DNA from: Rhodocyclaceae bacterium
GTDB lineage: Bacteria; Pseudomonadota; Gammaproteobacteria; Burkholderiales; Rhodocyclaceae
Direction of reading: 5' to 3'
NCBI GenBank assembly: GCA_020445765.1
Contig: JAGRFY010000028.1
Span: forward strand, 39,992 to 103,991
DNA length: 64,000 bases
Part shown: positions 1-64,000 of the stretch, piece by piece
How positions within the stretch are numbered: the stretch's first letter is position 1
Layout: each line of letters begins with the position of its first letter
Notes under the pieces: generated by a model
What the model was told of the DNA's origin: nothing
Seen by the model: only the letters and a program-made list of their open reading frames with translations
Databases searched by the model: none
Translations under genes and position numbers: made by a program

Positions 1-1
1 C

Positions 2-1222
2 CGGCGCGCCGCCGAGAGCGGCGGCTGGCGGCGGATACCGGTGGCGCTGCTGCAGACCCAGGCGGCAATCGGCGTCGCGATGATCCCGGCCCTGCTGATC
101 CTCTTCCAGCAGTTCTCGCTGGTGGCGCCGGTCGCCAACTTGCTGGCGGTTCCGGTATTCAGCCTGATCGTGCTGCCGCTCTGCCTGGCCTACGTCGTGC
201 TGCCGCTCGACAGCCTGGCCTTGCTTGCCCATGCCGTCGTCGAATGGTCGATGACAGCGCTTGCCTGGCTGTCCGCCAGCGGCGTCGCCAGCTGGCAGCA
301 GGCGGCCCCGCCGACCCTGCTGGCCGTCGCCGCGGGCCTTGCTTGTGGCTGGGCGATACTGCCCCGGGGGACGCCGGGCCGGATTGCGGCACTGCTTGCC
401 CTGGTGCCGCTGTTGAGTTTCCGCCCCGAGCGTCCGGCACACGGCGACTTCGAACTGGTGACGCTGGATGTCGGGCAGGGGCTGGCAGTGCACATTGCCA
501 CTGCCGGCCACGATCTGCTGTTCGACGCCGGGCCGCGCTGGCGCGGCGGCGATGCGGGTCGCGCGGTGATCCTCCCCTATCTGCGTGCCAGCGGCGTCGA
601 GCGGCTGGACATGCTGGTCGTCAGCCACGCCGACAGTGACCACGCCGGTGGTGCGCGCAGCATCGGCGATGGGCTGCCGGTGGTGCTCGGCGCCACGGTC
701 GCCGGGGTCGACACCGGCGAACTCGGGGGCGAATGGACGATCTGCCGCGACGGCGAATCCTGGGTCTGGGACGGCGTGCGCTTCGACTGGCTGAACCCGC
801 TGAGCCGGCTCGCGGCCGGCGCGGCGAGCAGGAACGACAGATCCTGCGTATTGCGGGTCAGCGCAGCTGCCGGCCGCGCGCTGATCGTGGCCGATATCGG
901 TCAGGCGGCCGAAGCGCAACTGGTCGCGGCGGATGCGGGCGCACTGCGGGCGGATCTCGTGCTGGTGCCGCATCACGGCAGCGCGACGTCGTCGTCGAGG
1001 GCGTTCGTCGAGGCGGTTGCGCCGGCTGCGGCCGTGTTTTCGGTGGGCCATCGATCGCGCTTCGGCCACCCCAGACCCGAGGTCTGGGCGCGCTGGGACG
1101 CGGTCGGGGCCCGCGGGCTGCGAACCGACAGCCAGGGTGCGATCCGCGCCGGATTCGGCGGAGCCGGGCTGGTCGTCACGACCGAGCGCCAGCGGCGAGA
1201 GCGCTACTGGCACGGCCGCTGA
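2..1222 (+). CDS. comEC: ComEC/Rec2 DNA-uptake channel protein, C-terminal part (5' end outside window)
   Basis: This is the C-terminal portion of the inner-membrane channel that brings transforming single-stranded DNA into the cytoplasm. The reading frame is already open at base 2, so the true start lies upstream; the GTG at 41 is internal. The first ~110 residues are hydrophobic segments of the competence domain. They are followed by a metallo-beta-lactamase-like domain that opens with LDVGQGLAVHI and carries the metal motif SHADSDHAGG and a later VPHHGS. The family is usually 700-800 residues, so about half is present. The domain order is typical of ComEC, and the identification is firm apart from the missing 5' end. 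Confidence 0.93.
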   Translation, partial: RRAAESGGWRRIPVALLQTQAAIGVAMIPALLILFQQFSLVAPVANLLAVPVFSLIVLPLCLAYVVLPLDSLALLAHAVVEWSMTALAWLSASGVASWQQAAPPTLLAVAAGLACGWAILPRGTPGRIAALLALVPLLSFRPERPAHGDFELVTLDVGQGLAVHIATAGHDLLFDAGPRWRGGDAGRAVILPYLRASGVERLDMLVVSHADSDHAGGARSIGDGLPVVLGATVAGVDTGELGGEWTICRDGESWVWDGVRFDWLNPLSRLAAGAASRNDRSCVLRVSAAAGRALIVADIGQAAEAQLVAADAGALRADLVLVPHHGSATSSSRAFVEAVAPAAAVFSVGHRSRFGHPRPEVWARWDAVGARGLRTDSQGAIRAGFGGAGLVVTTERQRRERYWHGR

Positions 1223-1396
1223 GCGATGCCTGCCGGCATGGCGATGCAGTCGCCGCGCCGGTCGGGTCCAGCCGGGCCCTGCCTGATGCCCGCCGTCGAT
1301 GGGCTGCGTCGCGCAGCCCGCTTGCCGCGAGCGCTGACCCGGGTCGATCCGCGATAAACTTGCGGGAGCCGAAACCTCGCGGGGAGCGTTCTGCGC

Positions 1397-2317
1397 ATGA
1401 GCCTTTCGACCTTGTTGGACCGATTCCTCGGCGCCGAGAGTGCCGACCGGCGTGCCGATCGCCCGCCGCAGATGCGTGAGCGCACCGTGCAATGCATCGG
1501 CGCTCACGGTCTTCACCGGATGGCCTATCGGGAGTGGGGCGATCCGATCAATCCGCGGGTGCTGATCTGTGTTCATGGCCTGACGCGAAACGGACGCGAT
1601 TTCGATACCCTGGCGTCGATCATGAGCCGGGATTATCGGGTGGTGTGCCCGGACGTGGTCGGCCGTGGCCGAAGCGAATGGCTGAAGGTCAAGGACGACT
1701 ATGCCTTGCCCCAGTACGTAGCCGATCTGATCACGCTGATTGCCCGCCTCGACGTCGAATCGGTCCATTGGGTCGGAACCTCGATGGGCGGCCTGATCGG
1801 CATGCTGATCGCGTCTCAGCCGGGCAATCCGATCCACCGCCTGGTGCTGAACGATGTCGGGCCGGTGGTCACCGTGGCGTCGATCGAGCGTATCGGTCAG
1901 TACGTCGGCACGGCCCCGCGCTTCGACGACATCGCACAGGCCGAGTCGTACCTGCGGGAAGTCTGTGCGCCGTTCGGTGCACTTGCCGACGAGCAGTGGC
2001 GGCACCTGACCGAGAACGTCGTGACCGAGGTCGACGGCGGCCTGACGATGGCTTACGATCCCGGCATCGGCGACCCGTTCCGCAAGAATCCGTTGGTCGA
2101 GGATGTGGCGCTCTGGCCGGTGTACGATGCCATCCGCTGTCCGACCCTGGTCCTGCGGGGGGCCGAATCAGACCTGCTGGAGCGTGCCACGGCCGAAGAG
2201 ATGGCCCGGCGCGGCCCGTGCGCCAAGGTCGTGGAGGTGCCCGGCGTCGGCCATGCACCGATGCTGCTGGACGAGGCCCAGATCGGCGAAGTGCGAGGCT
2301 TCCTGCTGGCGGAATGA
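1397..2317 (+). CDS. alpha/beta-fold hydrolase
   Basis: This 306-residue protein has the alpha/beta hydrolase fold. The oxyanion region reads VHGLTRNGRDFDTLA, the nucleophile elbow is GTSMGGLIG (Ser), and the C-terminal catalytic His lies in GVGHAPML. There is no signal peptide, so it is probably cytoplasmic. The substrate cannot be told from the sequence; relatives include esterases and C-C bond hydrolases. A GGGAG box about 11 bases before ATG 1397 is a usable ribosome binding site. A second ATG in front of RERTVQ would remove ~25 residues before the conserved core. It stands alone between comEC and the convergent DUF2863 gene. Confidence 0.85.
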   Translation: MSLSTLLDRFLGAESADRRADRPPQMRERTVQCIGAHGLHRMAYREWGDPINPRVLICVHGLTRNGRDFDTLASIMSRDYRVVCPDVVGRGRSEWLKVKDDYALPQYVADLITLIARLDVESVHWVGTSMGGLIGMLIASQPGNPIHRLVLNDVGPVVTVASIERIGQYVGTAPRFDDIAQAESYLREVCAPFGALADEQWRHLTENVVTEVDGGLTMAYDPGIGDPFRKNPLVEDVALWPVYDAIRCPTLVLRGAESDLLERATAEEMARRGPCAKVVEVPGVGHAPMLLDEAQIGEVRGFLLAE

Positions 2318-2362
2318 CGGCGTCGGGCCCGGCTGGATGCCGGCGTCCGTACCCGGCGCGGG

Positions 2363-3532
2363 TCAGTGCAGGTGGCGCGGCATGTGTTCGGCCGGCTCTT
2401 CCGGCAATTCGGCGTGCACGGCTTCGCCGTCCGGCGACGGATAGTACGGCGCGCCGCAGTCGTCGCAATACTCGACCGGGAAGGCGTGGTCGAGCACCTG
2501 AATCTCGAGCACGCCGCAGTCACGCAGGGTTGCCTCGATCTCGGCGATGGTCTCGGCTTCGTCGTCCTCGGCGCCGAGCAGTGGCCACACCACGCCGTGC
2601 ACGACCTCGTTGTTCGGTTTCAGCGTGAAACCGATGCGGAACTCCTCCAGTTGCCGGTCATGGAACGGCGCGACGACTGCCCGCAGGCCGGAAGCAGGCG
2701 ATTCCAGTGTGGTGCCGAGGAAGGCCACCGACGCGCGCACCGAATAGGGGCGGCTCTCACGATCGGCCTGGCGGCTGGCCGCGAAGTAGGTCTCCGGCAG
2801 CACCACCTCGACCGCGCAGCCCGGCAGCAACGGCGCAAGGCATGCGCCGCCCTGGCTGCGCCATTGTTCGAGGCTGTGTTCGCGATTGCCGCCACGTTCC
2901 TGCCAGCGGAATACCGGGGCGCCGCGTGGCACGGCGACTGCCGCCAGCAGGTAGCGGGTATCGGACAGGAACTGACTGGTCTCGGGCATGCCCTCGGCGT
3001 CGATCTGCATGTCCTGGTTGTCGAGGGCGGCGCTACCGAGTTCCTCGGCCAGGCCGGCAGTCGCGCAGTAGCCGACCGGAAGCTGGTCCGGGCTGAAGAG
3101 GTGATCCGCCACCGACAAGCGCACCGCCTCGGCGAGCACGTGGGCCTGCAGGTGCACGCGCAGGTTGGCGAGCACCGCCGGCGGGATGCTGCCGGCCGGG
3201 ATGCGGAAGCGCGACCACGCCAGCACCGGCGCCGCGATCATCAGCACATCGTGCTCGCCGCGACCCCGGAACGCGGTCTCCGCGCGGGATTCGACGAAGT
3301 CGGCGAGTTCGTCGTAGGCGCGCGCGCTGACCGGATGGAGGTGATCGAAGGCCTCGTTGAAGATCTCCTCGTCGTTGGCGTCGAGCAGGCTGTCGACGAT
3401 GTCGACCAGGCGGGCTTCCCAGAAGCGGTCTTCCTGACGGCTTCCGGACTCGGCCAGTCCGGTCGCCAGCCAGACCAGTTGCTCGGCGTCGTTTGAGAGG
3501 CCGCTGCGGCGGCCGAATCGGCTGCGTTTCAT
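2363..3532 (-). CDS. DUF2863 family protein of unknown function
   Basis: This 389-residue acidic protein resembles the DUF2863 family, which is found mainly in Betaproteobacteria and has no assigned function. The first part begins KRSRFGRRSGLSNDAEQLV. The C-terminus carries a CDDCGAPYYPSPDG segment, a paired-cysteine motif that could bind metal. No membrane segment or signal peptide is visible. AAGGA lies just before ATG 3532. It is the gene downstream of ppsR on the same strand and converges on the alpha/beta hydrolase. The family call is from memory of the sequence pattern; the function is unknown. Confidence 0.8.
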   Translation of the reverse strand: MKRSRFGRRSGLSNDAEQLVWLATGLAESGSRQEDRFWEARLVDIVDSLLDANDEEIFNEAFDHLHPVSARAYDELADFVESRAETAFRGRGEHDVLMIAAPVLAWSRFRIPAGSIPPAVLANLRVHLQAHVLAEAVRLSVADHLFSPDQLPVGYCATAGLAEELGSAALDNQDMQIDAEGMPETSQFLSDTRYLLAAVAVPRGAPVFRWQERGGNREHSLEQWRSQGGACLAPLLPGCAVEVVLPETYFAASRQADRESRPYSVRASVAFLGTTLESPASGLRAVVAPFHDRQLEEFRIGFTLKPNNEVVHGVVWPLLGAEDDEAETIAEIEATLRDCGVLEIQVLDHAFPVEYCDDCGAPYYPSPDGEAVHAELPEEPAEHMPRHLH

Positions 3533-3604
3533 GTCCTTACCTGGGTCGGCTGCGAGCTTGCTCGCGGTCCGGGAGCGGGATTGTAGCCGGCGCGCGGCTT
3601 GTCC

Positions 3605-4435
3605 TCAGTATACGTGCTTGTTGAGGCGGACCTCGTGCAGGATCTTGGCCGAGATCTCCTCGATCGACTTGGCCGTCGAGTCCATCCACTTGATGCCTTC
3701 CCGCCGCATCATGCGCTGGGCTTCCTCGATCTCGAAGCGACAGTTCTCGACCGAGGCGTAGCGCGAGTTGGGTCGGCGTTCCTGGCGGATCTGCGACAAG
3801 CGCTCGGGCGAAATGGTGAGGCCGAACAACTTGTTGCGGTAGCGCTGCAATTCGCCCGGCAGGCGATTGCGCTCGAAATCTTCGGGGATCAGCGGGTAGT
3901 TGGCCGCCTTGACGCCGAACTGCATTGCCAGATAGAGGCTGGTCGGCGTCTTGCCGGAGCGTGACACGCCGACCAGGATCACGTCGGACTGTTCGAGGTC
4001 GGTCCCGACGATGCCGTCGTCGTGGGCGAGGGTGAAGTTGATCGCCTCGATCCGGCCCTTGTACTCGAGGCTCTCGGCGATGCCTCGGAAGCGACCGACG
4101 GCGTGGGTCGATCGCTGGCCGAGTTCGGTCTCGAGCGGGCCGATGAAGGATTCGAACAGGTCGATCAGCATCGCGCCGGTCTCGCGCAGCAACTGCACCG
4201 ATTCGGGACTGACCAGCGTGTTGAAGACGATCGGGCGTACGCCGTCGCGCTCGATCGCTTCGCGGATCGCGCGCACGCAGTCCATGACCTTGTCGAGATT
4301 GTCGACGAACGGTACCCGCACCTGGCGGAATCGGATGTCCGGAAACTGGGCGAGCAGGCTGTGGCCGAAGGTCTCGGCGGTGATGCCGGTGCCATCGGAA
4401 ATGAAGAAGACGGTTCGGGTGTCGGTGGTGGTCAT
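3605..4435 (-). CDS. ppsR: PEP synthetase regulatory protein (kinase/pyrophosphorylase)
   Basis: This is a bifunctional DUF299 enzyme. It inactivates phosphoenolpyruvate synthase by ADP-dependent phosphorylation of a threonine and reactivates it by Pi-dependent dephosphorylation. It is 276 residues long, the usual size. It opens with the family signature [14 protein letters not shown] and has the P-loop [15 protein letters not shown] at about residues 153-167. It is divergent from its target ppsA with a 107-base gap, the standard arrangement. A 12-base palindrome sits in that gap. Confidence 0.96.
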
Positions 4436-4457
4436 GGCCTGTGGTCGGATCTTGCGG

Positions 4458-4469
4458 TGGGTTAACCCA
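4458..4469. promoter_or_regulatory. perfect 12-bp palindrome between ppsR and ppsA
   Basis: TGGGTTAACCCA is a perfect 12-base dyad in the divergent ppsR/ppsA gap, 22 bases upstream of the ppsR start and 73 bases upstream of the ppsA start. It could be an operator serving both promoters. A -10-like TAGAAT follows at 4495-4500 toward ppsA, without a clear -35. The binding factor is unknown. Confidence 0.35.
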
Positions 4470-4542
4470 TGATGTGGCGACGCGCGCCAGCAGCTAGAAT
4501 TGCGATTTTGCTTTTACGACAACATTTACGGAAGACCTTCCC

Positions 4543-6909
4543 ATGACCCGTTTCGTCATTCCCTTCGAAGAGCTGCGCATGTCCGACGTGGAACAGGTCG
4601 GCGGCAAGAATGCGTCGCTCGGCGAGATGATCAGCCAGTTGCCGGCCAGCGTGCGCGTTCCCGGCGGCTTTGCCACCACGGCCGCGGCCTATCGGGAATT
4701 CCTCGAGCACGGGGGGCTGGCGGGGCGAATCCAGGCTCGCCTCGACACGCTGGACGTCGACGACGTCGATGAACTTGCACGGACCGGCGCCGAAATCCGT
4801 GGCTGGATCGTCGATACGCCGTTTCCGCAGCGTCTCGAGGGCGAAATCAAGGCAGCCTACGAGCGGCTGACCACCGAAGGCGAGGGCAGCTTCGCCGTGC
4901 GCTCGTCTGCGACCGCGGAGGATCTGCCCGACGCTTCGTTCGCCGGCCAGCAGGAATCCTTCCTGAACATCCACGGCTACGAGAACATCCTGCATGCGAT
5001 CAAGGAGGTGTTCGCCTCGCTGTACAACGACCGGGCGATCGCCTACCGGGTGCACAAGGGCTTCACCCATGCCGAGGTCGCGCTGTCGGCCGGCGTCCAG
5101 CGGATGGTGCGCTCGGACATCGGCGCCTCGGGGGTGATGTTCACGATGGATACCGAGTCTGGCTTCGACGGCGTGGTGTTCATCACCGCCTCCTACGGCC
5201 TGGGCGAGACCGTGGTGCAGGGTGCGGTCAATCCGGACGAGTACTACGTGCATAAGCCGACGCTGGCCCTGGGCAAACCCTCGGTGGTGCGCCGCAATCT
5301 CGGCTCCAAGCTGATCAAGATGGTGTTCTCGGAAAACCGCAAGGCGGGTCGTTCGACGGTCACCGTCGATGTTCCCGAGGCCGAGCGCAACCGGTTCTCG
5401 TTGAATGATGCCGACGTGCTGGAGCTGGCCCGCTACGCGGTGATCATCGAGCAACACTACGGTCGCCCGATGGACATCGAGTGGGGCAAGTCCGGCGATG
5501 ACGGCAAGCTCTACATCCTGCAGGCACGCCCCGAGACGGTGAAGAGCCGCCAGAGTGGCAACGTCATGGAGAAATACCGGCTCAAGCAGTACGGCAAGCG
5601 GTTGACCCATGGCCGCGCGATCGGCCAGAAGATCGGTGTCGGGCCGGTGCGGGTGATCCATTCGGCGAGCGAGATGAACCGGGTGCAGACCGGCGACGTG
5701 CTGGTCACCGACATGACCGACCCCAACTGGGAGCCGGTGATGAAGCGCGCGGCGGCGATCGTCACCAACCGCGGCGGTCGCACCTGCCACGCGGCGATCA
5801 TCGCGCGCGAACTGGGCATCCCGGCAATCGTTGGTTGCGGCAATGCCACCGAAGTGCTCGACGAAGGCGACTCGGTCACGGTGTCGTGCGCCGAGGGCGA
5901 CACCGGCTACGTCTATCGCGGTCGCCTCGAATACGAGGTGAATACGACGGACATGGGCAATCTGCCGGACATTCCGGTCAAGATCATGATGAACGTCGGC
6001 AACCCGGAACTGGCCTTCGAGTTCTCCCAGATCCCGAACGGCGGTGTCGGCCTGGCGCGGCTGGAGTTCGTCATCAACAACATGATCGGCATTCACCCGA
6101 AGGCCATCCTCGAACTCGACCAGGTGCCGGCGAGCCTGCGCAGCGAAATCCTGCGCCGGTCGCGGGGCTACCTTACGCCGAAGCAGTTCTTCATCGAAAA
6201 GATCGTCGAGGGCGTCGCCACGCTCGCCGCTGCGTTCTATCCGCAGCCGGTGATCGTGCGCCTGTCCGACTTCAAGTCCAATGAATACCGCAAGCTTCTC
6301 GGCGGCGAGATCTACGAGCCGGAAGAAGAAAACCCGATGCTCGGTTTCCGCGGTGCGTCGCGCTACATCGCCCATTCGTTCCGCGATTGCTTCGAGATGG
6401 AATGCGTCGCGATGAAGAAGGTCCGCAACGAGCTCGGGCTGACCAACGTCCAGCTGATGGTGCCGTTCGTGCGCAACCTCGACGAGGCCAAGGCGGTCGT
6501 CGATCTGCTTGCCGAGCACGGGCTGAAGCGCGGCGAGAAGGAACTCAAGCTGATCATGATGTGCGAGATTCCGTCGAACGCGCTGCTGGCCGAGCAGTTC
6601 CTCGAACACTTCGATGGCTACTCGATCGGTTCCAACGACCTGACCCAGCTCACGCTTGGTCTGGACCGGGATTCGGGCCTGGTGGCCCACGCCTTCGACG
6701 AACGCGATCCGGCCGTCAAGCAGCTGCTGTCGATGGCGATCCAGGCGGCGAACCGGCTCGGCAAGTACGTCGGCATATGCGGCCAGGGACCTTCGGACCA
6801 TGCCGATTTCGCCGAATGGCTGATGGACGAGGGCATCCAGACCATCTCACTCAATCCCGACACGGTTGTCGACACTTGGCTGAAGCTGGCGGCCCACGGC
6901 AAAAAGTAG
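4543..6909 (+). CDS. ppsA: phosphoenolpyruvate synthase (pyruvate, water dikinase)
   Basis: The enzyme converts pyruvate, ATP and water to PEP, AMP and phosphate, the entry to gluconeogenesis from C3 compounds. It is 788 residues, full length. The N-terminal ATP-grasp half contains [11 protein letters not shown] and the [20 protein letters not shown] block. The phosphohistidine domain has [21 protein letters not shown]-type residues with the catalytic His near residue 416. The C-terminal PEP/pyruvate barrel has [16 protein letters not shown] and the active-site Cys motif [16 protein letters not shown] lies 8 bases before ATG 4543. It is controlled post-translationally by the divergent ppsR. 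Confidence 0.98.
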
Positions 6910-6949
6910 TTGTTTTTCATGCTGTTGCAGGGGGATTTCGGCATCCGGG

Positions 6950-6972
6950 CGCCGTCGTCCAGGCGGCGTTTT
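6950..6972 (+). terminator. possible Rho-independent terminator after ppsA
   Basis: A short GC hairpin (CGCCG, 9-base loop, CGGCG) is followed directly by TTTT, 40 bases after the ppsA stop. The stem is only 5 bp, so this is a weak candidate. Confidence 0.35.
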
Positions 6973-6988
6973 CAGGGTGACGAAGTGC

Positions 6989-6994
6989 TATACT
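6989..6994 (+). promoter_or_regulatory. -10 box (TATACT) upstream of the M23 peptidase operon
   Basis: A good sigma70-type -10 hexamer TATACT stands 83 bases before the ATG of the M23 gene. No clear -35 is found at the normal spacing; TTTTCA at 6969 is too close. It is plausible as the promoter of the peptidase/coiled-coil/bactofilin operon. Confidence 0.35.
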
Positions 6995-7076
6995 GCAAAA
7001 CTTTCGCGAATTGCGACCGTAGATACCTACAAAGCGGGCTAGGCGCGCCCAGAGACAAAACACGGCGGGAGGCTGG

Positions 7077-8039
7077 ATGGCGTTAGTCATTCTTTCGGCA
7101 GATGCGGCTACGGAATCGAAGGTGCGGACCGTCTCGTCCCGGCGGCTGCTTGTTGGCGTTTCGGCCTTGCTCGCGGGAGCCCTTGCCGGCGGATTCTGGC
7201 TTGGCTACGACTACGGCCGCAGCGACCATTCGGTCGAAATGGTGCTGGTCGAGCCGGAGATCGACGGCACCGACGCGCAAGTCGTCGTCGAAGTTCCGTC
7301 GGCCGAGCCGGAAAGCCGTTTCCTGATCGGTCGCGTCGGCGAGCTCTCTGGGCGGCTGCTGCGGCTCGAGGCCGAAGCCATCCTGCTCGCCAAGCGGCTC
7401 GGCCTCAAGAGCGACGAAGACGGCGAGGCCGCCGAGGAATCCATAGACGACGCCAAGGGCGATGGGAAGCCGGCCGAGGGCGGCCCGATGATGCCGGCGA
7501 TCGGCGAGGGCCTGAGCAGTTCGGAAGAGGCGATGGCGGTGGTGGGCAGCAGCCTGGAAATGCTCGAGGCCGACCTCGGCAGGCTGGCCGAGACCTTGTC
7601 GACGATCGACGAGATGGCCGCCCAGCAAGTCGTCGAATCGATGATCTACCCGAGCCGTCAGCCGGTGCTCGGCTCCCGCATCGGCTCGCGCTTCGGCAAC
7701 CGTGCCGACCCGTTCAACAGGCGTCGCGCATTCCACAGCGGCCTCGACTTCCCGGCGCCGGCGGGTTCCCCGATCTACGCGAGCGCCGGTGGTGTCGTCC
7801 GCTATGCCGGCTTCCGCGGCGAATATGGTCGGCAGGTCGAGATCGATCACGGCAACGGACTGATCACACGGTACTCGCACGCCCGCCGCCTGCACGTAAG
7901 GAGCGGTGACGTCGTGACCCCTGGCCAGCACATCGCGGACATCGGCTCGAGTGGCCGTTCCACCGGGCCGCACCTGCATTTCGAGGTCCTCAAGAACGGC
8001 AGATTCGTCGATCCCGAGGACTACCTGCGCGAGGGCTGA
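7077..8039 (+). CDS. membrane-anchored M23 family murein peptidase
   Basis: This 320-residue bitopic protein has a transmembrane segment at about 22-45, an acidic coiled-coil-prone stretch to about 200, and a C-terminal LytM/M23 domain. The zinc/catalytic motifs are visible: HSGLDFPAP (His and Asp), HGNGLITRYSHA, and GPHLHFEV. All ligand positions are kept, so it is probably an active peptidoglycan endopeptidase or, like NlpD/EnvC, an amidase activator. GGGAGG precedes ATG 7077. It is followed 8 bases later by a small coiled-coil membrane protein and then bactofilin, a common M23-bactofilin arrangement linked to cell shape. Confidence 0.93.
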   Translation: MALVILSADAATESKVRTVSSRRLLVGVSALLAGALAGGFWLGYDYGRSDHSVEMVLVEPEIDGTDAQVVVEVPSAEPESRFLIGRVGELSGRLLRLEAEAILLAKRLGLKSDEDGEAAEESIDDAKGDGKPAEGGPMMPAIGEGLSSSEEAMAVVGSSLEMLEADLGRLAETLSTIDEMAAQQVVESMIYPSRQPVLGSRIGSRFGNRADPFNRRRAFHSGLDFPAPAGSPIYASAGGVVRYAGFRGEYGRQVEIDHGNGLITRYSHARRLHVRSGDVVTPGQHIADIGSSGRSTGPHLHFEVLKNGRFVDPEDYLREG

Positions 8040-8047
8040 GAGCGCGC

Positions 8048-8446
8048 ATGCCGGGTCTGTTCGGCGGTAATCGGAACACCAGGGAACTGACCGCGACGTC
8101 CTACACCGTCGAACGTGGCGGTGGCGGCTCGCGGCTCGTGCCCACGCTGCTCGCAGTGTGTTGCGTCGTGCTTGCCGCCTATGCGGCCTATCAGGTGTTG
8201 CGCGAGCAGTTCGCGCCGGCCTCGCGGGTCAGCCAACTGGAGGCCGAAAATCGCCAGTTGCGTCGGCAACTGGTCGACGAGACCGGGCGCTTGAGCGGGG
8301 AACTGACCGATGCCCGGCTGCAGACCGAGATGGACGCGGCGACGCGGGCCGAACTCGAGCGACAGCTCGAAGAGCTGACCACCCAGCTCAAAGAGGTGAA
8401 CGAGGAATTGAGCTTTTTCAAGCAGGCCAAGAAATCGAAGCCTTGA
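8048..8446 (+). CDS. small membrane protein with coiled coil, unknown function
   Basis: This 132-residue protein has a cytoplasmic N-terminus with a glycine-rich stretch (RGGGGSR), one membrane helix at about 32-50, and then a long heptad-rich region (SQLEAENRQLRRQL to the end) ending in basic KSKP. I do not recognise a named family. Its position between an M23 peptidase and a bactofilin suggests a scaffold or adaptor in the same envelope complex. That role is inferred from context only. Confidence 0.8.
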   Translation: MPGLFGGNRNTRELTATSYTVERGGGGSRLVPTLLAVCCVVLAAYAAYQVLREQFAPASRVSQLEAENRQLRRQLVDETGRLSGELTDARLQTEMDAATRAELERQLEELTTQLKEVNEELSFFKQAKKSKP

Positions 8447-8477
8447 CGAGTACCGGGAACGACCACGGAGGAGAGAC

Positions 8478-8921
8478 ATGCTGCGCCGAAAGAAGACGAA
8501 CTCGATCGAGATCACCAAGCTCTCGAGCCTGGTGGCCGACAACGTCGAGATCAACGGTGATCTCGCATTCTCCGACGGACTGCGGGTGGACGGCTCGGTG
8601 TGCGGCAACCTGTCGAACAAGGACGGGCACAAGGGATTGCTTGTGCTGAGCGAGCGCGGCCGCATCGAAGGCAACGTCCGGGTCCACGACGCCGTCATCA
8701 ACGGCGTCATCGTCGGCGACGTCAGTGTCGAGCATTTTCTCGAACTGCAGCCCAAGGCCAGGATCACCGGCGACATCAAGTACCGGCAACTGCAGATGGA
8801 CTGCGGCGCATCGGTGTCGGGAACCCTGACCTGCGTGTCTGAAGAACCGGCGGCGAGCGGGAAGGTCGAGCCCAAGTCCGATGACAAGGTGGTCGAACTG
8901 AACAACACCAGCCACGGCTAG
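8478..8921 (+). CDS. bactofilin (polymer-forming cytoskeletal protein)
   Basis: This 147-residue protein has the bactofilin (DUF583) beta-helix core. It is recognisable from repeated short strands such as DNVEINGDLAFSDGLRVDG, GRIEGNVRVHDAVINGVIVG and ARITGDIKYRQLQ. Bactofilins self-assemble without nucleotide and place cell-wall enzymes. The flanking N- and C-termini are flexible, as usual. GGAGAGAC precedes ATG 8478. It is the last gene of the M23 / coiled-coil / bactofilin operon. Confidence 0.94.
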   Translation: MLRRKKTNSIEITKLSSLVADNVEINGDLAFSDGLRVDGSVCGNLSNKDGHKGLLVLSERGRIEGNVRVHDAVINGVIVGDVSVEHFLELQPKARITGDIKYRQLQMDCGASVSGTLTCVSEEPAASGKVEPKSDDKVVELNNTSHG

Positions 8922-8958
8922 ACGAATTGCCTTCGCAAACGCCTCGCACCTGACCGCC

Positions 8959-9423
8959 GTGGATTTCGAACTGCTTTGGTGGCACTGGATCGTGCTCGCC
9001 GTAGGCTTGGCGCTGGCCGAGCTCGCGATCCCGTCGTTCTTCGTGATCTGGTTCGGCGCCGGGGCGGTGCTGGTCGGCTTGGTGACGCTGCTGGTGCACG
9101 ACCTGTCGCTTGCCGAACAGCTCTCGATCTGGATCCTGGCTTCACTGGCAATGGTCTATGCGTGGTTTCGGGTGTTCCGAACCAATCGCCACAAGACCCG
9201 GATCGGCATGGCCGAGGGTGAGGTGATCGGCGAGGTCGGACTGCTGGTGCGGGAGGTCGCACCGTTCCAGCGAGGCAGCGTGCGATTCCAGAAGCCGTTG
9301 CTCGGTGCCGAGGAGTGGGTCTGCATCGGTGACGAGGCGATCGTCGCCGGCGAGCGCGTGCGGGTCGTCGCGATCGAAGGCAGCATTCTGAAAGTGGCGC
9401 GCAGCGCGAAGGGGGATACATGA
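8959..9423 (+). CDS. NfeD-like membrane protein
   Basis: This 154-residue protein has two to three hydrophobic segments in the first ~75 residues (starting MDFELLWWHWIVLAVGLALA) and a soluble OB-fold-like C-terminus (GEVGLLVREV, GEEWVCIGDEAIVAGERVRVVAIEG-type strands). Short NfeD proteins pair with SPFH proteins. Here the stop overlaps the SPFH start as ATGA. The start is GTG 8959; no ATG fits before the first membrane helix. Confidence 0.92.
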   Translation: MDFELLWWHWIVLAVGLALAELAIPSFFVIWFGAGAVLVGLVTLLVHDLSLAEQLSIWILASLAMVYAWFRVFRTNRHKTRIGMAEGEVIGEVGLLVREVAPFQRGSVRFQKPLLGAEEWVCIGDEAIVAGERVRVVAIEGSILKVARSAKGDT

Positions 9424-10274
9424 GCGAAGGTCTGATCGTAGTCGTTGCGATCCTGGTGTTCGTGGTGATCACGATCGCCAAGGGCGTTCGAATCATCCCG
9501 CAGGGCGAAGAGTGGATCGTCGAGCGTCTGGGCAAGTATCAGGAGACGCTGAAACCGGGCCTGCGGATCATCATTCCGTATATCGACAACGTCGCTTACA
9601 AGCTGGTCACCAAGGACATCATCCTGGACGTGCAGGAACAGGAGGTGATCACGCTGGACAACGCCGTGATCCTGGCCAACGCGGTGGCCTTCGTCAAAGT
9701 GACCGATCCGGTCAAGGCGGTGTATGGCGTTACCGACTTCGCCGAGGCGATCCGCAACCTGATCATGACCACCTTGCGCTCGATCATCGGCGAGATGGAA
9801 CTGGACCAGGCCCTGTCGTCGCGCGACAAGATCAAGGCGCGCCTGCGAGAGAGCATTGCCGACGAGGCGGTGGATTGGGGGCTCACGGTCAAGTCGGTGG
9901 AAATTCAGGACATCAATCCGTCGCAATCGATGCAGAAGGCGATGGAGATGCAGGCCGCGGCCGAGCGCGAGCGCAAGGCGATGGTGACCAAGGCTGAGGG
10001 CGAAAAGCAGTCGGCGATTCTCGAGGCGGACGCCCGCCTCGAGGCGGCCAAGCGCGATGCCAACGCCCAGGTCATGCTGGCCGAGGCGTCGGCGGAGGCG
10101 ATCCGCCGGGTTTCCAAGGCGATCGGCAGCGAGACGGCACCGGTCTACTACATGCTCGGCGAGCGCTATGTACAAGCGCTGCGGGCGCTGGGCGAGTCCG
10201 ACAATGCCAAGCTGGTTGTGCTGCCCGGCGATATTCGCGAGGCCCTGAAGGGGCTGTTCAGCCAGGCTCGTTGA
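9420..10274 (+). CDS. SPFH/Band 7 stomatin-like protein (paraslipin/QmcA type)
   Basis: This 284-residue membrane-anchored SPFH protein has an N-terminal hydrophobic anchor (about 3-22), a Band 7 domain beginning VRIIPQGEEWIVERLGKYQ, and a coiled-coil region rich in A/E/K (AAAERERKAMVTKAEGEKQ). Such proteins oligomerise into membrane microdomain scaffolds and protect or organise membrane proteases and NfeD partners. It is translationally coupled to the NfeD gene by ATGA. Its 3' end overlaps that of the convergent glycosyltransferase by 17 bases. Confidence 0.95.
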   Translation: MSEGLIVVVAILVFVVITIAKGVRIIPQGEEWIVERLGKYQETLKPGLRIIIPYIDNVAYKLVTKDIILDVQEQEVITLDNAVILANAVAFVKVTDPVKAVYGVTDFAEAIRNLIMTTLRSIIGEMELDQALSSRDKIKARLRESIADEAVDWGLTVKSVEIQDINPSQSMQKAMEMQAAAERERKAMVTKAEGEKQSAILEADARLEAAKRDANAQVMLAEASAEAIRRVSKAIGSETAPVYYMLGERYVQALRALGESDNAKLVVLPGDIREALKGLFSQAR

Positions 10275-11736
10275 CCGCCGCCGCGGCATAGCCGCGAAAT
10301 CCCCGCAGCAGGGTCAGATGGATGCGACGCTCGAAGTCGCGGTGGACCGGCACGATGCGTTCGCCCAGATCCTCGGCCGCGTCGAAGCGGTCGAGTACCG
10401 ACTGGTCGAGCGGATCACGGCTGACGAATAGCAGGTCGCGGCCTTTCGCGGCGGACAGGTCGGTGGTCAGCTGGTAGTGGTCGATGACCCGCCCCTGCGG
10501 GTTCCAGCTGGCATATTCCCTGGGGTCGAGGAAGTAGATCAGGTGGGCCAGCAGATCGCGGTCGGGCGCCACCAGGATCGCGTCCGGATGGGCTGCCAGT
10601 GCCGGTGCCACCGCCTGTGCCATTTCGTGCCAGCCTCGCGCGCGCTTGTACGGATCCTTGCCGCGGGTGATTTCGATATCGGCCATGCGGGCCACGTCGG
10701 GCCAGTGATATACCGCGCTTACCAGCAGCAGGTTGACCATGACTGCGGCTGCCACCGTGCGCCATCGCTGCCGGTCACCGAGCCAGCCGACGGTGAGCAC
10801 GATCCCGGCGACGAATGCCGGCGCCGCCCAGTTGCTGTTGGCGCCGCCGCGCAGCGCCTGGACGCTGACCAGCGCCAGCAAGGGCAGACTCATGCCCAGC
10901 AGCATCCGCCAGACCGGATCACGCACGCGCATGACGGTGCGTGCGATCGCCCACAGCATGCACAGGAACAGCAGCGGACCCATCGACAGCCACTGTCCGG
11001 CCAGGAATTCGCCGAGGTTGCTTCGGTCGCCCGGTTCGGCGTCGAGCTGGGTGATGTCCGCGGTGTGGCGAAAGGTCGGGAAATCGTGGCTCCAGTTCCA
11101 CCAAAGATTTGGTGCAAACACCAATAGTGCGATCAGGACGGCGACCCAGGGCCGTGGGCCGACGAGTGCGGTGCGTCCGCTGCCGCCGGCCAGCATCACC
11201 AGCAATGCCGACGGCAGGAAGGCCGCCATTGTGTACTTGGTGAGCAGGCCGAGGCCGACCACCAGTCCGAGCACCAGCCAGTGGCGCCAGCCGCCGTCCT
11301 CGTGCAGCGCATGCCACAGTGCGAGCATGCCCAGCGACCAGAACAGCAGGAGCGGCGCATCGGTGGACACGAACAGGCCGAGTGCGCCGACCAGCGGCAT
11401 CGTCAGGAATGCGAGACCCGACCAGAAGCCGACGCGATCGTCGAACATCAGCGAGCCGAGGCGGCAGATGATCAATGCGGCCAGCGGATAGCTCAGCAGC
11501 GATGGCAGCTTGATCGCCAGCAGACCGTCGCCGAACAGCGCGGTGCTGCCCGCGATCATCGCCGCGATTACCGGCGGCTTGGAAAAATAGCCCCAGTCGA
11601 GCGCCTTCGACCAGCCCCAGTAGTAGGCCTCGTCGACGTACAGGTCGATGCCCAAATGCTGGATCACCCACATCCGGTAGGCAGTCAGCAGAACCGCGAT
11701 CGCGGCCAGCGTCAGTGCCGGTCGGTCGAGAATCAT
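10258..11736 (-). CDS. GT39 (PMT_2/ArnT-like) membrane glycosyltransferase
   Basis: This 492-residue polytopic protein has about 10-11 hydrophobic segments. It shows the GT39 signature after the first helix: DLYVDEAYYWGWSKALDWGY with the acidic catalytic pair, then FSKPPVIA. Family members move a sugar from a polyprenyl-phosphate carrier to a lipid or protein acceptor on the periplasmic face. The soluble C-terminal tail (~100 residues) follows the last helix. The start ATG 11736 overlaps the stop of the upstream GT39 gene (ATGA). It is the last gene of a four-gene coupled operon. The acceptor is unknown. Confidence 0.9.
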   Translation of the reverse strand: MILDRPALTLAAIAVLLTAYRMWVIQHLGIDLYVDEAYYWGWSKALDWGYFSKPPVIAAMIAGSTALFGDGLLAIKLPSLLSYPLAALIICRLGSLMFDDRVGFWSGLAFLTMPLVGALGLFVSTDAPLLLFWSLGMLALWHALHEDGGWRHWLVLGLVVGLGLLTKYTMAAFLPSALLVMLAGGSGRTALVGPRPWVAVLIALLVFAPNLWWNWSHDFPTFRHTADITQLDAEPGDRSNLGEFLAGQWLSMGPLLFLCMLWAIARTVMRVRDPVWRMLLGMSLPLLALVSVQALRGGANSNWAAPAFVAGIVLTVGWLGDRQRWRTVAAAVMVNLLLVSAVYHWPDVARMADIEITRGKDPYKRARGWHEMAQAVAPALAAHPDAILVAPDRDLLAHLIYFLDPREYASWNPQGRVIDHYQLTTDLSAAKGRDLLFVSRDPLDQSVLDRFDAAEDLGERIVPVHRDFERRIHLTLLRGFRGYAAAAVNEPG

Positions 11737-13282
11737 GGCGCGTGCCGCCGCAGGGTGACGACACCACCCTCGACGCCCAGGGTGTCGTAATCGTCCTTGG
11801 GCACGCGGTCGATGCGCGTGACGGCGAGGCCGCCGGGCTCCGGTTGGCGGCGCGGCGTCACTGCCTGGCGATAGACGCTGAAGCTGGGTGCGGTATAGCT
11901 CAGCAGGGTCACCGGCTCGCCGGTCTCGCGCATCGCCAGCGCGGTGCGCTTGACCGGTCCCTGCGCGAGTTCGCCGGCCAGCGGCACCACGAACACCACC
12001 AGCAGCAGGCCCTGCAGGACACCGGCGCCGACCAGCGTGCGCCAGATCGTCGTGCGCCAGTAATGCACCACCGCCAGCCAGCAGGCGATGCCGCCGAAGG
12101 TGGCGAGGACGTAGAACGGCGTGGTTTCCTCAAGTGCGCGTCCAAGCTGGGCGCGGCTGTAGGCGTCGCCGGCCTGACTCGCCGCCAGGGCCGCGAGGAT
12201 CCACGGCAGCATGGCATAGACCGTCAACAGGATCGCCGGCGGCAGCCAGTGTGCCCAGGGTCGCTTGAGTTCGTCGCGGTGGGCGGCGATCAGCAGGAAC
12301 AGCGGCGTGCATCCGTACAGCACATAGTGCGGGAGCTTGGTACCCGAGAGGCTGAAGAAGGCGATGACGAAGGCGGCCCAGCACCACAGCAGTCGCCGCA
12401 CGCCGACGGCCAGGTCGGCGCGAAAGCCACGGATGGCCGCGAACAATGGCCCGGTCCAGGGCAATAGCAGCAGCGGCACCGTGAACAGGTAGTAGGCGAT
12501 GCCACCGCCGTGGCCTTCGAGGGTGCCGGAGAATCGCTCGACGTTGTGGCGAAGAATGAATCCGTCGATGAACAGCTGGCCGTGGATCTTCAATGCAGCC
12601 GCATACCAGGGCACTACCAGCAGCAGGAAGACGAGCCAGCCGAGCGGATCGGTGACGGATTTCAGCCAGCGTCGCCACTGCTTGCGCGAAGCGCAGTAGA
12701 GCAGGGTCACGGCGGCCGGGATCAGCAAGGCGATCGGACCCTTGGTGAGCGCGCCGAGGCCCATCCACATGAAGCTGCGCAGCAAGGGCGCGCGGCGGCC
12801 GGATTCGAGGTGTCGCCACGCGTCGAACAGGGTCAGCGCCAGCAGCAGGTTCAACAGCGCATCGGCGGTGGCGGCCCGGCCGATGATCATCGGCCCGAGC
12901 GAGGTCGACGCGATCGCCAGCGCGGCGAGCGCGGCATCGGCACCGAATCGCTGGCGGGCGAAGTGCCAGGTCGCATAGCACCAAGTGATTGCCGCCAGCG
13001 CCGATGGCAGCCGAAACGCCCATTCGCTGGGACCGAGCGCAAGGTAGGCGAGGGCTTGCAGCCAGTAGATCAGGATCGGCTTGTCGAAGCGGTGCTCGCC
13101 GTTGAGGTAGGTGGACAGGAAGTCGCCGCGCTCGAACATCTCGCGGGTGGCTTCCGAAAAAGCGCCTTCGTCGACGTCGAACAGAGGTGCTGCGCCGAGA
13201 CATAGCAGAAACATCGTCGGCGGCAGCAGGAATACCAGGATCCGGAACCAGTCCTTCCGCGAATCGAGGGCGACGGCGGGAA

Positions 13283-13286
<4 letters not shown>
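11733..13286 (-). CDS. ArnT-like GT39 glycosyltransferase
   Basis: This 517-residue membrane glycosyltransferase is similar to ArnT, the lipid A aminoarabinose transferase. The first periplasmic loop reads LFDVDEGAFSEATREMFERG with the DE catalytic motif, then LNGEHRFDKPILIYW. The membrane helices continue to about residue 440, with a soluble tail. The start is ATG 13286 because it overlaps the TGA of the preceding GT2 gene as ATGA; a longer frame upstream is only overlap with that gene. With the GT2 and flippase-like genes it looks like a lipid-linked sugar pathway. Lipid A modification is likely but not proven. Confidence 0.92.
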
Positions 13287-14334
<1,048 letters not shown>

Positions 14335-14338
<4 letters not shown>

Positions 14339-15258
14339 GGTGTCTTCGAAGTCCGGTTGGGGTCGGTTTCGGGGCGGGCCAGCCCGGCCATCCAGGCCAG
14401 CACGCCGGCCAGTACCGCACTGGCAATGACGAACAGGTGCAGTGCCAAAGCCGCCTGGAGGCCCTGTTCGAGCGCGATGCCGGACGGCAGCATCGCCGCC
14501 GCGGCACCGGCTTCGTAGGTACCGAAGCCGGCCACGCCCTGGACCGGAAGGATTGCGGCAAGCTCGGCGCCGAGGGCGCCGGCGGCACCGGTCGCCAGGC
14601 TGGCGGGCAGCAGTTGCGCCAGGACGTAGGCCTGGGTCGACAGCTTGACCGACCAGTTGGCGACCGTCCAGAGCCAACCCAGTCGTGCGTGTCGCGTCGA
14701 ATCGGCGAAGGCGTCTCGCAACCGGCCCAGGCGGGCGGCGATCGCCGACCCCTGGTGCCAGCGATGCGGGGCCCGGGCCCAGCGCGGCAGCCACAACGCG
14801 AGCCCGACCAGCAGCACGATGCCGGCCACGCGCCAGGCCGCCGGAAGCCCGGGCCATACCGCCGCGGTCAGGGCCGCGACGACGAATGCATCCTGCAGCC
14901 GGAACCAGAACAAGGAGGCGATCGCGCGCGGCAGCGAGGTCCCGAAATGCTGCCGCAGCAGCAAGGGAAAGGCCGCTTCGCCGCCGCGAAACGGCACCAG
15001 GTTGACCATTGCGTTATGGACCAGGACGATGCGCAGGCAGGTCAGGTAGCGGCCACCGGTGTCGCTGCGAAACTCGTCGCTGACCCGCAATGCACGAAGT
15101 GCGTAGCTCAACGCGAAGCCCGCCAGCGCGAGCCCTATCAGCCCGGGGCTGAAGCGACCGAGGCTGTCGCCGAGGGCGCGCCAGCGGCCGTCGCTTGCCA
15201 GCCAGGCCAGCAGGGCCAGGCTCAGCAGCAGTGCCAGCAGCCGTTTCAGCGATCGCAC
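14335..15258 (-). CDS. flippase-like membrane protein (UPF0104/LPG synthase TM domain family)
   Basis: This is a membrane protein of about 307 residues with ~8 hydrophobic segments of the lysylphosphatidylglycerol-synthase transmembrane family. The motifs VNLVPFRGGEAAFPLLL and LPVQGVAGFGTYEAGAAAAM are typical. Members are proposed to move polyprenyl lipids or to serve as non-catalytic membrane domains. I place the start at GTG 15258, just before the first helix (RSLKRLLALLLSLALLAWLA). ATG 15351 would add 31 non-hydrophobic residues and cannot be excluded. It is the first gene of the coupled operon with GT2 and two GT39 genes, and is divergent from purL. Confidence 0.85.
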
Positions 15259-15422
15259 GGCAGGCTCGCCGGCAAGGCTCGGGCGGCATCTCGGAAGCTC
15301 ATGGGCAACACGGACGTTCGCTGAAATCGAGGACGCTGGATTGTATCCCATGGGCTCGCCGCCAGCCCGTGGCGGGGCGCCTGGCGTGGCCGTGGCGGGC
15401 CGGCGGCGCGGTGCTGCTCGGG

Positions 15423-15428
15423 TATAAT
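15423..15428 (+). promoter_or_regulatory. consensus -10 box (TATAAT) for purL
   Basis: A perfect TATAAT lies 60 bases upstream of the chosen purL start. No TTGACA-like -35 is visible 16-18 bases upstream, so activity may depend on an activator. It also argues for the ATG 15488 start over an upstream in-frame ATG at 15455. Confidence 0.45.
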
Positions 15429-15487
15429 CCGCGCGTCCCGTTCCACCCGCGGAAATGCACGTTCCGCACCGAGCCCCGACACCGTCC

Positions 15488-18400
15488 ATGTCCCAGATCC
15501 TGACCCTGCGTGGCGCGCCGGCCCTGTCCGCGCCGCGTCTTTCCCGCCTTTCCAAGGAATTGCTGGCGGCGCTGCCCGGCCTGCGCTCGTGCGAGGCCGA
15601 GTTCGTCTATTTCGTGGAGACCCGCGAGGGCGATATCGACGGCGGGGCGATGTCGCGGCTGAAGGATCTGCTCGACGCGCATCCAGTCCATGACGAGGTG
15701 CCGGTCGGGACCTTGCTGTTGGTGACGCCGCGCCTCGGAACGATCTCGCCGTGGTCGTCCAAGGCCACCGACATCGTCCATCAGTGCGGATTCGATCAGG
15801 TCCTCAGGGTCGAGCGCGGCATTGCCTACCGCCTCGTGTCGCGTGCCCGTCTCGATGCCGGGCGGCGCAGCGCTGTCGCCGCGCTTCTGCACGACCGCAT
15901 GACCGAGTCGGTGCTCGATACGCTCGAAGACGCCGCCGGTCTGTTCCATCACTATTCGCCGCAGCCGCTCGAAACCATCGATCTGGCCGCAGGTGGCCGC
16001 GATGCGCTGGTCGGCGCCAACGCCTCGCTCGGCCTCGCCCTGTCGGAAGACGAGATCGACTATCTGGCCGAGCACTTCGCGGCCAGCGGGCGAGACCCGA
16101 CCGACGTCGAACTGATGATGTTCGCCCAGGCCAATTCCGAGCATTGCCGGCACAAGATCTTCAATGCCGACTGGGTGATCGACGCCGGTCCACGCGACAA
16201 GACCCTGTTCGGCATGATCCGCGAGACCCACCAGGCCCACCCCGGCGGCACCGTGGTCGCCTATTCCGACAATGCCTCGGTGATCGAAGGGGCGGTGGTC
16301 GATGCCTTCTACCCGGACGCGTCGGGCGAGTGGCGGTTTCGCGAGGAACTCACCCACGTCCTGGCGAAGGTCGAGACCCACAATCATCCGACGGCAATTT
16401 CGCCGTTTCCAGGCGCGGCCACTGGCGCCGGCGGCGAGATCCGCGACGAAGGTGCCACCGGCCGCGGTTCGCGCCCTAAGGCCGGACTGGCCGGTTTTTC
16501 GGTCTCGAACCTGAACATTCCCGGCTTCGAGCGCCCCTGGGAACAGGCCTACGGGCGCCCGGAGCGGATTGCCTCGCCGCTGCAGATCATGATCGAGGGC
16601 CCGATCGGAGCGGCCGCGTTCAACAACGAATTCGGGCGGCCGAATCTGGCCGGCTACTTCCGCAGCTTCGAACAGACGGTGATGGGTGAGGTGCGCGGTT
16701 ACCACAAGCCCATCATGATCGCCGGTGGCGTCGGCAACATTCGGGCGGATCAGAGCCTGAAGAAGGCGTTCGCGCCGGGCACCCTGCTGATCCAGCTCGG
16801 AGGTCCGGGCATGTTGATCGGCCTCGGAGGGGGTGCGGCCTCGTCGATGTCGACCGGCACCAACGCGGCCGATCTCGACTTTGCCTCGGTGCAGCGCGGC
16901 AACCCGGAGATCCAGCGCCGCTGCCAGCAGGTGATCGATGCCTGCTGGCAACGGGGCGAGGACAACCCGATCCTGTCGATTCACGACGTCGGTGCCGGCG
17001 GTCTGTCGAACGCAATGCCGGAACTGGCCGATTCGGCCGGCCTCGGCGCGCGCTTCGAATTGCGCGAGGTCGACATCGAAGAACCCGGCATGAGTCCGCG
17101 CGAGATCTGGTGCAACGAGTCGCAGGAGCGCTATGTGCTCGCGATCGCACCTGCCAGCCTTGACCTGTTCGAGCGCATCTGCCGGCGTGAGCGCTGCCCC
17201 TACGCCGTGCTCGGCGAAGCGAGCGCCGATGGCCGATTGCTGGTCACCGATCGACATTTCGACAATCGGCCGGTCGACATGGCGATGTCGGTGCTGCTCG
17301 GCAAGCCGCCGAAGATGACCCGCAACGTGTCGCGCCGGGCGACCCATCTGCCACCGTTCGACGTCACCGACCTCGAATTCGACGAAACCTGCCGACGGGT
17401 GCTGACGATGCCGTCGGTGGCGTCAAAGAACTTCCTGATCACGATCGGCGACCGCAGCGTCGGCGGCATGACCGCCCGCGACCAGATGGTCGGCCCGTGG
17501 CAGGTGCCGGTGGCCGACGTGGCAGTGACCACGATGAGCTTTCACGGTTATCGCGGCGAGGCCTTCGCCATGGGCGAGCGCACCACGCTGGCCTGCGTCG
17601 ATGCGCCCGCGTCCGGCCGTATCGCGATCGGCGAGGCGATCACCAACATCGCTGCTGCCGACGTCGCCGGACTCGGCGCGGTCAAGCTGTCGGCCAACTG
17701 GATGGCGGCGGCTGGCCATCGTGGCGAGGATGCAAAGCTGTTCGATACGGTCGCGGCGGTGTCCGCATTCTGCCGCGACGCCGGCTTGTCGATCCCGGTC
17801 GGTAAGGACTCGCTGTCGATGAAGACCGCGTGGCAGTCGGCCGGCGAGGCGCGTGAGGTGGTCGCACCGTTGTCGCTGATCGTCACTGCCTTTGCGCCGG
17901 TCGAAGACGTCCGGCGCACGCTCACGCCGCAACTGCGTTTCCCGCCCGACGAAGCCACCGAACTGTTGTTGATCGACCTCGGCCAGGGCCGTCAGCGCTT
18001 TGGCGGCTCGGCGCTGGCCCAGGCCTACGGTTCGGCCGGGGAACATGCGCCCGACGTGGATCCGAAGGACCTGGCCCGCTTCTTCGAATTGATCCAGCGC
18101 TATCGCGACGAAGGGCTGCTGCTGGCCTACCACGACAAGGGCGACGGCGGCCTGTTCGCGACCTTGTGCGAGATGGCCTTCGCATCGCGCTGCGGACTGT
18201 CGGTGATGCTCGACACGGTGTGCTACGACCCGTTCATGAACGATGTGGACGGCCTCGACAAGCGGCCGGACACCCTCAAGGGTCGCTTCCACGACCGGAT
18301 CTTCGGCGGTCTGTTCGCCGAGGAACTGGGCGCGGTGATCCAGATCCGCAGGGCCGACCGCGCGCGCATCACGGCGCCGTTGCGCGAGGCCGGGCTGGCC

Positions 18401-19423
18401 TATCATTTCATCGGCGAGCCCAACGACAAGGACGAGATCCGGCTGTGGCGCAACGCCAAGCTGATCTTCAGTGCGCCCCGCGTCGAGCTGCTCCGGCTGT
18501 GGTCGGAGACCAGCCACCGTATTGCCCGCCTGCGCGACGATGCCGACTGCGCCGACGAGGAATTCGAGGCACTGGCCGACCCTGCCAACCCGGGCCTCGG
18601 CGTGGCCATCGGCTTCGACGCCGGGCAGGACGTCGCGGCGCCGATGATCGCGACCGGCGCCCGCCCGCGGATTGCGATCCTGCGCGAGCAGGGGGTGAAC
18701 TCGCAGGCGGAAATGGCCGCCGCCTTCGCCCGTGCCGGCTTTGCACCGACCGATGTGCACATGACCGACCTGCAGTCCGGCCGCATCGACCTGGCCGACT
18801 TCCACGGGCTGGCGGCCTGCGGTGGCTTCTCCTACGGCGATGTGCTCGGTGCCGGCCAGGGTTGGGCGAAGTCGATCCTGTTCAACCCCCGGATGCACGA
18901 TCTCTTCGCCGGCTTCTTCGGCCGCGACGACACGTTCGCGCTGGGCGTGTGCAACGGATGCCAGATGATGGCGCACCTGGCGCCGATCATTCCGGGCGCC
19001 GCGCATTGGCCGCGCTTCCGCCGCAACCGCAGCGAACAGTTCGAGGCGCGCTTCGTGATGGTCGAGGTGCTCGCCAGCCCGTCGATCCTGCTGGCGGGCA
19101 TGGAAGGCAGCCGGATGCCGATCGTGGTGTCCCACGGCGAGGGACGGGCGGCGTTCGCGAGCGGCGCCGAGCCCGCGGCCGCCACACCATGCCTGCGCTA
19201 TGTCGAGAACGACGGGCGCGTGGCCGAGCGTTATCCGTTCAATCCCAATGGCTCGCCCGGCGGCTTGACCGGCTTCACCACGGCCGATGGCCGTTTCACG
19301 ATCATGATGCCGCACCCCGAGCGGACCGCGCGCACAGTCCAGATGAGCTGGGCGCCGGATTGGCTCGGAGAAGACTCGCCGTGGGCGCGAATGTTCGCCA
19401 ATGCCCGGGTCTGGCTGGGCTGA
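15488..19423 (+). CDS. purL: phosphoribosylformylglycinamidine synthase (FGAM synthetase)
   Basis: This is the large single-chain PurL of de novo purine synthesis (FGAR + Gln + ATP to FGAM). It is 1311 residues, close to the ~1295 of E. coli. Visible are the synthetase block [14 protein letters not shown], the ATP region [21 protein letters not shown], the second half with [16 protein letters not shown], and the C-terminal class I glutaminase with nucleophile Cys in [10 protein letters not shown] and the His in [10 protein letters not shown]. The start MSQILTLRG (ATG 15488) matches the family N-terminus better than the ATG 33 bases upstream. It is monocistronic and converges on the ProQ-domain gene. 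Confidence 0.98.
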
Positions 19424-19438
19424 CGACGACACACTCGC

Positions 19439-19858
19439 TCATTTGTTGTCGCGGGAGAAGCGTGCCGCCAGTTGCTGAAGCTTTTCGGTGCGGCGGCTTT
19501 CGGCGGCCTGCTCGCGCCTTTCCCGAGCCTCTTTCTCGCGGCGCTTGTTGCGTTCGTCGAGCATTCCCTGGGCGCGCTTGCGATGTTCGTCGTTGAGCGC
19601 GTCGGTCGCCTCGCCGGTCAGGTTGTAGCGGCGTCGCTCGCTGGCCATCGCCTTCAGGTAGCGCGTCGAACCGGTGTGCATGCGCAGGGCGGCTCGCAGC
19701 GTCTTGGCATCGATCTCGGGCACGGCAGCGGTGATTTCGCGGTCGATCCCGATCGCCAGCGGTCTCGCCTGTTCGATGACGGGGAACTGCTTCTGCAACT
19801 GCCTGAGGAGCTTGCGCGCAGCTTCCTTGGCGGGCGAGGCTTTGGCGTTTTCGGTCAT
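19439..19858 (-). CDS. ProQ/FinO-domain RNA chaperone
   Basis: This 139-residue protein has a ProQ/FinO RNA-binding domain at about 12-105 (LLRQLQKQFPVIEQARPLAIGI, then LRAALRMHTGSTRYLKAMA, then RRYNLTGEATDALNDEHRKRA). A highly charged helical tail (RKRAQGMLDERNKRREKEAR) follows. It lacks the C-terminal Tudor-like domain of enteric ProQ and so resembles the minimal FinO-domain form. It likely binds structured RNAs and 3' ends. The stop lies 15 bases from the convergent purL stop. Confidence 0.92.
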   Translation of the reverse strand: MTENAKASPAKEAARKLLRQLQKQFPVIEQARPLAIGIDREITAAVPEIDAKTLRAALRMHTGSTRYLKAMASERRRYNLTGEATDALNDEHRKRAQGMLDERNKRREKEARERREQAAESRRTEKLQQLAARFSRDNK

Positions 19859-20058
19859 CGGTGGCCTGCGTCGTCTTGCATTCGGGATCGGTCACCGCAA
19901 TTATGCCGGAGCCATCGGCTGTCAAATAGCCTCGCACGGCATCCCAGGCATGCAACTCGCTATCGCAGGCGCTCGAATCGAGGCGGGCATGCGCGGCGCC
20001 TGCGTCCATAGCGCCGGGTCGCGCTGCGCCTGGGTGGATTGTCGAAATTGGAGACCAA

Positions 20059-21141
20059 ATGCTGACGAGACGACTGGGTCGGCACCGACGCGTGCTTGCG
20101 TGGTGCCTTGGATGGTTGTCGATGATCTCTTGGTTGGGTGGCTGCGCGTCGCTTGAGTCGGAGAAACCAGAGTCGCGCCCGGTGCAGACCATGTGGCCGG
20201 CGCCGCCCGACCCGACGCGCTTCAAGTTCGTCACGGTCCTTCGCACCATCTCAGACATTCGCGCCGAGACCGAGGACGAGAGCCTGATGCGGACGCTCAC
20301 CGGCAAGAATCCGAGCGAAGAGATCGTCTACGAGAAACCCACCGCCCTGGCTGCGCGCCAGGGCCGCGTGTATGTGGCGGACCCGGAACGGTCGGCGGTG
20401 GTCGTCTTCGACGTGCCTCGGCGCCGGGTCTTCCGCTTCGGCACGCGCGAGCCCAATACGGTATCGCGGCCGAACGGGATCGCGCTCGACGATGAGGGCA
20501 AGGCCTATGTGCTCGATACCCGGCGCCAGACCGTGATGGTGTTCGACGGCCTCGGTCTGTTCCTGCGGTCGATCGGCAAGGAGAAGGATTTCGAGAAGCC
20601 GGTCAGCGTCGCCGTAAGCCGAAGCGGTGACCGCGTCTACGTGGTCGATCGTGGCAGTCTCAACGGAAGCGACCACAAGGTCGTGGTGTTCGACGCCAAT
20701 GGCGAGAAGCTGCGGGAGATGGGTCCCCGGGGCAAGCGCGAAGGCGAATTCAACATTCCGCTGGATGCGGCGATCACACCCGACGGATCGCTGGTCGTTC
20801 TCGATGCAGGGAATTTCCGCGTGCAGATTTTCGATTCCGAGGGCAATTTCGTCCGTGCTTTCGGTCGTGTCGGCAACGGGGTCGGACAGTTCTCGCGGCC
20901 TCGGGGGCTGGCCGTGGACGACGACGGCAACATCTACGTCTCCGACGCCAGCTTCAACAATGTCCAGATCTTCAACCCGGAAGGCGAACTGCTGATGGCG
21001 ATCGGTGGCACCGACATGCGCGGTGCCGCGGGCGAGTACGCCCTGGTCGGACCGCTGGCCGTCGACGAGAGAGGCTTTCTCTACGTCGGGGACCTGTTCT
21101 TCCGCAAGGTCGAAGTGTACCAGCGGATGTGGCGGAATTAG
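20059..21141 (+). CDS. NHL-repeat beta-propeller lipoprotein
   Basis: This 360-residue lipoprotein has an N-terminal basic/hydrophobic signal ending in LGGC with the lipidated Cys29. The mature part consists of six-bladed NHL-type repeats, recognisable from recurring blocks such as RPNGIALDDEGKAYVLDT, FNIPLDAAITPDGSLVVLDA, and RPRGLAVDDDGNIYVSDA. NHL propellers bind proteins or polysaccharide. Its partner here is a secreted pentaheme cytochrome 106 bases downstream, an arrangement that suggests a shared extracytoplasmic electron-transfer role (inference). GGAGACC precedes ATG 20059. Confidence 0.9.
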   Translation: MLTRRLGRHRRVLAWCLGWLSMISWLGGCASLESEKPESRPVQTMWPAPPDPTRFKFVTVLRTISDIRAETEDESLMRTLTGKNPSEEIVYEKPTALAARQGRVYVADPERSAVVVFDVPRRRVFRFGTREPNTVSRPNGIALDDEGKAYVLDTRRQTVMVFDGLGLFLRSIGKEKDFEKPVSVAVSRSGDRVYVVDRGSLNGSDHKVVVFDANGEKLREMGPRGKREGEFNIPLDAAITPDGSLVVLDAGNFRVQIFDSEGNFVRAFGRVGNGVGQFSRPRGLAVDDDGNIYVSDASFNNVQIFNPEGELLMAIGGTDMRGAAGEYALVGPLAVDERGFLYVGDLFFRKVEVYQRMWRN

Positions 21142-21247
21142 TCGAATGGAATGCTCCGGGCCGATGGCATGAGCCTTGCTACTTCTTTGGCGACCGGTGG
21201 TGGGCCCAGAGGGGATGCCCGCCCCCGCTTTCCAGGGGAGATCAGGA

Positions 21248-22168
21248 ATGGCACGCATGAGGGCCTTGGTTGCAGTCGGTGCGATGTTCGGACTCGCCGC
21301 AGGTGCGTCCTGGGCTGGGGGGCCGGAGATACCGACCAAGTTCACCAACAACACATCGATCACGGAAACGCGGCACAACCTCACCCAGCGCGACAATGCC
21401 GGGCAGGTCGACGCTATCCAGATGGATCCGTATCGCAATGATTACGCGGAAGTGTGCGTCTATTGCCACACGCCCCACGGTGCCAGCAGCGCACTCGGCG
21501 CTCCGCTGTGGAACCGCACGCGGAAGTCGACGTCGTACCAGACCTACGATCTGCTGAATACGGTCACGATCACCCAGACGATCACTACGCCGGGGGTCAA
21601 CTCGCTGACCTGTCTTTCCTGTCACGACGGTACCACCGCGGTCGACTCGATCATCAACATGCCGGGGTCCGGCAACTATGATCCGGCCCAGGAGACGCAG
21701 AACGACGACGGGGCGATCAACACCTTCCTGAACGGCTGGACCAACCCGTCGGGCACCGAGGCGGTCAACCACCTCAAGCTGCAGACCGGCGCAACCGGCT
21801 GCCTCGGCTGTCACGCGCCGGGTACCTTGGCCAGCAGTGCCCAGGATTTCACGATCTTTGCGATCGGTACGGACCTGCGTAACGACCATCCGGTGGGCAT
21901 CCACTTCCCGACCACCAATCCGGATTTCAATCTGACGACCGGCACCAGCGCGCGCGGAGACATCTTCTTCGATCTGGACGGCGACAGCCGGATGGACAAG
22001 AACGAAGTGCGTCTCTACGACACCGGCGAGGGCCCGGAAGTCGAATGTGCTTCGTGTCACGATCCGCACGGCGTCGAAAGCGCCGGCTCGGGCAGCCAGT
22101 TCAATCCGACTTTCCTGCGGGTCTCGAACGTCGGCAGTGGCCTCTGCATGACCTGTCACGTCAAGTAA
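21248..22168 (+). CDS. periplasmic pentaheme c-type cytochrome
   Basis: This 306-residue secreted protein has a signal peptide at 1-23 (cleavage near SWA). Five CXXCH heme motifs follow: CVYCH at 70, CLSCH at 122, CLGCH at 185, CASCH at 267 and CMTCH at 300. Extra histidines (TPHGAS, DPHGVE, NDHPVG) could be axial ligands, as in c3/c554-type multiheme proteins. An EF-hand-like loop DLDGDSRMDKNE sits at 242-253. The start ATG 21248 has GGGGAG 8 bases upstream; a longer in-frame extension lacks a signal peptide. It is probably co-transcribed with the NHL lipoprotein. The electron donor and acceptor are unknown. Confidence 0.92.
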   Translation: MARMRALVAVGAMFGLAAGASWAGGPEIPTKFTNNTSITETRHNLTQRDNAGQVDAIQMDPYRNDYAEVCVYCHTPHGASSALGAPLWNRTRKSTSYQTYDLLNTVTITQTITTPGVNSLTCLSCHDGTTAVDSIINMPGSGNYDPAQETQNDDGAINTFLNGWTNPSGTEAVNHLKLQTGATGCLGCHAPGTLASSAQDFTIFAIGTDLRNDHPVGIHFPTTNPDFNLTTGTSARGDIFFDLDGDSRMDKNEVRLYDTGEGPEVECASCHDPHGVESAGSGSQFNPTFLRVSNVGSGLCMTCHVK

Positions 22169-22194
22169 GCTGTCCGCGCAGCGACGGGCAGGCG

Positions 22195-22229
22195 GGCCGG
22201 TTTCCCAACCCCGGGGAAACCGGCCTTCT
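22195..22229 (+). terminator. Rho-independent-like terminator after the cytochrome gene
   Basis: A perfect 12-bp stem (GGCCGGTTTCCC / GGGAAACCGGCC, 7-base loop) begins 27 bases after the cytochrome stop. It is followed by a pyrimidine-rich TTCTACTTT tail. The stem is strong and the U tract imperfect. Confidence 0.7.
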
Positions 22230-22348
22230 ACTTTCCAGAAGATGGGAAATTCGGCGGCAATGTCGCGCGATCCGGACTCGCGAAACGCGGTACCACGGGC
22301 GCGATGACCCGCGCGGCAACAAAATTTACGATTTCGGCCGAGCTGACC

Positions 22349-22891
22349 TCAATGGCGGCTACCTGCGGTCAGATCTTCGAGGTGGACGCTGAATGCCTGC
22401 CGACGGCGGTCGATCAGGAAGTGACGCAGGGTCAGGGTGGACGAGCGGAACGCGATGTCGTCCCAGGGGATCTCTGCCTCTGTGAAGAGGCGCGCCTCGA
22501 GAGACTCCGTGCCAGGTGCGAACGCCGGCGCCGCCATGGTCGCCAGATAGAACAAGTGCACCTGGCTGATATGGGCGATATTCACCAGCGAGAAGAGCAT
22601 GCCGAGCTCGACCTCGGCGCACACTTCTTCGCGGGTTTCCCGGATTGCGGCTTCGCCGGTGGTTTCGTTGTTCTCCATGAATCCGGCGGGCAGGGTCCAC
22701 AGTCCGCGCCGCGGCTCGATGGCCCGGCGGGCCAGCAGGATCCGATCCTCGAAGACCGGCAGTGTGCCGACCACCATCTTCGGGTTTTGATAGTGGATCG
22801 TGCCGCATGATCCGCAGACGAATCGGGGCAGGGTGTCGCCTTCGGGCACCTTTCGGAGCACTTCCTGGCCGCAGTTCGAGCAATAGCGCAT
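22349..22891 (-). CDS. Nudix hydrolase with N-terminal zinc ribbon
   Basis: This 180-residue protein has a CSNCG...CGSCG zinc ribbon at about 4-31 followed by a Nudix fold. The Nudix box is intact: G at FMENNE, then GEAAIRETREEVCAEV (GX5EX7REUXEEXGU pattern). The architecture resembles NADH/ADP-ribose pyrophosphatases (NudC-related, but shorter, lacking the N-terminal NudC domain). ATG 22891 is chosen because it starts directly at the ribbon (MRYCSNCG); upstream in-frame codons are unlike the family. It is transcribed away from flhDC. Confidence 0.9.
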   Translation of the reverse strand: MRYCSNCGQEVLRKVPEGDTLPRFVCGSCGTIHYQNPKMVVGTLPVFEDRILLARRAIEPRRGLWTLPAGFMENNETTGEAAIRETREEVCAEVELGMLFSLVNIAHISQVHLFYLATMAAPAFAPGTESLEARLFTEAEIPWDDIAFRSSTLTLRHFLIDRRRQAFSVHLEDLTAGSRH

Positions 22892-23221
22892 GGTCTGGCG
22901 TCCGTGTTCGAGTGGCGAGTTTAACAGTCGGCGCGCAGGCGGCCAGCGGCCGTGATCGACCATCCATTGCAGAGCGGTCGACGATAGTCCACTTTAGGTT
23001 CCGCCTGGAGCGCCTTGTTTTACCGGAACTTCGATTCGTGCTGCGAAAATCCGCCTGCATGCCGATGTCTTCGTAACAGAATCTCTCAATTTGTAAGATG
23101 AATTCCTACCCTTCAAGGCAGGCGATTCCCACTCGATTTTGCCGGACGCCCTGATGGTGCGGCATTCGGGCCCGCGGGACAATTCCAGACGTCGAACGAA
23201 TACGATCGAACGGAGGTCGCG
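22892..23221. other. 330-bp intergenic region upstream of flhDC
   Basis: This noncoding gap lies between the Nudix gene and flhD. It contains the most AT-rich stretch nearby (about 23025-23110), as expected for the flhDC control region. A weak sigma70-like pair is TTCGTA (23070-23075), an 18-base spacer, and TAAGAT (23094-23099). A strong GGAGG (23212-23216) precedes the flhD ATG. No named operator could be assigned. Confidence 0.4.
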
Positions 23222-23539
23222 ATGAAAGTCACCGCGATTCAAGAGGAAATCAGGGATCTGAACCTGGCCTACCTGATGCTCGCCCAGCAGATGCTGCGCG
23301 AGGACCGCGAGGCGGCGATGTTCCGTCTCGGGATCGGCGCGGACGTCGCCGAGCTGATCGACGACATGTCGCCGGCGCAACTGTTGAAGATGGCCGGCGC
23401 GCAGATGCTGCTGTGCCGGTTCCGCTTCGACGACAGCAACATGCTCGGGGTCATGGCCGGCAAGGGACGGCAGGGTGCCGCTGCCGGTATCCACGCCGCC
23501 ATCATCGCTGCCAGCAAACCGGTCGAAGTGCTCGCCTGA
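23222..23539 (+). CDS. flhD: flagellar master transcriptional regulator FlhD
   Basis: FlhD, with FlhC, forms the FlhD4C2 activator at the top of the flagellar cascade in beta/gamma-proteobacteria. It is 105 residues, the usual length. The conserved N-terminal part ([20 protein letters not shown]) and the MFRLGI...LSPAQL-like region ([19 protein letters not shown]) are clear. A strong GGAGG precedes ATG 23222. FlhC starts 17 bases after its stop. Its position directly before motAB and the chemotaxis block fits a local regulator of those genes through FliA. Confidence 0.97.
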
Positions 23540-23556
23540 GCCACGGTATCGAGGCC

Positions 23557-24099
23557 ATGAGAAACAAGAGCGTCATCCAGGAAGCGGAAGACATCCAACG
23601 GGCGATCGAGATGATCGAACTCGGCGCGCGCATGCAGATGCTGGAAGCCGAAACCCGGCTGAGCCGGGAGCGCCTCCTCAAGCTGTACAAGGAAGTGCGT
23701 GGCGTCTCTCCGCCGAAAGGAATGTTGCCGTTCTCGACCGACTGGTTCATGACCTGGCAGCCGAACGTGCATTCGTCGCTCTTCATGTCGCTCTATCGCT
23801 TCATGTGCGACACCAGCGGCCTGTCCGGTCTCGATGCCACGCTGAAGGCCTACCGGCTGTATCTCGAACACATCGCCGCCGAAGAGATGGAAGAGGTCTT
23901 GAGCCTGACCCGGGCCTGGACCCTCGTCCGCTTCTTCGACGCCGACCTGCTCCAGCTCGCCACCTGCTCGGCGTGCGGCGGCCGATTCGTCGCGCACGCC
24001 TACGATCCGGTCCACGACTACGTGTGCGGCCTGTGCAACATGCCGTCGCGTGCCGGCAAGGGCCGCAAGAATTCCAGTTCGTCCCAGACACCCCTCTGA
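23557..24099 (+). CDS. flhC: flagellar master transcriptional regulator FlhC
   Basis: This is the 180-residue partner of FlhD. The four cysteines that bind zinc are present: CSACGG and CGLCNMP near the C-terminus. The N-terminal half ([20 protein letters not shown]) and [14 protein letters not shown] are characteristic. ATG 23557 gives the family-length protein; an upstream open frame overlaps flhD. A strong terminator follows, so flhDC is a closed two-gene unit. Confidence 0.97.
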
Positions 24100-24129
24100 C
24101 CTCCTCCTTGCTACGCAAGGGGTTCCATG

Positions 24130-24158
24130 CCGCTGACAACCGTCGGCGGTTTTTTTTT
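24130..24158 (+). terminator. Rho-independent terminator after flhDC
   Basis: An 8-bp stem (CCGCTGAC / GTCGGCGG with one G-T pair, loop AACC) is followed by nine T. It lies 30 bases after the flhC stop. It is a textbook intrinsic terminator that separates flhDC from motAB. Confidence 0.9.
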
Positions 24159-24356
24159 GCCGGCGCGCTTCGGCAGTCGCTGGTCACGGATCCGCTGCTC
24201 GGTGCCGACTGGCGTGAGTCGTCCGGCGCGCTCGATCGGCACCGAATCCAGTCACCGCCAGCGGAGGATGCCAGCGGCCGGCAGTGGCGTCGCCGCATTC
24301 GGGTCCGTCGGCCGGCAAGGCCCGCGCCTGCGCCGTATCCGGCCGGGCCGGGTGCC

Positions 24357-24383
24357 TCAAGTTTGGTGGCAGACGACCGATAG
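24357..24383 (+). promoter_or_regulatory. sigma28 (FliA) promoter of the motA operon
   Basis: TCAAGTTT, an 11-base spacer, and ACCGATAG match the FliA consensus TAAAGTTT-N11-GCCGATAA at 13 of 16 positions with exact spacing. It lies 67 bases before the motA ATG in the 351-base flhC-motA gap. The rest of that gap (24159-24356) shows no gene. Confidence 0.75.
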
Positions 24384-24450
24384 CCGGACTGTGAAATCAA
24401 TCGACGCATGGGCACGGCCCGTCGAATCCGCTTAAGGACCGAGCAAACGC

Positions 24451-25302
24451 ATGTTTCTGATCATCGGCTACGTTGTGATTCTCGCTGCCTCCCTCGGCAC
24501 CTATGCGATTCACGGCAGTCTTGCAGCGTTGTGGGTGCCGACCGAGTATGTGGCGATCATTGGTCTGACCATCGGTGGCTTCATTGCCGGCAACGGCATC
24601 AAGGCCATCAAGGCCACTGTCGGCGCGCTGCCGAGCATCTTCAAGGGGTCGCCGTACAACAAGGCTTTCTATGTCGACCTGCTGGCGATGCTCTACGAGA
24701 TCCTGTCCAAGGTGCGCAAGGAAGGCCTGATGTCCATCGAGGGTGACGTCGAGAATCCTGAAAGCAGCCCGATCTTCAGCAAGTATCCGGCATTCATGGC
24801 CGATCACCACGCAGTCGATTTCCTGACGGACTACCTGAGGATGATGGTCGGCGGCAACCTGAACGCGTTCGAGATCGAGAACCTGATGGATGCGGAAATG
24901 GAAACCCACCACCAGGAAGCGCACGGGCCTGCCCACATCGTGTCGAAGGTGGCGGATTCGACGCCGGCATTCGGCATCGTCGTGGCGGTGATGGGGGTCG
25001 TCAACGTCATGGGATCCGTCGGCCAGCCGCCCGCAGTGCTCGGCAAGATGATCGGCGGCGCGCTGGTCGGCACCTTCCTCGGCATTCTGATCTCGTATGG
25101 CTTCATCGCGCCGATCGCGGGCCAACTCGAGCAGCGGGTCGAGGAAGGCGGCAAGATCTACCAGTGCATGAAGGTCGTGCTGCTGGCGAGCATGAACGGC
25201 TATGCGCCGCAGGTGGCGATCGAGTTCGGACGCAAGGTACTGTTCTCGACGGACCGCCCGAGCTTCAGCGAGCTCGAAGAAGAGGTCAAGAATCGCAAGT
25301 GA
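24451..25302 (+). CDS. motA: flagellar motor stator protein MotA
   Basis: This 283-residue inner-membrane stator subunit couples proton flow to torque with MotB. It has four hydrophobic segments: 2-22, 31-50, about 170-190 and about 200-222. The conserved cytoplasmic loop with charged residues lies between helices 2 and 3 (LLAMLYEILSKVRKEGLMSIE). The helix 3 segment ADSTPAFGIVVAVMGVV contains the conserved Pro. Its length and features are standard. It is the first gene of motAB-mcp-cheY-cheA under a FliA-type promoter. Confidence 0.97.
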   Translation: MFLIIGYVVILAASLGTYAIHGSLAALWVPTEYVAIIGLTIGGFIAGNGIKAIKATVGALPSIFKGSPYNKAFYVDLLAMLYEILSKVRKEGLMSIEGDVENPESSPIFSKYPAFMADHHAVDFLTDYLRMMVGGNLNAFEIENLMDAEMETHHQEAHGPAHIVSKVADSTPAFGIVVAVMGVVNVMGSVGQPPAVLGKMIGGALVGTFLGILISYGFIAPIAGQLEQRVEEGGKIYQCMKVVLLASMNGYAPQVAIEFGRKVLFSTDRPSFSELEEEVKNRK

Positions 25303-25342
25303 GCACTGACCCGATTCAGACGACGATCGACGCGGGCGAACG

Positions 25343-26398
25343 ATGAGCGACGACACCCAACAGCCCATCGTCGTCAAGCGCATCAAGAAGGGCGGTGGCG
25401 GTGCCCACGGCGGTGCGTGGAAGATCGCATATGCCGACTTCGTGACCGCGATGATGGCCTTCTTCCTGCTGATGTGGCTGCTCGGTTCGACCGCCCAGGG
25501 CGATCTCGAAGGCATTTCCGATTTCTTCAACTCGCCGCTCAAGGTGGCGATGCAGGGCGGTTCCGGCAGCGGCGACAGCACCAGCATCATCAAGGGCGGT
25601 GGCGACGATCTGACCCGATCGGTCGGTCAGGTCAAGCGCGGCGAGGTCGAATCCCGCGCGGACGATCGCGAACAGTCGGGCCTCGGTCAGAAGAGCGGCG
25701 ACGAGTCTCCGATGGGCGACGAAGAGCGACGCAAGCTCGAGCGCCAGGAGCGGGCGCGCATGATCGATCTGAAGGGACAGATTGAAGCGCTGGTCGAAGC
25801 GAGCCCGTCTCTGCGCGAGGTACGCAATCAGCTTCTGATGGAGCTCACCACCGAGGGCCTGCGCATCCAGATCCTGGACGAGAAGAATCGACCGATGTTC
25901 GATTCGGCCAGTTCGGTGCTGAAGCCTTACACCAAGGAATTGCTCCAGGTGATCGGTCACAGCCTCAATGCGGTACCCAACCGAATCAGCCTGACCGGTC
26001 ACACCGACGCCACCCGCTATGTTGGCGGTGAGACCGGGTTCAGCAACTGGGAGCTTTCGAGCGACCGCGCCAACGCCTCCAGGCGGGAACTGGTGGCCGG
26101 CGGCCTCGATCCCGAGAAGATCATCCGCGTGGTCGGGCTGGCCGATACCCAGCCCTTTCTCGAGGACGATCCAACGGCGGCGCAGAACCGACGAATCGCG
26201 ATCGTCGTGCTCACGCGCAGCCTCGAGGATGCCGCAAACGAACTGGAAGTGCGGGATGGCAGCGAACTCGGTGCGGACGCCGTCGACCGGCGGGTGAGGG
26301 CCGCAACCGAGTCGCACGAGCCGCCCGCCGAGGTGCCGCGATCACCCGAACCGAGGCGCAGCTTCCGTGAACGATTCGAGGCAATTCGGCGGCAGTGA
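25343..26398 (+). CDS. motB: flagellar motor stator protein MotB
   Basis: This 351-residue protein has an N-terminal cytoplasmic stretch, one membrane helix with the proton-binding Asp32 in [16 protein letters not shown], a plug/linker region, and a C-terminal OmpA-like peptidoglycan-binding domain ([35 protein letters not shown]). All the key features for a functional stator are present. The C-terminal tail after the OmpA domain is long (~50 residues) and charged. It is 40 bases downstream of motA. Confidence 0.97.
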
Positions 26399-26462
26399 CC
26401 ATAAAGAAGGTGCCCCCGAAGTCGATAACCCCTGCAATGAAACTCGTCGCTCAGAATACCCG

Positions 26463-27659
26463 ATGACACGCCCGAGATTGAGATCGGATGTCAAGGCCGT
26501 CGCCTGGACCCTGCTGGTGATCATCGCCGCAGCGCTCGCGCCAGAATCAATGTGGACCGCGATGGCGGCGGGCATGCTGGTGGCCGTCGGTTGGCGCCTG
26601 CTGGTCGGCAGCGGCCAACTCGCGGCGGATACGCTCGCCACCGACGCGCCTACCCTCGTGTCCAGCAGCGAGACGGCCGAACGCGTGCGGGCCCTCGGGC
26701 AGGAGTTCGCCGGCGGCCTGGGACAGCAGGCCGAGATCCTGCGGGAGGAACTGGGCCGGGTGCAGACTCTGCTCTCCGGCGCGATCTCCGAGCTCACCGA
26801 CAGCTTTCACGGCATGAGCGAGCACACCCGCGCCCAGCACTTGCTGGCGGGCGAAGTGTCGGGCGCCGCAGTGAATGCCGAATCGGCGAGCCATTTCGAC
26901 AGTTTCATCAGCAGCACCTCCGACGTCATGCAGCGCATCGTCGACAGCGTCGTCGCCAACAGCAAGCTGGCGATGGAACTGGTGGAACTGACCGACGACA
27001 TCTCGTCGCGCACCGAGGGTGTCGAAGGCATTCTCAGCGACATCGGGGCGATCGCCAAGCAGACCAACCTGCTGGCGCTCAACGCGGCGATCGAAGCGGC
27101 GCGGGCCGGCGAGGCCGGCCGTGGCTTCGCCGTCGTCGCCGACGAGGTGCGCGACCTGTCCGGGCGGACGACGCACTTCAGCGCCGAGATCGCACGCGTC
27201 ATGCAGGGCATGCGCGACAGCGTCGCCAAGACCGAAGATGCGATCGCCCGCATGGCGTCCCAGGACATGAACTTCGCGCTCGAATCCAAGCGCGAGGTGG
27301 ATTCGGTGCTGAGCTCGATCGAACACGTCAATCAGAAACGCGAAGAGTCGCTCGAGTCGATCAACGGCCATGTCGGCAAGATCGAGGCCGAAGTCGGACG
27401 CGCGATCACGGCGCTTCAGTTCCAGGACATGGTGTCGCAACTGGTCACCCACGTCAGTGGTCGGCTGGTGCTGGTCGAAGCGGCCGGCAGCGCGCTGAAC
27501 GAGGCCCTGGCCACGGCGACCGATCACCGACCGGACATCGAAGGGCTCGAAGCACGCCTGCAGACCCTCAAGGAACATCTCGAATGGTCGCGGGAAAGGA
27601 GCGACCGGTCGCCGGTCAGGCAGCAGGAAATCTCGAGCGGCGACGTCGAGCTCTTTTGA
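26463..27659 (+). CDS. methyl-accepting chemotaxis protein with no periplasmic sensor domain
   Basis: This 398-residue chemoreceptor-like protein has two closely spaced hydrophobic segments near the N-terminus (about 17-30 and 35-50) with almost no periplasmic loop. A cytoplasmic signalling domain follows. The hairpin tip reads [20 protein letters not shown], followed by [18 protein letters not shown]. It has no HAMP or PAS domain that I can recognise, so it may sense membrane state or act as an adaptor. It sits between motB and cheY. ATG 26463 is uncertain; a GTG at 26367 overlapping motB gives 430 residues. Confidence 0.85.
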
Positions 27660-27686
27660 ACACGAACTACAACCAGGACATGAGTT

Positions 27687-28052
27687 ATGGCTAAGACAGT
27701 GCTGACCGTGGATGACTCGCCTTCGATCCGGCAGATGGTGTCATTCACGCTGAAGAGCGCCGGATACGAGGTCATCGAAGCCGCCGACGGCATGGATGGG
27801 CTCGACAAGGCAAAGGCGAAGGCGGTCAATCTGGTCCTGACCGACCAGAACATGCCGCGCATGGACGGCATTTCGCTGATCAAGTCGCTGCGGGCCACCC
27901 CTCAGTACAAGAGCACGCCGATCCTGATGCTGACGACCGAGTCGTCCGACTCGATGAAGTCGCAGGGGCGGGCCGCAGGGGCGACCGGATGGCTGGTCAA
28001 GCCGTTCGATCCGCAGAAACTGATCGAAGTCGTCAAGAAAGTGATCGGTTGA
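27687..28052 (+). CDS. cheY: CheY-like single-domain response regulator (first copy)
   Basis: This 121-residue receiver domain has the acidic pair D9/D10, phospho-acceptor D53 in LTDQNMPRMDG, the Thr/Ser switch in LMLTTESSD, and the Lys in WLVKPFDP. All active-site residues are present. It lies directly upstream of cheA, 27 bases after the receptor gene. It differs from the second CheY (44199) in the QNMP versus WNMP signature, so the two may serve different kinases or one may be a phosphate sink. Confidence 0.94.
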   Translation: MAKTVLTVDDSPSIRQMVSFTLKSAGYEVIEAADGMDGLDKAKAKAVNLVLTDQNMPRMDGISLIKSLRATPQYKSTPILMLTTESSDSMKSQGRAAGATGWLVKPFDPQKLIEVVKKVIG

Positions 28053-28086
28053 TCCGTCTGAGAACGCGAGCTAAGGGAGGCAGGCG

Positions 28087-30324
28087 ATGGCGATCGACAT
28101 GAGCCAGTTCTACCAGGTGTTCTTCGAGGAGGCCGCCGAACATCTGGCGTCGATCGAGAACCTGCTGGTGTCGATGGATGTGGATGCGCCCGACGCGGAA
28201 GACCTGAACGCGCTGTTCCGCGCCGCCCACTCGATCAAGGGGTCGAGCGGGACCTTCGGCTTCAATGACATGACCGAAGTCACCCATGTCATGGAAACCC
28301 TGCTCGACATGGTGCGCAAGCACGAAAAGCCGCTGACCTCGGACATTATCGACGCCTGTCTGGAAGCCGGTGACGTATTGCGCAATCTGCTTGCGGCCCA
28401 TATGGGTGAGGACCAGGCCGATGCCGATGCCGCGACGGCGGTGAGCCAGCGACTGCAGGCGTTGTGCGAGGCCGGATCGGCCGATGCCGGCAACGCTTCC
28501 GCGGGGGCGGAAGAATCCGTTCCAGCGGGCGGCAACCGCTTCCGGATCCGGTTCCGTCCCGACGCAGCCAGCCGTCAGCGGCCGGAAACCCTCGACAACC
28601 TGGTCGAGGAACTCGGGCGTCTGGGGCAGGTTCAGCGCTTCGATCGGGACAGCGACGACGGCGAAGGGCTGTGCTGCATCGTGATCGAAAGTACCCACGC
28701 GCTCACGGCCTTCGAAGGCGTCGTCGATTTCGTCGCCGAGAGCGGCTCGGTCGTGGTCGAGCCGCTGGCGGATGCCGACGGCGAAACCGAAGAAGAGGCC
28801 TATGGATTCTTTGAGCCGGCGAGCGCGGATTCCGGCGCCGAAGAGGAGGCCTACGGCTTTTTCGGTGACGAACCGGTTGCCCCCGCGTCGGCGGTGGACG
28901 ACGAGGTGGTGTCGGACGACGGCAGCTACGGTCTCTTTGCGGCGCCCGCGGTGGCACCGTCCGGCGCCGACGACGAGGCCCCGGACGGCAGCTACGGACT
29001 GTTTGCCAAGGCAGCGGCGACAACCGCGGTGTCTGCCGCGGCACCGGCAGCGGCTGTCGAAGCTTCCGCAAAGTCCGAACAGGTTGCGCCGGTCAAGAAT
29101 GCAGGCGCTGCACCGAAGAAACCGGCGGCTGCGCGTGCCAGCGGGGACAGTTCGATTCGTGTCAGCGTCGAGAAGGTCGACCAGATGATCAATCTGGTCG
29201 GTGAATTGGTGATCACGCAGGCGATGCTGACGCAGTCGGCCGAGGGCCTCGATCCAGTTCTGTACGAACGCCTGATGAACGGGCTGGTGCAACTGGAACG
29301 CAATACCCGCGACCTGCAGGAGTCCGTGATGTCGATCCGAATGTTGCCGATCTCGGTCGTCTTCTCCAGGTTCCCGAGGGTCGTGCGCGACGTCTCGAAG
29401 AAGCTCGGCAAGCAGGTCGAACTGAAGACCATCGGCGAAGGCACCGAACTCGACAAGGGATTGATCGAGCGCATCAGCGATCCGCTGACACATCTGATCC
29501 GCAACAGCCTCGATCACGGCATCGAATCGCCCGAAAAGCGTCGGGCGGCCGGCAAGTCCGAGATCGGGACGATCACGCTGAAGGCTTATCACCAGAGCGG
29601 CAACATCGTGATCGAGGTCGGTGACGACGGTGCCGGGCTGAACCGCGACAAGATCCTCTCGAAGGCTCGGGAGCGAGGCCTCGACGCCAGCGACACGATG
29701 TCGGACGCTGAGGTCTGGCAACTGATCTTCGAGCCAGGCTTCTCGACCGCGGATCAGGTCACCGACGTGTCCGGACGCGGTGTCGGCATGGATGTGGTCA
29801 AACGCAACATCGCCTCGATGGGCGGCCGGGTGGATATCGATTCGATGGGCGGCGTGGGTACGCGCATGACCGTGCGTCTGCCGTTGACACTGGCGATTCT
29901 CGACGGCATGTCGGTCGGCGTCGGCGCCGAGACCTACATCATCCCGCTGAATTACGTGGTCGAGTCGCTGCAGCCCGGGCCCAACATGATGCGCAGCGTA
30001 TCGGGCGTCGATTCGCTGATCCAGGTGCGCGGCGAGTACCTGCCGGTCATCAGCCTGCGGGAATACTTCGGTGTCGACGGGGCCTGCGCCGACTGGCGCA
30101 AGGGAATCATGGTGATCCTGGAAGCCGATGGCACCAAGATCGCACTGTTCGTCGATCAGTTGATCGGCCAGCACCAGGTCGTGATCAAGAGCCTCGAGGC
30201 GAACTATCGGCGGGTCGGTGGCATCTCCGGCGCGACCATCATGGGCGACGGCCGGGTTGCACTGATTCTCGACGCTGCCGCGCTGGTCGGCCAGTCCCGC
30301 AAGACGCTCGCAGTGGCCGCCTGA
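28087..30324 (+). CDS. cheA: chemotaxis histidine kinase CheA (with P2-like domain and YG(F/L)F repeats)
   Basis: This 745-residue kinase has P1 (HPt) with His48 in AAHSIKGSSG. At about 150-235 is a P2-like regulator-binding domain (NRFRIRFRPDAASRQRPETL). An acidic linker carries four YGFF/YGLF motifs at residues 239, 256, 281 and 303. Then come P3 dimerisation, P4 ATPase (HLIRNSLDHGIE, DDGAGLN, GRGVGMDVV) and P5 CheW-like domains. GGGAGG precedes ATG 28087. A strong terminator follows, ending the motAB-mcp-cheYA unit. Confidence 0.97.
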   Translation: MAIDMSQFYQVFFEEAAEHLASIENLLVSMDVDAPDAEDLNALFRAAHSIKGSSGTFGFNDMTEVTHVMETLLDMVRKHEKPLTSDIIDACLEAGDVLRNLLAAHMGEDQADADAATAVSQRLQALCEAGSADAGNASAGAEESVPAGGNRFRIRFRPDAASRQRPETLDNLVEELGRLGQVQRFDRDSDDGEGLCCIVIESTHALTAFEGVVDFVAESGSVVVEPLADADGETEEEAYGFFEPASADSGAEEEAYGFFGDEPVAPASAVDDEVVSDDGSYGLFAAPAVAPSGADDEAPDGSYGLFAKAAATTAVSAAAPAAAVEASAKSEQVAPVKNAGAAPKKPAAARASGDSSIRVSVEKVDQMINLVGELVITQAMLTQSAEGLDPVLYERLMNGLVQLERNTRDLQESVMSIRMLPISVVFSRFPRVVRDVSKKLGKQVELKTIGEGTELDKGLIERISDPLTHLIRNSLDHGIESPEKRRAAGKSEIGTITLKAYHQSGNIVIEVGDDGAGLNRDKILSKARERGLDASDTMSDAEVWQLIFEPGFSTADQVTDVSGRGVGMDVVKRNIASMGGRVDIDSMGGVGTRMTVRLPLTLAILDGMSVGVGAETYIIPLNYVVESLQPGPNMMRSVSGVDSLIQVRGEYLPVISLREYFGVDGACADWRKGIMVILEADGTKIALFVDQLIGQHQVVIKSLEANYRRVGGISGATIMGDGRVALILDAAALVGQSRKTLAVAA

Positions 30325-30343
30325 CACTGCGCCAGACCGGTAG

Positions 30344-30378
30344 CGCCGGCATGGGCCCAGGCCCTTGCCGGCGTTTTT
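30344..30378 (+). terminator. Rho-independent terminator after cheA
   Basis: An 8-bp stem (CGCCGGCA / TGCCGGCG) has a 14-base loop that can itself pair (GGGCCC...), followed by TTTTT. It starts 20 bases after the cheA stop and separates the first chemotaxis sub-block from cheW. Confidence 0.85.
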
Positions 30379-30431
30379 CCTACAGGCGAACGAAGGCCAT
30401 TCCCGCCCCCGGATCACCGCCGATTCCGCTC

Positions 30432-30458
30432 TTCAGCTTTGTCACCGCCAACCGTAAA
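30432..30458 (+). promoter_or_regulatory. weak FliA-like promoter before cheW
   Basis: TTCAGCTT, 11 bases, and ACCGTAAA match about 10 of 16 consensus positions. It lies between the cheA terminator and cheW, where a new promoter is needed. The score is low by itself; support comes from position and from the similar -10 (CCGTAA) before cheV. Confidence 0.35.
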
Positions 30459-30490
30459 CCGGTCAACGCAGCTTCGACAGGGAGATCGGC

Positions 30491-30991
30491 ATGCAACTAG
30501 GCAGCGAGGCGGTCGCGATCGACGACAGCCATCGGGAACTCGAACAGGAGTTTCTCACTTTCACGCTAGGCCCGGAGGAGTATGCGATCGACATACTCAA
30601 GGTGCAGGAGATCCGCGGCTACGATACCGTCACGGCGATTGCCAACGCACCGAAGTTCATCAAGGGCGTGATCAACCTGCGCGGCACCATCGTCCCGATC
30701 GTCGACCTGCGTATCAAGTTCGGTATCGGCAACGTCGAATACACGCCGTTTACCGTCGTGATCATTCTCAATCTCGCCGAACGCGTCGTCGGCGTCGTCG
30801 TCGATAGCGTGTCGGATGTCATTGGCATGACGCCGGAGCAGATCCGTCCGGCGCCGAATTTTTCTTCCCAGGTCGGTGCCTCGTTCATTCGCGGACTTGG
30901 CACGGTCGATGAGCGGATGCTCATCGTGGTCGATATCGAACGCCTGATGCTGGCGCCGGAAATGGCTCTGATCGACGAAGCGACTGCGTGA
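30491..30991 (+). CDS. cheW: chemotaxis coupling protein CheW
   Basis: This 166-residue CheW links receptors to CheA. The family core is clear: [20 protein letters not shown], then [21 protein letters not shown], and [20 protein letters not shown]. It is complete and a little acidic at both ends. GGGAG precedes ATG 30491. It opens the cheW-mcp-mcp-cheR-cheD-cheB-STAS sub-block after the cheA terminator. Confidence 0.97.
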
Positions 30992-31013
30992 TCGGCGGGG
31001 GAGACAGATCGTG

Positions 31014-34000
31014 ATGAACACACTCTTCAGGCCTGCCCAGGGGCTGCTCGGCAGATTCTCGCTGCCGGGCAAGATTGCCGTGATCGGAACGGCCTTCCTG
31101 GCGACTGTCGCCATGCTTTATGGCTTCTTCCTGGATCAGCACCGAACGTCGCTGGAATTCTCCAGCCGCGAACGACTTGGCGTCCAAGTGATCGCACCGG
31201 TCATCGAATTGAGCGACGCGCTTGGCCAGCACCGCAGCCTTCGCTATCGGGCATTGCTCGGGGAAGCGGTCCCCAGCCAGCGCATCGCCGACGCACGGGC
31301 TCGGGTGGATGCCGGCTTCGCCGGTGCCGCGGCACGGTCCGAATCCTTCCAGGCGCTGTCGCTCGACGCCGCACTGGCGAGCATCGCGCAGCACTGGAAG
31401 GCGCTTGCCGGCGGCCAACGCAGCAATGCGGGGGACGACTTTGCGGCGCATTCCGAGCTGATGAATGAATTGGTCAAGCTGGTCGTCGACGCGGCAGACC
31501 GATCGAACCTGACGCTGGACCCCGACATCGACTCGTACTATCTGATGGACGCTGCGGCGTTCCGTCTACCGGGCCTGATCGAAGGAACGCAGGCCAGCGG
31601 CAGGCTGGCGGCCGACATCGCGCGGCGCGGCGTCGCCAGCACGGCCGAACGGATCTCGCTCGCGAGTTCATTGGCGCTGCTCGAAGAACAGTTGAGCGCG
31701 GTCCGCGACGGCATGGACAAGGTCGCCGCCGAGAATCCCGAGACCGGCCGGCTGATCGCCGGCGCGGTCAATGGATTCGTCGATGCGGGACGGGAATTCG
31801 ACAAGATGCTGGGCGGCCAGATCGTCGAGCCCGAGGCGGTGAGCGTTGAGCAGGACCTCGTCAAGCGACTTGCGACGCGCACTGCGGACGGTGGCCTGAC
31901 CCTTTGGCGTGCGGCGATGGAGCAACTGGACCTGGCCCTCGAGCGTCGCATCGCCGCGATGCAGCTCAGGTTCTGGGAGGTGACCGCGGTCGTCGTGCTC
32001 GCGCTGACGGTGGCGCTCTATCTGTTTCTCGCGGTACGCGGCTCGGTCGGAGGCGTGGCTGCCCGCATCGCGGACGGCGCGCGACGGGTCGCGGCTGGTG
32101 ATCTCGCATCGTCGATCGCCTGCGACAGCAGTGACGAATTCGGCACGATTGCCGGCGCCATCAACGACATGCGCAAGTCGCTCGGCGAGCGCATCGCGCG
32201 CGACGAGGAAGTGGCGGTCGAGAACCTGCGCATCCGGAATGCGCTGGATCGTGCCTCGGTGAGCCTGATGCTGGCGGACAGCGATGGCCGGATCACCTAT
32301 GTCAATGACAGCGTGGTGACGATGCTGCGGGCCGCGGAACCGGAGCTTCGCAAGTCCCTGCCGTCGTTCTCGGTGGATCGGCTGCTCGGCGCGAACTTCG
32401 ATCAATTCCACAAGAATCCTGCCCACCAGCGGGGCCTGTTGGCCAACCTGAAGGAGACCCATACCACCGAGATCGAGGTCGGCAAGCTGAAGATGCAGCT
32501 CAAGGCCAGCCCGGTCGTCGATGCCGACGGTCGACGGCACGGAACGGTGCTCGAATGGAAGGACCGTACCGTCGAGGCGGCGACCGAGCAGGAACTCGCG
32601 ACGCTGGTCGAAGCGGCGATCGCCGGCGATTTCGGGCATCGCCTCTCGCTCGACGGCAAGGTCGGATTCTTCCGCCAATTGGCGGAAGGTATGAACAAGC
32701 TGACTTCTGCAGTCGCACGCGCGATCGAGGATGTCGGTCTCGTGCTCAATTCGATGGCGCGTGGCGATCTGACGCGCAAGGTGGAGGCGAACTATTCCGG
32801 TGGCCTCGGGCAGCTCAGAGACGACGTCAATGCCAGCGTCGACCAGTTGCGCGCGGTGGTCTCGCGGATTCAACAGGCGTCCGATGCGATCAAGGTGGCC
32901 GCCAGCGAAATCGCGGGCGGCAACCTCGAACTCTCCTCGCGCACCGAGGAACAGGCCAGTTCGCTGCAGGAGACCGCCAGCTCGATGGAAGAAATCAACG
33001 GTGCGGTCCGTCGCAACGCCGATGGTGCGCGCCAGGCCAACGATCTGGCGGTTTCGGCGAATTCGGTGGCCGACCAGGGTCGGTCGACGGTGGATCGCGT
33101 GGTCGCCAACATGAACTCGATCCAAGATTCGTCGCGCAAGATCGCAGAGATCATCGGCGTGATCGATTCGATCGCCTTCCAGACCAACATTCTCGCGCTC
33201 AATGCCGCCGTCGAGGCCGCCCGTGCCGGCGAGCAGGGGCGCGGCTTCGCCGTGGTCGCGTCGGAAGTGCGCAGCCTCGCGCAGCGCAGTGCCCAGGCTG
33301 CGCGCGAGATCAAGGATCTGATCGACGACTCGGTGAAGAAGGTGGACGACGGTGCGGGCCTGGTGGACGACGCCGGCCGGACGATGGTCGACATCGTAGG
33401 CAACATCCAGGGTCTGACCCAGTTGGTCAACGGCATTGCCGAATCGAGCCGCCAGCAAAGCGACGGTATCGACCAGGTGACGCGTGCGGTCGGGGAAATG
33501 GATCAGGCGACGCAGCAGAACGCGGCGCTGGTCGAACAGGCGGCGGCGGCGGCCGAGACGCTGCGCGATCAGGCTGAATCGCTGGTGTCGGCAGTCGGCG
33601 CGTTCCGGCTGGACGGCAACGCCGCGGTGCAGTCGGCGCTACCCGCTGCGGGCGGCGCCGGTGCCGATTTCGATCGGATCATCCAGGCACACATGCAGTG
33701 GAAGGTCCGGCTTCGTGACTACGTCGACGGCAAGGGCGGGCGTCTCGATGCTGCCGAGGTCGAGCGCGACGACAAGTGCGAACTGGGCTGCTGGATTCAC
33801 GGCCAAGGCCAGCGATTTGCGCGCGACGCCTGCTTCGGCCGGCTGCGCGAGACGCATGCCCGCTTCCACAAGTGCGCCGCACGCATCGTCAGGCTGCACG
33901 ACCGGGGCGAGAAATCCCAGGCTGAAACTGCGCTGAGCGAGGAATTCCCGAGACTGGCGTCGACCATCGTCCAGGAAATCCGCGAGCTCAGACAGCATGC

Positions 34001-34172
34001 GGATGGCAAGCCCAATCCGGTCCGGCCGGTCGCGGCCGGCGGTGCTGCCAGATCGCCGAATCAGCCGGCCAATCGAGCCGCGCCGGCGCCGGCGCCGGCG
34101 GCCGCGCCGATCAAGGCGGCACGCGGTGCGATTTCGGCAGCCGCGTTGCAGGACGAGTGGGAAGAGTTCTGA
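31014..34172 (+). CDS. methyl-accepting chemotaxis protein with PAS, CZB domain and C-terminal EWEEF
   Basis: This 1052-residue receptor has a membrane helix near 22-40, a large periplasmic domain (NIT-like region is possible), a second helix near 322-343, HAMP, a PAS domain around 405-515 ([15 protein letters not shown]), and a further HAMP-like stretch. The signalling hairpin is [21 protein letters not shown] zinc-binding CZB domain ([33 protein letters not shown]) lies at about 885-965. An Ala/Pro linker leads to terminal DEWEEF, like the NWETF tether for CheR/CheB. An alternative GTG start lies 3 bases upstream. Confidence 0.93.
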
Positions 34173-34227
34173 AGCTGCCGCATCCGAATCCGAACAACAG
34201 ACAGCCGAATCTGCAGGACGAGAGACT

Positions 34228-37080
34228 ATGAAGATCAACATGCCCGTCACCCAGAACGAGGTGCCGCTCAACGAGCATCACACCATCGTTTCGAAGACCG
34301 ATCTGAAGGGTCAGATCACCTATATCAACCGTGACTTCATCGAGATTTCAGGTTTCGAGGAAAGCGAATTGATCGGCAAGTCGCACAACATCGTCCGCCA
34401 TCCGGACATGCCGCCGGAAGCCTTCGCGGATCTCTGGCGCAATCTCAAGGCCGGACGCCCGTGGAACGGGATGGTCAAGAATCGCTGCAAGAACGGCGAC
34501 TTCTACTGGGTCGAGGCGAATGCCGCGCCGTTGTGGCAAAACGGCCAGATCATCGGTTACGTGTCGGTTCGGACCAAGGCCCAGCCAGAGCAGATCCAGG
34601 CGGCGTCGGACGCGTACCGAAAGTTTCGCGAGGGCAAGGCTGGCGGCCTTGCCATCGAGAACGGGCAGGTCGTTCGCGTTCGCGGGCCCATCCGCCGCGC
34701 GCTCGGCGCGGTCACGATCAAGAACCGGCTGGTCACGCTGATGGTCGCCGCCGGCCTCGGGCTCGCGACGGTCGCGGGCGTCGGCTACAAGACGACGGTC
34801 GACAGCGTCGGCGGCGTCGCCCAGCTCAACGATACCTTCCTTGCGCAGGCCGGCAAGTTCAGCGAGGTCGACGAATTGCTGATGGGCAGCATGGCCGAAT
34901 TGCAGTCGGCGCTCTCGCACAATCCGGTGCTGCCGTCGAGCAATCTGCACGACCACCCGATCGGGCAACATCTCGACCTGATCGACGAGAAGCTTACCGA
35001 GATGGATCAGGTGCTGGGCGAGCTCATCGGGCTGCAGTCGGATGCGGCGATGACCGATCGCCTGCGCGCCTATCGCGAGACCGTCGCAAAGCTGCGCCGT
35101 CAAGGCTTCGAGCCGACCGTCGAGATGCTGCGTCGTGGCGCCTTTGACGCTGCCGGCGCCCATCTCGCGCAGGTGCTGGTGCCGGCGTACGACGGTATCG
35201 AGTCCCAGGCGGACGAGTTGCGCGAAGGCGTATTCACTGGCGCGGCGTCGGCTGCACAACGGATCAGCGCGGCCGGCTCGAAGGGCGAACTGGTGCAGAT
35301 CTGCGTCGCCGGTGTCGCCCTGGCCCTGCTGCTGTGGCTCGGCATCTCGGCAATACGCGCGATCTGCGAGCCGCTGGGCCGTACCGTCAAGTACCTGCAG
35401 CAACTCGCTGCCGGAGAGTTCGGCAACCGCATTCCGGTCGATCGCTACGACGAGATCGGGGACATGATGGCCGGACTGAAGGCGATGCAGACCCAGCTGG
35501 GCTTCGAAGTGCAGGACCAGATGCTGAGGGCAGCCGAGACGATGCGCATCAAGATCGGTCTCGACAATGTGCCCGATCCGGTGCGCATCGCGGACCCGAA
35601 AGGGCGTGTGCTCTATTGCAACAACTCGATGAAGGCTGTCATCGAGCGCGACCAGGCGGCGATCCGCGAGAAGATTCCGAATTTCTCCCCGGCCACCTTC
35701 GTCGGCTCGGATATCACCCTGTTCTACGACGACCCGGCCGCCGCGCGCCAGCGGCTCGCCAACCTGCGCGATACCGCGCGGTCCGAACTGGTCATCGGCG
35801 GCCGCCTCTATGCCCTGACCACCAGCCCGATCGTCGACGACAGCGGCAACCGGCTCGGAAGCGTGGGCATCTGGCGTGACCGATCGGTCGAAGCGGCGAT
35901 CGAGCAGGAAGTGTCGAACGTGGTCAGCGCAGCGGCGGCCGGCGATTTCACCCAGCGGCTCGTGACCGAGGGCAAGGACGGCTTCTTCCTGCAGGTCAGC
36001 ACCGGTCTGAACGACCTGATGGACACCACGGCGGAAGGCCTCGCGGATGTCGCTCGACTGCTGGACGCGATCTCCCGCGGAGACCTGACCCAGTCGATCA
36101 GCCGTGACTACCAGGGGACCTTCGGTCAGATCAAGGACGATTCCAACGCCACCGTCGCGCGACTGCGCGAAGTGGTCGGCCGCATCCAGGAGGCGACCGA
36201 CGCGATCAACACCGCCGCGCAGGAGATCTCGGCCGGCAACACCGATCTGTCGTCGCGCACCGAGGAGCAGGCGAGTTCCCTCGAAGAGACCGCGTCGTCG
36301 ATGGAAGAGCTCAATGCCACGGTGCGCCAGAACGCCGAAAATGCCCACCAGGCCAATGAACTGGCCAACCAGTCGAACCAGGTAGCCGCGCGCGGCGGCG
36401 AGATGATGCAGCGCGTGGTCGAGACCATGCGTTCGATCCAGGAATCGTCAAACAAGATCGCCGACATCATTGGCGTGATCGACTCGATCGCCTTCCAGAC
36501 CAACATCCTCGCGCTCAACGCGGCAGTCGAGGCTGCCCGTGCCGGTGAGCAGGGCCGGGGATTCGCCGTCGTGGCCTCGGAGGTTCGCAGTCTGGCGCAG
36601 CGCAGCGCCCAGGCGGCCAAGGAGATCAAGGGGCTGATCGACGACTCGGTCGGCAAGGTCGAAGGCGGGGCTTCGCTGGTCGACAACGCCGGCAGCACGA
36701 TGCAGGAGGTGGTGAACAACTTCCAGCAACTGGCTGCGCTGGTCACCGGGATCGCCGGCGCGAGCCGGGAACAGAGTGCCGGCATCGAACAGGTGACCCA
36801 GGCGGTCGGGCAGATGGACGAGGTCACCCAGCAGAATGCGGCCCTGGTCGAGGAGGCCGCGGCGGCAGCGGAGAGCCTCGAGGAACAGGCCAGAGGGTTG
36901 CAGAACGCGGTCTCGATGTTCCGCATGGACGGTGGCGTGCCTTCGACGGAGTCTGCCGCTGCCTCCAACGTCCGCTCGTTCCCCCCCCGCAGCGCCAAAC
37001 CGGCCGCATCGCGCAGCGCGTCGCCGATGGTGGCGCGGCAGGGCGGCGCCGACGTCAATGACGAATGGGAGGCATTTTGA
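34228..37080 (+). CDS. Aer-like PAS methyl-accepting chemotaxis protein with C-terminal EWEAF
   Basis: This 950-residue receptor has an N-terminal cytoplasmic PAS domain at about 10-125 of the Aer type ([48 protein letters not shown]). A membrane helix near 167-187, a periplasmic loop, and a helix near 352-374 follow. Then come HAMP, a second PAS ([19 protein letters not shown]), a HAMP-like segment, and the signalling hairpin [20 protein letters not shown]. It ends in NDEWEAF, a CheR/CheB-tether-like pentapeptide. It may sense redox or energy state like Aer (family knowledge). Its last bases overlap cheR. Confidence 0.93.
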
Positions 37081-38036
37081 ACCACCGAATCGGCTCCGGC
37101 AGTGGCGCACGTCCCACCCGGGACGTGCGCGCGGGAACGTCGTCGACCAGCGCCAAGGAGCTGAGTCGAGCGGTTCAGGCCAAGCTCGCCGACGAGTCCC
37201 GGTCGGTGGGGCGTACGCGAGAATTCGTGTTTACCGATGCCGACTTCGAGAAGATCCGCAAGCTGATCTATCAGCATGCGGGGATTTCGCTGGCGCCGGT
37301 CAAGCAGGACATGGTCTACAGCCGCCTCGCGCGTCGATTGCGGGCACGCGGCGACAAGACCTTTGCCGAGTACCTCGCCCGACTCGAGAAGGATGCCGCG
37401 GAGTGGGAGACCTTCGTTAATTCGCTGACGACCAATCTGACGTCGTTCTATCGCGAGTCCCACCATTTCGACATCCTCGCCGAACATCTGGTCAAGCGCT
37501 CGGCGACGAAACCACTTCGGATCTGGTGCGCGGCCGCGTCCACCGGCGAGGAGCCGTATTCGATCGCGATCACCGCCTGCGAGGCATTGCGCACGCTGTC
37601 GCCGGCGGTCGAGATCTGGGCGAGCGACATCGACACCAACGTGCTCGCCCACGGTCAGCAAGGCGTCTATTCGATCGATCGCATCGAGCGCATGTCGCGA
37701 GAGCGGGTCGAGCGCTTCTTCCTGCGTGGCAAGGGCGATCGTCAGGGGTTTGCGAAGGTGCGTCCGGAGCTGCAGAAGCTGATCCGCTTTCTCAGGATCA
37801 ACCTGCTCGACCGCGACTGGGGCCTGAATGGGCAGTTCGACGCGATCTTCTGCCGCAACGTCATGATCTATTTCGACAAGCCAACCCAGTACCAGATACT
37901 CAAGCGTTTCGTCCCGCTGTTGAAACCCGACGGCCTGCTGTTCGCGGGGCATTCCGAAAGCTTCATGCATGCCTCGGACCTGTTGCGTTCGCGCGGGCGA
38001 ACCGTCTACGAGAGGGCCGATGCCAGCCGCTCATGA
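37065..38036 (+). CDS. cheR: chemotaxis protein methyltransferase CheR
   Basis: This 323-residue SAM-dependent enzyme methylates glutamates on receptors. The N-terminal helical domain starts near residue 50 ([20 protein letters not shown]). The SAM site is [26 protein letters not shown] and [15 protein letters not shown] are family hallmarks. The ATG at 37065 overlaps the receptor gene by 16 bases. In-frame GTGs at 37125 and 37206 would shorten a 46-residue non-conserved leader. A perfect hairpin lies in that leader. The adjacent receptors have matching C-terminal pentapeptides. Confidence 0.95.
37105..37130. repeat. perfect 11-bp inverted repeat at the 5' end of cheR
   Basis: GCGCACGTCCC, loop ACCC, GGGACGTGCGC: a perfect 11-bp stem with a 4-base loop, 25 bases after the end of the upstream receptor gene. 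No U tract follows. It lies in the poorly conserved first codons of cheR and could act on mRNA processing or cheR translation. Confidence 0.6.
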
Positions 38037-38640
38037 ACCGGCCTTCTCGGAACATCTCGCGACCAATCGCTACTTCGACCGGACCTTCAGTCGCGACGCG
38101 GTGAAGGTTCTGCCGGGAGAGTACTTCGTCGCCACCACCGATCTGGTCATGGTGACCGTTCTGGGCTCTTGCGTGTCGGCCTGCATTCGCGACCGTGAAA
38201 AGGGTATCGGTGGCATGAATCACTTCATGCTGCCCGATGGAGGTGGCGGAGGCGGCCTCAACTCCTCGTCCGCCCGCTACGGCGCCTACGCGATGGAGGT
38301 GCTGCTGAACCACCTGCTCAAGCTGGGTGCCCGACGACACGCCCTGGAGGCCAAGGTGTTCGGCGGCGGCCAGGTGATGGCCTCCCTTACCCGAAGCCAG
38401 GTCGGCGAAAAAAATGCCGAATTCGTACTCAACTACCTGAAGTTGGAGTCGATACCTGTAGTGGCACGCGACCTGCTCGATGTCTATCCGCGCAAGGTCT
38501 ATTTCTTCCCGGCCAATGGACGTGTGATGCAGAAGAAGCTGGTGACGATGCACAACGACACGGTGGCAGAGCGCGAAAGCGAGTATGCACGGCGCCTCAA
38601 TCGAGACTCGATCGAAGGCGACGTCGAACTTTTCGGTTGA
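38020..38640 (+). CDS. cheD: chemoreceptor glutamine deamidase CheD
   Basis: This 206-residue protein converts specific receptor glutamines to glutamate and in some bacteria stimulates a CheC-type phosphatase. The catalytic region [20 protein letters not shown] contains the Cys, and NHFMLP the His. The start at ATG 38020 has GAGAGGG upstream and overlaps the end of cheR by 17 bases. No CheC is seen in the window; CheZ is the phosphatase here. It is part of the cheR-cheD-cheB set. Confidence 0.95.
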
Positions 38641-38645
38641 ATGCA

Positions 38646-39704
38646 ATGGCGATCAAGGTACTCATCGTCGACGATTCCGCGGTTATGCGCAGCCTGCTCA
38701 CCGAGCTGATCGCCGGTGCGCCGGATCTGGTGGTGGTCGGGGCCGCCCCGGATCCTCTCGCCGCGCGGGAAATGATCAAGAGCCTCAATCCGGACGTGCT
38801 GACGCTGGACGTCGAGATGCCCAAGATGGACGGCCTCGACTTCTTGGAGCGGCTGATGCGCCTGCGGCCGATGCCGGTCGTGATGATTTCGACGCTGACC
38901 GAAAAGGGTTCGGAAACGACGCTGCGCGCTCTCGAACTCGGCGCCGTGGATTTTCTCGCCAAGCCGGGCAGATCGGCAGGAATCCTCGATTACGGCGAGG
39001 AAATCCGCGACAAGATCCGGGCGGCCCATCAGGCGCGGATTCGCACCCGTTCGCGCAACGACGGAGCAGAGACGCGACGCGAGAGCCTGCAGGTCCGGCT
39101 GGACCAGCGCGCCGTCAGCGAGCGCCTGATCCTGATCGGTGCGTCGACCGGCGGTACCGAGGCGATCAAGGACGTGCTGACTGGACTGCCCGGACAATGC
39201 CCGCCGGTTCTGATGGTCCAGCACATGCCCGAAATGTTCACGGGCTCGTTCGCGCGGCGGCTGGACGGACTGTGCGAACTCAAGGTCAAGGAAGCCGAGC
39301 ACGGCGAGGTTGTGCGGCCGGGTGTGGCCTATCTCGCGCCCGGTCACTCCCACCTGCTGCTGGTTCGGCGGGGTGGGGCGTTGCAGTGCGAATTGTCGCG
39401 TGGAGAGCCGGTGAATCGTCACAGGCCGTCGGTCGACGTGTTGTTCGAGTCGGCAGCGCCGCTGGTCGGGTCCCGGGTCGTTGCGGCACTGCTGACCGGC
39501 ATGGGAAAGGACGGTGCAAAGGGGCTATTGAGCCTGAAACGTGCCGGCGCGTGGACGATCGCGCAGGACGAGGCGAGTTGTGTGGTCTATGGCATGCCGC
39601 GCGAAGCCGCGGCGATCGGCGCGGCATCCGAGGTCGTCGGGCTCAAGGATGTGGCGGGGCGAATGCTTCGACGCCTCACCGGCGACGCCAGACGGACCGC
39701 CTGA
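38646..39704 (+). CDS. cheB: chemotaxis response regulator protein-glutamate methylesterase CheB
   Basis: This 352-residue protein has a receiver domain with phospho-acceptor D55 ([11 protein letters not shown]) and a C-terminal methylesterase. The catalytic Ser is in [10 protein letters not shown], the His in [14 protein letters not shown], and the Asp in [14 protein letters not shown] 38646 gives [11 protein letters not shown]; a TTG three codons upstream overlaps the cheD stop and is also possible. It opposes CheR in adaptation. Confidence 0.97.
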
Positions 39705-39757
39705 CGGATAGTGCCCGCGAAGGGCAACGGAACCTGAAAACAAACGGAGATCAGAAG

Positions 39758-40063
39758 ATGGATGCATCGGTACATTCCAGCGATGATGCGGCTGTGATTC
39801 GACTGGCAGGTCGATTCGATTTCAATGCCCACCGGGAATTTCGCGATGCCGTCGAAAAATCACTCGATGGTGCCGCAGCCAGGCCGATTCGCGTCGAACT
39901 CGGTGGCGTGACCTATCTCGACAGTTCCGCGTTGGGGATGCTGTTGATGCTGCGGGACAAGGCCAAGGCGGCGAATCGCGCCGTCTCGCTCACCGGAGCG
40001 CAGGGCAGCGTCAAGCAGGTGCTGGACATCGCCAATTTCGGCAAGTTGTTCTCCATTTCCTGA
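39758..40063 (+). CDS. STAS-domain anti-sigma factor antagonist-like protein
   Basis: This 101-residue single STAS domain has strands AAVIRLAGRFDFNAHREF, then RPIRVELGGVTYLDSSALGM with the conserved phospho-acceptor Ser in DSSALG, and KQVLDIANFGKLFSIS. In SpoIIAA-like proteins that Ser is phosphorylated by a partner kinase. No HATPase anti-sigma partner or phosphatase is in the window, so its role in this chemotaxis operon is unknown. GGAG precedes ATG 39758. A terminator follows. Confidence 0.93.
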   Translation: MDASVHSSDDAAVIRLAGRFDFNAHREFRDAVEKSLDGAAARPIRVELGGVTYLDSSALGMLLMLRDKAKAANRAVSLTGAQGSVKQVLDIANFGKLFSIS

Positions 40064-40143
40064 GCGTCGCGGCGGGATGCCGTCGGGGTCCGGCCCCGAT
40101 TGCGCCGTGACACCCCGATAGCGGGTCCCGAATCGAATCAAGC

Positions 40144-40182
40144 GCCGGATGCGGCATCGTGTCGCATCCGGCCCTTCTATTT
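40144..40182 (+). terminator. terminator-like hairpin after the STAS gene
   Basis: A perfect 10-bp stem (GCCGGATGCG / CGCATCCGGC, 9-base loop) is followed by CCTTCTATTT. It lies 80 bases after the STAS stop. The stem is strong and the U tract broken. The 333-base gap 40064-40396 holds this, a FliA-like box and no gene. Confidence 0.65.
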
Positions 40183-40237
40183 GCGTGATTGCCTGGTGCT
40201 CGTTCAAAGCCGACTGGTCCGAGACGCCATGGATTTC

Positions 40238-40264
40238 TCAAGTCGACTATCGGCTGACCGTTGA
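40238..40264 (+). promoter_or_regulatory. FliA-like promoter before the fourth chemoreceptor
   Basis: TCAAGTCG, 11 bases, and ACCGTTGA match 10 of 16 consensus positions with exact spacing. The -35 half closely resembles the good motA box (TCAAGT). It lies 132 bases before the receptor ATG and after a terminator. Confidence 0.45.
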
Positions 40265-40396
40265 CAACCCGAATTCAGATCGCCCCGGTCGATGCATCGA
40301 GGTTGCGGTCGAGCCGAAGGCTCAAGGAGATCAAGAGACCCGAACAGGCAAGAAAAGGCCCAGGGAGACATATATAGGGTCCCAGGAGACTAGCGC

Positions 40397-42070
40397 ATGG
40401 CCAGACTGATCGGAATCCTCATCGCTGCAATCACTTTCCTCGCAGGCCTTGCGGCAGCGGCGTCGGCTGGTGCCGAGGCCGCCGCGCTGTACATGCCGCC
40501 CGCACTGGCAGGCCTGGTCGCGGGAGCGGTGGCCGTCATCGCCATTCGCAGTTGGTACACGAAACCGCTGCAGGGTATGGCCGAGACCATACTGTCCATG
40601 CAGCGCGATGGCGATCTGACCGTCCGGGTCCCTGAGCGGTCGCGCGGCATCGGACTGGTTGCGACCCAGTTCAATCTCTTGATCGAAAGCGTCCAGGGTA
40701 TCGTCGGCAAGGTCATCTTCGATGCGCGCCGAGTCGGCCACGCGTCCGACCAGCTTCGCTTCCACGCCGAATCCGTGGCCACCCGCTCCACCCAGCAGAA
40801 ACAGGCGGCGGTCGAAATGGTGCGGGCGATGGACGAGATGCAGCACGGGGTCGACTCGGTGGCCGACCATTCGCGGCAGACGTCCGACAATGCCGAGCAG
40901 GCCCAGGCACTCTCGGCCGACGGCATGCGCGTGGTCAGTGACGTGTCGTCCGAGATCGAGCGAGTCGCCGGCGCTGTCGCACAGTCGGCGCAACTGATCG
41001 CGGCCCTCGGCGAGCGTTCCGGCGAGATCAGTGGCATCGTCGGCGTGATTCGCGAGATTGCCGACCAGACCAACCTTCTGGCACTCAATGCGGCGATCGA
41101 GGCCGCGCGCGCCGGCGAACAGGGTCGGGGGTTCGCGGTGGTGGCCGACGAGGTGCGCAAGCTGGCCGAGCGGACGGCGGGCGCCACATCCCAGATCACG
41201 ACGCTGATCACGATGATTCAGGACGAAACCCAGCAAGCGATCACGTCGATTCGCGCGGGCAGCGAGCAGGCGCATGCCGGCGCCCAATCCGCGCGGCGGG
41301 CAGCCGAATCGCTCGAAAAGATCAGCGAGGGTGCCAGTCGGACGATGGCGAGCGTCTCTGCGATCGCGGCGGCTGTCGTGCAGCAGGGGCGCGAGTCGGC
41401 CGTCGTCTGCGAGCACGTCAGCCAGATCATGAAGATGGTCGAGAGCAACACCCACGGGGCGGGCGAGACCCTCGGTGAAGCACATCAGTTGCAGAGCCTA
41501 GCCGTCAATCTGCAGGGCATCGACAAGGTCTTCAAGCTGGGCGCGGTCGGCGAGAACGCGATTGCCGTCCATGATCGCATGCCGAATCTGGTCAAGCGCG
41601 CGGCGGGGGAGATCGGCCAAATCCTGGAAGGGGCCATCGCCGCCGGCCGGTTCGACGAAAGAGAACTGTTCGAGCCCCGCTACGAAGCGATTCCGAACAC
41701 CAGCCCGAAGAAGTACCACACCGGTTTCGATCGGGTCACGGACGACGTCTTTCCCAGGGTGCAGGAGACAATGCTCGGGGCGAATCCGGATCTCGTGTAC
41801 GCCATCAGTTGCGACCAGCGCGGCTACGTTCCGACCCACAACAAGCGATTCTGCCGGCCGCTGACCGGCGACCCGGACAAGGACGTCGCCGGCAATCGGA
41901 CCAAGCGCATGTTCGATGATCCGGTAGGCCGCCAGTGCGGCAGCCACACGCTGCCGTTCCTGATCCAGACCTATCGTCGCGATACCGGCGAGATCATGCA
42001 CGACATATCGGCACCGATCTACGTCAATGGTCGACACTGGGGTGGCTTCCGCATCGGCTACCGTGCCTAG
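40397..42070 (+). CDS. methyl-accepting chemotaxis protein with C-terminal sensory domain
   Basis: This 557-residue receptor has an unusual order: a short N-terminal hydrophobic hairpin (1-50), HAMP (~52-105), and the signalling domain with tip [20 protein letters not shown] (~220). After the signalling domain, at ~400-557, comes a PAS/Cache-like domain ([56 protein letters not shown]). The sensor thus seems cytoplasmic and at the C-terminus. Cysteines and histidines in that domain could bind a cofactor. It opens the third sub-block, followed by two cheV genes. Confidence 0.92.
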
Positions 42071-42157
42071 TGCCGCAGCGGTGCACACGTCGCGGTCGTG
42101 GCGCCGAGGCGACGCCGTCGGTGCCCGCTGCGCACCGGACGGTCGTCGCGAAACCCC

Positions 42158-42184
42158 TCAAGTCAGATCGTCGCCTGCCGTAAT
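42158..42184 (+). promoter_or_regulatory. FliA-like promoter before the first cheV
   Basis: TCAAGTCA, 11 bases, and GCCGTAAT match 10 of 16 consensus positions. It lies 60 bases before the cheV ATG. It shares TCAAGT with the motA and fourth-receptor boxes. Confidence 0.45.
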
Positions 42185-42244
42185 CAGGGTCACCAATTCG
42201 AGCCCCGCTGCGGCCTGGTCGGCGGAGTCTTGCGGAGAAGCCAG

Positions 42245-43210
42245 ATGTCCAGTCTGCTGAAGAATATCGATGCCCGCACCAAGCTGGCGGGTACCAACAA
42301 GCTTGAAATCCTGCTGTTCACGCTGGGGGTCGATCACCGCACCGGCCGGCGTGAAACCTTCGGCATCAATGTCTTCAAGGTGCGCGAAGTGATGCGCACC
42401 CCGCCGGTCACGGCGGCGCCCGAGATGCCGGCTTCGGTCGAGGGCATGGTCAGCCTGCGCGGCGTGCTGGTTCCGGTGGTCGATCTTGCCAAATACGTCG
42501 GCATCGGCCAGGACGACAAGCGCGAAATCATGATCGTCACCGAGTACAACGGGCACACCCAGGGCTTCCTGGTCGAGGCGGTCGACACCATTCTCCGGCT
42601 GGATTGGGCACAGATGCGCGTGCCGCCCGGGATGCTGACGGCCAACATGGGTGGTCTGGTGACTGCGGTGACCGAATTGCCGGGCGAGAAGCTGATCATG
42701 ATGCTCGACGTCGAAAAGGTTCTGTCCGAGACCACCACCATCGACGATGAATTCCTCTTCAAGGGAATCGAGCCCTTGCAGGATCAGGACGTCACGGTGT
42801 TCTTCGCCGACGATTCGTCGGTGGCCCGGCGCCAGATCGAGCGCACGCTCGATGCCATGGGCGCGCACTATGTCGGATCGGTCAATGGACGTGTGGCCTG
42901 GGACGAGTTGCAGAAGGTCGCCAAGACTGCCGAAGCGACCGGGCGCAGGGTCAAGGATCTGGTCAAGCTGGTGCTGACCGATGTCGAGATGCCCGAAATG
43001 GACGGCTACATCCTGACCAAGAAGATCAAGTCCGATCCGCGTTTCGAAGGCGTGCCGGTATTGATGCATTCATCCTTGTCCGGCATGTCCAACCAGCAAC
43101 TGGGGCTGTCGGTCGGGGTGGACGAATACGTGCCCAAATTCGAGCCGCAGCGCCTGTCGGACACCCTGCGCCGCATGCTCAAGACCAAAGACGTGGATGA
43201 AGCCGCATGA
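42245..43210 (+). CDS. cheV: CheV coupling protein, CheW-receiver fusion (first of two)
   Basis: This 321-residue protein has a CheW-like domain (about 15-165; [38 protein letters not shown]) fused to a C-terminal receiver domain. The receiver has FFADDSSVARRQIERTL and acceptor Asp in [17 protein letters not shown], plus HSSL and YVPKFEP (Lys). CheV couples receptors to CheA in a phosphorylation-sensitive way. The start ATG 42245 gives MSSLLKNIDARTKL; the longer frame upstream runs over the promoter region. It overlaps the next cheV by ATGA. Confidence 0.96.
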   Translation: MSSLLKNIDARTKLAGTNKLEILLFTLGVDHRTGRRETFGINVFKVREVMRTPPVTAAPEMPASVEGMVSLRGVLVPVVDLAKYVGIGQDDKREIMIVTEYNGHTQGFLVEAVDTILRLDWAQMRVPPGMLTANMGGLVTAVTELPGEKLIMMLDVEKVLSETTTIDDEFLFKGIEPLQDQDVTVFFADDSSVARRQIERTLDAMGAHYVGSVNGRVAWDELQKVAKTAEATGRRVKDLVKLVLTDVEMPEMDGYILTKKIKSDPRFEGVPVLMHSSLSGMSNQQLGLSVGVDEYVPKFEPQRLSDTLRRMLKTKDVDEAA

Positions 43211-44184
43211 ACCGCAAAGACATTACGCCCAACGCGATGGACGCGGCCGAGAGGTCATTGCTCGACGCGGTCGACGGTCGCACCAAGCTGGCCGGCTCCA
43301 ACCGCATGGAGATCCTGCTGTTCTCGCTCGGCACGCAGGAAACCTTCGGCATCAACGTGTTCAAGGTGCGCGAAGTCTCGAAGACGCCGTTCATCACCAA
43401 GGCGCCCAACATGCCCGGCGGGGTCGAAGGCCTGATCTCGCTGCGCGGCAACGTCATCCCGGTGCTGGCGCTGGCCCAGGTGCTGGGTCTTGCAGAGCCG
43501 GGCGATCCGCTCGGTGCATCGATGATGGTCACCGAATACAGCAAGCGCACGCTGGGCTTCCTGGTGCATGAGGTGGATCGGATCATCCGCGTCGAGTGGG
43601 ACAAGGTGCGCACGCCGGAGAACGTGTCCAGCTCGGTGCACAACTTCATCACCGCGATCATCGAACTGCCCGACAGCAAGCTGGTGTCGATCCTGGACGT
43701 CGAGACGATTCTCGCCAACACTTTCGGCGAAGCCCTGGTCGGCAACATCCCGCCATTGAGCGCCAGCGAGGATGTGAACGTCTTCTTCGTCGATGACTCG
43801 TCGGTCGCGCGCAAGAAGATCGCCGAAGTGCTCGACAAGCTCGGCGTTCATCACAAGCATGCGATGAACGGCCTCGAGGCGTGGACGCGCCTGGAGGGCA
43901 TGGCGAATCATGCCCAGGCCAGTGGCAAGCCGCTGACCGACGATCTCGACCTGATCCTGGTCGACGCCGAAATGCCGGAAATGGACGGCTACGTGCTGAC
44001 CCGCAACATCAAGAACGACGGTCGTTTCGACGGCATACCGGTGGTCATGCATTCGTCCCTTTCGTCGGAAGCGAATCGTGCGATGGGCAAGCGGGTCGGC
44101 GTCGATTCCTATGTCGCGAAGTTCGATGCCGATGTGCTCGCAGATACATTACGGCCCCTGCTGATGCGCGGGTCACGGGTCTGA
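43207..44184 (+). CDS. cheV: CheV coupling protein, CheW-receiver fusion (second of two)
   Basis: This 325-residue paralog of the preceding gene has the same layout: CheW-like domain with [20 protein letters not shown] and [18 protein letters not shown], then a receiver with [17 protein letters not shown], acceptor Asp in [17 protein letters not shown], and SYVAKFDA. The N-terminal ~20 residues differ from the first copy. The ATGA overlap shows translational coupling. The tandem likely arose by duplication and may serve different receptors. Confidence 0.96.
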
Positions 44185-44198
44185 ATCCGGAGAGAGAG

Positions 44199-44597
44199 AT
44201 GGCCGATTCGAAGATGAAATTTCTCGTGGTTGATGACTTTTCGACGATGCGCCGAATCGTTCGAAATCTGCTGAAGGAGCTTGGATACACCAATGTCGAC
44301 GAGGCGGAGGACGGTGTCGCCGCCTTGCAGAAGCTGCAAAGCGCCTCGTTCGATTTCGTCGTGACCGACTGGAACATGCCGAACATGGATGGCCTCACGT
44401 TGCTTCAGACGATCCGCGGGACCGCCGGACTCAAGCACCTGCCGGTCCTGATGGTGACGGCCGAGGCCAAGAAGGAAAACATCATCGCGGCGGCGCAGGC
44501 CGGCGCCAGTGGCTATGTGGTCAAGCCGTTCACCGCGGGCACGCTGGCCGAAAAGCTCGAAAAGATCTTCGAGAAGATGGGCAAGGCCGCTGCCTGA
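44199..44597 (+). CDS. cheY: chemotaxis response regulator CheY (flagellar switch type)
   Basis: This 132-residue canonical CheY has acidic residues D12/D13, acceptor D57 in [12 protein letters not shown] (as in E. coli), the Thr in [12 protein letters not shown], and the Lys in [11 protein letters not shown]. It is very like enteric CheY, and unlike the first CheY of the window. It lies immediately upstream of cheZ, so it is the likely CheZ substrate and switch-binding regulator. GGAGAGAGAG precedes ATG 44199. Confidence 0.97.
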
Positions 44598-44633
44598 CGG
44601 CCGGTCGTTTCGAAACATCGGGGAGTAACCAAC

Positions 44634-45521
44634 ATGGCGAAACGACTCAAGTTCGACGAATCGGGCGATACCGACGAACTGCAGGCATTGTTCGACAGCA
44701 TCGCCTCCGAGCCGGCCCAGCCGAAGCTCGAGGTGGTCGAGGAACAATCCGACGACGCTGACAGTGACGAACTGCAGGCGCTGTTCGATTCGGTAGCCGA
44801 GGAATTCGGGGACTGTCCCGCTGCCGACGGTGCGGCCGCCGGCAGCGGCACCGGCACCGAAATGCCGGCCGAAGCAGCGGCGACCGGCGGTGTCGCCACT
44901 GGCGACAAGGCGCCAGGTGGCGACGCCATGTTCAACCGCATCGGCCAGATGACCCGCCAGCTGCACGACGCGCTGCGTCAGCTCGGCTTCGATCAGGCGC
45001 TGCAGGAAGCCGCTGAAGCGATACCAGACGCCCGGCAGCGACTGACGTACATTGCCCAGATGACCGAACAGGCGGCGAGCCGCGTGCTCAACGCGACCGA
45101 CGTCGCCAAGCCGATCCAGGACAAGTTGCAGGGCGACGCCGCCGATCTGGAGTCGCGCTGGGAGAAGGTCTATTCGCAACAACTGTCGGTCGACGACTTC
45201 AAGAGGCTGGCCGGCGAAACGCGACAGTTCCTGGGCCAGGTGCGGGAAGGGAGCCGCGCGACCGGCGACCAGTTGATGGAAATCATGATGGCACAGGATT
45301 TCCAGGATCTCACCGGTCAGGTCATCAAGCGGGTCGTCGACCTCGCCCAGAACCTCGAGCAACAGATGCTCTCGGTGCTGATCGAGGCGATGCCGCCCGA
45401 TCGCAAGCCCGATCACGGCGACAGCCTGATGAATGGTCCGGTGATCAGCGCGGAAGGTCGCGACGACGTCGTCTCCAGCCAGGAGCAGGTGGACGATCTG
45501 CTGGAAAGCCTGGGTTTCTGA
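44634..45521 (+). CDS. cheZ: CheY-P phosphatase CheZ with duplicated N-terminal acidic peptide
   Basis: This 295-residue protein, longer than E. coli CheZ (214), has the catalytic helix segment MMAQDFQDLTGQVIKRV (active Gln) and the C-terminal CheY-binding peptide SSQEQVDDLLESLGF. The extra length is N-terminal: two near-identical peptides DTDELQALFDSIA (12-24) and DSDELQALFDSVA (43-55), then a Gly/Ala-rich linker to ~95. These peptides resemble the FliM-N/CheZ-C type of CheY-binding helix. It follows cheY by 36 bases. Confidence 0.95.
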   Translation: MAKRLKFDESGDTDELQALFDSIASEPAQPKLEVVEEQSDDADSDELQALFDSVAEEFGDCPAADGAAAGSGTGTEMPAEAAATGGVATGDKAPGGDAMFNRIGQMTRQLHDALRQLGFDQALQEAAEAIPDARQRLTYIAQMTEQAASRVLNATDVAKPIQDKLQGDAADLESRWEKVYSQQLSVDDFKRLAGETRQFLGQVREGSRATGDQLMEIMMAQDFQDLTGQVIKRVVDLAQNLEQQMLSVLIEAMPPDRKPDHGDSLMNGPVISAEGRDDVVSSQEQVDDLLESLGF

Positions 45522-45554
45522 CCCGGCACGGATGAACCGTTAGCGGAGCCAACG

Positions 45555-47465
45555 ATGAGTGATTTCGCGGGAATGGAAGACCTGCTGCAGGATTTCCTGG
45601 TCGAGGCCGGAGACCTGCTTTCCGGGGTCGACAACAAGCTGGTGGATCTGGAACGGGCACCGGACGACCGAGGCCTGCTCAACGACATCTTCCGTGGCTT
45701 TCATACCATCAAGGGTGGGGCAGGCTTTCTCAATGCCGCCGAACTGGTGACGCTGTGCCACCTGACGGAGAATCTGTTCGACAAGCTGCGCAACGGCGAA
45801 CTCGACGTCTCGCCCGAGATCATGGACGTGATCCTGGCGGCCACGGGATCGGTGCGCGACATGTTCGGTTACCTCGAGGGGGCCACCCAGCCGCCACCGG
45901 CGGATCCCGACCTGATCGTTCGGTTGAAGGCTGCGCTCTCCGGCGAACTGGTAGGCATTGCGCCGTCTGCCCAGAAATCGGTCGGTGAACTGGTGGATGC
46001 GGCGCAACCCGGCGCCGCCGCCAAGTCGGGGGAACCCGACTGGGCGGCCCTGCATGCGGCCGTCTCGGGTGTGCCGGCCAAGGCAGCACCGGCGGCCGCT
46101 CCGGCAGCGGCCGCGCCGGCGCACACCGATGTCGCGGGCAAGTCGCCCGAGCAGATCGTCAAGGCCGCGATCGGACGTCGGGCCACCGACAAGCCCGGCT
46201 ACTCGGGTCCCGTCGGCCGCCGCGAGAGCGAGCGTGCCCGCGACAACTCGATCCGGGTCGACACGTCGCGCCTCGATCAGGTGCTGAACCTGTCGGGCGA
46301 GATCGGCCTGACCAAGAACCGGCTCAACGCGTTGCGCAGCGAGATCCTTGCCGGCAGCGCCGACAACGAAACCTTCCATGCGCTCGACGTGGCGGTCAGT
46401 CAGCTCGACCTGCTGGTGTCCGATCTGCAGAACGCGGTGATGAAGACCCGGATGCAGCCGATCGGGCGCTTGTTCCAGAAATATCCGCGGATCGCCCGCG
46501 ATCTCGCCCGCAACCTCGGCAAGGATGTCGAACTGGTGCTGGCCGGCGAAGAAACCGAGATCGACAAGACGATGATCGAGGATCTGTCCGATCCGATCAT
46601 CCACCTCATCCGCAACGCGGTGGACCATGGCGTCGAGAGCAGCGACGAACGCAAGGCCAACGGCAAGCCGACCAAGTCGGCCGTGCGCCTCGAGGCCCGC
46701 CAGGAAGGCGATCACATCGTCATCCTGGTGGCCGACGACGGCCGCGGCATGGATCCGGAGAAGCTACGGACCAAGGCCTTGTCGAAAGGGCTGATCACCG
46801 ACGAGGAAGCCAACACGATGGATGAACGCCAGAGCTTCAATCTGGTGTTCATGCCCGGCTTCTCGACGGCCGAGAACGTCTCCGACGTGTCCGGGCGCGG
46901 TGTCGGCATGGATGTCGTTCGTACGAACATCCAGAAGCTCAACGGCACCATCGACATCAAGTCGGCGCAGGGGCAGGGCACCACCTTCGTGATCAACCTG
47001 CCGCTGACCCTGGCCATCCTGCCGGTGCTGCTGGTGCGCCTCGGCGAACAGCCGCTGGCGGTGCCGCTGTCGATGGTGCGCGAGATCCTGCCGATCGAAC
47101 TCGATCAGGTGCAGGAGGTTGGCGGTCGGGCGACGATGGTGGTGCGGGGCGAAGTGCTGCCGGTGCTGCCGCTGGCAAGCCTGCTCGACTGGCCGATGGA
47201 GCGGGTGCCCGATTACGGCGTGCTGATGCAGACCGCGGAGCAGAGCTTCGTCCTGGCAATCGACAGTTTCGCCGGGCGCGAGGATGCGGTGATCAAGTCA
47301 CTCGACGATTTCCGGCCGAAGGGCGTCGCCGGCGTGACCACCCTGTCGAACGGCCAGATCGTGCTGATTCTGGACATGAAGGAGCTGCTCGGCTCCGCCG
47401 GTGACCAGCGCGGCGTGCCGCGCAGCTACCTGACGCGGATCGCGAGGGCTGCGCTGGCCGCCTGA
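45555..47465 (+). CDS. cheA: chemotaxis histidine kinase CheA (second copy, no P2 domain)
   Basis: This 636-residue kinase has P1 with His50 in RGFHTIKGGAG, then an Ala/Pro-rich linker (~110-220) with no recognisable P2 domain. P3 (DQVLNLSGEIGLTKNRLNAL), P4 (HLIRNAVDHGVE, DDGRGMD, GRGVGMDVV) and P5 (LTLAILPVLLVRLGEQPLAV) follow. Its lack of P2 and its position after cheV-cheV-cheY-cheZ set it apart from the first CheA. It may form a separate signalling array or pair with CheV rather than CheW. It is the last gene of the chemotaxis block. Confidence 0.96.
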   Translation: MSDFAGMEDLLQDFLVEAGDLLSGVDNKLVDLERAPDDRGLLNDIFRGFHTIKGGAGFLNAAELVTLCHLTENLFDKLRNGELDVSPEIMDVILAATGSVRDMFGYLEGATQPPPADPDLIVRLKAALSGELVGIAPSAQKSVGELVDAAQPGAAAKSGEPDWAALHAAVSGVPAKAAPAAAPAAAAPAHTDVAGKSPEQIVKAAIGRRATDKPGYSGPVGRRESERARDNSIRVDTSRLDQVLNLSGEIGLTKNRLNALRSEILAGSADNETFHALDVAVSQLDLLVSDLQNAVMKTRMQPIGRLFQKYPRIARDLARNLGKDVELVLAGEETEIDKTMIEDLSDPIIHLIRNAVDHGVESSDERKANGKPTKSAVRLEARQEGDHIVILVADDGRGMDPEKLRTKALSKGLITDEEANTMDERQSFNLVFMPGFSTAENVSDVSGRGVGMDVVRTNIQKLNGTIDIKSAQGQGTTFVINLPLTLAILPVLLVRLGEQPLAVPLSMVREILPIELDQVQEVGGRATMVVRGEVLPVLPLASLLDWPMERVPDYGVLMQTAEQSFVLAIDSFAGREDAVIKSLDDFRPKGVAGVTTLSNGQIVLILDMKELLGSAGDQRGVPRSYLTRIARAALAA

Positions 47466-47609
47466 CTTCCTGGCGCCGTACCGGAGCGCGCCTTCGCCCG
47501 TTATCGCCGCATCCGTCACGTTCGCGGACCGATGCGGCTTGTCTCGTCCGTTTGACCTGCCCTAGGATGGCCCCGTGTGGAGCTTTGCTCCGATGCATGG
47601 AGCCCGCGG

Positions 47610-47936
47610 GTGGACGATCTCGACTTCGATGCCTGGTGTGAGCTGGCCGAGCAGCGGCCGGAGCAGTATTTTCGCGAGCGCGAGCGCCTGATCGAAGGCT
47701 ACATCGCGTCGCATCCGTTGCCACAGCAGGCGCGCCTGCGCGAATTCCAGCTCCGCATCGATCGCGCCAGGGCCCAGGCCGGCAGTCCGCTGCGGGCCAC
47801 GCGGATGATGATGAGCATGATGGAGGATCAGCTCGAAGCCTTGCGCGACCGCCTGCTTTGCCTGCAGTCGGAAACCGAGCAGATCGCCCGCCTGATGGAC
47901 AGGCCGGCGGGCGGGTCGTCCGCGCCGGACGACTGA
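47610..47936 (+). CDS. DUF3135 family protein
   Basis: This 108-residue, mostly helical protein matches the DUF3135 pattern: DDLDFDAWCELAEQRPEQYF, then ERLIEGYIASHP, and LREFQLRIDRARAQAGSPL. The function is unknown. GTG 47610 is chosen because GGAG lies 7 bases upstream and the family motif starts right after; a GTG at 47577 is also in frame. It is monocistronic and converges on the transaldolase gene. Confidence 0.8.
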   Translation: MDDLDFDAWCELAEQRPEQYFRERERLIEGYIASHPLPQQARLREFQLRIDRARAQAGSPLRATRMMMSMMEDQLEALRDRLLCLQSETEQIARLMDRPAGGSSAPDD

Positions 47937-47950
47937 CCCGCAGCCAGCGT

Positions 47951-49027
47951 TCAGGTGGTCGTTTCCAGCATCCTCGCAAACGCCTGCTCGAACAGCACCA
48001 GCCCCTCGCGCTGCAGGCGTTCGCCGACTTCGGTCATGTCGATGCCCAGGTGGGCGAGGCGGGCGAACACCTGCTGCGCCTGATCGACGCCGTCGGCCAG
48101 CGTCGATGCGATATGGCCGCGCCGGCGCAGCGCCTCGAGAGTGGCGTCGGGGACCGTATTGACGGTTTCCGGGCCGATCAGCGGTTCGACGTAGAGCAAA
48201 TCGCTGTATGCCGGATTCTTCGTGCCGGTGCTCGCCCACAGCATCTGCTGGGGACGCACGCCGTGTGCGCGCAACTGCTTGAAGCCAGGCGTTTCGCAGC
48301 GCTCGCAATAGGCGCGATAGGCCAGCTTGGCCATCGCCACGGCGCTCTTGCCGCGAAGCTCGGCGGCGTCGTCGCCGAGCCCGTCGAGCATTGAGTCCAC
48401 CAGGGTGTCGACCCGACTGAGGAACAGGCTTGCGACCGACTTGATCCTGGCCGGGTTTCCGTTCGCGGTCAGCAGACGGGCAACGCCGCGTTCGAAGGCA
48501 GCGGCGACGGCCTCGCAGTGGGCCAGCGAGAACATCAAGGTGACGTTCACGCTGATGCCTTCGGCGACGAGCTGCTCGACCGCCTCGATGCCGGCTGGCG
48601 TGGCCGGTACCTTGATCAACAGGTTGTCGCGGTCGACCGCGGCCCGAAGCCGGCGGGCCGCCTCGAGCGTGCCGTCGGTGTCGTGCGCCAGCGCCGGCGA
48701 AACTTCGAGGCTGACGTAGCCGGCATCGAACTCGCTGCGCTCGTACTCGTCCTTGAGCAGGTCGCAGGCGCGGCGGACATCGGCGATGGCGAGCCGCTCG
48801 TAACGTTGCTCCGGATCCAGATCCTGCCGCTTCAGTGCGCTCAACTCGTCTTCATAGTAGCGGCCGGCGGCGATTGCCTTCTCGAAGATCGCCGGGTTGG
48901 TGGTGATGCCGGCAACCCCGTCTTCACGAACCAGACGCTCCAGCTCGCCATCGTTGAGCAGGGTACGGGAAAGGTTGTCGAGCCAGATCTGCTGGCCGAG
49001 GCGGCGGGTTTCGCGCAACGGATTCAT
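47951..49027 (-). CDS. tal: transaldolase
   Basis: This 358-residue enzyme of the non-oxidative pentose phosphate pathway transfers a dihydroxyacetone unit by a Schiff base. The catalytic Lys is in NLLIKVPATPAGIEA. GITTNPAIFEKAI near the N-terminus and SVNVTLMFSLAHCEAV are typical of the longer Tal class. The start ATG 49027 (MNPLRETRRLGQQIW) overlaps the truC stop as ATGA, which fixes it over a longer frame. Confidence 0.95.
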   Translation of the reverse strand: MNPLRETRRLGQQIWLDNLSRTLLNDGELERLVREDGVAGITTNPAIFEKAIAAGRYYEDELSALKRQDLDPEQRYERLAIADVRRACDLLKDEYERSEFDAGYVSLEVSPALAHDTDGTLEAARRLRAAVDRDNLLIKVPATPAGIEAVEQLVAEGISVNVTLMFSLAHCEAVAAAFERGVARLLTANGNPARIKSVASLFLSRVDTLVDSMLDGLGDDAAELRGKSAVAMAKLAYRAYCERCETPGFKQLRAHGVRPQQMLWASTGTKNPAYSDLLYVEPLIGPETVNTVPDATLEALRRRGHIASTLADGVDQAQQVFARLAHLGIDMTEVGERLQREGLVLFEQAFARMLETTT

Positions 49028-49848
49028 CTCGGTGGTCCTGGACTTTCTTCGCAATCCTGCATTTTCCTACGAAGGTGATCCGACTCCAAGCCGGGCGCGT
49101 CGGTGCGCGGGTCGCTGCCGCCTCGCCAGCACGCCGCCAGCACATCGGTCCAGCCGAGTTGCGCGAGCAGCGCCGCGAAGCCGTCCCCGGGCGGTGCCGC
49201 CAGCCTCAGCGGTCGTCCGTCGTCGGGATGCGCGACCGTCAGTTCGATGCAGGCGAGCAGCAGCCGGCGCACACCGAAGTGATCCGCCACGAAGCGATTG
49301 TGCCGCCCCTTGCCGTAGGTGGTGTCCCCGACGATCGGGTGTGACAGGTGCTTCAGGTGCCGACGGATCTGATGCCGACGACCGGTCTCGGGCTCGATCA
49401 TCAGCAACGAGTAACGGCTGGTCGGATAGCGGTCGACGGCAAACGGCAGTTCGGTGCGGGCGATGGTGGTGAAATGCGTGCGGGCCGGCCGGTGAGGGCG
49501 CGTCAGCGCCGGCAGTCGCGGGTCTTCTGGATCGGCCAGCGCCTTGTCGATGACGGCGGAATCGGCGGTGTGGCCGCGCACGACCGCAAGGTAGCGGCTT
49601 TGTTTCAAGCCGCTCTCGAACTGGCGTGCCAGTGATGCCGCGCCTTCGCGGTCGAGTGCGAACAACAGTACACCGGAGGTGGCCCGGTCAAGGCGATGCA
49701 CCGGATAGACCCGCCGGCCGATCTGATCGCGCAGCATCTGAACCGCAAACTGGTGGGCCTGGCGGTCGACTTCCGAGCGATGGACCAGCAGGCCGGACGG
49801 CTTGTCGACGGCGACCAGGCGTTGGTCGCGATGGATGATCGTCAGCAT
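49024..49848 (-). CDS. truC: tRNA pseudouridine(65) synthase TruC
   Basis: This 274-residue RluA-type pseudouridine synthase has catalytic Asp in VYPVHRLDRATSGVLLFAL. The start LTIIHRDQRLVAVDKPSGLLVHRS and the IGRRVYP region match TruC, which modifies U65 of tRNA, better than the longer RluC/D. The C-terminus extends ~20 residues beyond E. coli TruC and overlaps the tal start (ATGA). It is downstream of the alpha-E gene with a 37-base gap. Confidence 0.92.
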   Translation of the reverse strand: MLTIIHRDQRLVAVDKPSGLLVHRSEVDRQAHQFAVQMLRDQIGRRVYPVHRLDRATSGVLLFALDREGAASLARQFESGLKQSRYLAVVRGHTADSAVIDKALADPEDPRLPALTRPHRPARTHFTTIARTELPFAVDRYPTSRYSLLMIEPETGRRHQIRRHLKHLSHPIVGDTTYGKGRHNRFVADHFGVRRLLLACIELTVAHPDDGRPLRLAAPPGDGFAALLAQLGWTDVLAACWRGGSDPRTDAPGLESDHLRRKMQDCEESPGPPR

Positions 49849-49885
49849 CGCCCGACTGCCCGCGTCGGACGCGCCCGGGACGCGC

Positions 49886-50848
49886 TCAGCCGGAGATCAC
49901 CGGCGCCGGTGCATCGACCCCGGCGAACCAGGTGCTGCGAATCGCCTCGTCGATGTGCTGGAAGCCGATCTGCACGCTGTCGACGAATCCGTGGAGATGT
50001 TCAGGTTCGCGTGCGAGATCGTCACCGCTCGCGGCCAGCAGGGCGTCGCGGCTGGTCGCCGCTGCGTCGACGGCCGTCTGGTGTCGTGGCAGCGCGGCGA
50101 AGCTGCGGCACAGGTCGTCGAGGCAGCGATAGACCGAGCGCGGAAAATCCCGATCCTGCAGCAGGAATCGCACGACGTCGGGCCCTCGCACCCGGTTTCG
50201 CGTTCGCTGGCGGTACATCTGGTGAGCGGACAGTGATTTCAGCACGCTCATCCACTGCAGGTTCTCGAACGGCGTCAGGTCCTCCGGACTGCGGGGCAGC
50301 AGATTGGCCGAGCGCACGTCGAGGATGCGGGTGGTCATGTCTGCGCGTTCCAGCAGGCGTCCGATTTCGCAGAAGCGGCGGGCCGAACCGTGGCTGAGGC
50401 TGCCCTCGACCAATCCGACCAGGGTCTGGCAGCCGCGGATCACCATTCTCAGGAAATCGTCGCGCCGTCGCTGGGCGATGCCACCGGAGAGATGGTTGCC
50501 GACGGTCAGATAGAGCTGATTGATCTCTTCCCAGATCTCGCGCGGCAGGACTTCGCGCGTCGTGCGCAGGTTCTCCCGCGCCGCCCCGAGGGCGGCAAGG
50601 ATCGATCCGCCATGGTTGCGATCGGCACAGAGGAAGCTGAGGACGCTCGCTTCGTCCCGCCTCGGATAATTCTCGTCGAACAGCTGCTCGGCGCCGGTGA
50701 TGATGATCAGTGACGACCACCCCAGCGTCGGCGTGCCCGGGAAATCGAGCATCAGATGGCGGGTGACCCGCAGCAGCCGGGCGGTATCCTCGGCCCGCTC
50801 GATGTAACGGGACATCCAGTACAAATTCTCGGCGACTCGAGATAGCAT
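49886..50848 (-). CDS. alpha-E domain protein
   Basis: This 320-residue helical protein of the alpha-E (DUF403) family starts LSRVAENLYWMSRYIERAED, the family hallmark. Other conserved blocks are NLRTTREVLPREIWEEINQL and RFCEIGRLLERADMTTRILD. It nearly always occurs next to a circularly permuted ATP-grasp protein; here it starts 3 bases after that gene's stop. The pair is thought to make or modify a peptide, but the product is unknown. Sigma54/NtrC-like sites upstream of the partner suggest control by nitrogen supply. Confidence 0.93.
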   Translation of the reverse strand: MLSRVAENLYWMSRYIERAEDTARLLRVTRHLMLDFPGTPTLGWSSLIIITGAEQLFDENYPRRDEASVLSFLCADRNHGGSILAALGAARENLRTTREVLPREIWEEINQLYLTVGNHLSGGIAQRRRDDFLRMVIRGCQTLVGLVEGSLSHGSARRFCEIGRLLERADMTTRILDVRSANLLPRSPEDLTPFENLQWMSVLKSLSAHQMYRQRTRNRVRGPDVVRFLLQDRDFPRSVYRCLDDLCRSFAALPRHQTAVDAAATSRDALLAASGDDLAREPEHLHGFVDSVQIGFQHIDEAIRSTWFAGVDAPAPVISG

Positions 50849-50851
50849 CGT

Positions 50852-52306
50852 TCAGGCGTCCTCGCTGGCCACGATCCAGGTGTCCTTGCTGCCCCCGCCC
50901 TGGCTCGAATTGACGACCAGGGAACCCTTGACCAGGGCGACCCGGGTCAGCCCGCCGGTCGTGACGTAGACGTCCTGTCCGGACGACAGGATGAACGGGC
51001 GCAGATCCACGTGGCGCGGTTCGGCGCCGCTTTCGCACAAGGTCGGCGTGGTGGACAGCGAGAGCGTGGGCTGGGCCATGTAGTTGCGCGGATTGGCCTT
51101 GATCAGTTCAGCGAATTCCGCGCGTTTCTGCGCACTGGCATGGGGGCCGACCAGCATGCCGTAGCCACCGGACTCGTTGGCCGGCTTGACCACCAGCTTG
51201 TCGAGATTGGCCAGCACGTAGTCGCGCTCCTTCGGGTCCATGCAGAGATAGCTCGGCACGTTGGGCAGCAGTGCGTCCTCACCGAGGTAGTAGCGGATGA
51301 TCTTGGGCACGAAGGCGTAGACCACCTTGTCGTCGGCGACGCCGGCGCCCGGCGCGTTGCACAACGCGACGTTGCCGGCCCGCCACGCCCGAATCAGCCC
51401 GCGCACGCCGAGAACCGAGTCGGGATTGAATGCCTCGGGATCGATGAACATGTCGTCGACCCGGCGGTAGACCACGTCGACCCGGGACAGACCCTCGATC
51501 GTGCGCATGTAGACGCAGTCGTCCGAGCCGACGATCAGGTCCGAGCCCTCGACCAGTTCGACCCCCATCTGCTGGGCCAGGAAGGCATGCTCGAAGTAGG
51601 CCGAATTGAACACGCCCGGCGTCATCACGACGATCGACGGCTCGACGTCCCGCCGCGGCGACATCGATGCCAGCATGTCGTAGAGCTGCGCCGGGTAGTC
51701 GTCCACCGGCAGGATGCGTCCGGTCGCGAACAGTTCCGGCAGCACGCGCTTCGAGACGTTGCGGTTCTCGAGCATGTACGACACGCCCGAGGGGATGCGC
51801 AGGTTGTCCTCGAGGACGTAGATGGTCCCGTCGGCATCGCGCACCAGATCCGAACCGCAGATGTGGGCCCAGATGGCATTGGGGGGCGAGATGCCGACGC
51901 ATTGCGGCCGGAAATTGACCGATTCCTCGAGCAGCTCGGCCGGAAACACGCCGTCGCGCACGATGCGCTGCTCGTGATAGAGGTCGTCGATGAACATGTT
52001 CAGCGCGCGCACCCGCTGGGCCAGTCCGGCCTCGGTCCGGCGCCACTGATCGGCCGGAATGATCCTCGGAATGATGTCGAAAGGCCATGCCCGGTCGATC
52101 ATGCCGGCGTCGGAATAGACCGTGAAGGTGATGCCCATCACCTGGATGGCGACCTCGGCGGTGGTCTTGAGATCTTCTATCTCGTCCGGTGCGAGGCCTG
52201 CCAGATGACGTACCAGTTCGGCCGCCGCACCCCGCGGGACACCGGCCGCTGCGAGCAGCTCGTCGTAAGTATTGCTTTCGTACTTGTTCCAGTCGATCGA
52301 AGGCAC
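50852..52306 (-). CDS. circularly permuted type 2 ATP-grasp protein
   Basis: This protein of about 484 residues belongs to the circularly permuted ATP-grasp family (DUF404/DUF407 type), predicted ATP-dependent ligases forming amide bonds. Recognisable are SGVSYMLENRN, MTPGVFNSAYFEHAFLA, DVVYRRVDDMFIDPE, KLVVKPANESGGYGM and GGLTRVALVKGSLVVNSSQG. I prefer GTG 52306 (PSIDWNKYESNTYDEL) because GGGAGGG lies 4-5 bases upstream. ATG 52372 adds 22 residues and would almost coincide with the transcription start of the sigma54-like promoter. It is co-transcribed with the alpha-E gene. Confidence 0.9.
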   Translation of the reverse strand: MPSIDWNKYESNTYDELLAAAGVPRGAAAELVRHLAGLAPDEIEDLKTTAEVAIQVMGITFTVYSDAGMIDRAWPFDIIPRIIPADQWRRTEAGLAQRVRALNMFIDDLYHEQRIVRDGVFPAELLEESVNFRPQCVGISPPNAIWAHICGSDLVRDADGTIYVLEDNLRIPSGVSYMLENRNVSKRVLPELFATGRILPVDDYPAQLYDMLASMSPRRDVEPSIVVMTPGVFNSAYFEHAFLAQQMGVELVEGSDLIVGSDDCVYMRTIEGLSRVDVVYRRVDDMFIDPEAFNPDSVLGVRGLIRAWRAGNVALCNAPGAGVADDKVVYAFVPKIIRYYLGEDALLPNVPSYLCMDPKERDYVLANLDKLVVKPANESGGYGMLVGPHASAQKRAEFAELIKANPRNYMAQPTLSLSTTPTLCESGAEPRHVDLRPFILSSGQDVYVTTGGLTRVALVKGSLVVNSSQGGGSKDTWIVASEDA

Positions 52307-52385
52307 CTGCCCTCCCGCCTGACTGTGGATCGGTCCGCCGCTAGGGGCTGCTGTCCATTCAGTCTGAGCCATAGATTCGATGCGG

Positions 52386-52400
52386 GCAAGTCGCCGTCCG
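52386..52400 (-). promoter_or_regulatory. sigma54-like promoter for the ATP-grasp/alpha-E operon
   Basis: Read on the minus strand: CGGACGG, 4 bases, TTGC. The -24 GG and -12 GC are 10 bases apart as required, and TTGC matches fully, while the rest of the -24 element is poor. Transcription would start near 52374. The 564-base gap 52307-52870 otherwise has no gene. Confidence 0.4.
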
Positions 52401-52459
52401 GTCGCGTGTGGGCGAAACGATGGCGCCTGTCGGCGTTTTTTCGGCAGCGCCGTGTATGC

Positions 52460-52476
52460 CGCACAATATTGGTGCA
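52460..52476. promoter_or_regulatory. NtrC-like binding site
   Basis: On the minus strand TGCACCAATATTGTGCG matches the NtrC dyad TGCACC-N5-GGTGCA in the left half fully and four bases of the right half. It is centred about 80-95 bases upstream of the predicted sigma54 transcription start, a normal enhancer distance. A single site is seen. Confidence 0.45.
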
Positions 52477-52870
52477 GAAATGGCATTGGGCTGTTCGCGT
52501 CGTGCGTCACGGGGCCGCGCAGCGGGCGATTCCGGAGTACGGCATGCAGCCGCATTCGCGCATTGCCGGCGATGCGCATCGATCCTGGATAATGACGGCC
52601 GTCCGGGGGTTCCAGCCCGGTTCGCGCCGGCATCGACGGCGGTCGCGGCGCGCGGTGGCGGGCACAGCGCGGTCCGGGTCGACTGCCGGATGCACGCATC
52701 ATGCAATTGCCATATGTTTCTGGCCCGCGAGTTGCTTTTCCGCTCGGACCGTCGATAGCACGTCGCGGGCCCCGGCGGTCCGGGCCCGTGCGGGCAGGGC
52801 CACGGCCGAAACCACAGTTCGTCGCACCGGGTGATCCGCCTGCGTCGCGATTCGTCATGGAGACAGCACG

Positions 52871-53341
52871 ATGTCGGAGTACCGAACCGAAATCATCTGG
52901 CGGCGCGGCGACCAGGACTTTCTCGACAACCGCTATTCCCGCGGCCATGTCTGGCGTTTCGACGGCGGCGCCGAAGTCCTCGCTTCGTCCTCGCCGCAGG
53001 TCGTGCCGGTGCCGTATTCCGACGAACTCGGCGTCGATCCGGAGGAAGCTTTCGTGGCGGCCCTGGCCAGTTGCCACATGCTATGGTTCCTGTCGATCGC
53101 CGCACGTCGTGGTTTTCGTGTCGACGCCTATCGCGACGCCGCCACCGGCCTGATGGGGCGGGACGATCGGGGGCGACTGGCGATCACCGTCGTGACGCTG
53201 CGACCCCAGGTGGGTTTCGACGGTGACTCGCCCGATCCGCAGCTACTGGCGGCGATGCACGAGGAAGCCCACGAAGAGTGCTTCATCGCCAATTCGGTGC
53301 GGACCGAGGTACGCTGCCAGCCGGTGCTCGAACCGGCCTGA
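52871..53341 (+). CDS. OsmC family protein
   Basis: This 156-residue OsmC/Ohr-like protein has the two redox cysteines at the expected places: AALASCHMLWFLSIAA and HEECFIANSVRTEV. Members reduce organic peroxides or respond to osmotic stress. The start SEYRTEIIWRRGDQDFL has the family N-terminal strand pattern. GGAGACAG precedes ATG 52871. It is followed 30 bases later by the broken GFA gene. Confidence 0.92.
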   Translation: MSEYRTEIIWRRGDQDFLDNRYSRGHVWRFDGGAEVLASSSPQVVPVPYSDELGVDPEEAFVAALASCHMLWFLSIAARRGFRVDAYRDAATGLMGRDDRGRLAITVVTLRPQVGFDGDSPDPQLLAAMHEEAHEECFIANSVRTEVRCQPVLEPA

Positions 53342-53371
53342 GCGTTGTGCTTCGCACGCAAGGAGGTCGCC

Positions 53372-53792
53372 ATGGACGAATCGAGAAGGCTGTCGGGACA
53401 TTGCCTGTGCGGCGACGTGCGCGTGCTCGCACAGGCTGTTTCGAGGCGGGTCGGCTTCTGCCACTGCGGCATGTGCCGTAGCTGGAGTGGCGGTCCGCTG
53501 CTGGCCGTCGATTGCGGCACCGAAGTCTCGTTCGAAGGGGCCGATCGCATCGGCAACCATGCCTCGTCGGACTGGGCCGAGCGCGGCTTCTGCAAGCGTT
53601 GTGGTAGCCATCTCTTCTTCCGGCTGAAGGCGACCGGGCAGTTCCTGATGCCCCCCCGGCCTGTTCGACGCCGCGGAGGACTTCGTGCTCGAGGAGCAGA
53701 TCTTCGTCGATCGCAAGCCCGGCTACCATGCGTTCGCCAGCCGGACGGCGATGCTGACCGAAGCCGATTTCCTGGCCCGATACGGCGGTTGA
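53372..53792 (+). pseudogene. GFA-family (glutathione-dependent formaldehyde-activating-like) protein, frameshifted
   Basis: The reading starts at ATG 53372 behind a perfect AAGGAGG. It carries the zinc motifs GHCLCGDVRV, CHCGMCRSW and FCKRCGSHLF. At a run of seven C (53651-53657) the frame shifts. With one C fewer it would continue MPPGLFDAAEDFVLEEQIF to a normal C-terminus ending ARYGG and a TGA at 53790-53792, about 139 residues in total, the family length. As given, translation runs on out of frame to 54169. The cause may be a real mutation, slippage-based switching or a base-calling error. Relatives include CENP-V/Gfa enzymes; the substrate is unknown. Confidence 0.85.
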
Positions 53793-53985
53793 CGAGGATT
53801 GGCATCGGCCATTTTCGAGCGGCTCGCCGGTTGGCCATCCTCGCTGGATGTTCACCGTCTCCATCAGCTGTCGTCGGAAAGCCGGTCAGGGTCTTGCCGG
53901 CCGCCTCGAACACGATCTCTGAGAAGCGTCTGGTGGCCAGGAGGCCAATCGCGCGACCGAAACTACGCTCGGGCAGCTGGCTCTG

Positions 53986-54885
53986 CTACTGGCCTGGAGC
54001 TGCCGTGCTGCGGCCCGCGATCAAGGTGCGGAGCGGTGCGGCGCACAGCAGCGCCAGCGCCAGCCCCAGGGCGACCCAGCTGAAATCGGTCGGCACTTCG
54101 CGGCGTCTTGCCCTGGTGCCCGAGCGCATCGCACGGGACAGGCCGGCGACGCTTTCCAGTCTGAGGTAGTCGAGCCCGGTGCGGGCCGCGAGCGCTTGCA
54201 GGTGGTTTTCGCGCAGCGCCGACAGGTGCTCGTCGTGCGGCGCTGCATCCGCGTTCTGGACGACTTCGTCGGCATGCCAGAAGCCGTTGAAGCGACCGGG
54301 GGTGTCCTGTTTCGGTATCGGGCGCGGCACGTCGCCGCCGGTGCCGATCACCATGCCGCGGATCTCTCCCTGGCGAATGTCGCCGAACAACGCCGGCACC
54401 GTGCCTTGCAGCGGAGGTGATTCGTGACCGTCGCTGAAGAACAGCAACTGTGGCTCGCCGCCGACGTCACGGGCGGCCCGCAGCGCCCAGTAGAGCCCCT
54501 TGGCGACCTCGCTTGCCTCGGCCCAGCGCATGCGGTCGTCGACCTGCTCGAGCGTCGACAGCAGATCGCCGTAGTGATCGCAGACGTCGACCGGGGCGAG
54601 CAGCGTCAAGCTGCGGTAACCGGTGAATGCGGCCAGACCGACCTTCGATCCGCAGGGCAGCTCGGTCAAGGCCGTGGCCAGGGCGCGGCGCGCGAACGCG
54701 AGGCGCGATAGCGGCTTGTCGTGCAGGCGGTAATCCGCGACGCCCATGCTTTGCGTGATGTCGAACACCGCCAGATAGTCGAAGCTGGCGCGCGGCCAAG
54801 GCAGCGGCGGCATCGACAGGGCCAGGGCGAGCAGGCCGCCGGCGAGCAACAATCGCTCGGTGCCGCGCGATCGCAGGCGGTTCAC
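53986..54885 (-). CDS. mxaL: MxaL-like von Willebrand A domain protein
   Basis: This 299-residue protein has a membrane helix near 12-30, a VWA domain and a second helix near the C-terminus (WVALGLALALLCAA). The MIDAS is atypical: DITQSMG (D-x-T-x-S). Blocks LACGS-like LPCGSKVGLAAFTGYRSL, RMRWAEASEVAKGLYWALRA, and RPIPKQDTPGRFNGFWHADE match MxaL, needed for methanol dehydrogenase maturation in methylotrophs. The start GTG 54885 overlaps the mxaK stop (GTGA). It is the last gene of the cluster. Confidence 0.85.
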   Translation of the reverse strand: MNRLRSRGTERLLLAGGLLALALSMPPLPWPRASFDYLAVFDITQSMGVADYRLHDKPLSRLAFARRALATALTELPCGSKVGLAAFTGYRSLTLLAPVDVCDHYGDLLSTLEQVDDRMRWAEASEVAKGLYWALRAARDVGGEPQLLFFSDGHESPPLQGTVPALFGDIRQGEIRGMVIGTGGDVPRPIPKQDTPGRFNGFWHADEVVQNADAAPHDEHLSALRENHLQALAARTGLDYLRLESVAGLSRAMRSGTRARRREVPTDFSWVALGLALALLCAAPLRTLIAGRSTAAPGQ

Positions 54886-55415
54886 GGCAAGGCCCCCTTG
54901 CCGCCGCGCATCGTTGTGATCGCCCGCTCGCTCGGCACCGGTGCGGCGGCTTCCATTTCCTGGCGCGCTTCCTCGGGTGCCAGCCACAGTGCCCGCTCCA
55001 GGTTGTAGCGCGCATCCCAATCGCCGGCATCGAGTCGCAGCAGGTCGCGATAGCTCTCCTTGGCGAGTTCGAGATACGGCAGGGCATCGTCTGCCGAGCG
55101 TTGGCGGCGGCGTAGCCCCTCGCGCAGGTGGAGATTGCCGAGGTTGAACAGCGCGGTGCGTTGCAGCGGGCCCGGCTGACCGACGATCAGGGCCTTGTAG
55201 GCGAGCAGGGCACCGTCGTAGTCGCCCGCGGCGGCGCGGGCCATGGCTGCGAGCATGGTGGATTCGGGCGATGGCGGCAGGGCGCCCGCGGTGGGCCTGG
55301 CGATTGTGTTCGCCAGTCGATCCACCTGCCGCCAGTGCGTCGCCTGGACGGCCGCCAACACGGCCAGCGTGGCGGCGGCCGAGGCGAAGGCGAGGTGGAT
55401 GCTGCGGCGCTTCAA
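54882..55415 (-). CDS. mxaK: MxaK-like membrane-anchored TPR protein
   Basis: This protein of about 177 residues has one N-terminal membrane helix (HLAFASAAATLAVLAAV) and then TPR-like helices: ARAAAGDYDGALLAYKAL, RTALFNLGNLHLREGLRR, and ELAKESYRDLLRLDAGDWDARYN-type. It ends with LERALWLAPEE and matches MxaK of the mxaACKL set. The start is unclear: TTG 55415 overlaps the stop of a small frame (TTGA), and an in-frame GTG at 55463 adds 16 residues. Its stop overlaps mxaL. Confidence 0.8.
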   Translation of the reverse strand: MKRRSIHLAFASAAATLAVLAAVQATHWRQVDRLANTIARPTAGALPPSPESTMLAAMARAAAGDYDGALLAYKALIVGQPGPLQRTALFNLGNLHLREGLRRRQRSADDALPYLELAKESYRDLLRLDAGDWDARYNLERALWLAPEEARQEMEAAAPVPSERAITTMRGGKGALP

Positions 55416-55591
55416 GCGGGCACCCCCGGCAGGAGCTGGCTGGGCCCGGCCGGCGGAGCCCACAGGCGCGACGCGACGGTCGTCGGTACCGCCATACGCG
55501 GTGCCCGGGCCTGGACGAAGGCGATCGCGCTCCTGGTGCGCCGGCCTCGTCGGCAGCGTCGACGGCGCGACGGCACGGCCACCGGATTCAA
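55412..55591 (-). other. possible small frame between mxaC and mxaK
   Basis: A 59-codon frame starts at a TTG overlapping the mxaC stop (TTGA) and ends in a TGA overlapping the mxaK TTG (TTGA). The product is Arg/Pro/Ala-rich (SRRRRCRRGRRTRSA) with no family likeness. It fills a 172-base gap in an otherwise overlapping operon. It may be noncoding; other mxaC-mxaK pairs are expected to abut. Confidence 0.2.
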
Positions 55592-56604
55592 CGCAGGCCC
55601 CGCAGTTGCCAGCGACCCGCTGCCAGCAGGATCGCCACCAGCAGCAGTGCCGCGGCGATGATGCCGCGACTGTAGTCCTGCCGCGGAATCCGCTCCTCGA
55701 AGTCGAGCGGATGGTTCTGCTGCCGGCCGACGTCTTCGACAGCCGCTGCAAGGTCTTCCGGGCTCTCGGCCTGATACGCCCGGTACGGCGTCGGCAGGGT
55801 TTCGAAGAATCGGTGCAGGGCGACTTCCGGAATCGCTTCGCCGGCCTCGCCGGCCTGTTCGAGATCGGGCCGCCCGAATCCCTTCAGGTAGATCCAGTAG
55901 AGCGCCACCCGCTGCCGTTCGAAGCCGGCACGGATCGCCAGACGGGTGTCCTCGTCGAGCCGTGCACCGCCGTCCGAGACCAGCAGAATGATCCGGCTCC
56001 CGGTGTAGGCCCGATTCTCGAAGCGTGCGACCGATGAAATCAGCGCGCGCCCGACATCGGTTTCCGACAACCCGCGATGGACGCCGCCGGCGGTGATGCC
56101 GGCCTGGACGACTTCGTCGTGCTGGGTGAAGGGCACGACGTGAAGCGCGCTGGCAGAGAAGAAGCTGACGGCAAAGCGGTCGTCGGGGCGCCGCGCGACG
56201 AACTCGCCGAGCAGCGTGCGGGCAGCCTGCGATTTCACCGGTCCGCGCGACTGGGTCTGATGGCGGATATCGTAGGCGCTGAGTTCCCGCCAGTCGCTCG
56301 GCAGCATGCGCTCGTCCATGCTGCGACTGCGATCGATCAGCAGCAGCACCTCGGCACCGCGCCCGGTGCGCAGCGCCAGGCTCTGGGGGCGCCCGGGTGC
56401 CGCCAGGGCGAGCACCACGGCCGCGATCGCCAGCGCCGAGAGTACGCGCAGCGCGAGCCCGACCAGGCGCCCGAGACGATCCTCGGGCAGCCAGCCGACA
56501 TCGGGATAGCCGCTGGCCTCGGTGCCGCGGGCCCACAACGGCAGGGTCGCCAGCGGCATCAGGGCCAGCCATTCCGGGCGCAGGAAGTCGACCCCGGCGA
56601 TCAT
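55588..56604 (-). CDS. mxaC: MxaC-like (BatA-type) VWA membrane protein
   Basis: This 338-residue protein has helices near 10-25 and 47-68 and a VWA domain with intact MIDAS (LLIDRSRSMDE, D-x-S-x-S). It has a C-terminal helix (GIIAAALLLVAILLAA). FFSASALHVVPFTQHDEV and LLVSDGGARLDEDTRLAIR are in the domain. The position after mxaA and before mxaK, and the size, fit MxaC. ATG 56604 overlaps the mxaA stop (ATGA). Confidence 0.87.
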   Translation of the reverse strand: MIAGVDFLRPEWLALMPLATLPLWARGTEASGYPDVGWLPEDRLGRLVGLALRVLSALAIAAVVLALAAPGRPQSLALRTGRGAEVLLLIDRSRSMDERMLPSDWRELSAYDIRHQTQSRGPVKSQAARTLLGEFVARRPDDRFAVSFFSASALHVVPFTQHDEVVQAGITAGGVHRGLSETDVGRALISSVARFENRAYTGSRIILLVSDGGARLDEDTRLAIRAGFERQRVALYWIYLKGFGRPDLEQAGEAGEAIPEVALHRFFETLPTPYRAYQAESPEDLAAAVEDVGRQQNHPLDFEERIPRQDYSRGIIAAALLLVAILLAAGRWQLRGLR

Positions 56605-57467
56605 CGTGAGTGGCGCCGTTCGATCTGCATCAGCGCACGGCACAGCCGGCGCGGGGAGAACTCGTCGGTGCCCGCCCGGTCGGCAAAGAAGCGCTCGGCA
56701 GACAGTCGATAGAAGCGCTCGATATCGTCGGCCAGCAACCGGAATTCGGGGCGCAGCGCAAAAAGTCGTTCGATACTCGAGCGGTCGACGACGCCGCCGG
56801 CGCTGGCGTCGATGGCCCGGTGCAGGGCAAGCCAGCCCGCGGCGTCGCCGTCGGTGCATCGGCGCATCGCAACCCACGCGCGAGCGAAGGGCAGGGTGGC
56901 CCGATCGCGCCGGATGCGCCACAGCCACCAGCCCGACCAGCCGGCCAGCACCAGCGCCAGTGCCGTCAGGGTCCAGCGCAGCCGTGCCGCCAGTGGTCCG
57001 GGCGCCGGCGCCGCTGGCCGCCGATCCGGACGCAACTCGCCGAGGCCGCTTTCGGTGAACGCGTCGCGGCGGCTGATCGGCGCGATCGACAGCGGCACTG
57101 CCGCGATCTTCAGGCCCGGTCCGCCGCCGGCGGCGTCGAGGGTGAGGCCCGGCAGTGTCACCACCTGGAGTTGCGGCGGCGCGTTGATCAACTGATAGCG
57201 GAGCACCAGCCAGCCGTGACCGTCGATGTCGTCGACCTGCGCTACGCTGCGACGCGCAAACCAGTTGCCGACCCGGCCGAGCGCCGGCATTTCGGCGACG
57301 GCGAACGGTCCGCCGTCGGCCTCGAGGCGGACGCGCTGCTCGACCACGTCACCGAGCTGGTGGCCGAATGCGCGAATCGGGGCGACCGTTGCCGGAAACG
57401 GGGTCAGCTCGGCGATCGCGTGCAGGGCCGGCAGCCACATCAGTACCGATGCCGCCAGCCGCCTCAT
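56601..57467 (-). CDS. mxaA: MxaA-like membrane protein
   Basis: This 288-residue protein has a signal peptide (MRRLAASVLMWLPALHAIAE), a periplasmic beta-rich region (GHQLGDVVEQRVRLEADGG), and a membrane helix at about 157-177 (LTALALVLAGWSGWWLW). The cytoplasmic C-terminal domain contains CTDGDAAGWLALHRAID and FSPRRLCRALMQIERR. This fits MxaA, involved in calcium insertion into methanol dehydrogenase. ATG 57467 is supported by GAGGG upstream and the signal peptide. A 100-base gap separates it from mxaS. Confidence 0.83.
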   Translation of the reverse strand: MRRLAASVLMWLPALHAIAELTPFPATVAPIRAFGHQLGDVVEQRVRLEADGGPFAVAEMPALGRVGNWFARRSVAQVDDIDGHGWLVLRYQLINAPPQLQVVTLPGLTLDAAGGGPGLKIAAVPLSIAPISRRDAFTESGLGELRPDRRPAAPAPGPLAARLRWTLTALALVLAGWSGWWLWRIRRDRATLPFARAWVAMRRCTDGDAAGWLALHRAIDASAGGVVDRSSIERLFALRPEFRLLADDIERFYRLSAERFFADRAGTDEFSPRRLCRALMQIERRHSR

Positions 57468-57567
57468 CGGACGATCCCTCGATGGCGGCGATTCGGTCGG
57501 TCGCGATCGACGCGCCGCGCCGGGTCGGGGCCACGAGCACCGCCATCGGGCGGTCGTGCGGGCGCGC

Positions 57568-58419
57568 TCACGCACCCTCCAGAAAATGGCGGGTCAGGGC
57601 GTCGCCGACGAACGGGTCGGACATGTAGAAGGCGCGAATGCCGCGCGCCTGGAAGCGCAGGTCCAGCGCTCGGCGCCGCTCGGCGACCGCCGCGCGCCAG
57701 CGTCGCCGCAGCTCGGGTCGGAGCCACAATTCGCGCAGGCGCCCGTTCTCGAGATCGCGCAGGCGGAGCAGTCCGTCACCGGCGGGCGGTTCGGTCTCGC
57801 TCGGGCTCCAGATCACGATCGGGGTGACCCGGGCGCGGCCGAGCAGGTCGAGCGCGGTATCGAGTTCGGCGTCATGGCGATGAAAGTCGGAGACCAGGAA
57901 CACCTGCGCCTGGCGGCCGGCGAGCGGCGCCAGCGCATCGATCAGGCCGCCATGACCGGCAGAACGGCACTCGGCCGTGCGCAACTGCTCTGCATACTGC
58001 GCCACCAGGGCGGGCTGGCGACTCGGCGCGAGCCGCAGTTCCGGACGCTCGGCGTCGTCGAATGCCGACAGCGACAGGGGATCGCCTGCCGCGGTGGCTG
58101 CGCGTCCCAGCGCTGCGACGAAATCGGCCGCCAGGTCGAGCTTGCGGGACGGCGTGCCGAACCCCATCGATGCAGACAGGTCGATCAGCGCACACACCGG
58201 AATATGGCTGCGCTGGCGAGCCAGGCGCACCAGCCATTCGCCCAGCGGATCCCGCAGGCTCGCCCGCAGGTCGATGCGTCGTGGATCGGGGCGCGCGAAC
58301 AGGCTGGCGTGGGCCACGAAGTCGTCGCCGGCGCCGAGGGTCAGGCCGGCGTGGGCGCCCGGTCGAAAGCCGCCGACTCTGGCACCGACGCGATACTGGA
58401 AGTCGTGGGTCGCGCTCAC
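57568..58419 (-). CDS. mxaS: MxaS-like DUF58 protein
   Basis: This 283-residue soluble protein of the DUF58 family has a VWA-like fold and MIDAS-type motif ALIDLSASMGFG. The N-terminal part GARVGGFRPGAHAGLTLGAG and the end IRAFYMSDPFVGDALTRHF are family-like. DUF58 proteins are standard partners of MoxR ATPases. The start GTG 58419 overlaps the moxR stop (GTGA). Confidence 0.88.
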   Translation of the reverse strand: MSATHDFQYRVGARVGGFRPGAHAGLTLGAGDDFVAHASLFARPDPRRIDLRASLRDPLGEWLVRLARQRSHIPVCALIDLSASMGFGTPSRKLDLAADFVAALGRAATAAGDPLSLSAFDDAERPELRLAPSRQPALVAQYAEQLRTAECRSAGHGGLIDALAPLAGRQAQVFLVSDFHRHDAELDTALDLLGRARVTPIVIWSPSETEPPAGDGLLRLRDLENGRLRELWLRPELRRRWRAAVAERRRALDLRFQARGIRAFYMSDPFVGDALTRHFLEGA

Positions 58420-59438
58420 CGCGGGGTCGCGACCTGTTCGAGCATGGCGTCCATCAGGCGATCGGCAATGGCTGCGCGCCTCAGCTCGTACACCGGCGTG
58501 AAGAAGATCCGATGCACCAACGCCGAGGGCATCACCGATCGGACGTCTTCCGGCGTCAGGTAGTCGCGTCCGGACAGCCAGGCGACGACGCGGGCGGCGC
58601 GGGTCAGCGTCATCATCGCTCTCGGGCTGGCGCCGGCGAGCACCAGATGCGCCATGTCGACGCCGTCGATGCGGATGCCGAAGCGGGCCGGGTCACGGGT
58701 CGCGTCCCACAGATCGACGACGTAGCGCTCCAGTGACCCACTGGCCCGGACGCAGCGCTGGACCTCCGCGGCCACATCGTTCAACTGCTGCCAAGGCAGC
58801 AGGCCGGCGGCGACGGACCCGAGCAGGGCTTCGACGTCGTGAAAACGTGGCTCGAACACCAGCGCGCGGCGGATCGCGAAATCGTCCGGGGTCGGCATCC
58901 GCAGTTCGAACATGAAGCGGTCGCGGGCCGCCGACGCGAGTTCGAAGGTCTCCTCCTTCTCGACCCGGTTGCGGTCGGCGAACACCGTCATGTGCGGGAA
59001 TTCGAAGGTCTCGTTGAAGGCGCTGACGCTGCGCTCGGCCATCGCACGCAGCAGCAGCGACTGCACCTGAGGGCGCGCCCGATTGATCTCGTTGAAGAAG
59101 AAGGTCACGAGCCGGTCGCGGTGGCGCAGCAGCGGCCCCGGATCGATCCGGGGCTTGCCGCCGGCATCGACGTAGGTGTGATAGACAAGATCGCCGGGCA
59201 GCAGGTCGACGGTCCCCTCGACCCGTTCGAAGTCTCCGCCGATCGCCCGCGAGAAGGCGCGCAGCAGGGTCGTCTTGCCGACGCCGACGTCCCCTTCGAG
59301 CAGGACATGGCCACGCGCGAACAAGGCCACGTTGATCAGCCGGATCACCGCTTCCTGGCCGATCACCGCCTTGCCCACTTCCGCCTCTACGCGCAACGCC
59401 AGGGCGCGCCAGTCCTGCAGCCGTTCGTCTGCACTCAT
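58416..59438 (-). CDS. moxR: MoxR family AAA+ ATPase (MxaR-like)
   Basis: This 340-residue AAA+ chaperone-like ATPase has Walker A GDVGVGKTT (K55). The Walker B region reads FFFNEINRARPQ, so the usual Asp before the Glu is Asn116; the Glu is kept. MAERSVSAFNETFEFPHMTV and NRVEKEETFELASAARDRF (sensor/arginine-finger region) follow. The C-terminal helical lid contains SPRAMMTLTRAARVVAWLSG and LTPEDVRSVMPSALVHR. MoxR proteins work with VWA proteins to mature metalloenzymes. It is the first gene of moxR-mxaSACKL and is divergent from the tyrosinase-VWA gene. Confidence 0.93.
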   Translation of the reverse strand: MSADERLQDWRALALRVEAEVGKAVIGQEAVIRLINVALFARGHVLLEGDVGVGKTTLLRAFSRAIGGDFERVEGTVDLLPGDLVYHTYVDAGGKPRIDPGPLLRHRDRLVTFFFNEINRARPQVQSLLLRAMAERSVSAFNETFEFPHMTVFADRNRVEKEETFELASAARDRFMFELRMPTPDDFAIRRALVFEPRFHDVEALLGSVAAGLLPWQQLNDVAAEVQRCVRASGSLERYVVDLWDATRDPARFGIRIDGVDMAHLVLAGASPRAMMTLTRAARVVAWLSGRDYLTPEDVRSVMPSALVHRIFFTPVYELRRAAIADRLMDAMLEQVATPR

Positions 59439-59821
59439 GTCGCCGGGTGTCTCCTGTCGACCGGTCTGCCGGTCTTGTCGGTGGCCCCGCCAGCGCGCAG
59501 GGGCGTGACCATGCTAGTGATCGCCGCGGTGCCCGGTCAAGCCGTGTCGACCGACGCGTGGCGGCAGCTGTAGACGGATGCGCGGCGGATCCGGAAACGG
59601 GCCGTCATCGCCAAGCAAGTGAACGGGTTCACCCGATGGCGGTGCCCCACGTCATATCGCGGAGGGTGGCCTGCCGCGAAGATGCGATCAGGATTCCGAG
59701 GACTGCCGCTCTAGCGTGCAGGCGGGACCGATCCAGTGGTGATCCGTGGCGCCCTGCAGCTCGGCCGCGGCCAGCCGTCACCACCTGTCACCTTGTCGCC
59801 AGCCCGATGGAGGAAGTCACC
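59439..59821. other. 383-bp divergent intergenic region moxR / tyrosinase-VWA
   Basis: No gene is seen in this gap. It should hold both divergent promoters, but no clear -35/-10 pair is visible. A dyad GTGAACGGGTTCAC (6-bp arms, 2-base centre) lies at 59619-59632 near the middle and could be a shared operator. A GGAGGAA box precedes ATG 59822. Confidence 0.4.
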
Positions 59822-62677
59822 ATGAAGCCCGTTCGCCGCAACGTCGCGCACCTTTCGCAAGTCGAACGCGACGCGTTCATCAATGCGATCGTTCAACTCG
59901 ACTCGTCCCGCATCTTTGCCGACGGCGTTTCGTACTGGGACAAGCAGGATCAGATCCACCAGGGCACCCATGTCCATGGCGGACCATCGTTCCTTCCGTG
60001 GCACCGGGAACTGCTGAATCGCTTCGAGGCGATGCTGCAGGAGGTCGACCCGTCAGTCGCACTGCATTACTGGGACTGGACCGAGGATCCACGCACCGCA
60101 TCCGACGGCGTCGGCGGCACCGTGAACCTGTTTGCCGCGTCCACCTTCGGCAATTCGAGCGGTCGTGCGGATGCGCCCTTCGACGGATTCGACAATGGCG
60201 GCGTACTTGCTGGCAGTCGCGACGACACCGGTGACCCGGTCGATCCGCCGCAGGAGATCACGCGCAACATCGATCCGGGCGCGCCGGGCGTCGATTCAGA
60301 CGACGATATCGTCACGTCTGCCGACCACCTCGCACAAGCGGCCCAGTGGGCACATTTCAGGAACGTCCTGGAAGCTTCTCCAAATCACAACGCCGTTCAC
60401 AGCTACTTCGGGGTGGGCAGCACGATCCAGGCGTCGCACTCGGCGTTCGAGGATCCGTTCGTGTTCCTATTGCATTCGAACATCGATCGGCTCTGGGCAA
60501 TGTGGCAGATGCAGCCGGGACAGGAGTGGCGGCTCGATCCCGACCAGGTCTATGGCAGCGAAACGGACGACCCCGAAATCACCGAGTACCTCGAGCCCTG
60601 GTCGGGGACCGTCCATTTCGGTGATCCGATCCCGCCGTGGGATCCGGCCGATCCCGGCAACGAGATCGTGTTCAGGAGTTCCAGGCATCCGACGGTCGTG
60701 CAGCCCCCCTGTTACGACACCTTGCCGGTATCGGTCGAACTCGACTCGCCGTCGCCCGGCGCGCCGATCCTGTTCAACGACATACCGGAAGGTACCGAGA
60801 CGGTGCGGGCGGCCGTCTTTTCAGTACGTGCGTGCGAGGACGTCACGCTCGAGATCGTGGCCGGACCGGGCGCGGACTTTGGGACGCCGCTCGGCGCCAG
60901 CGTTGTCGAGCCCTATGCCTCGGGGCTGCCGGCGCTGGCCTATGTCTGGATCTCCTACACCGGTACCAGTGCCGGCGCCGCGGCGGCCGGCAGCGTAACG
61001 ATCCGCTGCGAAGAGACCAGTGAGGAGTGGATCATCCCGATCAGCGCGAACACGATCGCAAAGCCGAGGGTCGCGTCGATGCTTGTCCTCGACAAGTCCG
61101 GCAGCATGGCCTCGAGTTCGGGAATCCCCGGCGAGAGCCGGCTCGACGTGCTCAAGTGGGCTGCGCCGCACTTCGTGCACGCGATGGGTGACGACGATGG
61201 TATCGGCATCGTCGAATTCGATCACGACGCCTATCCGGTGATGCCGGTCACGGCGGCGGGGCCGCTGATGTTCGGCGCCGGCCGCGCGCAGGCACTCAAT
61301 GCCATCAACCTCCATGACGAAGACGGCGGTGCGACCTCGATCGGGGACGGCATCGACCTGGCCCACGCCACCATCGATCCGGTCGCCGGCTACGACCACA
61401 AGGCAATGATCGTGTTTACCGACGGTCACGAGAATGCGTCGCAGTACATCAGCGATGTCGCGGGTCTGCTCGGCGAACGCATCTTCGCGATCGGACTCGG
61501 CCGCGCCGATCAACTGGATGTGGCAATTCTGGATGCGCTGACCAGCAGTTCCGGTGGCTATTTGGTGATGACCGGGGATCTCGATATCGATGACCAGTTC
61601 CGATTGAGCAAGTACTTTCTGCAGGTTCTCGCCGGCGTCGCCAACACCGCGGTCGTGGTCGATCCGGAAAGCAGGCTGCGGCCCGGCGACAAGCACCGGA
61701 TTCCGTTCGGCTTGACGAACGCCGACACCCAGTCTGACGTGATCCTGCTGTCGTCCGACCCCTGGGCCATCGACTTCCATCTCGAAGCGCCCGATGGACG
61801 AATCATCACGCCGGCCATCGCCGGCACGCTACCGGGCGTGACCTACGCGACGTCGGATACGCTGCACATGTATCGGGCGGCATTGCCGATTGCGGTCGGC
61901 GGCGGTGCCCATGAGGGCACCTGGCACGCGGTACTGACGGTCGATGCATCCGATTTCAAGAAGTACGTCTCGAAGCTGCGCGACAGCCAGGCCAATCGCT
62001 GGCCGACCAGCACGGCGATTCATGGCATTCCGTACAACCTGTGTGTGCATGCGAAATCCAATCTGCGCCTGGCGGTTTCGGTGTCGGCGGACAGTCACGA
62101 ACCAGGTGCGTCGGCGTCGCTGCAAGCACGCCTGGTCGAATCCGGCCTGCCCGTGGGTCACCGCGCCAGTGTGCAGGTCGAACTTCAGCGTCCTGACGGA
62201 ACGACTGTCCGATTCGCGCTGCAGGAAACCGCCCCGGGCGAGTTCGACCACGTCGTGACACTCTCCCGGGCGGGTGTCTATCAGGTTCGGTTTCTGGCTC
62301 GCGGCAGGACGCGCCGAGGCGAGCCCTTCGCACGCGAGGAACTGCGAACCATCGGCGTCGCAGTCGGCGCCGACACACCGCGTCCGCGCAGACCGGAGCG
62401 AGCGCGGCATCCATGGTGCGATCTGCTGAAATGCGTGTTGTCGGACGGCGCTGGCGGCAAGCTGCTCGAACGCCTTGGCGTCGACCCGCAGCACCTCTCG
62501 AAATGCCTCGAGGCAGTCTGCCGCGCGTCGCAGCCGGTGGATTCGACCTTCACCGGCCGCGGACCTGCGGCCCTCGCGCAGGCTGCGAATTCGGCGGATC
62601 TCGACGAACTGCGCATCTTCTTCGCACGGCCGGAAGTCAAGGCGATGATCGAGCGGCTGTCGCGGCCGTCCCGGTAA
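59822..62677 (+). CDS. tyrosinase-domain / von Willebrand A domain fusion protein
   Basis: This 951-residue protein has a tyrosinase (type-3 copper) domain at about 1-230. CuA histidines are H46 (or H50), H52 and H61 (HGGPSFLPWHRELLNRFE). CuB histidines are H189/H193 (NHNAVH) and H218 in DPFVFLLHSNIDRLW. A beta-rich region (~300-415) and a VWA domain (~418-600) follow, the latter with intact MIDAS D424-S426-S428 (LDKSGSMASS), TSIGDG and FTDGHEN. Ig-like regions and a helical C-terminus with CDLLKCVLSDG follow. No signal peptide is visible. GGAGG precedes ATG 59822. The role as phenol oxidase is inferred. Confidence 0.9.
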   Translation: MKPVRRNVAHLSQVERDAFINAIVQLDSSRIFADGVSYWDKQDQIHQGTHVHGGPSFLPWHRELLNRFEAMLQEVDPSVALHYWDWTEDPRTASDGVGGTVNLFAASTFGNSSGRADAPFDGFDNGGVLAGSRDDTGDPVDPPQEITRNIDPGAPGVDSDDDIVTSADHLAQAAQWAHFRNVLEASPNHNAVHSYFGVGSTIQASHSAFEDPFVFLLHSNIDRLWAMWQMQPGQEWRLDPDQVYGSETDDPEITEYLEPWSGTVHFGDPIPPWDPADPGNEIVFRSSRHPTVVQPPCYDTLPVSVELDSPSPGAPILFNDIPEGTETVRAAVFSVRACEDVTLEIVAGPGADFGTPLGASVVEPYASGLPALAYVWISYTGTSAGAAAAGSVTIRCEETSEEWIIPISANTIAKPRVASMLVLDKSGSMASSSGIPGESRLDVLKWAAPHFVHAMGDDDGIGIVEFDHDAYPVMPVTAAGPLMFGAGRAQALNAINLHDEDGGATSIGDGIDLAHATIDPVAGYDHKAMIVFTDGHENASQYISDVAGLLGERIFAIGLGRADQLDVAILDALTSSSGGYLVMTGDLDIDDQFRLSKYFLQVLAGVANTAVVVDPESRLRPGDKHRIPFGLTNADTQSDVILLSSDPWAIDFHLEAPDGRIITPAIAGTLPGVTYATSDTLHMYRAALPIAVGGGAHEGTWHAVLTVDASDFKKYVSKLRDSQANRWPTSTAIHGIPYNLCVHAKSNLRLAVSVSADSHEPGASASLQARLVESGLPVGHRASVQVELQRPDGTTVRFALQETAPGEFDHVVTLSRAGVYQVRFLARGRTRRGEPFAREELRTIGVAVGADTPRPRRPERARHPWCDLLKCVLSDGAGGKLLERLGVDPQHLSKCLEAVCRASQPVDSTFTGRGPAALAQAANSADLDELRIFFARPEVKAMIERLSRPSR

Positions 62678-62890
62678 CGACGTTTTGGCCATCGCCACGG
62701 GCGGTGCCGGTTGGTCGGCGCGGCTCGCGGGGGCGCCCTGCAGCAGGTGCGGTTCGACAGCGGCTGATGCCCGCATGTCGCGCATGCCCGCCGACGCACC
62801 CTCGACAGGCGCATTGGCGTTCCGGTGCTCGCAATCCTGATGGTACGGCTCCAGAATATGCCGGTCTTCGACGCGAACGGACACGGCGGC

Positions 62891-63649
62891 ATGGTGGCAG
62901 GCTGGCAGGCGTTGTTGCTCGATCTGTCGGGTGTGTTGTTCGACGGCCGGCGGCCGATCGACGGCGCGCTCGATTTCATGCGCCGCGTCAGGCGGTGTGG
63001 CGTTCCGCTGCGCTTCGTGACCAATACCGCGAGCAAGCCGGCGGTGGCGATCGCCGACGAGATGCGCCAGATGGGCTTCGAGGTGGCGCACGAAGAGTTG
63101 TTCACGGCCCCCCGGGCCGCCCACGACTACGTCGTCGCCAGGGGGCTCAGGCCCTTTTGCCTGGTGCATCCGGCGATTCGAGCCGAATTCGACGACGTGC
63201 CGCAGTCCGACCCCGATTGCGTGCTGCTGGGCGACGCCCGCGACGACTTGAACTATCGCAACCTCAATCGCGCTTTCCGGCTGCTGCATGACGGCGCGCC
63301 ACTGATCGGGATCGGTCTCAACCGCTATTTCATGGACGAGGACGGCATCATGCTCGACACCGGGGCCTTCATTCGCGGGCTGGAGTGGGCAGCCGGCATC
63401 GATGCGGTGATCATGGGCAAGCCGAGCGCGGATTTCTTCAAGCTGGTGGTTGCCGACACCGGCCAGGCGGCGGCCGATTGCCTGATGGTCGGCGACGACG
63501 TGGCGGCCGACGTCGCCGGCGCGATCGCGGCCGGACTGCAGGGCTGCCTGGTGCGCACCGGCAAGTACCGTGCGGGCGACGAGGCATCGCTGCCGGATCG
63601 GGCGATGGTCATCGATCGGATCGGGGCGCTTGCGCTGCCGGGCCGTTGA
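62891..63649 (+). CDS. HAD-IIA family hydrolase
   Basis: This HAD phosphatase of about 252 residues belongs to the NagD/LHPP-like IIA group. Motif I is LLLDLSGVLFDG (D-x-S variant: the second Asp is replaced by Ser, as in the TIGR01458/LHPP-like type). Motif II is RFVTNTASKP, and the C-terminal motifs are IMGKPSADFFKL and LMVGDDVAADVAGA. The substrate may be a small phosphorylated metabolite or phospholysine. The start is uncertain: ATG 62891 matches the family N-terminus, while ATG 62858 or GTG 62825 would add 11-22 residues. Confidence 0.88.
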   Translation: MVAGWQALLLDLSGVLFDGRRPIDGALDFMRRVRRCGVPLRFVTNTASKPAVAIADEMRQMGFEVAHEELFTAPRAAHDYVVARGLRPFCLVHPAIRAEFDDVPQSDPDCVLLGDARDDLNYRNLNRAFRLLHDGAPLIGIGLNRYFMDEDGIMLDTGAFIRGLEWAAGIDAVIMGKPSADFFKLVVADTGQAAADCLMVGDDVAADVAGAIAAGLQGCLVRTGKYRAGDEASLPDRAMVIDRIGALALPGR

Positions 63650-63687
63650 CGCCTGCCGCGCTATCATCGGGTCGATCGTAACCAAGC

Positions 63688-64000
63688 ATGACGACCATGG
63701 CCGGTGAAGCACCCGAACCATCCGTTCCAGAAGCGCCGCCTGCGATGACGCTGGCGCTCGGCGCACTCACTGTCGGCCCGGTCGGGCCGATCGATCTCGA
63801 GGTCGCACCGGGCGAGATCGTCTGCCTGTCGGGCCCGTCGGGCGCCGGCAAGAGCCGCCTGCTGCGCGCGATTGCCGATCTCGATCCGCACCAGGGGGTC
63901 GTTCGACTCGGCCGCGACGAGCAACAGCAGATGCCGGGTCATCGCTGGCGCGCCCAGGTGACGATGATGCCGGCGGAGAGCCAATGGTGGTTCGATCGGG
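63688..64000 (+). CDS. ABC transporter ATP-binding protein (FetA/YbbL-like), N-terminal part
   Basis: This is the first 104 codons of an ATPase cut by the window end. Walker A is LSGPSGAGKSRLLRAIADLD. Further on, TMMPAESQWWFDR resembles the Q-loop region of FetA/YbbL, an ATPase paired with a DUF-type permease FetB/YbbM. A ~25-residue Pro-rich leader precedes the domain, so an internal ATG (63745) is also possible. The partner permease would lie beyond the window. Confidence 0.85.
   Translation, partial: MTTMAGEAPEPSVPEAPPAMTLALGALTVGPVGPIDLEVAPGEIVCLSGPSGAGKSRLLRAIADLDPHQGVVRLGRDEQQQMPGHRWRAQVTMMPAESQWWFDR

Follow-up and report, generated by a model that had tools for sequence, protein, structure and literature searches.

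A stand-alone mxaRSACKL cluster in a Rhodocyclaceae bacterium and its probable role in maturing an XoxF dehydrogenase encoded elsewhere in the genome

Which protein is served by a set of methanol dehydrogenase accessory genes that lies beside a tyrosinase gene and not beside a dehydrogenase? This question is raised by a locus on contig JAGRFY010000028.1 of a Rhodocyclaceae bacterium, of which a stretch of 64,000 nucleotides (hereafter, the window) was analysed. The original prediction, which was made from the DNA letters alone, offered two answers: the set may mature the adjacent tyrosinase-VWA protein or it may act in trans on a dehydrogenase encoded elsewhere. We favour the second, and estimate at roughly two in three the probability that mxaRSACKL is a module of the MoxR/VWA kind that works in trans to mature, most probably, the XoxF that is encoded on contig C101, with the tyrosinase-VWA gene being unrelated to it.

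The accessory gene cluster

The six minus-strand genes in the order moxR-mxaS-A-C-K-L that had been predicted were confirmed at positions 53986-59438 of the window by their order, Pfam matches and relatives (Table 1). All six are open and the cluster is a fairly ordinary, standard mxaRSACKL set with both of the defining features of the module, i.e., R-S-A-C-K-L on one strand and a MoxR AAA+ ATPase with VWA/MIDAS partners.

Table 1. Features of the locus, with positions in the window
Feature	Position	Strand	Length (aa)	Description
mxaL	53986..54885	-	299	VWA-like; no Pfam match; named by order and homology
mxaK	54882..55415	-	177	No Pfam match; named by order and homology
mxaC	55588..56604	-	338	Membrane-anchored VWA protein; PF13519 VWA_2, 3.2e-09
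mxaA	56601..57467	-		No Pfam match; named by order and 22-66% identity in relatives
mxaS	57568..58419	-	283	DUF58/VWA protein; PF01882 DUF58, 2.8e-17
moxR (mxaR)	58416..59438	-	340	MoxR-type AAA+ ATPase; PF07726 AAA_3, 1.5e-26
Tyrosinase-VWA fusion	59807..62677	+	956	PF00264, 1.8e-27; PF13519, 2.3e-12; judged to lie outside the mxa system
HAD-like hydrolase (named by eye)	62825..63649	+		Neighbour of moxR in G001, G002 and G005

The moxR product carries the Walker A motif GDVGVGKTT and the Walker B motif FFFNEINRA, and is 52-88% identical to the MoxR of 25 related loci. MIDAS-like motifs were recognised by eye in MxaS (DLSAS) and MxaC (DRSRS), as was a DITQS motif in MxaL. According to hydropathy, MxaS has no predicted membrane segments, MxaC has hydrophobic segments at residues 44-73 and 309-334, MxaK has a single N-terminal one and MxaL has two. 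At the Pfam threshold used for the cluster (E <= 1e-3), no family match was obtained for the products of mxaA, mxaK and mxaL, and an NCBIfam search with seven proteins (the cluster and the tyrosinase-VWA protein) gave nothing above the cut-off; the names of these three genes therefore rest on gene order and BLAST matches to relatives. We read the start of mxaA as the ATG at 57467, which opens a signal-peptide-like sequence, while the gene caller placed it at 57440 and the longest open reading frame begins at 57575. With this start and that of mxaK at 55415, gaps of about 100 nt (mxaS-mxaA) and about 172 nt (mxaC-mxaK) separate the genes, which overlap by 4 nt at the remaining three junctions (moxR/mxaS, mxaA/mxaC and mxaK/mxaL).

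The comparison set consisted of 25 loci in which tblastn had found four or more of the six genes. The gene order was identical in all of them and 20 had all six genes. One or two genes were missed by tblastn in L052, L056, L058 and L070; blastp of the called genes recovered mxaA in L056, L058 and L070 as well as mxaK in L058, while the mxaK of L052 was unmatched by either search. L053 starts within the cluster. All six genes remain open in five genomes of the same genus, and their dN/dS values, calculated against three same-genus genomes, were between 0.11 and 0.60, all below 1; those of mxaS, mxaA, mxaK and mxaL (0.28-0.60) were above every control gene (0.05-0.21). In the MoxR tree, the five same-genus proteins formed one clade (100/99). 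The deep forks, including that of the mxaFJGI-linked copy, were without resolution, and the tree is thus silent on which client came first.

The tyrosinase-VWA neighbour

The divergent neighbour is, as had been predicted, a tyrosinase fused to a VWA domain. Its start most likely lies at about 59807, as do the starts of its relatives, rather than at 59447. The DKSGS motif of the VWA domain is intact (residue 429), and His57, His66, His194, His198 and His223, which we take to be copper ligands, were placed in the expected tyrosinase motifs; the first CuA histidine is not among them. The divergent layout, the intact motif and the established cooperation of MoxR ATPases with VWA proteins are what speak for the proposal that the cluster matures this protein, which we nevertheless consider highly improbable. 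The linkage is not conserved in the genus: the fusion is absent from the site in all four same-genus carriers of the complete cluster. In three of these genomes (G001, G002 and G005) the HAD gene directly follows moxR, and in G003 the stretch between moxR and an ABC gene is only 1.0 kb long, which cannot accommodate the 2.9-kb tyrosinase gene. Among the 398 other genomes of the order that were searched, only G076 has a near-full-length homologue of the fusion, and there it lies on C7 with the mxa set on C3. No mxa or moxR genes were found in the fetched flanks of the relatives of the fusion in other genomes (eight loci; five full-length relatives, three of which are actinobacterial). The survey of this linkage that the original prediction had called for went against it, and we rejected the tyrosinase-VWA protein as the client on the basis of synteny within the genus, the search across the order and the loci in other genomes.

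Nucleotide homology to G001 and G002 picks up again at approximately 62890, within the HAD gene, which on this comparison appears to mark the neighbour of moxR before the insertion of the tyrosinase-VWA gene. The latter looks like a separate newcomer between the two, without a functional tie to the cluster, and may have been gained horizontally. In G004, a same-genus genome without matches to mxaS and XoxF, a clean empty site was not seen in 19.9 kb; only the ATP-grasp and alpha-E genes of this region match the window, so excision cannot be claimed. Among the literature matches listed for tyrosinase and VWA, no bacterial fusion of the two was found.

PQQ dehydrogenases of the genome and the probable client

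The claim that the window lacks mxaF/J/G/I and xoxF was upheld: no PQQ alcohol dehydrogenase is encoded there, and all seven TIGR03075 matches of the genome lie on other contigs, with three above the cut-off (C53, C101 and C186). The best PDB match of the C101 protein is the XoxF 6dam (6.2e-291), and its motif is WDFD (D324, D326). The second aspartate of such a motif marks lanthanide enzymes. Adjoining this gene are those for a MoxJ-type protein above the cut-off (xoxJ-like), a cytochrome with a TIGR03874 match below the NCBIfam cut-off (xoxG-like), SoxH- and SoxYZ-related quinoprotein genes above the cut-off and an mxaD-like Polyketide_cyc2 protein. The features of an XoxF system were therefore found, i.e., XoxF with the extra aspartate along with xoxG- and xoxJ-type genes, and pqqE is also present in the genome. 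MxaI (PF02315) was not found in the genome, which is 94% complete (best E 0.29). The PDB comparison covered two of the seven matches (C101 and C53); the two proteins are XoxF-like and ethanol-dehydrogenase-like, respectively, and MxaFI was rejected as a client elsewhere in the genome. According to the original prediction, a complete mxaFJGI operon elsewhere, along with a neighbour that is not conserved in related genomes, would point to a plain role in methanol oxidation. The neighbour did prove to be unconserved, and elsewhere in the genome there is an operon for a methanol dehydrogenase, but it is of the XoxF type and not mxaFJGI.

Action in trans is further supported by the distribution of the genes. 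A survey of 399 genomes from the order found mxaS in 35, an XoxF-type match in 52 and both in 33 (Fisher p 2e-32, kinship ignored). The two carriers of mxaS without such a match are G061, in which a fragment of XoxF adjoins the cluster where a contig ends, and G388, whose genome is 85% complete; when the fragment is counted, XoxF accompanies the set in 34 of the 35 carriers, which represent 14 families. In the set of 101 relatives, the corresponding numbers were 12, 16 and 11, and G004 of the same genus has neither gene. MxaI occurs in six genomes of the order, all from one family, and 29 of the 35 mxaS carriers lack it. On these grounds, we tentatively suggest that in this order mxaRSACKL might be primarily a machine for XoxF maturation (a lanthanide or PQQ loader), with its use for the calcium-dependent MxaFI being a special case. 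To our knowledge, there is no dedicated lanthanide-loading factor for XoxF, and none was found in the literature surveyed, which consisted of titles and the opening lines of abstracts.

As for the mechanism, the MoxR AAA+ ATPase would work with the VWA/MIDAS proteins MxaS, MxaC and MxaL, the latter two with membrane segments, and MxaA and MxaK would also take part in completing a periplasmic PQQ dehydrogenase. Most likely, the apoenzyme would be remodelled so that the active-site metal can enter. The client would most likely be the lanthanide-type methanol dehydrogenase XoxF on C101, and the module would hence act in trans. The support for this client is co-occurrence, which is not mechanism, and other PQQ dehydrogenases are also present.

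Several observations count against XoxF as the client. An XoxF-type match occurs without mxaS in 19 of the 52 genomes, three of which (G098, G281 and G349) have only 42-48% matches, and so XoxF can manage without the set. Of the 22 MxaI-free carriers that were tabulated, only 6 have mxaS no more than 20 kb away from XoxF, and the faster evolution of mxaS, mxaA, mxaK and mxaL also counts here. Moreover, in methylotrophs that have MxaFI the set goes down with lanthanum: mxaRSACKL decrease by 4.3 to 7.0 log2 units in Methylorubrum extorquens AM1 (PMC6414531), as do MxaR and MxaS, by an amount of their own, in Methylocella (PMC9291206). It is conceivable, though unlikely, that the module serves another PQQ dehydrogenase, alone or besides XoxF, such as the C53 protein, which is closest to the quinoprotein ethanol dehydrogenase 6zcv (2.2e-257), or either of the two on C186. 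WD(F/Y)D-type motifs occur in the C53 and C186 proteins as well, and in L052 (G033) a second cluster adjoins a gene that by eye is PQQ dehydrogenase-like. However, in the relatives L048, L051, L057, L072 and L079 the set lies beside XoxF with xoxG/xoxJ genes; XoxF, xoxJ, beta-propeller and mxaD-like genes directly adjoin it in L057 and L079, as do xoxG, xoxJ, beta-propeller and mxaD-like genes in L075.

Alternatively, the set could have been left over when an MxaFI system was lost, which is what has been proposed for the partial mxa sets of Sphaerotilus (PMC13300288). The failure to find MxaI and the elevated dN/dS of the four genes would fit this reading, which we regard as quite improbable given the six open genes in five same-genus genomes, the dN/dS below 1 throughout, and the many carriers without MxaI in an order in which it is confined to one family. 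Our survey speaks against treating mxa accessory genes without mxaFI as relics by default. Maturation of XoxF in trans is the reading that we retain.

Comparison with known systems

L056 represents the canonical mxaFJGI-RSACKL-mxaD operon, with MoxJ and MoxG above the NCBIfam cut-offs and MxaI at 6.4e-42 (PF02315). The accessory genes, their order and their homology are the same in our locus, but here no mxaFJGI adjoins them and MxaI was not found in the genome. One MoxR/VWA system for metal insertion that has been solved is the NorQD pair (PMC13036017). With NorQ/NorD and other MoxR AAA+/VWA chaperones our cluster shares the MoxR ATPase, the VWA/MIDAS partner and probably the mode of action; the client there is nitric oxide reductase and the likeness is in mechanism only. 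In XoxF5-bearing Sphaerotilus without MxaFI, accessory genes likewise occur without catalytic subunits, but the sets described there are partial and were read as relics, whereas all six genes are present and open here (PMC13300288). For Methylophilaceae, stand-alone mxaRSACKL in mxaFI-free genomes has already been published, with the same six genes in the same order, apart from mxaFJGI and in genomes that use XoxF (PMC4109929). According to that study, Methylotenera mobilis JLW8, a methylotroph with XoxF and without MxaFI, carries the set twice. Our locus differs from these clusters in belonging to another family and in that a tyrosinase-VWA gene has entered beside moxR.

Composition and constraint of the six-gene set

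The six-gene moxR-mxaSACKL cluster with a divergent tyrosinase-VWA neighbour was described correctly in the original prediction. The source genome comprises 4.84 Mb in 210 contigs and is 94% complete; the window spans 39992-103991 of contig C180. At 1e-3, Pfam matches identified an AAA+ ATPase, a DUF58 protein and one VWA protein among the six, while the remaining three had no match; no NCBIfam match over the cut-off was obtained for the cluster proteins of the window. The naming was based on gene order and homology.

Coordinates of the features discussed
Feature	Position	Strand or orientation	Basis
moxR, mxaS, mxaA, mxaC, mxaK, mxaL	59438 down to 53986	minus	gene order and homology
moxR (Walker B comparison)	58416-59438	minus
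tyrosinase-VWA protein, 956 aa	59807-62677	divergent from moxR	Pfam
229-aa protein adjoining xoxJ	L040:4375-5064 (contig C101)		no Pfam or NCBIfam match

Of the 25 fetched loci in which tblastn detected four or more of these genes, 20 carried the complete set, and the order was identical throughout; one or two genes were missed in that tblastn pass in L052, L056, L058 and L070, and the L053 sequence starts within the cluster. The Walker B motif usually reads D-E; all 26 MoxR proteins (the window's and those of the 25 loci) have Asn at the usual Asp position (FFNE.NRA), which seems to be fixed in the mxaR subfamily.

In a comparison with three same-genus genomes, dN/dS ranged from 0.11 (moxR) to 0.60 (mxaA) against 0.05-0.21 for control genes, with mxaS, mxaA, mxaK and mxaL above every control. 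No sign of breakdown of the set was seen in five same-genus genomes.

The tyrosinase-VWA neighbour

That the set matures the tyrosinase-VWA protein was one proposed reading, and the tie was conserved neither in the same genus nor near relatives of the fusion. In three same-genus genomes (G001, G002, G005) the gene next to moxR is a HAD gene, with an ABC gene beyond it (both assigned by eye), and in a fourth (G003) the 1.0 kb from moxR to the ABC gene leaves too little room for the tyrosinase gene. Nucleotide homology to G001 and G002 ends at about 59541-59552 and restarts at about 62890-62895. In the MoxR tree, the five same-genus proteins form a single clade (100/99) nested in a larger group (100/100) with the G010, G060, G177 and G441 copies. 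These comparisons mark the tyrosinase gene as an addition beside the set, which is the older of the two in this lineage.

A simple scan of the tyrosinase-VWA protein picked up no hydrophobic segments. The protein was matched at 1e-10 in 6 of 399 genomes of the order, the window's included; with at most two candidates scored per genome, the sole other match over most of its length was in G076 (46%), where the fusion and the mxa genes sit on separate contigs (C7 and C3, respectively). A wider scan of genome contigs gave eight loci: two Gammaproteobacteria MAGs (75%), Lentzea, Tessaracoccus and Cellulomonas (45-47%), and three that align to the tyrosinase part alone. Around these and the G076 locus, mxa and XoxF-locus proteins were absent by tblastn from the fetched flanks (at most 8 kb per side). 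Since they occur separately in relatives, the fusion and the mxa set are present independently of each other, and their linkage looks like chance. The fusion family (about 900-950 aa) is patchy: the window's genome, two Gammaproteobacteria MAGs, three Actinobacteria and G076 (L086, L087, L088, L089, L090, L067).

XoxF as the candidate client

The other reading, action in trans on a dehydrogenase elsewhere, gained a candidate and co-occurrence support; that the set acts on XoxF is suggested by genomic data. Seven TIGR03075 matches were found in the genome, three exceeding the cut-off and none on the window's contig (C180). The one encoded on C101 is XoxF, matching 6dam at 6.2e-291 and carrying the motif WDFD, and that on C53 is ethanol-dehydrogenase-like; pqqE is on C164. 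The search for an MxaFI system did not find MxaI in the genome (best E 0.29). Three proteins encoded near XoxF exceed their cut-offs: one of MoxJ type and two quinoprotein proteins, related to SoxH and to SoxYZ. The same neighbourhood has a cytochrome that scores below the TIGR03874 cut-off, a YVTN beta-propeller and an mxaD-like protein of the Polyketide_cyc2 family. Farther along is a group of genes that we take to be part of a tetrahydromethanopterin set: an MfnB-like gene, which scores below cut-off, and genes of the ATP-grasp, amino-acid-kinase and DUF6513 types. Relatives of the 229-aa protein flank XoxF loci, and in L057, L075 and L079 they adjoin mxaRSACKL; it may thus be an unnamed component of the system.

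Among 101 relatives, mxaS (E < 1e-30, a line that we set) was found in 12, XoxF (1e-150) in 16 and both in 11; at 1e-5, mxaS matched in 25, the weaker matches probably being DUF58 paralogues. G004, a same-genus genome listed as 100% complete, has neither. Across the 399 genomes, mxaS (1e-20) occurred in 35, from 14 families, a XoxF-type match (1e-110, a line that also admits MxaF and some other PQQ dehydrogenases at 42-48% identity) in 52, and both in 33 (Fisher p 2e-32, uncorrected for kinship). The two exceptions were G061, with a XoxF fragment at a contig end, and G388 (85% complete). The dependence is one-sided, as 19 of the 52 lacked mxaS, 16 of them with matches of >60% identity. MxaI was present in six of the 399 genomes, each of them one of the 35 and all from a single family, so that 29 of 35 carriers had no MxaI match; XoxF was shown in 28 of these. 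The usual state of carriers in the order is mxaRSACKL without MxaI and with XoxF elsewhere, which makes the present case mostly ordinary. The XoxF on C101 is the likely client of the set.

Of the 22 MxaI-free carriers that were tabulated, 6 had mxaS and XoxF within 20 kb of each other, as did G061 by way of its fragment. The set is directly adjoined by xoxJ, beta-propeller and mxaD-like genes, together with XoxF in L057 and L079 and with xoxG in L075. Some genomes have two or three sets (L048 and L049 in G010; L055, L056 and L058 in G084), one beside XoxF or MxaF and the others alone, which hints at client specialisation.

Comparison with known methanol dehydrogenase systems

Where MxaFI exists, La is described as lowering mxa accessory genes or proteins, which argues against a XoxF role there (PMC6414531, PMC9291206). 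Elsewhere a role in calcium insertion is suggested for mxa operon proteins, and an mxaD homologue is given as required only with La (PMC7391723); partial mxa sets of Sphaerotilus are treated as remnants of MxaFI in the relevant text (PMC13300288). The Methylophilaceae core genome is stated to include XoxF, XoxJG and MxaRSACKL, with some strains lacking mxaFI (PMC4109929).

A classical mxaFJGI-RSACKL-mxaD operon is found at L056, where MoxJ and MoxG exceed NCBIfam cut-offs and MxaI matches PF02315 at 6.4e-42; the accessory genes there share their order with the window set. The additional mxaRSACKL clusters of Methylophilaceae, as that account describes them (PMC4109929), lie apart from mxaFJGI, and no mxaFJGI adjoins the set in the window either.
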